This document shows, in pieces, positions 1 to 32,229 of a stretch of DNA of 32,229 bases. Position 1 is the first letter of the stretch. Each line of letters starts with the position of its first letter. Under the pieces are notes generated by a model, which ran no database searches, was not told the origin of the DNA, and was given only the letters and a program-made list of their open reading frames with translations. Source of the stretch: Acidobacteriota bacterium (GTDB lineage: Bacteria; Acidobacteriota; Vicinamibacteria; Vicinamibacterales; CAVVIG01). The translations under genes and the position numbers were made by a program. The stretch is taken from the NCBI GenBank assembly GCA_023265175.1, contig JAHFUI010000028.1, positions 1 through 32,229 on the forward strand, written 5' to 3'.

Positions 1-563
1 TTGGCCTGCGTCATTCGAGCCAGCAGGTTTTCGTGGCCGAGAATCGCGGCGCCCTCGTTGGCGACGTCGATCTCGCCGGCGACGTTGCCGCCGGTGAACG
101 TCTTGCCCGCCGCCCTCATCCTGGCGTTCCCGCCGGTGTGGTCGAGCGCGAGCGTGGTGTTGGCGATGTATCGAACCGGCTTCGCGGGCGCGGTCCTGTA
201 GTACGGTTCGAGCAGCGTCGAGAAACTCCCTTCGGCACCCCACCGCTCGAGCGGCGGCAGCTTGATGTCGAGCTCGCGTTGCAGCTCCTTGATCGCCGCA
301 AGGACCGCGTCGCTGTTCTGTTCGAGCCCGGAGTCGACCAGGAACAGCCCGTCGCGCCCGCCCGACACCACGATGTTGGCGCCGGCGCCCGCGAGGACGT
401 AGATATTGTCGCGAATGGGCACGATCTCGACTTTGCCGCGGCCGGCATCCTGCGCCGCTCGCGGCTGCGGCGCCCGCGCCTGCTGCGCGTACATCGTCGC
501 GGTGAGTGCGACGGCAAGCGCCGCGCCGCCGGCGAACACGCAGCGCGTTGAATGTTTGTTCAT
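1..563 (-). CDS. Secreted metallo-beta-lactamase-fold protein, C-terminus outside the window
   Basis: Partial gene: 187 codons are visible and the 3' end runs off the window. It opens with a signal peptide (MNKHST, a hydrophobic stretch, then a likely cleavage site near YAQQARA), so the product is exported. A mature region follows that matches the start of the MBL fold, with a strand like DNIYVLAGAGANIVVSGG and then LFLVDSG. The motif at residues 135-146 reads NTTLALDHTGGN. Canonical family members have NTHxHxDHxGGN, so the Asp-His and GGN are kept while the two preceding zinc-ligand histidines are Thr137 and Ala139. It lies 78 nt after the preceding secreted-protein gene on the same strand, probably co-transcribed. 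The substrate is unknown; other zinc ligands may lie in the unseen part. Confidence 0.8.
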   Translation of the reverse strand, partial: MNKHSTRCVFAGGAALAVALTATMYAQQARAPQPRAAQDAGRGKVEIVPIRDNIYVLAGAGANIVVSGGRDGLFLVDSGLEQNSDAVLAAIKELQRELDIKLPPLERWGAEGSFSTLLEPYYRTAPAKPVRYIANTTLALDHTGGNARMRAAGKTFTGGNVAGEIDVANEGAAILGHENLLARMTQA

Positions 564-581
564 GGCGTCACTCCTCGGCGT

Positions 582-640
582 GAAATGCACAACGTCGAAT
601 GCGCAATACCATCACCCGCATTTTGCATCTTGCATTTGTC
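582..640. repeat. Imperfect inverted repeat of TGCA-rich 7-mers
   Basis: The 78-nt gap between two co-oriented genes contains copies of an AATGCA-type word on one side and TTGCATC/TTGCATT on the other. AAATGCA at 583-589 pairs with TGCATTT at 631-637, and AATGCG at 598-603 pairs with CGCATT at 617-622, giving a nested stem-loop. The same vocabulary recurs at 9616-9672. Confidence 0.65.
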
Positions 641-641
641 G

Positions 642-1502
642 TTACTTGCTCGCCTGGTTGCGCTCTCGCTGAATCTTCCTGGCCAGCTCCGGATACATCG
701 TGGCCGGCCCGCCGAGGCCGGCTTCAATCGGCACGTTGTATTTGGCCCCCCACTCTTTCAGAAACGGATTGGCGCCAGCCACGTAGTGCGGCACAACCCC
801 TTGCGGCCGGTCGACTTCTTCGACCGCGGTGCACGGGTACGGCGGGATCTGCTGGTTCGGCGAAAATCGATATTCACTGCTGCGGATCATCGGCTCGGTG
901 AGATACAACGAGTCATAGGCGATGGTGACCCACGTCAGGATGTCACCGCGGCGAATCCAGTATTGCGTGAGCGTCGCCCGGTCGCTCGACGGGACACCGT
1001 TGCGCCGATAGTAATCCTCCTTGAGATGCGTGGTGGTGATCTTGAGCATCTCGCCCTCGAACACCGCCGTCGAGAAGCCGCCCCAGGTGTGCGGCGCGAG
1101 CGCCGACGTGGGATGCGGACGGCCGTCCATGAAATACGGGTTGTCGACCGAGCGCAGCCACTCGGCGTGATACGCCGTGATTTGCCGCGAGACCGGATCG
1201 ACTTCCTTCCAGATGCGCACCTGCGACGGTCCGCGCGAGATGTACATCGCGCCGTGCGGCCGGCACTGCCATTCGGGCAGCGTATAGAGGGAGGCGTTCC
1301 ACGCCTGCGCGCGCAAGCTCCCGGCCCGACTCATCGGAATCCCGACGAATTCGCCGACGTAGGGGTTCCCCGTGTTGTCCTCGTCCTGGACGGGCGCCCA
1401 CTCACCGGAGAATTCCATCTGCGCGTACGCCGGGACACTGATCAGGGTCATCGCCAGCAGCACGAGAACGCCTGCCATCGTGGCTCGCCTGAGGTTATCC
1501 AT
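642..1502 (-). CDS. Secreted conserved protein of unknown function (FSGEWAP-type)
   Basis: A 286-residue protein. The start is fixed by a perfect AGGAGG just upstream of the ATG. Residues 1-28 form a signal peptide (DNLRRATMAGVLVLLAMTL, cleavage near AYAQ), so it is periplasmic or secreted. The mature part begins MEFSGEWAP and contains conserved-looking blocks: LPEWQCRPHG, IWKEVDPVSRQITAYH, MDGRPHP, GFSTAVFEGEMLKITTTHLK, RRNGVPSSDRATLTQYW and DILTWVT. From memory, this pattern belongs to a family found beside TonB receptors and MBL-fold proteins in Acidobacteriota and some Proteobacteria, with no established function. It sits 67 nt after receptor 1 and 78 nt before the MBL-fold gene on the same strand, suggesting an operon. 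I assign no activity. Confidence 0.85.
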   Translation of the reverse strand: MDNLRRATMAGVLVLLAMTLISVPAYAQMEFSGEWAPVQDEDNTGNPYVGEFVGIPMSRAGSLRAQAWNASLYTLPEWQCRPHGAMYISRGPSQVRIWKEVDPVSRQITAYHAEWLRSVDNPYFMDGRPHPTSALAPHTWGGFSTAVFEGEMLKITTTHLKEDYYRRNGVPSSDRATLTQYWIRRGDILTWVTIAYDSLYLTEPMIRSSEYRFSPNQQIPPYPCTAVEEVDRPQGVVPHYVAGANPFLKEWGAKYNVPIEAGLGGPATMYPELARKIQRERNQASK

Positions 1503-1569
1503 CTGATCCTCCTGAGTACTGGTTGTTGAAACGGGGGACTACGCTCTCCACCACGGTTTCGCAACTCAC

Positions 1570-4500
1570 CTAGAAAGCATACTTCACGCCGAACTGGATG
1601 ACTCGCGGGCTGCCGGCGGACGTAATCTGACCGAACGTCGCGCTGTTGCGAGCCGTGGACGGCTGTCCCCACTGGAACCAGTTCAGGGCGTTGAAGGCCT
1701 CGACTCGGACTTCCACGTTCTTCATGTTCGAGATCGAGATGTTTCGTGACAGGGCCAGATCGATGTTCTTGCTGCCCGGCCCGCGAACGCTGTTGCGCAC
1801 GCTCGTGCCGAGCGTACCGGCCGCCGGCTGCGCGAACGCCAACGAATCCAGGAACCGGATGCCCCCGTTCACCGGGTTGATGGACTGGTCGGCGTACGGA
1901 TTGTCGAGAATCTGATTCGCGCGCTGGGTGCCCGCCTGCCCGTTCAGTGCGATATCCTGGCCGGTGCCGATCGTAAGCCACGGGCCCGTCAACGCCCGGA
2001 AGCTGCCCGCCAGCCTCCAGTCGGAGAACGCGGCGCGCATCGCCGTGCTCTCGAACCGCGGCGATTGGATCGAGCCCGACACCGAGAAGTTGTGCAGCCG
2101 GTCCGACGAGCAGTTGCCGTTGTCGAAGCCGGGATTACTCGGGATGTTGTAGCCCACCGACACGTTGGTGGTGCCGCCGCCGTTGCCATCTGGCGATCCA
2201 TAGCAGTTCGACAGGGTGTAATTCACGTTGACCGTCGAGCCATAAGCGCCGCTGCCTCGAAGGGACAGCAGCATGCCCTTGTAGCGTTGCGTGCCGTCGG
2301 TCACATACAGATCCGTGGGTCCGTAATACTTCCCGTTGACCGGATCCGCCAGGAACAATGGACGGCGCGAGTTCAGAATGGTGGTCATGCACGAGCTGAA
2401 GTTGCTGGCCGTCGGCACGCAGGTTGTTTGCACACCGTTGGCGCCCACGCCGGTCAGCACGGTCGCGATACCATTATTGAGCGGCGTCGATTCCCAGAGG
2501 TTGTGGGTGCGGCTGCCCACGTAGCCCGCCGACGCGAGCCAGCGTCCGCCAAATTGCCGCTCGACCGTGACGTTCCACAGATCGACGTGGGTGGACGTCA
2601 TGTTGTCGCTCAAGCTCAGAAACGGTCCGTTGAGCGAAAACGGCGCGTTGGCGTCGAAGGTGATGGGGAAGATATTCGTTTGCCCGCCCGGGTTCCCCAA
2701 GAATGGATTGTCCAGGCCGCCCGGAGGCGCGTTGAGCCGGACTTCAGACCCCCACGGCGGCGCGGCCGAGGAGGTGTTCAAGTGAAACTGTGCGTTCACG
2801 AACTCATACGACCGGCCATACGAGGCCCGTACCGACGTCCGTCCGGTCCCGGTCGGATCCCAGGCGACTCCCACACGCGGTCCGAAATTCTTCCACTGCG
2901 TCTGCATGCCCGCCTGAGAGGGAAACCCGGCATCACCAGGGTAGAACAGCCCGGCCGGCCCCTTCGGAAAGACGACGCTGTGAACGTTCGACGTAAACCG
3001 CGTCATGTCGAACTGGTACACGGCGCCGTTCACCAATTGCTGCGGGAAGAACGGCTCCCACCGCAGCCCGTAATTGAGCGTCACGCGCGAACCCACTCTC
3101 CAGCCATCCTGCGCGTAGACCCCGAGGTATGTCTCCGCCATGTCCAACGTGTTCGGCGTCGACTGCACCAGCGCGTTGACGCCCATCTTGCCCAGCAGGA
3201 AGTCCGAGAGTGGTGTCCCGGTCTGCGTGCCGTCGATGGAGAACTGCCCCGGCGACCGCACGTTCGCGACCGAGAGCGAGGTCCAATGCGCCACGTTCAC
3301 GCCGTACGCGAATTGGTGCGCGCCCCGCACCAGCGTCATGTCGTCGCTGAGCTGCCACTCGTTGGTCGTGAAGTGCGATTCGATTTCCGTCCCGCCTCCG
3401 AGTTGAAAGCCCGTGGTTCCTGGCGCACCAACAGTCAGCAGCATGTAGTGCGGCATGTAGCTGTAGATGTTGATGCCCATTTCGGGCGCGGAGAAAAAGT
3501 CGGTGCTCGTGCGATGAATCGCGGTGCGATTGAACGAGAACCGCACGGCGTTGAGGGTCGTCGGCGAGAGGACGAAGTTCTCGCCGACCGTAAAGGTCTG
3601 CGCGAGGTTGTCCCGTCCGCCCGTGCGCGTCACCAGCAGGTTCTGCTGCGCGGCCTCGAGACTGAACGGCGGCGGCTGCACCACCTGCGTCGCGATGAAG
3701 CGTCCGAACAGCGAATGCTTGTTGCTCAACGTGTAGTCGATCTTGCCGACGTACTGCTGGTCGTCGTACGCGAACGGCTGACCGAACTGCACGAGGCCGC
3801 ACGGATCGGTGGTGGCCGGCAGCTTGGCGGTGATGTTGAGCGCCGCCTTGCTGAAGAGCGCCGGGTTCACTTTGTTGCCGACGAACGGCGCACCAAGGTT
3901 CTTCGCGATGCCGGCGTTGCACGCCGCGGAGGCAAAGGCGGTAAAGTCGCCGGCGAGCATCGCGGCAGTCGGCACGAACGCGCGGTTGTCGGTCGGGTTC
4001 TGGCGTGTGTTCGTCCCCTGAAAGCCGCCGAAGAAGAACAGCTTGTCGGTCTTGATCGGCCCGCCAAGCGTCACGCCGTACTGGTTGCGCTTCAACCCAT
4101 CGTCTTTCCGGTTGCCGGCTGCGTCCTTTGCTGCAAACGGATCGGTCGCGTTCAGACTGTGATGGCGGAAGAACTCGAACCCATCGCCGCGGAACGAGTT
4201 AGTGCCCGATTTCGTGACGACGTTCACCGCCGCGCCGGAGTGGAAGCCATTCTGTGCCGTCAGGGCGCTCGTTTCCGCCTTGAACTCCTGCAACGCGTCC
4301 GGAAACGGCAGCGGCAGGTTCAGGTTGTCGTACGGGTTGTTGTGCGTCGCCCCGTCCAGGACGTACGCCACGCCGAAGGACACGCCCCCGGCCACGGAGT
4401 AGGCTTGCCCGCCCTGCATGCTCCGGCTGCTCGCGTTGAGCGCCGGTTGCGGGACGACGGCCGGCAACAACTGGATGAGGTCGGCCGCGTTGCGTCCGTT

Positions 4501-4944
4501 GATCGGCAGCTCCATGATCCGCTTGTTGTCCATCACCTGCCCGACACCCAGCTTGCCAGTGTCGATGAGTGGAGACTCGCCGGTCACCGTCACGTTCTCG
4601 GCCACCCCGCCGAGCGACAGGATGACGGGAATACTCGGGGCGCTGCCGACCTGGAGCACGATGCCGGTCTGCGCGTAGGATTTGAATCCGGCCAGGCTCA
4701 CTTCCAACCGATAGGGACCGACGGGGAGGCCAGGAACACTGAACGAGCCGGTCCCATCCGTCACCACGTTACGCTTGAGTCCCGTATCGGTCTGCGTCAC
4801 GGTGACGTCTGCGCCGGGCAGAACGCCGCCGCTTGAATCCTTGACCGTCCCGCTGATTTGAGCTGTGGCTTGCGCTCGAACGACCGTCGCGGTCAATACA
4901 ACGAGCAGCACTCCACTCAGTACACCACTCAGAACGCGCTTCAT
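1570..4944 (-). CDS. TonB-dependent receptor, Oar-like, copy 1
   Basis: A 1,124-residue outer-membrane receptor. The chosen start is the ATG at 4944, preceded by AGGAGG and followed by a signal peptide (MKRVLSGVLSGVLLVVL, ending VVRAQ); the frame extends upstream but overlaps the promoter. Residues 28-110 are a carboxypeptidase-regulatory Ig-like domain (ISGTVKDSSGGVLPGADV, FSVPGLPVGPYRLEVSLAGF). A plug domain follows (IMELPINGRNAADLIQLLP, AYVLDGATHNNPYDNL, GAAVNVVTKSGTNSFRG), then a long barrel ending in VIQFGVKYAF, whose terminal Phe is the usual BAM recognition residue. No substrate can be inferred. The 3' end is almost identical in DNA to receptor 2 (1600-2155 versus 5173-5728), while the middle diverges. 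It has its own promoter and is followed by two secreted-protein genes. Confidence 0.92.
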   Translation of the reverse strand: MKRVLSGVLSGVLLVVLTATVVRAQATAQISGTVKDSSGGVLPGADVTVTQTDTGLKRNVVTDGTGSFSVPGLPVGPYRLEVSLAGFKSYAQTGIVLQVGSAPSIPVILSLGGVAENVTVTGESPLIDTGKLGVGQVMDNKRIMELPINGRNAADLIQLLPAVVPQPALNASSRSMQGGQAYSVAGGVSFGVAYVLDGATHNNPYDNLNLPLPFPDALQEFKAETSALTAQNGFHSGAAVNVVTKSGTNSFRGDGFEFFRHHSLNATDPFAAKDAAGNRKDDGLKRNQYGVTLGGPIKTDKLFFFGGFQGTNTRQNPTDNRAFVPTAAMLAGDFTAFASAACNAGIAKNLGAPFVGNKVNPALFSKAALNITAKLPATTDPCGLVQFGQPFAYDDQQYVGKIDYTLSNKHSLFGRFIATQVVQPPPFSLEAAQQNLLVTRTGGRDNLAQTFTVGENFVLSPTTLNAVRFSFNRTAIHRTSTDFFSAPEMGINIYSYMPHYMLLTVGAPGTTGFQLGGGTEIESHFTTNEWQLSDDMTLVRGAHQFAYGVNVAHWTSLSVANVRSPGQFSIDGTQTGTPLSDFLLGKMGVNALVQSTPNTLDMAETYLGVYAQDGWRVGSRVTLNYGLRWEPFFPQQLVNGAVYQFDMTRFTSNVHSVVFPKGPAGLFYPGDAGFPSQAGMQTQWKNFGPRVGVAWDPTGTGRTSVRASYGRSYEFVNAQFHLNTSSAAPPWGSEVRLNAPPGGLDNPFLGNPGGQTNIFPITFDANAPFSLNGPFLSLSDNMTSTHVDLWNVTVERQFGGRWLASAGYVGSRTHNLWESTPLNNGIATVLTGVGANGVQTTCVPTASNFSSCMTTILNSRRPLFLADPVNGKYYGPTDLYVTDGTQRYKGMLLSLRGSGAYGSTVNVNYTLSNCYGSPDGNGGGTTNVSVGYNIPSNPGFDNGNCSSDRLHNFSVSGSIQSPRFESTAMRAAFSDWRLAGSFRALTGPWLTIGTGQDIALNGQAGTQRANQILDNPYADQSINPVNGGIRFLDSLAFAQPAAGTLGTSVRNSVRGPGSKNIDLALSRNISISNMKNVEVRVEAFNALNWFQWGQPSTARNSATFGQITSAGSPRVIQFGVKYAF

Positions 4945-5009
4945 CGCGCCTCCTCTTCCCAGGCGGACAGGGCCGCACTTAAACAGACGAAATATTGCGA
5001 CAGCGGACG

Positions 5010-5037
5010 AGTATAACTCGCCAAATCGCATTAGCAA
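5010..5037 (-). promoter_or_regulatory. Sigma70-like promoter of TonB receptor copy 1
   Basis: Read on the minus strand: a -35-like TTGCTA (5032-5037), a 16-nt spacer and a -10 TATACT (5010-5015). This gives a leader of about 60 nt before the ATG at 4944. The -10 lies inside the perfect 13-nt palindrome CGAGTTATACTCG. The equivalent promoter of copy 2 has the same -10 and spacer. Confidence 0.6.
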
Positions 5038-5142
5038 CGAACTGAACGCGCGTCCGCTAGAGCATTTTTGCGCGAATCCAATAAGCCGAATCGCGTAGCT
5101 CGAATCGGTATCCGCTTGACTCGGGTTCCCGATACAGGTTGT

Positions 5143-8100
5143 CTAGAACGCATACTTCAGGGCGAACTGTATGACTCGCGGGCTGCCGGCGGACGTAATC
5201 TGACCGAACGTCGCGCTGCTGCGAGCCGTGGACGGCTGTCCCCACTGGAACCAGTTCAGGGCGTTGAAGGCCTCGACCCGGACTTCCACGTTCTTCATGT
5301 TCGAGATCGAGATGTTTCGTGACAGGGCCAGATCGATGTTCTTGCTGCCCGGCCCGCGAACGCTGTTGCGCACGCTCGTGCCGAGCGTACCGGCCGCCGG
5401 CTGCGCGAACGCCAACGAATCCAGGAACCGGATGCCCCCGTTCACCGGGTTGATGGACTGGTCGGCGTACGGATTGTCGAGAATCTGATTCGCGCGCTGG
5501 GTGCCCGCCTGCCCGTTCAGTGCGATATCCTGGCCGGTGCCGATCGTAAGCCACGGGCCCGTCAACGCCCGGAAGCTGCCCGCCAGCCTCCAGTCGGAGA
5601 ACGCGGCGCGCATCGCCGTGCTCTCGAACCGCGGCGATTGGATCGAGCCCGACACCGAGAAGTTGTGCAGCCGGTCCGACGAGCAGTTGCCGTTGTCGAA
5701 GCCGGGATTACTCGGGATGTTGTAGCCCGTCGACACGTTGGGCGTGCCGCCGCCGCTGCCATCGGGCGATCCGTAGCAGTTCGACAGCGTGTAGTTCACA
5801 TTGACGCTCGAGCCATGAGCGCCGTTGCCTCGAAGCGACAGCAGCATGCCCTTGTAGCGTTGCGTGCCGTCGGTCACATACAGATCCGTGGGTCCGTAAT
5901 ACTTCCCGTTGTTCGGATCGGCCAGGAACAAGGGACGGCGCGAATTCAGGTTGGTGGTGCTTGGTGCGGCACCGTTGACCGTGACGAAGAGGCCGTTGTT
6001 GAGCGGCGTCGATTCCCAGATGTTGTTCGTCCGGCTCCCCACATAACCGGCCGACGCGAGCCAGCGTCCGCTGAATTGCCGTTCGACCGTGACGTTCCAC
6101 AGATCGACGTGGGTGGACGTCATGTTGTCGCTCAAGCTCAGAAACGGTCCGTTGAGCGAAAACGGCGCGTTCTGATCGAACGTGACCGGGAAGATGTTCG
6201 TGTTCCCGCCCGGATTGCCCAGGAACGGATTGTCCAGGCCGCCTGGGGGCGCGTTCAGCCGAACTTCCGATCCCCACGGCGGCGCGACCGAGGTGTTGAT
6301 GTGGAACTGTCCGTTCACGAACTCGTACGACCGGCCGTACGACGCCCGTACCGACGTCCGTCCGGTCCCGGTCGGATCCCAGGCGACTCCCACGCGCGGC
6401 CCGAAATTCTTCCACTGCGTTTCCATCCCCGCCTGGGTGGGGAACCCGGAATCGCCAGGGAAGTACAGCCCGGCCGGTCCCTTCGGGAAGACCGTGCTGT
6501 GAATGTTCTGCGTGAACCGCGTCATGTCGAACTGATACACGGCGCCGTTCACCAACTGCTGCGGGAAAAACGGCTCCCACCGCAGCCCGTAATTGAGCGT
6601 CACGCGCGAACCCACTCTCCAGCCATCCTGCGCGTAGACTCCGAGGTATGTCTGCTGCATGTCCAACGTGTTCGGGGCCGCCTGCACGAGTGCGTTCGTG
6701 CCCATCCTTCCCAACAGGAAGTCGGACAACCCGGTGCTGGTCGTCGCACCGCCGGTCTGCGTCCCATCGATGCTGAGCGCGCCCGGGGACCGCACGTTGG
6801 CCTGCGAGAGCGACGTCCAATGCGCCACGTTGACGCCGTACGCAAATTGATGGGCGCCTCTCACCAGCGTCATGTCGTCGCTGACCTGCCACGCGTTGGT
6901 CGTGAAGTGCGATTCGCTTTCCGTCCCGCCTCCGAGACTGAACCCGTTGGTCACGTTCAGCAGCATGTAGTGCGGCATGTAGCTGTAGATGTTGATGCCG
7001 ACCTCTGGCGCGGAGAAAAAGTCGGTGCTCGTGCGATGAATCGCGGTGCGATTGAAGGCAAAACGCACCGCGTTCAGCGTCGTGGGGCTGATCACGTAGT
7101 TCTCGCCGACCGTGAACGTCTGGGCCAGGTTGTCCCGCCCGCCAATTCTCGTCACCAGCAGGTTCTGCTGCGCGGCTTCAAGGCCATAGGGGGGCGGTGT
7201 GAACTGCGTGGTCGCGATGTACCGGCCAAAGAACGAGTGCTTATTGCTCACCTGATAGTCGACCTTACCCACATACTGTCCTTCGTCGGTCGCACTGGGT
7301 AAACCGTACTGTACGAGTCCGCACGGATCCGTGGTGGTCGGCAGCTTGGCGGTGATGTTGAGCGCCGCTTTGCTGAACAGCGCCGGATTGACCTTGTTGC
7401 CGACGAACGGGGTACCGAGGTTTTTCGCGATGCCGCTATTGCACGCCGCGGAGGCAAAGGCGGTGAAGTCGCCCGCCAGCATCGCGGCAGTCGGCACGAA
7501 CGCGCGGTTGTCGGTCGGGTTCACGCGTTCGTTCGTCCCCTGAAAGCCGGCGAAGAAGAACAGCTTGTCCGTCTTGATCGGCCCGCCGATCGTCGCGCCG
7601 TACTGGTTGCGCTTCCGCCCGTCGTCTTTCCGGTTGCCGGCTGCGTCCTTTGCCGCAAACGGATCGGTCGCGTTGAGACTGTGATGGCGGAAGAACTCGA
7701 ACGCGTCGCCGCGGAACGAGTTGGTGCCCGATTTGGTCACGACGTTCACCGCCGCGCCGGAGTGAAACCCGTTCTGAGCCGTCAGGGCGCTCGTTTCCGC
7801 CCTGAACTCCTGTAACGCGTCGGGGAACGGCAGCGGCAGGTTCAGGTTGTCATACGGGTTGTTGTGCGTCGCGCCGTCCAGGACGTACGCCACGCCGAAG
7901 GCCGCCCCCCCGGCCACGGCGAAGCCCAATCCCCCTTGGGACCCTTGCATGCTCCTGCTGCTTGAGCTCCCCTGCGGGACGACGGCTGGCAATAGTTGGA
8001 TCAGATCGGCCGCGTTGCGGCCGTTGAGCGGCAGGTCCATGATCCGCTTGTTGTCCATCACCTGCCCGACGCCCAGCTTTCCGGTATCAATGAGCGGGGA

Positions 8101-8469
8101 TTCGCCGGTGACCGTCACATTCTCGGCCACCGCGCCGAGCGACAGGGTGACGGGGATACTGGGGGCACTGCCGACCTGGAGCACGATGCCGGTCTGCGCG
8201 TAGGATTTGAAGCCGGTCAAGCTCACTTCCAACCGATAGGGACCGACGGGGAGGCCGGGGACACTGAACGAGCCGGTCCCATCCGTCACCACGCTACGCT
8301 TGAGTCCCGTATCGGTCTGCGTCACGGTGACGTCGGCGCCGGGCAGAACGCCGCCGCTTGAATCCTTGACCGTCCCGCTGATTTGAGCTGTGGCTTGCGC
8401 TCGAACGACCGTCGCGGTTAATACAACGAGCAGCACTCCACGAAGTACACCACTCAGAACGCGCTTCAT
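5143..8469 (-). CDS. TonB-dependent receptor, Oar-like, copy 2
   Basis: A 1,108-residue paralogue of the receptor at 1570-4944 with the same domain order: signal peptide (MKRVLSGVLRGVLLVVL), carboxypeptidase-regulatory domain, plug (IMDLPLNGRNAADLIQLLP) and barrel ending VIQFALKYAF. The start at 8469 has AGAGAGG upstream and lies downstream of a very good promoter. The N-terminal and C-terminal DNA is close to identical to copy 1. The plug loops (GSSSSRSMQGSQGG versus PALNASSRSMQGGQ), parts of the extracellular loops and a region around 5960-6000 differ, including small insertions. This pattern suggests tandem duplication, diversification of exposed segments and homogenisation of the ends. 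It is divergently oriented from the hydrolase gene at 8694. Ligand unknown. Confidence 0.92.
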   Translation of the reverse strand: MKRVLSGVLRGVLLVVLTATVVRAQATAQISGTVKDSSGGVLPGADVTVTQTDTGLKRSVVTDGTGSFSVPGLPVGPYRLEVSLTGFKSYAQTGIVLQVGSAPSIPVTLSLGAVAENVTVTGESPLIDTGKLGVGQVMDNKRIMDLPLNGRNAADLIQLLPAVVPQGSSSSRSMQGSQGGLGFAVAGGAAFGVAYVLDGATHNNPYDNLNLPLPFPDALQEFRAETSALTAQNGFHSGAAVNVVTKSGTNSFRGDAFEFFRHHSLNATDPFAAKDAAGNRKDDGRKRNQYGATIGGPIKTDKLFFFAGFQGTNERVNPTDNRAFVPTAAMLAGDFTAFASAACNSGIAKNLGTPFVGNKVNPALFSKAALNITAKLPTTTDPCGLVQYGLPSATDEGQYVGKVDYQVSNKHSFFGRYIATTQFTPPPYGLEAAQQNLLVTRIGGRDNLAQTFTVGENYVISPTTLNAVRFAFNRTAIHRTSTDFFSAPEVGINIYSYMPHYMLLNVTNGFSLGGGTESESHFTTNAWQVSDDMTLVRGAHQFAYGVNVAHWTSLSQANVRSPGALSIDGTQTGGATTSTGLSDFLLGRMGTNALVQAAPNTLDMQQTYLGVYAQDGWRVGSRVTLNYGLRWEPFFPQQLVNGAVYQFDMTRFTQNIHSTVFPKGPAGLYFPGDSGFPTQAGMETQWKNFGPRVGVAWDPTGTGRTSVRASYGRSYEFVNGQFHINTSVAPPWGSEVRLNAPPGGLDNPFLGNPGGNTNIFPVTFDQNAPFSLNGPFLSLSDNMTSTHVDLWNVTVERQFSGRWLASAGYVGSRTNNIWESTPLNNGLFVTVNGAAPSTTNLNSRRPLFLADPNNGKYYGPTDLYVTDGTQRYKGMLLSLRGNGAHGSSVNVNYTLSNCYGSPDGSGGGTPNVSTGYNIPSNPGFDNGNCSSDRLHNFSVSGSIQSPRFESTAMRAAFSDWRLAGSFRALTGPWLTIGTGQDIALNGQAGTQRANQILDNPYADQSINPVNGGIRFLDSLAFAQPAAGTLGTSVRNSVRGPGSKNIDLALSRNISISNMKNVEVRVEAFNALNWFQWGQPSTARSSATFGQITSAGSPRVIQFALKYAF

Positions 8470-8534
8470 TGCGCCTCTCTTCCCAGGCGGACAGGGCCAC
8501 ACTTAGACAGACAAAAATATTGGGACGGTCAGCG

Positions 8535-8562
8535 AGTATAACAAGACACCGAGGCTTGTCAA
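8535..8562 (-). promoter_or_regulatory. Sigma70-like promoter of TonB receptor copy 2
   Basis: On the minus strand there is a consensus -35 TTGACA (8557-8562), a 16-nt spacer and a -10 TATACT (8535-8540). The leader of about 60 nt is strongly conserved with that of copy 1, including CCTGTCCGCCTGGGAAGAG just before the start codon. Confidence 0.75.
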
Positions 8563-8617
8563 CACGCTGATATTGCAAAGAGTTGCAGGAAACTGGCCTC
8601 GATCCAAATTCTTAGAT

Positions 8618-8660
8618 TGCGATAGACATTGCCGTGCTGCGATAGACTTTGCGATATCGC
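8618..8660. promoter_or_regulatory. Direct repeats plus palindrome, candidate operator
   Basis: TGCGATAGACATTGC (8618-8632) and TGCGATAGACTTTGC (8638-8652) are 15-bp near-identical direct repeats exactly 20 bp apart, about two helical turns. The second is followed directly by the perfect palindrome GCGATATCGC (8651-8660). They lie 34-76 nt before the hydrolase start in the divergent intergenic region. No regulator is encoded next to them. Confidence 0.5.
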
Positions 8661-8693
8661 ACGCGCTCGAGCTCTCAGACAAAGGACCGACTC

Positions 8694-9605
8694 ATGAAAT
8701 ACGTCACGTACTCCCTCCCCACCGACCCAAGCGCACGATTGGGGATCGTCCGCGGCGAGACCGTCGTGGATGTGAAGAAAGCCGTCTCGGCGAAATGGCC
8801 CGGCTCCTGTCCCGGTTCGCTCGTGGATCTCATTGAATCAGGCCCGAATGCGTGGCAACGCATGGCGGGTCTCCTCGATCGAGAGCCCTCGTCGGAGAGC
8901 CACTCCGTGGCCGACGTTCGTCTGCACGCGCCGATCCCGCGGCCGCGCAAGAATATTTTCTGTCTCGGCCAGAACTACGCGAGCCACCTGCAGGAAGCAT
9001 CGCGCGCGCGTGATCGCCCCTTCAAGATTCCTGAAGTCCCGGTGTTCTTCACCAAGGCGCCGACGACGGTGAACGGCCCGTACGACGACGTGCCGTTGGA
9101 CCCGGACGTGACCGGACAACTGGACTACGAGGCCGAGCTGGGGGTCATCATCGGCATGAAGGCGAAGAACGTGGTGCGCGCCAGGGCGCTGCCCTATGTG
9201 TTCGGCTACACGATCATCAACGACGTGTCGGCCAGAGATCTGCAGTTGAAGCACGTGCAATGGTTCAAGGGCAAGAGTCTCGACGGCTCCTGCCCGATGG
9301 GACCGCTCGTCGTCACGGCCGATGAGTTCGGCGATCCGCAGAAGAAGCGCATCTCGCTTCGCGTCAACGGCGCCGTGAAGCAGGATGCCACCACCGGCGA
9401 CATGATCTTTCCGGTCGACGTGATTCTCGAATTCCTGTCGCGCGGGCTGACACTCGAGCCGGGCGACATCATCGCGACCGGCACGCCCGCAGGCGTTGGC
9501 CTCGGCCGCACGCCGCCGGAATACTTGAACGACGGCGATCTCGTCGAGACCGAGATCGAAGGCATCGGCACGATGCGCAATCGAATCGTCGCGTTCCTCA
9601 CGTGA
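8694..9605 (+). CDS. Fumarylacetoacetate hydrolase family protein
   Basis: A 303-residue cytosolic enzyme. The start at 8694 (MKYVTYSLP) has AAAGGA upstream; the frame extends 15 codons further but without a ribosome site. The N-terminal 80 residues are the usual small lead domain. The catalytic FAH fold shows NIFCLGQNYASH (87-98), the metal-binding DYEAELGVIIG (E146, E148), NDVSARDLQ with D177, FKGKSLDGSCPMGP (191-204) and GTPAGVG (263-269). Relatives hydrolyse or decarboxylate beta-diketo acids or acylpyruvates, or isomerise homoprotocatechuate intermediates; the exact substrate cannot be read from the sequence. With the SnoaL-like gene and the convergent amidohydrolase it suggests aromatic or keto-acid catabolism (inference). 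Confidence 0.92.
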   Translation: MKYVTYSLPTDPSARLGIVRGETVVDVKKAVSAKWPGSCPGSLVDLIESGPNAWQRMAGLLDREPSSESHSVADVRLHAPIPRPRKNIFCLGQNYASHLQEASRARDRPFKIPEVPVFFTKAPTTVNGPYDDVPLDPDVTGQLDYEAELGVIIGMKAKNVVRARALPYVFGYTIINDVSARDLQLKHVQWFKGKSLDGSCPMGPLVVTADEFGDPQKKRISLRVNGAVKQDATTGDMIFPVDVILEFLSRGLTLEPGDIIATGTPAGVGLGRTPPEYLNDGDLVETEIEGIGTMRNRIVAFLT

Positions 9606-9615
9606 CCGCGGCCTC

Positions 9616-9672
9616 AATGCAGAATGCAAAATGCACGACCCAAATGCATTCTGCATCCTTCATTTTGCATTT
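9616..9672. repeat. Inverted repeat of TGCA-rich 7-mers
   Basis: ATGCAGAATGCA (9617-9628) pairs perfectly with TGCATTCTGCAT (9645-9656) around a 16-nt loop, and further TTTTGCAT/AAAATGCA words flank it. It fills most of the 88-nt gap between two co-oriented genes and shares its vocabulary with the repeat at 582-640. Confidence 0.7.
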
Positions 9673-9693
9673 CAACCGTAAGGAGACTAAGGA

Positions 9694-10311
9694 ATGTCCG
9701 ATCAACTCGTTGCTGACAAGCTCGCCATCCGCGAGACTGTCGAAAACTGGGTGCTGTGGCGCGACGCCGGCGATTGGGAACGCTTTGCGACAGTCTGGCA
9801 CGCGGAAGGCTGGATGACGGCGACCTGGTTTCAGGGGCCCGCCCGCCGGTTCATCGAGGTGAGCCGCGAAGGATTCAACACAGGCGTTAACATCCTGCAC
9901 CGCCTCAGCGGGTTCACGTGCGACGTGGTTGGTCGGCGCGCCATCTCGCAGGTCAAGATGACGATCGATCAGCGGGCTCCGGTCGATGGGGTGTTGGCCG
10001 ACGTCGTGTGCACCGGCCGGTTCTACGACTTCTTCGAAAAGCGCGATGGCCGGTGGGGAATCGTCAGGCGTCAGCCCATCTACGAGAAGGACCGGCTCGA
10101 CCTCGTCGATCCGTCAGCGACGCTCGTGCTCGACGCGGAACGGCTCGCGCGCTTCCCCGAAGGCTACCGCCACCTGGGGTACCTCCAATCGAAGAACGGC
10201 TTCACGGTGAAGGATGGATTGCCCGGCCTGCGCGGACCGGCGGTCGAAAAACTTTACGCCGAGGGCAAGGCGTGGCTCGCGGGATCGGAGCGGCCTGGTG
10301 AACCACTCTAG
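9694..10311 (+). CDS. SnoaL/NTF2-like protein
   Basis: A 205-residue protein with TAAGGAG just upstream of its ATG. The N-terminal 130 residues have the alpha+beta cone pattern of the SnoaL/NTF2 superfamily: helix LADKLAIRETVENWVLWRDA, then DWERFATVWHAEGWMTATWF, then strand-rich CDVVGRRAISQVKMTI and a final strand pair in GRFYDFFEKRDGRWGIVRRQ. The last 70 residues (FPEGYRHLGYLQSKNG onward) are an extension often seen in SnoaL_4-type members from catabolic clusters. Family members include small isomerases, dehydratases and proteins with no known activity. It follows the FAH-family gene by 88 nt on the same strand, so a related catabolic role is likely but unproven. Confidence 0.82.
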   Translation: MSDQLVADKLAIRETVENWVLWRDAGDWERFATVWHAEGWMTATWFQGPARRFIEVSREGFNTGVNILHRLSGFTCDVVGRRAISQVKMTIDQRAPVDGVLADVVCTGRFYDFFEKRDGRWGIVRRQPIYEKDRLDLVDPSATLVLDAERLARFPEGYRHLGYLQSKNGFTVKDGLPGLRGPAVEKLYAEGKAWLAGSERPGEPL

Positions 10312-10326
10312 AACCGAGAACGAACG

Positions 10327-10393
10327 GAACCACAAAGAACACAAAGACCACAAAGGCAGCTCCTCTTTGTGTGCTTTGTGATCTTTGTGGTTC
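10327..10393. repeat. Long hairpin of 9-bp ACACAAAGA-type units
   Basis: Three 9-bp units of the form CCACAAAGA/ACACAAAGA/CCACAAAGG (10330-10356) face three reverse-complement units (10364-10393), predicting a near-perfect stem of about 29 bp with a loop of roughly 7 nt. It sits between two convergent genes, so it may serve as a bidirectional terminator, although no T-run follows either arm. The same 9-bp word recurs at 16448-16474. Confidence 0.8.
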
Positions 10394-10407
10394 AAGAGAT
10401 CTGCGGT

Positions 10408-11376
10408 TCAGAGATTCAGCAGCGCGATCGCGTTCAGCCGCCCGATCTTCTCGCGATCGGTTTCGGAGAGATTCGCTTCGTTGAACCACTTCGCGGCGTC
10501 AACCGTGTCCTCGAACGGATAGTCCACCGAGAACAACACCCGATCCGGCCCGATCTCCGTCATCGCGTCGACGAGCGCGGGCGTATGAAAATTGCCGCTC
10601 GTCGTGAGGTAGAAATTCGAGCGGAGGTATTCGCGCATCGTCCGCCGCGCCGGGATTCCGCGTGACGACTTGCGGAGGCGATGGTCTACCCGCCAGATGT
10701 TGTACGGCAAGCCTTCGCCCAGGTGACCGAGGATGATCGTGAGCCGTGGATGGCGGTCCAGCAGGCCGCTGGCCATCAACCGCAGCGCATGGGTGGCCGT
10801 TTCGACGCCAAACGCCCACACCGGGCCGAGCAACCACGGATGGCCGTCGTAGATCGGCTCACGGGCCGGCAGCGGATCCCGCGGATGCAGATAAAACGGA
10901 GCGGCGAGCTCCTCCACCGCCGCCCAGAACGGGAGATACGCCGGGTCATCGTAGTACACGACGCGGTCGAGGCTGCCCACCTGGGAGAAGCCGTTGACCA
11001 GCGCGCCTTTGAACCCGAGCTGCCTGACGCAGCGCGTGAGCTCGGCGGTGGCCGCTTCCGGATCCTGCATCGGGAGCGCGGCGAACCCGGCGAATCGATC
11101 GGGCTGCGCGAGGACGGCTTCGGCCAGCCGGTCGTTGGCGCGCCGCGCCGTTCGGGCGGCCTCGGCAGGATCGGGAATCTCCTGAATGCCGGGGGCGTTG
11201 AGCGACAGGATCGCGATCTCGATCCCGTGCCGATCCATCTCCGATAGCCGGACGTCGTGCAGGTCCAGCAACCGTTTCTGCAAGTCCATCCACGAGTCGT
11301 CGATCGCGTACTGCCGCGACATGCGCAGCGTGGACGGGATGGCGAAGTGCTCTTCGATCGCGATCGTGCCGGCCAC
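10408..11376 (-). CDS. Amidohydrolase-family decarboxylase, gamma-resorcylate decarboxylase-like
   Basis: A 322-residue TIM-barrel protein of the amidohydrolase_2 / ACMSD family. The start is a GTG at 11376 with AAGGGG upstream. Metal and catalytic residues are visible at the spacing of gamma-resorcylate decarboxylases: E8 and H10 in IAIEEHF, H164 in FYLHPRDP, H218 in IILGHLGEGLPY and D285 in LFSVDYPFED. These enzymes perform non-oxidative, metal-dependent (de)carboxylation of hydroxybenzoates. Related proteins hydrolyse or decarboxylate other ring-cleavage products, so the substrate is uncertain. It converges on the SnoaL-like gene across a long hairpin. A role in aromatic-acid turnover alongside the FAH-family enzyme is inference. 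Confidence 0.88.
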   Translation of the reverse strand: MAGTIAIEEHFAIPSTLRMSRQYAIDDSWMDLQKRLLDLHDVRLSEMDRHGIEIAILSLNAPGIQEIPDPAEAARTARRANDRLAEAVLAQPDRFAGFAALPMQDPEAATAELTRCVRQLGFKGALVNGFSQVGSLDRVVYYDDPAYLPFWAAVEELAAPFYLHPRDPLPAREPIYDGHPWLLGPVWAFGVETATHALRLMASGLLDRHPRLTIILGHLGEGLPYNIWRVDHRLRKSSRGIPARRTMREYLRSNFYLTTSGNFHTPALVDAMTEIGPDRVLFSVDYPFEDTVDAAKWFNEANLSETDREKIGRLNAIALLNL

Positions 11377-11396
11377 GTATCCCCTTGTCCGCGCCT

Positions 11397-11416
11397 AGCC
11401 CCCGCGCAGCGGGGCT
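11397..11416. repeat. Short GC hairpin
   Basis: AGCCCC and GGGGCT arms around a CGCGCAGC-type loop, 20 nt upstream of the amidohydrolase start. No T-run follows in either direction, so I do not call it a terminator. Confidence 0.4.
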
Positions 11417-11432
11417 TGTGATAAAGGTGAAA

Positions 11433-11492
11433 CTAACGAGGCTGCGCCGGGACCGTCATGTTTCTCGTCGGTCTGAGGCGCAGCCTCGTTAG
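11433..11492. repeat. 16-bp perfect inverted repeat, extended hairpin
   Basis: CTAACGAGGCTGCGCC (11433-11448) is perfectly complementary to 11477-11492. Inside the 28-nt interval GACCG (11451-11455) pairs with CGGTC (11469-11473), so a long structured hairpin is predicted. It lies directly after the glpX stop codon (minus strand) and could end its transcript or be a non-autonomous repeat. Confidence 0.75.
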
Positions 11493-11500
11493 AGGTGTCT

Positions 11501-12496
11501 TCAGAATCTGATCTTCACGTTGCGGTCGGCCGCCACGTGAATACTATCGATGAACCGGATCCGGTGCGGAGTATTCTGCATGATCACCGAGCTCGTACGG
11601 TTGCCGTCGCCGAAGAACCGCACGCCGCGCATCAGGGTCCCGTCGGTGACGCCGGTCGCGGCGAATATGATCTCCTTGCCCGGGGCCAGGTCGTTCGCTC
11701 GATAGATCTTCTTGATGTCCGTGATCCCCATCGACCGGCAGCGCTCTTCATGCTCGGGCTTGCTGACGACGAGCCGGGCGAAGATTTCGCCGTTCAGGCA
11801 CCGCATCGCCGCGGCGCACAGGACGCCTTCGGGCGCGCCGCCGGTCCCCATCACCGCGTGCACGCCGGAACCGACGACGGCGGCCGCGATGCCCGCCGAC
11901 AGATCGCCGTCCCCAATCAGGTGGATGCGCGCGCCGGTGGCGCGGATGTCGGCGATCAATTGCTCGTGACGCTGGCGCTCGAGGACGACAACGACGAGAT
12001 CCTCGACGCGGCGGCCGAGACAGCGCGCGATCGCTGTGAGGTTCTCGTGGACCGGCGCGTCGAGATCGACGGCGTCCTTCGAGCTCGGGCCGACGACCAG
12101 CTTCTCCATGTACAGATCGGGCGCGTGCAGCAGACCGCCCTTGTCCGACGCGGCGAGGACCGCGATGGCGTTCGGGGCGCCCGTGGCGCAGAGGTTCGTG
12201 CCCTCCAGCGGATCGACGGCGATGTCCACGGCGTCATACCGCGCCTGCGGCGGCGGCGTCCTCTTGGCGTGCGGCAACCCGACCTTCTCGCCGATGAAGA
12301 GCATCGGCGCCTCGTCGCGTTCACCCTCGCCGATCACGATCGTGCCGTCGATCGGCACCGTGTCCATGACCTGCCGCATCGCCTCGACCGCGACGCGGTC
12401 GGAATTGTGGCGGTCGCCCTGCCCCATCGTGTGCGCGCAGGCGATGGCCGCCTGTTCGACGACACGGAGGAACTCGAGTGAGAGGTCGGAGTCCAT
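11501..12496 (-). CDS. glpX: Class II fructose-1,6-bisphosphatase (GlpX type)
   Basis: A 331-residue enzyme that hydrolyses fructose-1,6-bisphosphate to fructose-6-phosphate in gluconeogenesis, in the cytosol and metal dependent. The start at 12496 (MDSDLSLEF) is preceded by AAAAGGGG; the frame extends seven codons further without a better site. Family signatures are clear: [14 protein letters not shown] with D33, [20 protein letters not shown] with E57, the DPLEGTN metal and phosphate loop at residues 95-101, [12 protein letters not shown], and [19 protein letters not shown]. Length is normal for GlpX. It lies 59 nt downstream of the acyl-CoA dehydrogenase on the same strand. Fatty-acid oxidation next to gluconeogenesis is metabolically coherent, but co-transcription is not proven. 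Confidence 0.96.
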
Positions 12497-12555
12497 GCAT
12501 CCCCTTTTGTCGGCCACGCTGTCAAGGCGCGCCGCGAAGCCGTCAAGTTGTGGAA

Positions 12556-13773
12556 TTACGTGTAGGGTCTCGTTTCCCGGAACGGCGGCAGCTCGCAGCG
12601 CGTTGGCCGGTCGTTGCGGTAGCCGAGCAGGTAGTCGGCCTGCATCAGTTTGTGGACCTCGCGCGTCCCTTCGTAGATGACCGCGCCCTTGCAGTTCCTG
12701 TAGAAGCGGCCGACCGGATATTCATCCGAGTACCCGTTGGCGCCGTGGATCTGCACCGCATCGCCCGCGGCCCGCTCCGAGGCGGACGTCGCGAACCATT
12801 TGGCGAGACCGGTCTCCCGCGTGTTGCGGCGGCCCTGATTCTTCAGCCACCCGGCGCGCAGCCACAGCAGCCGCGACGCCTGATAATCCGACTCCATCTG
12901 CGCGAGCATCTCTTTGACGAGCTGATGCTGTCCGATCTCGACGCCGAAGGTGCGCCGCTCCATCGCGTACTTGACGCTCGCATCACGGCAGGCGCGAATC
13001 AACCCGGTGGCGCCCGCCGCCACCGTGAAGCGTCCCTGGTCGAGCGCGAACATCGCGATCTTGAAGCCCTCGCCAGGCTGGCCGAGCAGGTTCGCGTCGG
13101 GCACTTCCACGTCGTCCATCTTGAAGGAGCCGGTGTTGCCCGCCAGAATCCCCCACTTTTCCTTCATCGGTCTGCTCGAAAACCCTTTGGACGTGCGCTC
13201 GACGATGAAGGCGCTGATCCCTGACGGGTCCCGATCTTTCTTCTTCTGAACATCCGTCCAGGCGAACACGAGAAAATTGTCGGCGACGTCGGCGAGCGAG
13301 ATCCACGTTTTCTCGCCGGTCAGGAGATACCGATCGCCTTTCTTCATCGCAACCGTCTGGATCGCGCGGACGTCGCTGCCGGCCCCGGGCTCGGTGAGGC
13401 CGTAGCCGGCGATTTTCTGTCCTTGCGCCTGCGGCACGAGATAGCGCTGCTTCTGATCTTCGCTGCCCCAGGCCAGCAGCGTCAGGCAATTGAGCCCCGC
13501 GTGCACCGACATGATCACGCGGAGCGACGTGTCGACGTATTCGAGCTCTTCGCTCGCGAGGCCCAGCGAGATGTAATCCATGCCGGCGCCGCCGTACTGC
13601 TGCGGCACCGAGATGCCGAGCAGGCCGAGCGATGCCATGCCGGACAAGACCGCGGGATCGAAGCGGTGTTCGCGATCGAGATCGTGAATTCTTGGCGCGA
13701 CGTCACGGGCAGCCCATTCTCGGACCGACCGCTCGAGCAGACGCTGCTCCTCGGTGAGGTCGAAGTTCATCAT
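12556..13773 (-). CDS. Acyl-CoA dehydrogenase
   Basis: A 405-residue flavoprotein catalysing alpha,beta-dehydrogenation of acyl-CoA thioesters, passing electrons to ETF. The N-terminal helical domain starts [19 protein letters not shown]. The FAD-binding middle domain shows [13 protein letters not shown] (123-135) and [16 protein letters not shown]. The C-terminal helical domain carries [19 protein letters not shown] and the catalytic base E368 in [19 protein letters not shown]. The catalytic Glu in the YEGT position is typical of short- to medium-chain and glutaryl-CoA-like members. Chain-length preference cannot be assigned. Two consecutive ATG codons occur at the start (13773 and 13770), with only a weak ribosome site. 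Confidence 0.95.
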
Positions 13774-13799
13774 TCGCGTGCGGCCGCAGATGCTATCAC

Positions 13800-14444
13800 T
13801 CAGGCAGGTTTTCTAAAAAGGATCTCCCGAAGGTTGTTCTTCAGCAGAAACGAATCGGACACGCGCAGCGACGAGAAGAGCCGGATGATATCGCGGTTGA
13901 GCAGGACCGGCTGACGCGCCCGCGCGGCGGCATACGATCGGTACTTGAGGTGGATTTCGTCGACGATGATGTATTTGGTGTAGCGCGCGCCGGGCGCGGG
14001 CGCCGTGCCGAAGAAGCCGAGCAGGGCGCCTTCCGGCCGCAGCACGCGCGTGAGCTGGTCGGCGAGCGCCTGCGCCGCCGGGCGCTGGAGATAGTCGAAG
14101 ATGTCCCAGCACAAAATCCCGTCGACGGCGCCAGACAGATGCGAAAAGCGCGACGTCAGGAACGCCGGCAGCTCCGCAATCTTCGCGTCGCGGATGTGCC
14201 GATCGAGATCGCTGAAGATGTCCTCGACGAGGATCTTGCACCCGAACTGCTCGCCGAAGAAGCTGACGTTGCTGCCGACGACCGGCCCGAGGTCCAGCAG
14301 GACGGGCGATTCGCGCGACGTGAGGCAGGTGAGAAACTTGCGGAGCGCTTTGGTCGCGAAAACGGGATCGACGGCCACCGCCGTGGCGGCATCGGGCGCG
14401 TCGGGCTCGCCCTTGCGCAGTGCGATACGGTCTAGCAGGCCCAC
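13800..14444 (-). CDS. Class I SAM methyltransferase-like protein
   Basis: A 214-residue protein starting at a GTG (14444). The pattern fits a Rossmann-like methyltransferase: LLDLGPVVGSNVSFFG (49-64) resembles motif I, although the usual GxGxG is GPVVGSN; ILVEDIF (71-77) fits the acidic end of strand 2; and DGILCWDIFDYL (108-119) fits motif IV, followed by ALADQLTRVLRPEGALLGFF, a typical post-motif strand. The end (LLKNNLREILFRK) matches the last strands of many such proteins. It ends 26 nt before the acyl-CoA dehydrogenase start and lies downstream of a bactofilin gene. The substrate is unknown, and loss of the canonical glycines leaves SAM binding open. Confidence 0.7.
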   Translation of the reverse strand: MGLLDRIALRKGEPDAPDAATAVAVDPVFATKALRKFLTCLTSRESPVLLDLGPVVGSNVSFFGEQFGCKILVEDIFSDLDRHIRDAKIAELPAFLTSRFSHLSGAVDGILCWDIFDYLQRPAAQALADQLTRVLRPEGALLGFFGTAPAPGARYTKYIIVDEIHLKYRSYAAARARQPVLLNRDIIRLFSSLRVSDSFLLKNNLREILFRKPA

Positions 14445-14484
14445 TTCGCGGGTTCAGGGTTCAAGGTTCCCGGCTCTCCGAATT

Positions 14485-14570
14485 TGGTTATCTGGTTATC
14501 TGGTTATCTGGTTATTGGTTCAATTGACTGGGCAATCTGAATGACCAGATAACGCGATGACCAGATAACC
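14485..14570. repeat. TGGTTATC 8-bp tandem repeats with inverted copies
   Basis: Four consecutive units (three TGGTTATC, then TGGTTATT) occupy 14485-14516. The opposite orientation, ATGACCAGATAAC, occurs twice at 14541-14553 and 14558-14570. The arms can form a large cruciform or RNA hairpin. The array fills the 148-nt gap between the bactofilin and methyltransferase genes, both on the minus strand. Confidence 0.8.
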
Positions 14571-14592
14571 ACATTCAGAGATTTCGCGCGCG

Positions 14593-15147
14593 TCAGGCTC
14601 CGACCCGCTGGCCCGCGGGCGCGGCGGCCGCGGGAGCCGCACCCTGCGGCGCCGCCGCGGCGGGCTGGGGCGCGGTCCCCGGCTTGGGCTGCGCAGGCGC
14701 GACGCCCTTGCGCTGCATGTCGACGGCGCCTCGGAAGTGCGCCCCTTCGGCAATGGCGACGCGCGGCGAGACGATGTCGCCGTCGACCGATCCGTTGTCC
14801 CGGATGTCGACCTTGTCGCTGGCGGTCACGTTGCCGGTCACTTCGCCAAGCACGATCACCGATTTCGCAAACACCTGCGCCTTGATGCGGCCGTTTGGAC
14901 CAATCGTCAGCACGTGATCGCGCAGCTGAATGGTCCCCTCGACATGACCTTCGATGGTGAGGTCCTCGCTCCCGTTCAGCTCGCCCTTGATGACGACAGA
15001 TTTCCCGATGTTCACGATGTCCTTCTCCATGGAACGAGTCGACTCCGATCGCGGACCAGGAGCCCCGGCCGATGCCGGGACGTGCGGCTGAGGTGCCGCC
15101 GTCGGTTGTCCGCTCGCCGGTCGGACCGCTTCATCGCGTTTCCACAT
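14593..15147 (-). CDS. Bactofilin-family cytoskeletal protein
   Basis: A 184-residue protein with GGAGG five nt before its ATG. A Pro/Ala-rich N-terminal arm (1-40) leads into a right-handed beta-helix core (about 42-145) with the bactofilin pattern: VNIGKSVVIKGELNGSEDLT, IEGHVEGTIQL, LTIGPNGRIKAQVFAKSVIV, GEVTGNVTASDKVDIRDNGS, VDGDIVSPRVAIAEGAHFRG. The tail is low-complexity Ala/Pro (150-184). Bactofilins self-polymerise without nucleotide and scaffold cell-shape, wall-enzyme or chromosome-positioning complexes at the inner membrane. No peptidase partner is adjacent. A good promoter lies upstream at 15224-15252. Confidence 0.95.
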   Translation of the reverse strand: MWKRDEAVRPASGQPTAAPQPHVPASAGAPGPRSESTRSMEKDIVNIGKSVVIKGELNGSEDLTIEGHVEGTIQLRDHVLTIGPNGRIKAQVFAKSVIVLGEVTGNVTASDKVDIRDNGSVDGDIVSPRVAIAEGAHFRGAVDMQRKGVAPAQPKPGTAPQPAAAAPQGAAPAAAAPAGQRVGA

Positions 15148-15223
15148 GTAATCCTCCGCCTGTCCTCTTCCCAGGGCGCCAGGGTGTGATGCCGTGCGAG
15201 CGGGGAGTCGGTAAGTGTAGCCC

Positions 15224-15252
15224 AGTATATGGAACGCCTCCGAGGTTGTCTA
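15224..15252 (-). promoter_or_regulatory. Sigma70-like promoter of the bactofilin gene
   Basis: Minus strand: -35 TAGACA (15247-15252), 17-nt spacer, -10 TATACT (15224-15229), giving a leader of about 70 nt before the ATG at 15147. Confidence 0.6.
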
Positions 15253-15261
15253 GTCCTTTTG

Positions 15262-15290
15262 TTACCGAGGGTTAGCGCCAATGCTACAAT
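15262..15290 (+). promoter_or_regulatory. Candidate promoter of the cysteine desulfurase gene
   Basis: TTACCG (15262-15267), a 17-nt spacer, and the extended -10 TGC-TACAAT (15282-15290). Transcription would begin near 15297, only a few nt before the ATG at 15301, so the mRNA may be leaderless. No Shine-Dalgarno is visible before either possible start codon. Confidence 0.45.
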
Positions 15291-15300
15291 GCGGCTTACG

Positions 15301-16485
15301 ATGCGTGTCTACTTCGACTACAACGCGACGACGCCGCTGGCGCCCGAGGTGCTGGAGGCCGTGATCGCGACCACGCGTGACCAATTCGGCAATGCGTCGA
15401 GCGTGCACCACTTCGGACAACGGGCCAAAGCCGTCCTCGACGAGGCGCGGTCCTCGGTCGGGGCGCTGATTCACGCCGACCCGTCGGAAGTCGTCTACAC
15501 GAGCGGCGGGACCGAATCCGACAACTTCGCCATTCGTGGCGCCGCCGACGCGCTCGATCCGGGCGGCCGTCGTCATCTGATTGCGAGCGCGATCGAGCAC
15601 GAGGCGGTGCTGAATACATTCAAGGCGCTGGCGCGCCGGGGCTGGCGCACGACGTTGATTCCGGTCGATCACAGCGGCATCGTCGATCCGGACCGGTTGC
15701 GCGAACTGGTGACCAAGGACACCGCGCTCGTGTCCGTGATGCAGGCGAACAACGAGATCGGGACGATCCAGCCGATCGCCGAACTGGCCGCGATCGCGCA
15801 CGAGCAGGGTGCGCTCATGCACACCGACGCCGTGCAGGCGGTCGGCAAGATACCGGTGGATGTCCGCGCGCTCGGGGTCGATCTGCTGTCGTTGTCGGCG
15901 CACAAGTTCAACGGTCCCAAGGGCGCCGGCGTGCTGTGGATCAAGCGCGGCACGCGGATGCAGCCGATTCTTACCGGCGGCAAACATGAACGCAGCCGTC
16001 GCGCGGGGACGGAGAATGTGCCGGCGCTGGCGGGGATGGGCGTCGCCGCGCGGCTCGCAATCGACAAGCTCGCATCCGAAGCCGCGCGTGTCGGCGCGCT
16101 GCGCGATCGCCTGGAGGAAGGGATCCTGCGCGCGGTGCCTGGCACGTCGGTGAATGGCGAGCGGTCGCGGCGCGTGCCGAACACGACCAACATCAGCTTC
16201 GATCGCGTGGAAGCGGAGAGCCTGTTAATCGCGCTGGATCTCGAGGGCATCGCGGTCTCGACCGGGTCAGCCTGTTCCTCGGGCACGCTGGAGCCGTCAC
16301 ACGTGCTGCGCGCGATGGGTCTCCCCACCCACCGCACGCAGAACTCGCTGCGCTTCAGTCTGGGGTTGTTTTCGACGCAGGAGGAAGTGGACCGGGTGGT
16401 TGAGGTGTTGCCGCGGCTTGTCCAGAAACTGCGAGCGCTCACGGGAACCACAAAGCTCACAAAGAACACAAAGGTCTTCTCTTAG
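15301..16485 (+). CDS. Cysteine desulfurase, NifS/IscS type
   Basis: A 394-residue PLP enzyme that takes sulfur from cysteine as a protein persulfide. The start at 15301 (MRVYFDYNATTPL) matches the family N-terminus; ATG at 15289 is the alternative. Visible signatures are DYNATTPL, SGGTESDN, IEHEAVLN, MQANNEIGTIQPI, HTDAVQAVGK and the PLP lysine in LSAHKFNGPKGAG. The active-site cysteine lies in STGSACSSGTLEPSHVL, the long-loop group I form. The neighbour 9 nt downstream is mnmA, so it probably feeds sulfur to tRNA 2-thiouridine synthesis. Oddity: the last residues (TTKLTKNTK) are encoded by three 9-bp intergenic-type repeat units, giving a non-conserved tail. Confidence 0.95.
   Translation: MRVYFDYNATTPLAPEVLEAVIATTRDQFGNASSVHHFGQRAKAVLDEARSSVGALIHADPSEVVYTSGGTESDNFAIRGAADALDPGGRRHLIASAIEHEAVLNTFKALARRGWRTTLIPVDHSGIVDPDRLRELVTKDTALVSVMQANNEIGTIQPIAELAAIAHEQGALMHTDAVQAVGKIPVDVRALGVDLLSLSAHKFNGPKGAGVLWIKRGTRMQPILTGGKHERSRRAGTENVPALAGMGVAARLAIDKLASEAARVGALRDRLEEGILRAVPGTSVNGERSRRVPNTTNISFDRVEAESLLIALDLEGIAVSTGSACSSGTLEPSHVLRAMGLPTHRTQNSLRFSLGLFSTQEEVDRVVEVLPRLVQKLRALTGTTKLTKNTKVFS
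16448..16474 (+). repeat. Three 9-bp ACACAAAGA-type units inside the 3' end of a gene
   Basis: CCACAAAGC, TCACAAAGA and ACACAAAGG in tandem, the same word family as the hairpin at 10327-10393. Because the unit is nine bases, it stays in frame and encodes three x-T-K triplets at the C-terminus of the cysteine desulfurase, 11 nt before its stop codon. Confidence 0.8.
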
Positions 16486-16494
16486 AGTGTCATC

Positions 16495-17577
16495 ATGCGC
16501 ATAGCGGTCGCCATGTCGGGCGGGGTCGATTCGTCGGTCGCCGCGGCAGTGCTGGCCGAACAGGGCCATGAGGTCATCGGTCTGTCGATGCAGCTCTATG
16601 ATGTTTCCGGGCAGAGCGGCCGCGAGCGGACGTTTGGCAGCTGCTGTACGATCGACGACCTGCACGACGCGCGGCGGGTCGCGGCCGCGATCAACATCCC
16701 GCATTACATCCTGAACCTCGAGCGCCAGTTTGACGAGCAGGTCGTGTCGAACTTCGTACGCGAGTACGCGGCCGGACGCACCCCGCTGCCCTGCGCGCGC
16801 TGCAACAGCGACCTGAAGTTCGCCACGCTGCTCGATCGCGCCCGCGGGTTCGGCGCCGAGACCGTCGCCACCGGCCACTACGCGCGCGTCGTGCTGGACG
16901 GGCGAGCCGGACGTTATCTGCTCATGCGCGGCGCCGACCCGGCCAAGGATCAGTCGTACTTCCTGTTCTCGCTGACACAGAGCCAGCTCGCGCGGGCCGT
17001 CTTTCCGGTCGGCGATCGCGCGAAAGGCGCCGTTCGCGAATACGCGCGCCGTCACGGCTTGCCCGTGGCGGACAAGCCCGACAGTCACGAGATCTGCTTC
17101 GTCCCCGACGATGATTACGCGGCCTTCGTGTCGAAGCGCGCGCCGGATTCCACCCTCGACGGCGTCGTGGTCGACGAGGGCGGCCGCGTGCTGGCGCGCC
17201 ACCAGGGCATTCACCGCTTTACCGTCGGCCAGCGCAAGGGACTCGGGTTGCCGTCGTCGCCGAGCGGGGCGCCGATGTACGTGCTGGCGCTCAGCCCGGC
17301 GGATCAGCAGGTCGTCGTTGGACCGAAGTCGGCGCTCGAGCGGACGACGCTCACGGCGTCAGACGTGAACTGGATCGTCGAGGAACCGGGCACGACACTG
17401 AGCGTGACGGCCCAGATCCGCCACCGCCATCCCGCGGCGCCCGCCACCGTGCGCGTGATCGGGGATCGCCAGGTGGCGCTCACCTTCGATGCGCCCCAGA
17501 TCGCGATCACGCCGGGCCAGGCGGTTGTCTTCTACGAGGGAGATGTGGTTGCGGGCGGTGGCTGGATTGAGGCGTGA
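16495..17577 (+). CDS. mnmA: tRNA-specific 2-thiouridylase MnmA
   Basis: A 360-residue enzyme that adenylates and thiolates U34 of tRNA-Lys, -Glu and -Gln. The PP-loop SGGVDSS is at residues 8-14. The catalytic cysteines are in PLPCARCNSD (C103, with a second Cys at 100) and HEICFVPDDD (C201). TGHYAR (126-131) and DQSYFLFSL (152-160) are family motifs, and a C-terminal beta-barrel domain (HRFTVGQRKGLGLP onward) is complete. It starts 9 nt after the cysteine desulfurase stop, so the two form a sulfur-relay operon. Its last 46 bp overlap the 3' end of thioredoxin reductase on the opposite strand. The ribosome site is weak (GAGTG), suggesting translational coupling. Confidence 0.97.
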   Translation: MRIAVAMSGGVDSSVAAAVLAEQGHEVIGLSMQLYDVSGQSGRERTFGSCCTIDDLHDARRVAAAINIPHYILNLERQFDEQVVSNFVREYAAGRTPLPCARCNSDLKFATLLDRARGFGAETVATGHYARVVLDGRAGRYLLMRGADPAKDQSYFLFSLTQSQLARAVFPVGDRAKGAVREYARRHGLPVADKPDSHEICFVPDDDYAAFVSKRAPDSTLDGVVVDEGGRVLARHQGIHRFTVGQRKGLGLPSSPSGAPMYVLALSPADQQVVVGPKSALERTTLTASDVNWIVEEPGTTLSVTAQIRHRHPAAPATVRVIGDRQVALTFDAPQIAITPGQAVVFYEGDVVAGGGWIEA

Positions 17578-18512
17578 AGATGTTCAGGAATGCCTTCGAG
17601 GTAGTGTTCCGCATCGAGCGCCGCCATGCAGCCTGATCCGGCGGCCGTGATCGCCTGCCGATAGAGGTGATCCTGCACGTCGCCGCACGCAAACACCCCG
17701 TCGACGCTCGTCTTCGCGCCGTCGTGCGTGACGATGTAGCCGTTGGCGTCCATCTCGAGCTGACCGCGGAAGAGTGACGTGTTGGGCGTGTGGCCGATCG
17801 CGACGAACACGCCGCTGACCGGCACCACCGTACGCTCTTTGGTCTGGCGACCGCGGACGACCATGCCCGTCACTTCGCCCTTCCCGCCGTCCTGAATGTC
17901 GTCGACCTCGGTGTCGAGCAGCCACGCGATCTTCACATTCGCCCGCGCCTTGTCCTGCATGATCTTGGACGCGCGCAGCGTGTCGCGCCGATGCACCACG
18001 GTCACCTTGGACGCGAACTTGGTGAGGAACACGGCTTCTTCCATCGCCGAGTCGCCGCCGCCGACGACGGCGATCTCCTGACCGCGGAAGAAATAGCCGT
18101 CGCAGGTCGCGCACGTCGATACGCCGTGCCCCATCAGCGCGCGTTCCGCGGGAAGTCCCAGCAGCCTCGCCGATGCGCCGGTCGCGATGATGAGGGACCG
18201 GGTCGTGTATTCGGCCTCCGCCGTGCGAATGGTCATCGGCCGCGCACGCACGTCGACCGCCGTGACGTTGCCCTGGATGATCTCGGCGCCGAACTTCTCG
18301 GCCTGCCCGCGCATCGCCGCCATGAGATCGGGACCAAGAATCCCGTCGAGATGCCCCGGGAAGTTCTCCACCATCGTCGTCAGCATGAGCTGACCGCCCG
18401 CCTCGACGCCCTCGATCACGAGCGGCTGCAGGTTGGCGCGCGCGGTATAGAGGGCTGCTGTCAGGCCGGCAGGGCCGGAACCGACGATGATGACGTTACG
18501 GGTGGAGGACAT
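17532..18512 (-). CDS. trxB: Thioredoxin reductase
   Basis: A 326-residue NADPH-dependent flavoenzyme that reduces thioredoxin; trxA lies about 9 kb away at 27242. The FAD site is VIIVGSGPAGLTAALYTAR (GSGPAG at 11-16), the redox pair is CATC at 134-137 in STCATCDGYFF, the NADPH site is VVGGGDSAMEEA (150-160), and the second FAD motif is GVFACGDVQD. The C-terminal tail (LHASIQPPPATTSPS) runs past the usual end and is the part overlapping mnmA. The ATG at 18512 has no Shine-Dalgarno: the sequence immediately upstream is an array of 8-bp repeats, an unusual leader for a housekeeping gene. Confidence 0.96.
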   Translation of the reverse strand: MSSTRNVIIVGSGPAGLTAALYTARANLQPLVIEGVEAGGQLMLTTMVENFPGHLDGILGPDLMAAMRGQAEKFGAEIIQGNVTAVDVRARPMTIRTAEAEYTTRSLIIATGASARLLGLPAERALMGHGVSTCATCDGYFFRGQEIAVVGGGDSAMEEAVFLTKFASKVTVVHRRDTLRASKIMQDKARANVKIAWLLDTEVDDIQDGGKGEVTGMVVRGRQTKERTVVPVSGVFVAIGHTPNTSLFRGQLEMDANGYIVTHDGAKTSVDGVFACGDVQDHLYRQAITAAGSGCMAALDAEHYLEGIPEHLHASIQPPPATTSPS

Positions 18513-18515
18513 CGC

Positions 18516-18555
18516 GTAATCGGGTAATCGGGGAATCTGGTAATTGGCTAATTGG
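18516..18555. repeat. GTAATCGG-type 8-bp tandem repeat in the trxB leader
   Basis: Five consecutive 8-bp units: GTAATCGG twice, GGAATCTG, GTAATTGG and CTAATTGG. The array ends 3 nt from the trxB start codon (18512, minus strand), so it occupies the position of the ribosome-binding site. Confidence 0.8.
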
Positions 18556-18989
18556 ATTTAGCGGGGTCGCGGGATCTCGCGGCGTAACGGAAGACTTCCC
18601 GGACCCTGGGCCCCTCATGGCGTGTCCCGGGGACGCTCGACACGCCCGGTACACGCGCTCGGCCGGCCGGAATCGAACAGGCCGGTACCGTATCACAGCA
18701 AACTGGAAATCCAGGAACAGGTAGCTGAATGCTTACCTTACCACATTCGTTCGGGGCTGCAGGTATGCTGGGGAAGGCGGCATGGGCACGAGATCTTTGA
18801 AAAGGCAGACTTTTGTCTTCCTTTTGGCGGTCAATGTTCTACCTCTTTCGCATCAAAATTCCTACCAGACCGCGACAAAAGATCTTTTTCACGAAGACAT
18901 CGGCTATCGTTAACCTCGCGGGTTTGGTAGCCCGCAGGAAAGTGAAACGGCCAGCGGACGCGCGCCGGCCTTGATGTCCTGGCGCAAAT
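18556..18989. other. Non-coding stretch between trxB and a response regulator
   Basis: With the repeat at 18516-18555, this is the only stretch above 300 bp without a convincing gene. It contains a hairpin with 8-bp arms GGCGTGTC/GACACGCC (18619-18646), a GGCCGG-rich inverted region at 18661-18687 and the palindrome CTGGAAATCCAG (18703-18714). An AT-richer part at 18790-18910 holds a terminator-like hairpin. Short reading frames here lack ribosome sites and recognisable domains. The segment presumably carries the promoters of trxB and of the regulator at 18990. Confidence 0.6.
18800..18825 (+). terminator. Terminator-like hairpin
   Basis: AAAAGG-C-AGAC / GTCT-T-CCTTTT arms around TTTT, so both strands give a stem followed by T residues. 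It lies in the AT-rich part of the non-coding stretch and could be a bidirectional terminator, but no gene ends directly beside it. Confidence 0.35.
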
Positions 18990-19730
18990 ATGCCTCACAT
19001 CCCCCCCCAAGCCGATCGCCGTCCGGAGCCAGCCGCGCAGCCGCCGGCACGGTCCGGCGTCATCGAACTCGTCCTGGCCGAAAGCTATCCCCTTCTGCTC
19101 GAAGGCATGCAGTCCGCTTTTACCTTCGAGGCCGGCTTCCGCGTCCTCGCCGCTTGTGCGGACGGCGACGAAGCGTTGCGTGCAGTCGGCCGGCATCATC
19201 CCGACGTGCTCGTCATGGATCTCGAGATCCCCGGCGACGCACTGCGAATCCTGGGAGAGCTTTCGGGCAAGGGCTTGCCGACTCACGTCGTGTTGTACGC
19301 CGCCAGTCTCGATGAAGCCGTGATGCTCGAAGCGATGCGGCTCGGGGCAAAGGGCATCGTGCTCAAGACCATGAGCCGGCACCTGTTGGTGCAATGCGTG
19401 CGCAAAGTTCATCGCGGTGGGACGTGGGTCGAAAAAGTTTCGATGAGCCGGGCCGTCGACGAGCTCCTGCGCTACGAAGCCGCATACCGCGATGCCGCTG
19501 CCGTGCTGAGCGTGCGGGAGCTCGAGGTCATCCGAATGGTGGCCAGCGGCCAATCGAACAAGGAGATCGCCGACCAGCTGGCCGTGAGCCATGGCACCGT
19601 TAAGGTCCACCTTCATCACGTCTATCAGAAGCTCGGTGTCAAAGGCCGTCTCGAGCTCGCGCTCTACGCCCGCGAGAAGGGGCTGTTCTCGTCTCTCGCC
19701 CCGGGCCGCCCGCGCCAACTCTCCAAGTAG
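18990..19730 (+). CDS. NarL/LuxR-type response regulator 1
   Basis: A 246-residue transcription regulator with a receiver domain (about 25-145) and a LuxR-type HTH (about 172-230). The receiver keeps the phospho-acceptor D77 in VLVMDLEIPG and the lysine in GIVLKTM. Its acidic pair is E31-S32 (VLAESYP) and the usual Thr/Ser after strand 4 is Ala (HVVLYAAS), so phosphorylation control may be weak. The HTH reads LSVRELEVIRMVASGQSNKE with recognition helix HGTVKVHLHHVYQKLG. A Pro/Ala-rich N-terminal extension of about 23 residues precedes the receiver, and no good Shine-Dalgarno is seen. It is the first of three similar regulators flanking the usher-like locus; no sensor kinase is present in the window. 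Confidence 0.9.
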   Translation: MPHIPPQADRRPEPAAQPPARSGVIELVLAESYPLLLEGMQSAFTFEAGFRVLAACADGDEALRAVGRHHPDVLVMDLEIPGDALRILGELSGKGLPTHVVLYAASLDEAVMLEAMRLGAKGIVLKTMSRHLLVQCVRKVHRGGTWVEKVSMSRAVDELLRYEAAYRDAAAVLSVRELEVIRMVASGQSNKEIADQLAVSHGTVKVHLHHVYQKLGVKGRLELALYAREKGLFSSLAPGRPRQLSK

Positions 19731-19768
19731 CCCCGCAGCTATATCGGCGGTCGTAGCTTTCTATATCC

Positions 19769-19805
19769 GATGGTTTAGGAAACGATACCAGCCGAATATT
19801 GTCGG
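19769..19805 (+). promoter_or_regulatory. 37-bp element, copy A (upstream of regulator 2)
   Basis: In gene orientation this element contains TTTAGGAAA and, after an 11-nt interval, CCGAATATTG. It aligns without gaps to the copy upstream of regulator 3 over 37 positions with 23 identities by eye. It ends 28 nt before the regulator 2 start. This is the most diverged of the three copies. Confidence 0.45.
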
Positions 19806-19833
19806 GATCGAACGGCCTCGTCCACGATGACGC

Positions 19834-20517
19834 ATGGCATCCCGTGTGGTCCGCGCGCCGGTCCTGGAAAGCAACGCCGGCGAGAGGATCGGCCTCACCC
19901 TGGCCGGCGGTTACCCGATCGAGCTTTGGGGGATGCGGCACGTGTTCGGGGCCGAGCCGGATATCGAGGTGCTTGACTACTGTACGAGCGGTGACGAGAC
20001 GGTTGCCGCGATCGCGGCTCGCAACCCTGCAGTTCTCGTTCTCGACCTGCAGCTTCCGCCAGGTGGAATGGCCGTGTTGCACGAGCTGGCCCGCCGCCAT
20101 CCCTCCACACGCGTGGTGCTGCTCGCGACCCGTGTCAGCGACGATGTCATGCTGGAGGCGGTGCGACTCGGCGTCAAAGGCGTGGTGCTCAAAGACATGC
20201 CGACGGGCCTGCTCGTCCAGTGCGTCCGCCGCGTCGCCCGCGGGTTCACCTGGATCGAGAACGGGTCGTGTACGCGGGTGGTCGATCGCATGGCGCGGCA
20301 CGACGCCACGGTGCGCGACCTGTCGAAGAGACTCACACGGCGCGAGCTCCAGATTCTGCAGCTTGTCGCGGAGGGACTCCGCAACAAGGACATCACGGCG
20401 AAACTCGCCATCGCCGAAGGGACGGTCAAGGTCCACCTGCATCACATCTACGGCAAACTCGGTCTCAACGATCGGCTGAAGCTGGCCCTCCGCACGCGCG
20501 ACGAACGGATCGCCTGA
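19834..20517 (+). CDS. NarL/LuxR-type response regulator 2, degenerate receiver
   Basis: A 227-residue regulator. The receiver (about 18-135) keeps D71 in LVLDLQLPPGG and K120 in GVVLKDM but has lost both acidic residues that bind Mg2+: the end of strand 1 reads TLAGGYP (24-28). The Thr/Ser position is A98 (VVLLATR). Conventional phosphorylation is therefore doubtful. The LuxR HTH (about 160-220) reads LTRRELQILQLVAEGLRNKD with recognition helix EGTVKVHLHHIYGKLG, nearly identical to that of regulator 3. It follows regulator 1 by 103 nt, the gap carrying one copy of the 37-bp element, and converges on the usher-like gene. No typical ribosome site is seen. Confidence 0.9.
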   Translation: MASRVVRAPVLESNAGERIGLTLAGGYPIELWGMRHVFGAEPDIEVLDYCTSGDETVAAIAARNPAVLVLDLQLPPGGMAVLHELARRHPSTRVVLLATRVSDDVMLEAVRLGVKGVVLKDMPTGLLVQCVRRVARGFTWIENGSCTRVVDRMARHDATVRDLSKRLTRRELQILQLVAEGLRNKDITAKLAIAEGTVKVHLHHIYGKLGLNDRLKLALRTRDERIA

Positions 20518-20644
20518 CGCAGATCCGATTCCCAGGGCTTTGACCTGCCGATAGTCAGATGATGGACCTCCACCGGGAGCTCAAATCGCGTCCAGTCGCG
20601 CCTCGCGGAGCAGCCGTCCCGACACGGCGCTGGCAGAATGGGAG

Positions 20645-23600
20645 TTAACGACCGACGACCTGCGACGGCCGGTCTCGCACCAAACGTTCAATCGTCGCTT
20701 CGCGCGGCGGGTCCGCGAGAAACGGCGCAAGGCTCAACTCCTGCGGCTCCTTGGCGGGATGGATCTCGACCTTCATGATCGGTTCCGCGACGGTGCTGCC
20801 GGGGGACAGCGTCTCGGCGTCGACCCGCACGTAGTACTGTCCAGGTCTCAGGTCCGCCAGATAATACTTGCCCTGCTGGTCGGTGACGGAGTCGCCAAGC
20901 TCCTTGTCATCCGCCGCCCGCGTCAGATACACGCGAACGCCAGGCATGGGCTGAGCACCCTGCAGCGGATTCATCGCCTCGACCGCGCCCGAAACGGAAT
21001 TGAGGGGACTGACGCCAAAGTTGACCTCGGTGACGTTCCCGGAACGGATGACGGCGGTCTGGATGGCGTGTGTTGGCGAGTAAATGGCTGGAACGGTATC
21101 GACGTCGAGAAACACGCGATGCTTTGCCGTCTCACCCGATCCGGCGAACACAAAATATCCGTTTCTGTCCGTCAGCACCCTGGTGCCATCGTCCATCACG
21201 ACGCGCACGGCGTTCACGCCCGGCTCGTCTGGATCCAGCCTGCCGTCTGCGTTGGCATCGACGAACACCCTGCCGCGAATCGCTCCGCGGTCCGGCGTGA
21301 CGGTCGAATCCGAGAGCAGAACCGGCGCGCCGCGGCCCTGACTGAACAGCTCGCTGAAGGTGACCGTCACCAGGCTTGTCCACTTTCCCATCTCGTGCCG
21401 GACGTCGACTCCAATCCGGTTCTTGCCGGCGCGATCGAACCGATAGTCGGCGCGGTGTTCGAAGAAGGCCTTCTGATAGTTCGCGTCATAGCCAAGCTCC
21501 GTGAACAACCGAATGGATGTCCCCTTCAGTGAGAACGAATCGACAATCGATGTCCGCTTCTTGCCCTGGCCATCCCAGTACGTGGCTCCCAGGGTGTGTC
21601 CTGGCCTGACAGCCACCCTGAAGGTTGCCGCAACGGCAGCGGGCTGGTACGTGGAGAAGCCGTCGAAGCTGAGCCCACTCAGGAAATCCGAGACGTTCAC
21701 CGAGTCCGGATACCGGCCTCTTGAAACAGTCGCCTCGAGGTCGGCGTTCGAGAACGGCGTGGCCTGGACCTTCATTGTGTAGAGCGTCGCGGGAGCGCGA
21801 TCCCCTAGGTTTAAAGACAGCCTCGTGGCTCCTCCGGTGACGGTGAGCCTCGGATTTGGGCTCGACGTGATTTCAAGGTTTTGAAAACTCAAGTGAAGCG
21901 GCGCGTCCGCGCGCCCGTCGAGGTCGTTCCGTATAGAGGCTCCGGCCGAAGATGCTCTCCAATGCCGGTTAATATTCCAGTTGGCGCCAAAGGCGTATCC
22001 TTCGCGATCTCTCAGCGTCAGATTCTGTCCGTTGAAGAACCACGGACTGTAAGCGAACCACTGCGACCGTATCTGCGTGTCATGCGTCGGATAGAGCTCG
22101 GCTTTGACCTTGTAGGCGCGGCCATCGGAAGCGCCCTGGTTTCCACTTCCGTTGCTGAACGAGATGTCGCCCGAGAGCTGCGCGTGTTCCGAGGGCAGCC
22201 AGGCGACTTGTGCGCCCTTGTGCACGCTCGACGTGGGGTACGGCCGCAAGCCGGTGCTTGAAGGGTCTGTCGCGGCCGACCTCAGAGTACCCGCTTGCGC
22301 GGCCCACGTCGTTCCGACGGTCAGCGAGTCGGTGAGGCCATAGAGAATTCTCTCGGCGCCCAGCACGCCTAGTGCCGTCCAGTCCTGCTCGCGACGGTTC
22401 GTGCCCAGGCCTCCGAGATGCGCAAGGCCGCCTTTGGGAAGCTGGACGGATTTCCCGAACATGTTCTTCTCGATCACCCGCTGGACGCCGCTGGCCTCAG
22501 TGATGACGATCTGGACGCTGTTGAGCACTCCGGGCGCCAGACGCACCTCCTCGAAACGGTACGTCCCCACCAGCACCACCTGGGTCTCGATGCTCCGGCC
22601 GTTGACGATGAGCTCGACGCGCGAGCCCGCCGGGGCCGCGCCCTCGAAAACCTGCGATCGGGCGAAGGATTTCCCCATCCCCGAAGGGGTCCCATGCTGC
22701 CCCTTGGCACCCCGAACGCCTGACAGCCCATTAAAGCGAACGCCCGTCATCCGGAGAATGGGAAACGTCAAGTCGTTCACGCCGAACACGGCGTCGCCCA
22801 CCGAGACGTCGGTATCGTGGAACGAAGCGCTCCATTCCAGGTGACTCACCACGATCGGCGACGTGATGGCGGCCCTCACACCCGCACTGCTCCGCGCGGC
22901 CCAGGGCTCGGCCATCTGCAGCCGGTATCGTCCACCGAAGGCGCTTCCCCACAGCGTTTCTCTTGGAGCGTCGATGGCCAGAGTTGCCGACTGCAATGGC
23001 GAGGCGCTCCCCGACGTGCTGAGGTAGGGGCTGAGCTCGAACTGCACGAAATCGACGCTCAAGCCGTGCGGCCAGGCTGCGGGAAAGAGTTCCGGCAGAT
23101 TCATCGCCGCCCTTGTGGTCTTGACGCCAAGGAGTGACGCGCCGAAGCCCTTCCACACATCCAGTTGCCGATCCGTCTTGGCGACGAACCGGTAGCCAGG
23201 CTCGTCCCACTCGATCTGGATCCCCAGGCTCTTGCCCACGACGGCAGGGTCAAGGTAGATCTCGTCTTTCAATGTGATATCGGAGACACCGGTGACCGAC
23301 TCGATGGATTCGGTCGTGTCGCCGATGCGAATCTCTTTCTTGACGACGTCAACGATGACCGTGACGTTGCCGGCCGAAGCGAAGGAAACCGTGGCACCTG
23401 TTTCGTGTTTCTCGACCTGAAAGGCGTCGAGCAACCGATGCAGCGGGATCAGGCGAGCTCCGGGCGGCGTCAGCACTGTGTCGAGGTCGTCAATCGCCAG
23501 CCGTTCGAACACCTTCGGCCCGCTGAGATCGAAACCCACGACCTCTGTGTGAAGCGCCGCGCCCCCGGCCGGCTCATCGATCGTCGTCGGCTCATCCCGT

Positions 23601-23713
23601 TCGGACCGCCGTACGTCGCCGTTTCTTGGCGCAGGAAGCCCTGGGTCGGCGCCGACCGGTTTCGGCGCCGCCACGACGGCGCACGCGAAGAACAACATCC
23701 ACGCGGCTCGCAC
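20645..23713 (-). CDS. Usher-like outer-membrane protein with SdrD-B-like C-terminus
   Basis: About 1,022 residues from the GTG at 23713, chosen because it lies 14 nt after the chaperone stop; ATG 23698 is the alternative, while ATG 23797 would overlap the chaperone by 70 nt. A signal peptide (MLFFACAVVAAPKPVGA) is followed by a region like the stalk or amine-oxidase N-domain (about 87-179: ARLIPLHRLLDAFQVEK, YLDPAVVGKSLGIQIEWDE). Residues 358-417 resemble the usher plug and its flanks (AGSRVELIVNGRSIE, GTYRFEEVRLAPG, VQIVITEASGVQR). A long strand-rich barrel region follows. The C-terminus has an SdrD-B-like domain from about 810 (GRVFVDANADGRLDPDEPG, a calcium-type loop) and a CnaB-like domain (GKYYLADLRPGQYYVRVD). 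Role inferred: secretion or anchoring of the two small proteins encoded upstream. Homology to classical FimD is weak by eye. Confidence 0.7.
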   Translation of the reverse strand: MRAAWMLFFACAVVAAPKPVGADPGLPAPRNGDVRRSERDEPTTIDEPAGGAALHTEVVGFDLSGPKVFERLAIDDLDTVLTPPGARLIPLHRLLDAFQVEKHETGATVSFASAGNVTVIVDVVKKEIRIGDTTESIESVTGVSDITLKDEIYLDPAVVGKSLGIQIEWDEPGYRFVAKTDRQLDVWKGFGASLLGVKTTRAAMNLPELFPAAWPHGLSVDFVQFELSPYLSTSGSASPLQSATLAIDAPRETLWGSAFGGRYRLQMAEPWAARSSAGVRAAITSPIVVSHLEWSASFHDTDVSVGDAVFGVNDLTFPILRMTGVRFNGLSGVRGAKGQHGTPSGMGKSFARSQVFEGAAPAGSRVELIVNGRSIETQVVLVGTYRFEEVRLAPGVLNSVQIVITEASGVQRVIEKNMFGKSVQLPKGGLAHLGGLGTNRREQDWTALGVLGAERILYGLTDSLTVGTTWAAQAGTLRSAATDPSSTGLRPYPTSSVHKGAQVAWLPSEHAQLSGDISFSNGSGNQGASDGRAYKVKAELYPTHDTQIRSQWFAYSPWFFNGQNLTLRDREGYAFGANWNINRHWRASSAGASIRNDLDGRADAPLHLSFQNLEITSSPNPRLTVTGGATRLSLNLGDRAPATLYTMKVQATPFSNADLEATVSRGRYPDSVNVSDFLSGLSFDGFSTYQPAAVAATFRVAVRPGHTLGATYWDGQGKKRTSIVDSFSLKGTSIRLFTELGYDANYQKAFFEHRADYRFDRAGKNRIGVDVRHEMGKWTSLVTVTFSELFSQGRGAPVLLSDSTVTPDRGAIRGRVFVDANADGRLDPDEPGVNAVRVVMDDGTRVLTDRNGYFVFAGSGETAKHRVFLDVDTVPAIYSPTHAIQTAVIRSGNVTEVNFGVSPLNSVSGAVEAMNPLQGAQPMPGVRVYLTRAADDKELGDSVTDQQGKYYLADLRPGQYYVRVDAETLSPGSTVAEPIMKVEIHPAKEPQELSLAPFLADPPREATIERLVRDRPSQVVGR

Positions 23714-23727
23714 ACCGACGCCCCGTG

Positions 23728-24582
23728 CTATGGCGAGGGCTTCACCACGAGCGGGAAGTCGCTGGCGATTGGTTCTCTCAGCTGCGAGGAGCGACATTCG
23801 ACGTGCACGCTGTACGTGCCCTCGGGGAGCCTCGCGCTGAGCTGGCTGGAAACAGTCTGATCCAGGCCGGGAAGGATATACGACGCAGCGATCGAGCCGT
23901 TTTCGACCGACTGTCCCGCGCTGTTCCTGATCACGTATTGCCCTTGTAGGAGCAGCTTCCCTTCCCCCGTGTTCTTGATTATGAACTGGATCCTCTGACC
24001 CAGGTTTGCCGGGGCGACGTTCACGCCCTCCAGCAGTCCTCCGTAGCGAACCTTGCCGAACGTTCCAAAGATCGGCACGAGGAGGCTCGAGATGACCTGC
24101 AGGCGCAGATCTCGACCAGAGGCGTCCTTGGCCATCGACATGGACGTTTTCAGCGATTCCAGCTCCATCGCGGCCCAGTACTCACCCGTCTTCAACAAAC
24201 CTTGGGGCACGATCACATACCGGATGATCCGTTCGGTCCGCGGGCCTACCGTGAATTCGGTCGGATTGAACTTGACCCACGTGGCCAGCGAATGCTCGTT
24301 CGGCTGGACGTGATTCAGCCCTCCGTCCTTCGTGAAGGTGAAGTGGATCGCCCGGATGCGATATCGTTCCTCTTCGTCGCCCAGGTTCGAAATCAAGAAT
24401 TGCCCGGCGGCACGCCCCCCGTTCAAGCTGACTTCAACGTACGCAGGCGACACGGAAATGGCCGCCTGCGCTTCCCTGATGGACAACGGGACGAGGGCCA
24501 CCAGCGCGAGGACGACTGCGAGGGCGTTTCGGACAACGCGCGTCTCGCAGGAGATTCGTGTGTCGACGGTCTTCATTGACAT
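23728..24582 (-). CDS. PapD-like periplasmic chaperone
   Basis: 284 residues from ATG 24582 (MSMKTVDTR; ATG 24576 is equally possible). An N-terminal signal peptide (NALAVVLALVALVPLSIREAQA) is followed by ISVSPAYVEVSLNGGRAAGQ and strand patterns of two Ig-like domains. Domain 1 contains FLISNLGDEEERYRIRAIHF, WVKFNPTEFTVGPRTERIIR and YVIVPQGLLKTGEYWAAMEL, the layout of fimbrial chaperones, in which a basic residue-rich strand precedes the interdomain hinge. Domain 2 (VPIFGTFGKVRYGGLLEG, FIIKNTGEGKLLLQGQYVIR) is also strand-rich. Family members hold pilin subunits by donor-strand complementation. It lies between the second small secreted gene (72-nt gap) and the usher-like gene (14-nt gap), the classical gene order. 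Sequence similarity to PapD is distant. Confidence 0.68.
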   Translation of the reverse strand: MSMKTVDTRISCETRVVRNALAVVLALVALVPLSIREAQAAISVSPAYVEVSLNGGRAAGQFLISNLGDEEERYRIRAIHFTFTKDGGLNHVQPNEHSLATWVKFNPTEFTVGPRTERIIRYVIVPQGLLKTGEYWAAMELESLKTSMSMAKDASGRDLRLQVISSLLVPIFGTFGKVRYGGLLEGVNVAPANLGQRIQFIIKNTGEGKLLLQGQYVIRNSAGQSVENGSIAASYILPGLDQTVSSQLSARLPEGTYSVHVECRSSQLREPIASDFPLVVKPSP

Positions 24583-24654
24583 CACTCGTTTCGATGAATG
24601 CGACGTGGCAGTTGGCACAAATGTCACGTCTGCCGACCTGTATTAGATAGAGGA

Positions 24655-25251
24655 TTAGGACCCGGGCTGTCCGGGCTGTGGCGGAATCAGCCCCATCAGC
24701 TTGATGACGCCATAGTAATCGCCCGTTGGTTGCTGGGCGGTGGGGTCGAGGTACCAAGAAACCGTCGTCGTGACGTTCTGGCTGAAATTACCCGCATCAG
24801 AGGATTCCAAAACGACCGATTGGGTCTTCGCCACTGGGAACCCATTCACGACCTGTTCTCCAGAGTTGGCGCTCCAGGGCAAGCTCGCGGGGCCGGCTTG
24901 GCCGCCCACCCCGCCGTGCTGGGCCTCAATTGTCGGGGGTGTTTGATCCAGAGGGATCGGAAGAACCGAACTGTTCGGATCTCCGGCCTTGTACAGCTTT
25001 GAGGCCTCCAGACAGAACTGGAGGTATTGCTCATTCGCATCGACACGCCACGTCGCCGCGACGGAGAACGTACCGTTCTGAACCGAGCCGAGCTCCCAGA
25101 TCTGGCTGTTCGCCGACATCGCGATTTGCGGATTGATTTGGACGTGAACTCGAGTGACCGCACTGGCATACATGTCGGCATACACGGGCTGTGAGCCCCC
25201 GTGAACCGCGGCGAGTCCCACCAGTGCGACTAACGCTAGCGTTTTCTTCAT
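24655..25251 (-). CDS. Small secreted protein, putative fibre subunit 2
   Basis: 198 residues. The ATG at 25251 has AAGGAG upstream and begins a signal peptide (MKKTLALVALVGLAAVHGG, cleavage near VYAD). The mature protein is strand-rich with no other recognisable domain. It is clearly paralogous to the product of the neighbouring gene at 25317: IAMSANSQIWELGSVQNGTF and WRVDANEQYLQFCLEASKLY match IAMAPVQPLWDLSTILNGSF and WRVEANVQSIQMMVEASDLF, and both end in a strand then LIPP (TGDYYGVIKLMGLIPPQ). A middle glycine-rich loop (QHGGVGGQAGPASLPW) is specific to this copy. The context (chaperone and usher-like genes directly downstream) makes a surface-fibre subunit the best guess; no known pilin signature is present. 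Confidence 0.75.
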   Translation of the reverse strand: MKKTLALVALVGLAAVHGGSQPVYADMYASAVTRVHVQINPQIAMSANSQIWELGSVQNGTFSVAATWRVDANEQYLQFCLEASKLYKAGDPNSSVLPIPLDQTPPTIEAQHGGVGGQAGPASLPWSANSGEQVVNGFPVAKTQSVVLESSDAGNFSQNVTTTVSWYLDPTAQQPTGDYYGVIKLMGLIPPQPGQPGS

Positions 25252-25316
25252 ACAAGTCTCCTTGACGAGTCGGTTAACGTGACATCTGTGCCAGTCGTGG
25301 GCATGGGCCGTGCTCG

Positions 25317-25901
25317 CTACCGAACAGCCTCGGCGGGCGGCGGAATCAGCGTGGTGATCTTCACTCGAGCGCCGTACTGACCCATGGGTTTGATGCTTTC
25401 CTGCTGGTTGTAGTAAATCCGCGTCGTGACGAGCTGACTGAAAATGCCGACCTGCGAGCTTACATACGTGACCGTCTCCGTGCGCGTGGTCGGGAAGTTG
25501 TTGATCGAGGTGCCGGCGCCTATCCACACCGCCCGATTGGCCCCGTTCACGCCGTTTGCACGTTCGGCCGTAATCTCGACGGGCCTGCTGGAATCGAGCA
25601 GGATTGGCGCGATCTCCGTGTTCGACGGATCGTCGCCCTTGAAGAGATCCGACGCCTCGACCATCATCTGGATCGACTGGACGTTGGCCTCGACGCGCCA
25701 GGTGATGACCGCGCTGAAGGAGCCGTTGAGGATCGTGCTCAGATCCCAGAGCGGCTGAACCGGCGCCATCGCGATGCTGGCGGGCACGGTCCCGAGGAGG
25801 CGCGTCATCCCGCTGGCCTGCGTTTGAGCCTGGGTGATGGGTGCCGTGATACGGAGCAATGCCAATCCCACAATCAGTCCGATCGGTAAGGAACGCCTCA
25901 T
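25317..25901 (-). CDS. Small secreted protein, putative fibre subunit 1
   Basis: 194 residues from ATG 25901 (MRRSLPIGL); a GTG at 25916 in the same frame is the alternative, and neither has a clear Shine-Dalgarno. A signal peptide (IGLIVGLALLRITAPITQAQ) precedes a strand-rich mature region homologous to the gene at 24655. Shared features are the LWDLSTILNGSF block, WRVEAN, an LxxSxx segment in the middle (ILLDSSRPVEI), FSQLVTT before the final strands, and the ending VKITTLIPPP. Paired homologous subunits next to a PapD-like chaperone suggest major and minor fibre components or successive tip and shaft subunits (inference). It is first after a 37-bp regulatory element and 65 nt ahead of subunit 2. 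Confidence 0.72.
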   Translation of the reverse strand: MRRSLPIGLIVGLALLRITAPITQAQTQASGMTRLLGTVPASIAMAPVQPLWDLSTILNGSFSAVITWRVEANVQSIQMMVEASDLFKGDDPSNTEIAPILLDSSRPVEITAERANGVNGANRAVWIGAGTSINNFPTTRTETVTYVSSQVGIFSQLVTTRIYYNQQESIKPMGQYGARVKITTLIPPPAEAVR

Positions 25902-25950
25902 ACACCGGCGACGCACCGCGCCGAGTCAAATATCCGGCGCGCGGCGGTCT

Positions 25951-25987
25951 TGCGCAATAAACCGGCGGCGATCTTTTCTATAACGGT
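25951..25987 (-). promoter_or_regulatory. 37-bp element, copy B (upstream of subunit 1)
   Basis: In gene orientation it contains CCGTTATAG, an A-rich stretch and GCCGCCGGTTTATTGC. These blocks are identical to those of the copy at 27184-27220. It lies between the PilZ stop and the subunit 1 start, 49 nt before the ATG at 25901. Confidence 0.65.
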
Positions 25988-25991
25988 CGTT

Positions 25992-26330
25992 CTAGACACT
26001 GACGCCTGCTCTCGCCTCGTCCTGCCGGATGAACGCATAGCTGTCGATCGTCGCCGCGAAGACGCGACCGTTGAGCTGGCTCGCGTCGGCGCGGACGATT
26101 CGCCCGTGGCAAATGAGGTCGGCGAGCTGCGCTGCCTGATCCGGATGCCACGACAAGCCGAAGATCAACTCGACTTCCGCTCCCATGAACGGGCTCTCTT
26201 CGGCTCGAACGAGAACGCCGGACCGGCTGACGTTCACGCTCACCGCGTCGGACCAGGTGGCGTCGCCCCGCCGCCGCCAGAAGATCGGAATGCCCATAGA
26301 GAACCGTGGTGCGCGCGTCACGCAATCCAT
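25992..26330 (-). CDS. PilZ-domain protein
   Basis: A 112-residue single-domain cytosolic protein. AAGGAG stands about 10 nt before the ATG at 26330. The N-terminus has basic residues (CVTRAPRFSMGIPIFWRRRG) and the central motif VNVSRSGVLVRA contains N-x-S-x-x-G, the c-di-GMP-contacting signature of PilZ domains; the Arg motif RxxxR is approximate here (R6-x2-R9). The rest (GAEVELIFGL, ICHGRIVRA, GRVFAATIDSYAFI) fits the PilZ beta-barrel strands. It lies 39 nt after regulator 3 and 75-90 nt before subunit 1, all on the same strand, so it is likely part of the surface-fibre operon and a candidate c-di-GMP input to it. Confidence 0.8.
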   Translation of the reverse strand: MDCVTRAPRFSMGIPIFWRRRGDATWSDAVSVNVSRSGVLVRAEESPFMGAEVELIFGLSWHPDQAAQLADLICHGRIVRADASQLNGRVFAATIDSYAFIRQDEARAGVSV

Positions 26331-26369
26331 GAGAAGCGGTCTCCTTCCATCGGCGAGCGACCGGACGGT

Positions 26370-27089
26370 TCAGGCCAGCGTGTCCCCGCGGGCGCACAAT
26401 GCCAGCTGCACGCGGTTGTTCATCCCGAGCTTCCCGTAGATGTGGTGCAGGTGGATCTTCACCGTGCCTTCCGTGATGTGGAGCCGTGCCGTCATTTCCC
26501 TGGTCTGGAGGCCGTCGGCGACCAGACGGAGGATCTCCATCTCGCGGCGGGTCAGCCGCGCCTTCAGGCCGTGCAGCGTCGTCGCGTGCCGGCGCATGCG
26601 CTCGACCACGGCGCCGATCGAACCGGTTTCGAGCCAGCTGCCTCCCCAATGCACGCGCCGGACGCATTCCAGCAGGAGCTGCGGAGCCATCTCCTTGAGG
26701 ACCACCCCTCGAACGCCCGCCCGGACCGCTTCCATCACTTCGTCTTCGGTGACGCTGCTTGTCAGCAGCACCACGCGCGTGGAGCGGTTGCGGCGCGCGA
26801 GCTCGCGGACGAGCGGCAGGCCTCCGTGCGGCGGCAGACGCAGGTCGAGCACGAACAGGTCGGGGTCGTGCTTCAGGACGGCATCGAGCGCCTGCGGCGC
26901 CGTCGTGCAGCCGGCGAGAACTTCGAAATCTGATTCCGCGTCGAGGAGATGCTCCAGGCCGTGCAGGGCGATGGGGTGACCGTCGGCGATCACCAGCCCG
27001 GCCCGGAACCGGCCGTGCTGTGCGACGGAGCCGGACGTCTCACCCGCTTGCGAGGCGCCTGACTCGATTGACGCTGTCGAAGTCACCAT
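26370..27089 (-). CDS. NarL/LuxR-type response regulator 3
   Basis: A 239-residue regulator. The receiver (about 30-145) is the most normal of the three: D36 in VIADGHP (the second acidic residue is Gly37), phospho-acceptor D82 in FVLDLRLPPHGG, T in RVVLLTSSVTEDE and K in GVVLKEM. The HTH reads LTRREMEILRLVADGLQTRE with recognition helix EGTVKIHLHHIYGKLG, almost the same as in regulators 1 and 2. A Ser/Ala-rich N-terminal extension of about 28 residues is present. It heads the proposed operon with PilZ, the two subunit genes, chaperone and usher-like gene, and one copy of the 37-bp element lies upstream, suggesting it acts on its own promoter and on that of subunit 1. Confidence 0.92.
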   Translation of the reverse strand: MVTSTASIESGASQAGETSGSVAQHGRFRAGLVIADGHPIALHGLEHLLDAESDFEVLAGCTTAPQALDAVLKHDPDLFVLDLRLPPHGGLPLVRELARRNRSTRVVLLTSSVTEDEVMEAVRAGVRGVVLKEMAPQLLLECVRRVHWGGSWLETGSIGAVVERMRRHATTLHGLKARLTRREMEILRLVADGLQTREMTARLHITEGTVKIHLHHIYGKLGMNNRVQLALCARGDTLA

Positions 27090-27183
27090 CTTCGTATCCG
27101 TCTGGACTCACCAGGCTAGCGACGCCGGAGGTCGGCTCGGGCGTCACGCTGCGATAGCGACAATCTAGAGGGAAGAGGTCGGC

Positions 27184-27220
27184 CCGGCAATAAACCGGCG
27201 GCAGGTTTTCCTATAACGGC
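27184..27220 (-). promoter_or_regulatory. 37-bp element, copy C (upstream of regulator 3)
   Basis: In gene orientation: GCCGTTATAGGAAAA, then GCCGCCGGTTTATTGC. It lies 94 nt before the regulator 3 start, in the 152-nt gap after trxA. Apart from a central 3-6 nt and the ends, it is identical to copy B. Confidence 0.65.
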
Positions 27221-27241
27221 GGGGGTAGCTTGCGTGGTGTG

Positions 27242-27571
27242 TTAGAGATGCTTCTCGATGACCTTCTTCAGGTCTTCCTTTGGCGCGAGGCCGACGACTG
27301 ATTCGACCACCTGGCCATCTTTGAAGAGGAGAAGCACAGGTATGCCGCGAATCTGGAACTTGAAGGCGGTGTTGGGATTGTCGTCGACGTTCAGTTTCCC
27401 GACCGTCACCTTTCCTGCGTAGTCTTTCGCGAGCGCGTCAACGGTCGGCGCCAGCCGTTTGCACGGCCCACACCACTCCGCCCAGAAATCGACGAGCACC
27501 GGCTCGCCGGCCTTGATCACCGATTCTTCGAAATTCCCGTCCGTAAAGGTTTGCACATTGTCAGCAGCCAT
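27242..27571 (-). CDS. trxA: Thioredoxin
   Basis: A 109-residue thioredoxin of normal length. The active site is FWAEWCGPCKRLAP (WCGPC), with the buried Asp in VLVDFW and the cis-proline in IRGIPVLLLFKDG. It donates electrons to reductases and is itself reduced by thioredoxin reductase, encoded at 17532. It starts MAADNVQTFTD; no strong Shine-Dalgarno is seen, only GAGACGAT close to the ATG. It lies between glgA and regulator 3 on the same strand, and a GC hairpin separates it from glgA, so it is probably transcribed on its own. Confidence 0.97.
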   Translation of the reverse strand: MAADNVQTFTDGNFEESVIKAGEPVLVDFWAEWCGPCKRLAPTVDALAKDYAGKVTVGKLNVDDNPNTAFKFQIRGIPVLLLFKDGQVVESVVGLAPKEDLKKVIEKHL

Positions 27572-27597
27572 TATCGTCTCTATCTCTTTTCCCTAGT

Positions 27598-27621
27598 GTG
27601 GCGGGGCCTCACCCCCGCCAC
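27598..27621 (-). terminator. GC-rich hairpin after glgA, possible terminator
   Basis: Perfect 9-bp arms GTGGCGGGG / CCCCGCCAC around a 6-nt loop, between the glgA stop and the trxA start. No T-run follows on the minus strand, so intrinsic termination is not assured. Confidence 0.4.
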
Positions 27622-27686
27622 CTGTGCCTTCGCGCCTAACCGGCGCTCGGCCTTGTTTGTCACGACTTTCCGCTCAGTGCCGAGGC

Positions 27687-29312
27687 TCAACCGCGTGATT
27701 GCGCGTGCGACAGCGCCCGCTCGTATATCTTGACGTACTCCCGAGCCGAACGGTCCCACGAGTTGTCCTGGCGCATGCCGGCCATCTGAAGCGTGCGCCA
27801 GCGGCGCCGATCCTGAAACAGACGGAGCGCGCGCTGCAGCGCGGCCAGCAGCGCCGAACCAGTGTACTCGCGAAACACGAAGCCGGTCGACTTGGCGTGC
27901 CGCGGCGTGGCGTCCTGAACGGTATCGGCGAGCCCTCCGACGGCGTGCACGATCGGCACCGTGCCGTATCGAAGACTGTACATCTGATTGAGGCCACACG
28001 GCTCGAACCGCGACGGCATGAGGAACATGTCCGCGCCCGCTTCGATCACATGCGCCAGCCCCTCGTCGAATCCGATGCGCGCGCCGACGCGATCGGGATG
28101 ACGCGCGGCCAGCATCGTCCACAAATTCTGGTAGCGAGGCTCGCCGGTGCCGAGCACGATCCAGGTCGCATCGAGTGCGACGAGATCGTCGACGAGGGAC
28201 GCGATCAGGTCGAAGCCTTTCTGATCGACCATGCGCGAGATCATCCCGATGAGCGGGCGCTTCATCGTCGTCTCGCCTGCCGGCAGTCCGTAGCGCGAGA
28301 GGACCTCGCGCTTCGCCGCCTCCTTTCCGCTCAAATCGTCCGGCCCGAAGGCCGCGGGCAGGAACTGATCGGTCGAAGGATTCCACTTGTTCTCGTCGAT
28401 CCCGTTCAGCACGCCGACGAGGTCCGCAGCGCGGCGGCGAAGGATGCCGTCGAATCCGAAGCCGAATTCCGGCGTTTGGATGTCCCGCGCGTACTGACGG
28501 CTGACCGTGGTGATCACCTCCGCCTCGTTGATGCCGCCCTTGAGGAAGCTAATGCGCCCCCAGTACTCGAGGCGTTCGATCGCGAACAGATCCCACGGCA
28601 GGTCGAGGCGCGGCAGCCAATCCGGCTCGAACAGGCCCTGATACGCGAGGTTGTGGATCGTGAAGACCGCGGGTGTCCCGCCAAGCACCGGATGCGAGGC
28701 GTACAACGTCTTGAGGTAGACCGGCGCGAGTCCGCCCTGCCAGTCGTGCGCGTGGACGACCGACGGTCGGGCGCCGTGTCGCGCCGCAAATTCAAGCGCG
28801 GCGCGGACCAGCATCGCGAACCGCCGCGGGTTGTCGGGGTAATCCGTGTTGTCGACGCCGTACAGGCTGTCACGATCGAATAAATCCGGGCAGTCGACGA
28901 GCACTGCGCGCGCACTGGCGCCGAGCGGCGTCTCGTGGAATCCAACTTCGCGCGTGTATCCGCCGATGCTGATTGGAAAGCGATCGACGGGCGGTCCAGC
29001 CGTCACGCCGCGATAGCGCGGTAGCGCCAGGTCCACAGACCAGCCCAGACGCGCCAGCGCGACGGGAAGCGCGCCCAAGACATCGGCGAGGCCGCCCGTC
29101 TTCGCAAACGGAACCGCCTCCGATCCGATGATCAGGACGCGAGGGGACGAAGGTCCGACTGACGCCGGACCCCGCGCACGACGGCGCTGTGCTGGAGGCC
29201 GCGTCCCGCGCTTGACCGGCGTCACGCCGCCCGACCGTGCCGGTACGCGGCGTCGTCCTTGAGCTGGGCGGCGTGCCGGACCTTTGGCCGGGCGAGGAGG
29301 CTTGGGTGGCAT
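27687..29312 (-). CDS. glgA: Glycogen synthase (ADP-glucose type, GT5)
   Basis: A 541-residue cytosolic glucosyltransferase that extends alpha-1,4-glucan chains from ADP-glucose. The substrate-binding loop KTGGLADVLGALP begins at residue 71. Other GT5 signatures are VHAHDWQGGLAPVYLK, FTIHNLAYQGLF, GINEAEVITTVS, NGIDENKWNP, IGMISRMVDQKGFDL, LMPSRFEPCGLNQMYSLRYG and PIVHAVGGLADTV. The start is uncertain. From ATG 29312 there is a 56-residue Arg/Pro/Ala-rich leader absent from E. coli-type GlgA; a GTG at 29225 would shorten it. No other glycogen gene is in the window. The intergenic space to the divergent FdhE-like gene is only 47 bp. Confidence 0.95.
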   Translation of the reverse strand: MPPKPPRPAKGPARRPAQGRRRVPARSGGVTPVKRGTRPPAQRRRARGPASVGPSSPRVLIIGSEAVPFAKTGGLADVLGALPVALARLGWSVDLALPRYRGVTAGPPVDRFPISIGGYTREVGFHETPLGASARAVLVDCPDLFDRDSLYGVDNTDYPDNPRRFAMLVRAALEFAARHGARPSVVHAHDWQGGLAPVYLKTLYASHPVLGGTPAVFTIHNLAYQGLFEPDWLPRLDLPWDLFAIERLEYWGRISFLKGGINEAEVITTVSRQYARDIQTPEFGFGFDGILRRRAADLVGVLNGIDENKWNPSTDQFLPAAFGPDDLSGKEAAKREVLSRYGLPAGETTMKRPLIGMISRMVDQKGFDLIASLVDDLVALDATWIVLGTGEPRYQNLWTMLAARHPDRVGARIGFDEGLAHVIEAGADMFLMPSRFEPCGLNQMYSLRYGTVPIVHAVGGLADTVQDATPRHAKSTGFVFREYTGSALLAALQRALRLFQDRRRWRTLQMAGMRQDNSWDRSAREYVKIYERALSHAQSRG

Positions 29313-29359
29313 CCATCCGATTGTAGCCTGCGACCTCTCGCCTCCTGTACCATCCTCTC

Positions 29360-30226
29360 GTGCCCGAACCGCCGCCGCGCGCCGCTCGACCGGAGTCGCG
29401 CGAAGTCGTCGAGCTGAAGCAGCTCAGGGCCGCGCAGCCCGAGCTGGCAACCGCCATCGACATGCAGGTCGCGCTCGTCGAGATGCAGCGTCGCGTGCAG
29501 TCGCGCGTCCCGCTGCCGTGGATCCAATTAAATGGCGACTGGCTGCGCACGCAGTACGCCGCCGGCCGTCCCGTCGTGCGCTTCAAGGACATCCCGCTCG
29601 AGTGGACCGACTTCCGGCTCACGCTGCGCCAGACGGCCGACATCCTGCGGCGGTTCGACACGCTCGAGCGAGCGGACTATGACAAGATCCTCGCTCTCGG
29701 GCGCGATGCGCATCTGCTCGAGCCGCTGGTGAAGCGGTGGTATGAAGCCACCTCCGGCGTCGACGGCAGCGATCCGCAGGCGCGCGGGACGGAGGACTAC
29801 CCGTCCGGTCTCGAACAGGTGCTCGTGCTCGCCGTGCGCCCGTTTCTGGCGCGCTGCGCGGAGGTCCTCATGCAGCGGCCCGATCTGCCGCCGTGGATGC
29901 GCGGCCGTTGTCCGTATTGCGGGTGGGAACCCGATTTCGCGGTGATTACGCCGAGCGCGGATCGCCGGCTGATCTGCGGCCGCTGCGTCGCCCAGTGGGC
30001 GTTCGGTCCGCTGACCTGTCCGTTTTGCGCGAACGAGGACCGCACGTTGATGACGTCATTCGCATCCCGAGACGGCCGTTACCGCGTGTACGCGTGCGAC
30101 GTCTGCCGGCGGTACCTGAAGGCGTACGACGCCCGCCATGCGATCCGTTCCGTGATGGTCGCGGTCGACACGATTGCCACGCTGCCGCTCGACGCGGCCG
30201 CCATGCAGCGGGGATACGTCGGATAG
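29360..30226 (+). CDS. fdhE: FdhE-like formate dehydrogenase accessory protein
   Basis: 288 residues from a GTG at 29360. The N-terminal helical half is followed by the FdhE zinc-ribbon half with four Cys pairs: CPYC (184-187), CGRC (206-209), CPFC (220-223) and CDVC (246-249). GWEPDFAV, QWAFGPLTCPFC and VYACDVCRRYLKAYDAR match the rubredoxin-like ribbons of FdhE. In E. coli FdhE helps activate the molybdoenzyme formate dehydrogenase before export. Here no formate dehydrogenase, Mo-cofactor or Tat gene is near, so it is an orphan and its client is unknown. It lies divergently 47 bp from glgA. Confidence 0.85.
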   Translation: MPEPPPRAARPESREVVELKQLRAAQPELATAIDMQVALVEMQRRVQSRVPLPWIQLNGDWLRTQYAAGRPVVRFKDIPLEWTDFRLTLRQTADILRRFDTLERADYDKILALGRDAHLLEPLVKRWYEATSGVDGSDPQARGTEDYPSGLEQVLVLAVRPFLARCAEVLMQRPDLPPWMRGRCPYCGWEPDFAVITPSADRRLICGRCVAQWAFGPLTCPFCANEDRTLMTSFASRDGRYRVYACDVCRRYLKAYDARHAIRSVMVAVDTIATLPLDAAAMQRGYVG

Positions 30227-30256
30227 ACCCGGGCCACGTTGCCTTTGTTCTTACTG

Positions 30257-31318
30257 TTACTGCTGCTCCGCGGCGGGGGTCTTGGTCGCGAAGATGGTCG
30301 AGGCCTTCACCGAAAGCCAGTTGAAGAGATTCTGCGTTTCCATGAAGCGGCCGGCGTTCGACCGCGCGCCGAGGACGACGACCGCCACCTGATGGGCGCC
30401 ATCCGGCAGGCGGAGCAACGTGGCGAGGCAGTAGCCGGCCTTCGAAATGAAGCCGGTCTTCCCGGCGCGGACGTCGACATCACCTCTGCCAAGCAGGTGG
30501 TTGGTGCTGTGGAACGTCAGCACGCGGTGGTTGGCGGTGTACACGGTGTATTCCGGCATCCGCATGATCGACGCGACCCGCTCGTCGCCCGACGCGTGCG
30601 TGATGAGCCGCGCCATGTCGAACGCCGACGAGACATTTTCCGACAGCAGGCCGGATGGATCAGCGTAGCTCGTGCTCTGCAGGCCGAGCTCGGCGGCTTT
30701 TTCGTCCATGCGGCGCACGAACCCTTCGGAGCCCTGTCGCGACACGCGCGCCAGCGCGCGAGCAGCGGCGTTGTCGGAGGCAATCAGCAGCAGGTGCAGC
30801 AGATCGTCGACCGTGACGCGGTCGTTGGCCTTCAGGTGCGTCGTCGACGCCTGGAACACGTCGCTCCTCTCGATCGTCACCGGCTCGGTCACGTCGGGAT
30901 TGGTCTCGAGAAACACCGTTGCGGTCATCACCTTGGTGATGCTCGCAATCGATCGCTGACTCTGCGAGTTTTCTTCCCAGAGGACTTCGTTCGTGTCGGG
31001 GTTGTAGATGATCGCCGCCGCCGCGCGCAGGTCCGGAACCAGGTCGCCGCTCGCGTCGACCTTGTAGCGCGGGAGCGTGGTCGCGGCCATCTCGCGCGCC
31101 GTCGCGAGGGCGCGGGCGCGGGCCAGCGTGGCTTTGCGCGTCAGCGATCGCGAGGCCGAATAGAGCCGCTCTTGCGGCGGGGCTTTTTTCGCCGCGACCC
31201 GGCTCGACGTTGCTCGCGTTGATGCCGTCTTGGTGGCCGCGTCGCTTGGTCCCACGCCGATACTGACGAAACCGATGAGCGCAACAGAAGCGATCCAGAA
31301 AAGTGATTTTCTGCTCAC
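30257..31318 (-). CDS. D-alanyl-D-alanine carboxypeptidase/endopeptidase (S11 family)
   Basis: 353 residues from GTG 31318, chosen because a good promoter places the transcript start near 31358, downstream of the only longer start (TTG 31363). A signal peptide (SLFWIASVALIGFVSIG, ending near SDAAT) sends it to the periplasm. A basic Ala/Lys/Arg-rich linker of about 60 residues precedes the penicillin-binding domain, with SITK (126-129), SDN (181-183) and KTG (287-289), the three S11/PBP active-site motifs. The architecture resembles PBP7/8-type endopeptidases that trim or cleave peptidoglycan cross-links. There is no C-terminal amphipathic anchor, so the protein is probably soluble or held by the linker. 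It converges with the FdhE-like gene (30-nt gap). Confidence 0.93.
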   Translation of the reverse strand: MSRKSLFWIASVALIGFVSIGVGPSDAATKTASTRATSSRVAAKKAPPQERLYSASRSLTRKATLARARALATAREMAATTLPRYKVDASGDLVPDLRAAAAIIYNPDTNEVLWEENSQSQRSIASITKVMTATVFLETNPDVTEPVTIERSDVFQASTTHLKANDRVTVDDLLHLLLIASDNAAARALARVSRQGSEGFVRRMDEKAAELGLQSTSYADPSGLLSENVSSAFDMARLITHASGDERVASIMRMPEYTVYTANHRVLTFHSTNHLLGRGDVDVRAGKTGFISKAGYCLATLLRLPDGAHQVAVVVLGARSNAGRFMETQNLFNWLSVKASTIFATKTPAAEQQ

Positions 31319-31364
31319 CTGGTGGTCCCCAAACGTTGATGTTCTTGGCGAACGACGGAGCAAG

Positions 31365-31392
31365 AGTGTAGCAGATAATTCATAGAGCGCAA
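31365..31392 (-). promoter_or_regulatory. Sigma70-like promoter of the S11 peptidase gene
   Basis: Minus strand: -35 TTGCGC (31387-31392), 16-nt spacer, -10 TACACT (31365-31370). The leader would be about 40 nt. A 10-bp repeat array begins 3 nt upstream of the -35. Confidence 0.6.
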
Positions 31393-31395
31393 GAG

Positions 31396-31430
31396 GATTA
31401 TCGTCAATTATCGTCGATTATCGGCGATTC
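31396..31430. repeat. GATTATCGTC 10-bp tandem repeat
   Basis: GATTATCGTC, AATTATCGTC and GATTATCGGC in tandem, then a half unit GATTC. The unit length equals about one helical turn. The array sits just upstream of the -35 of the S11 peptidase promoter, in the divergent gap before the membrane-protein gene. Confidence 0.75.
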
Positions 31431-31562
31431 GCGCCATCATTCGTAACGGTCCAGCTCACCACCCGAGCAGTTGCCAATGTCTGTGCCACAATGACCGGCC
31501 CCGTGGAGCACGGCGTTGACCCCGTTATCGGCCAATTCGCGCCTCAGAGTGAGGGCCAACTC

Positions 31563-32093
31563 ATGACACCGCGTGAACTCGAGGAATACACCGCGCTCCG
31601 CGCCACGATTCGTCAACGGGGTTCGCTGCGTGTCGGCCTCTTCGTAGCCGCCTTGGCCGCGTGGGCGGCCGCGACGATCGCCACGGCCGCGCTTGCAGCT
31701 CTACCGATCGCGACGCTTCTGCCACTCCTTCTTCTGTCCGCGGGATTCGAGGCGCTGTTCAGTCTGCACACCGGCGTCGAGCGGATCGGTCGCTACCTGC
31801 AGGTCTTCTACGAGGACACCGGCGCCACGGGGAGGGAGTGGGAGCGGACGGCGATGGCGTACGGCCGTGCGTACCCGGGCGGCTCGGATCCACTGTTCGG
31901 GCTGCATTTCATGATTGCGACGGTCTTGAACTTCGTGCCGGTGATCCTCGCCGAGCCGGTGCAGCTCGAGGTGTCGGTCGTCGGGGCCGTGCACCTCGGC
32001 TTCATCGCGCGCATCCTCCTGGCCCGTCACGCGGCCGCGGGACAGCGCGCAAGAGACCTCGACCGATTTCAGCATCTGAAGGAGCGTTCTTAG
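31563..32093 (+). CDS. Small integral membrane protein, function unknown
   Basis: 176 residues from ATG 31563, which has GAGGG seven nt upstream; ATG 31491 in the same frame would add 24 mostly hydrophilic residues without a ribosome site. Two strongly hydrophobic segments lie at about 23-65 (VGLFVAALAAWAAATIATAA, LPIATLLPLLLLSAGFEALF). Weaker ones lie in the C-terminal half (LHFMIATVLNFVPVILAEPV, VVGAVHLGFIARILLARHAA), suggesting three or four helices. The middle has SLHTGVERIGRYLQVFYED, then GREWERTAMAYGRAYPGG. I recognise no family. It has no close neighbour on its strand. Confidence 0.75.
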   Translation: MTPRELEEYTALRATIRQRGSLRVGLFVAALAAWAAATIATAALAALPIATLLPLLLLSAGFEALFSLHTGVERIGRYLQVFYEDTGATGREWERTAMAYGRAYPGGSDPLFGLHFMIATVLNFVPVILAEPVQLEVSVVGAVHLGFIARILLARHAAAGQRARDLDRFQHLKERS

Positions 32094-32128
32094 AGCGACT
32101 CTACAGAGAGTATTGCAACGCCTTTGGC

Positions 32129-32152
32129 CACGAAAACACGAAATCACGAAGA
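32129..32152 (+). repeat. CACGAAAA-type 8-bp tandem repeat
   Basis: CACGAAAA, CACGAAAT and CACGAAGA in tandem, followed by ACACAAC, starting 36 nt after the membrane-protein stop codon. It is related in composition to the ACACAAAGA arrays elsewhere in the window. Confidence 0.75.
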
Positions 32153-32204
32153 ACACAACTTATGTACTGCATTTCGTAATTGCGGTGACGTGTTTCATGT
32201 TGGC

Positions 32205-32228
32205 CGCAGAGGCGCAGAGTCACAGAGG
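32205..32228 (+). repeat. CGCAGAGG-type 8-bp tandem repeat, running to the window end
   Basis: CGCAGAGG, CGCAGAGT and CACAGAGG in tandem up to the last base of the window, so the array may continue beyond it. Confidence 0.7.
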
Positions 32229-32229
32229 C

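Follow-up and report, generated by a model that had tools for sequence, protein, structure and literature searches.

The closest described counterparts of the operon analysed here are the archaic (sigma) pili, represented by the Csu system of Acinetobacter (CsuC/CsuD), the alternative (alpha) Escherichia coli common pilus (ECP; matA/ecpR-ecpABCDE) and the WxL/WxLIP surface proteins of Gram-positive bacteria. One proline, Pro59 of CsuC, is invariant across all chaperone-usher (CU) chaperones, and Arg89 is a mark of the archaic and alternative ones (PMC4654587). Fibre systems with two subunits are known, one example being ECP with EcpA and EcpD (PMC4654587). WxLIP binds a small surface protein through its tandem Ig domains, has a membrane helix at its C-terminus and functions with no usher; strand insertion into WxL has been predicted for it (PMC10599100). 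A comparison with these systems indicates that the operon probably represents a CU export operon of a divergent branch, whose subunits would be assembled into a thin surface fibre.

The window, i.e. the whole analysed stretch of 32,229 nt, stems from a bacterium related to soil Acidobacteriota. Its minus strand harbors six co-directional genes between positions 27089 and 20645, and the order, strand and spacing given in the original prediction were all confirmed. The first gene encodes a NarL/LuxR-type response regulator of 239 aa (26370..27089; Pfam Response_reg 6.7e-20, GerE 6.5e-17) and is followed after 39 nt by the gene of a PilZ-like protein of 112 aa (25992..26330). Two genes for exported putative fibre subunits, sub1 (25317..25901) and sub2 (24655..25251; 198 aa), are separated by 65 nt and located upstream of the gene for a periplasmic chaperone with a PapD-like tandem Ig fold (23728..24582). 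The last gene, 14 nt further downstream, encodes an outer-membrane usher homologue of 1022 aa with a GTG start (20645..23713). The intergenic gaps thus range from 14 to 90 nt. The distance between the PilZ-like gene and sub1 amounts to 75-90 nt, depending on the choice of the sub1 start codon (ATG at 25901, resulting in 194 aa, or possibly GTG at 25916), and that between sub2 and the chaperone gene to 27-72 nt (ATG at 24582 with 284 aa, or possibly GTG at 24627). Signal-peptide-like N-termini can be read from the sequences of the usher, the chaperone, sub1 and sub2. Searches against Pfam returned no match above the cut-off for the chaperone, sub1 and sub2, and for the usher they returned SdrD_B/CarboxypepD_reg alone, located in the C-terminal region. 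No paper on the operon was found in the open-access literature, most subscription journals being outside this coverage.

The distribution of the operon was investigated on the basis of its usher and chaperone. Among 396 genomes of the same phylum, 50 contain matches to the usher-like protein, mostly to its C-terminal region, and a chaperone homologue is also present in 18 of the 20 usher-match loci that were fetched at length, mostly adjoining the usher-like gene. A total of 247 genomes was searched with the chaperone profile and with a divergent usher profile, and co-location counts were read off the resulting tables; a divergent usher match lies within 5 kb on the same strand at 26 of the 39 chaperone places, and an ordinary PF00577 usher is located beside five further ones. 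The locus most closely related to the operon as a whole (L071) is found on a contig labelled Gammaproteobacteria bacterium OFTM226, which is the depositor's label and may reflect mis-binning. It comprises three sub1/sub2 homologues, the chaperone (3e-42) and a full-length usher relative (3.2e-75), and was detected with the chaperone alignment; a scan of genome contigs with the usher alone yielded no match, nor did a search of plasmids with the L071 usher or a search of the viral collection. On two Deinococcus plasmids, a chaperone relative precedes a small gene and one for a protein of 1018-1090 aa; the genes on these plasmids are annotated as hypothetical or carboxypeptidase-like. The full subunit(s)-chaperone-usher order is thus found again in L071, and chaperone and usher stand together in most loci. 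This pair is repeated across Acidobacteriota and on the Deinococcus plasmids, and the recurrence of the arrangement in independent lineages shows that the operon order is more than chance. Of 27 genomes from the family to which the window belongs, just two, including the window's genome, have a chaperone match at 1e-5, and the operon is therefore accessory in this family.

The chaperone is a true remote homologue of CU chaperones. An AlphaFold model built from ten sequences displays the tandem-Ig PapD fold with a mean pLDDT of 82.1. In a VIA-align comparison its top match is WxLIP of Enterococcus faecium (Z 18.0, 228 residues, rmsd 5.6), followed by usher-pathway chaperones, the first of which is YadV (Z 14.4, 189 residues, rmsd 4.4), with CsuC (13.9), CupB2 (13.9), Caf1M (13.8), FimC (13.8) and CfaA (13.1) obtaining comparable Z scores. 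WxLIP (2.7e-6) and CsuC (0.0023) are also the only PDB profile matches below 0.01 for the chaperone; PDB searches with either the chaperone or the usher as a single protein had no match. Four of 12 members of the chaperone family reach Pfam PapD_N (best 2.2e-7) and nine WxLIP_PGBD (best 4.2e-5). A profile of this family, from whose construction canonical chaperones were left out, was applied to the ORFs of 11 loci with PF00577 ushers and identified a single ORF in all 11 of them (E 2.7e-25 to 8.9e-8); no ORF other than this one chaperone per locus was matched. The PapD-like Ig chaperone of the original prediction is accordingly borne out by both structure and profile. At the residue level, P107 corresponds to the CU-invariant proline of strand D1; it aligns with its counterpart in CsuC and is invariant in the family. 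In classical chaperones, domain 1 carries two basic anchors for the carboxylate, Arg20 and Lys139 of Caf1M, and the Arg position of FimC aligns with Y48 in what is a weak alignment.

The usher-like protein is homologous to canonical ushers, and this remote relationship is well supported by profile comparisons. It comprises an N-domain, a plug (~345-425), a putative barrel and two CnaB/SdrD-type C-terminal domains from ~810 onwards. Alignment of the usher family against an alignment of nine canonical ushers (hhalign) resulted in a Prob of 98.9 (E 1.9e-17), which increased to 99.3 over 643 columns without the rows from Deinococcus and the related locus L044; the reversed and the column-shuffled usher family remained at Prob <=0.1 and the reversed pair of the window and L071 ushers at 0.6. 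The plug piece alone obtained Prob 95.4 (E 1.7e-8) and a plug-versus-plug comparison 96.8 (reversed control 1.0), and the C-terminal domains reached 92.7-95.8 (reversed 0.1-0.2). These pieces each align to the corresponding part of canonical ushers and in the right order. The barrel piece alone showed a weak profile match and the N-domain, which has a weak likeness to Pfam Cu_amine_oxidN1 and is not confidently modelled, no match in the comparison with canonical ushers. Alignment against alignment was needed throughout, as the usher profile was not significant against FimD or EcpC as single sequences. In the whole-usher model, many strands are predicted at a mean pLDDT of 46.9, with the barrel mostly below 50 and the plug and C-terminus better. 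In Foldseek, FimD chains occupy the first eight places for this model, a result that is supportive only since the model is poor and the long match to FimD has a TM of 0.12. The last domain exhibits a CnaB/prealbumin fold (Z 13.2, 93 residues, rmsd 1.9). Of the predicted usher-like barrel protein, the usher homology of the plug and the C-terminal domains is hence retained, but the model is too poor to judge whether there is a 24-strand barrel.

The chaperone, the plug and the C-terminal domains are those of the CU superfamily, but the arginine that defines the archaic and alternative clades is missing, as the strand F1 region of the chaperone (GEYWAAMELES) contains neither Arg nor Lys. In addition to the chaperone fold and the CsuC profile match, the operon shares the invariant proline, the usher plug and the C-terminal domains with the archaic Csu system. 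It differs from Csu in the usher, which falls below the PF00577 cut-off (E 0.27) and in which a PapC_N-type domain was undetected, and in sub1 and sub2, in which homology of the SCPU type was undetected. With ECP it shares the layout of regulator, subunit, chaperone and usher, the LuxR-type regulator being first, and a faint TcfC-like Pfam match at the usher plug (E 0.25). It differs from ECP in having neither a second chaperone nor an EcpD-type adhesin nor Arg89, and the alignment of its usher to EcpC alone is not significant. An unrooted tree of 29 chaperones with long branches places all 17 divergent sequences on one side of a branch with a support of 95/89 and the archaic-type, FimC and EcpB/E rows on the other; the window chaperone pairs with that of L071 at 100/99. 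The divergent chaperones thus appear to constitute a branch apart from the archaic, alternative and classical ones, at least in this unrooted phylogeny. The alternative scenario of a fast-evolving member of the archaic clade could draw on the unresolved archaic-type rows that the divergent set joins in the same tree, and on the window's genome, which also encodes two PF00577 ushers, one of them with SCPU-type pilins nearby. Given the 95/89 split, the missing Arg89, the subunits and the sub-threshold usher, we regard such a membership as unlikely.

The two secreted proteins are homologous as proposed, sharing 35% identity over 192 residues (E 1e-34) in addition to their signal-peptide-like starts. 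Their putative role as subunits is based on gene position, signal peptides, size and duplication. Profile comparisons with pilins revealed no homology after removal of the signal peptides. The whole-protein signals that suggested a relation of sub1/sub2 to SCPU-type pilins or to the subunits of Aminicenantes (Prob 78 between the sub1/sub2 group and that of Aminicenantes, 86 between the latter and SCPU) disappeared in this way; a remote relation to SCPU-type pilins may nevertheless exist. These signals came from the signal peptides, and the respective homology claims were therefore dropped. Three proteins among the subunit set of the relatives match DUF4402 (best 1.2e-27). WxL domains, which are part of the Gram-positive system, found neither Pfam nor PDB support in sub1 and sub2; two W-x-L triplets in sub2 and 'YTATLTYTLTAP' ends in relatives are a lead only. 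Both proteins have short tails past the last predicted strand and differ therein from subunits with a C-terminal carboxylate as anchor. The window contains just two subunit genes and no obvious gene for an adhesin or terminator. Together with the failure to find pilin homology, this would suit a CU homologue whose export products are single proteins, or a short tip complex of two subunits, instead of a long fibre. Such a function is rather improbable in view of the two-subunit fibre of ECP and the three paralogous subunits of the L071 relative.

It is very improbable that the Ig protein is a WxLIP-like surface partner retaining sub1 and sub2 at the cell surface, with the barrel protein serving merely as an anchor: WxLIP is the closest solved structure and best profile match, and its predicted strand insertion offers a parallel, but the Ig protein ends in FPLVVKPSP without a membrane helix and is paired with an usher, its subunits lack the WxL domain, the barrel protein has the plug and C-terminal domains of ushers, and the same chaperone profile picks out true usher-pathway chaperones.

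The predicted "built-in NarL and PilZ control" is a local feature. The NarL and PilZ genes are located outside the conserved core and missing from most relatives that were read; among these loci a co-directional NarL gene is present upstream in L044, but given how common regulators of this kind are, the parallel is a weak one. The NarL regulator shares 54% identity with a second regulator at 19834-20517. The PilZ-like protein scores 19.5 bits in Pfam against a cut-off of 22.5 (E 0.0012), and its binding of c-di-GMP is uncertain since the NxSxxG motif is present but RxxxR absent. One part of the proposed control found a hint of support in a 33-nt repeat, with one copy upstream of NarL (27187..27219, minus strand) that may represent an operator or promoter element and another upstream of sub1 (25954..25986, minus strand). 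The copies are equal at 28 of 33 positions, and they are the only two in the genome at <=3 mismatches. This unique element in front of both genes suggests their common control. A promoter and terminator scan revealed no consensus that stands out, and Rfam had no match.

The reading of the locus as a divergent CU operon, which was part of the original prediction, is supported by the structure prediction of the chaperone and the profile comparisons of usher and chaperone, and the operon likely works like a CU system. Signal peptides would take sub1 and sub2 across the inner membrane, where the chaperone may cap each subunit by lending its G1 beta strand (~residues 158-175). The complex would then be delivered to the outer-membrane usher, the plug of which opens, and donor-strand exchange could link the subunits to a thin surface fibre. 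Expression might be influenced through the 33-nt element by NarL and perhaps, via the PilZ-like protein, by c-di-GMP, which is a guess.

More tentative, and in our view doubtful, is the idea that the cassette represents a separate top-level donor-strand branch, which links Gram-negative CU systems with Gram-positive WxL/WxLIP and includes ushers without plug and N-domain. If so, fibre chaperones and WxLIP would have arisen from one ancestor. The shorter ushers (~750-880 aa) of Aminicenantes and of several same-order relatives match canonical ushers at the C-terminal end only, and the plug was undetectable in them with either plug profile; in many Aminicenantes loci, the chaperone and usher genes are also separated by two additional genes for small exported proteins. 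A plug is present in the ushers of three other loci (L043, L048 and L049).

Surveys based on the Pfam models for ushers and chaperones would overlook the divergent branch. The relatives with apparently plug-free ushers make it testable which parts ushers need, and the likeness of the chaperone to WxLIP makes the origin of fibre chaperones testable. If the operon builds fibres, surface attachment of the chaperone-usher type would be wider than charted.

The relatives L033, L035, L039, L040, L063-L067 and L072-L079 encode an usher-like protein of 750-880 amino acids together with the same kind of chaperone, and neither the plug nor the N-domain of ushers is detectable in these usher-like proteins. 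The cassette is also present on the Deinococcus plasmids NZ_CP140100.1 (L080) and CP058536.1 (L081), where its genes are annotated as hypothetical proteins. The window's own genome harbors two ushers recognized by the canonical model PF00577, located on contigs C164 and C107 (L105, L106), and the usher on C107 adjoins several SCPU-like pilin genes.

Two further NarL-type regulators on the plus strand (18990-19730 and 19834-20517), which share 41% and 54% identity, respectively, with the NarL regulator of the operon, end just beyond the usher gene. On the minus strand, two genes in tandem (1570-5037 and 5143-8502) encode large barrel proteins of the outer membrane (OMP_b-brl_4 plus CarboxypepD_reg; E about 1e-172).

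A 33-nt direct repeat on the minus strand occurs in just two copies in the genome, one upstream of sub1 (25954-25986) and one upstream of the NarL gene (27187-27219). The element itself contains CCGTTAT plus CCGGTTTAT as a direct repeat with a spacing of about two helical turns. The second putative subunit gene, sub2, is exactly bracketed by 25-nt inverted repeat arms (24613-24637, plus strand; 25269-25293, minus strand) that match each other at 84%, and no further copies with up to three mismatches were found elsewhere in the genome. RNA folding predicts pairing of the arms across sub2 (z -3.6). The inverted repeat may possibly function in mRNA processing, delimit an invertible cassette or represent a duplication scar.
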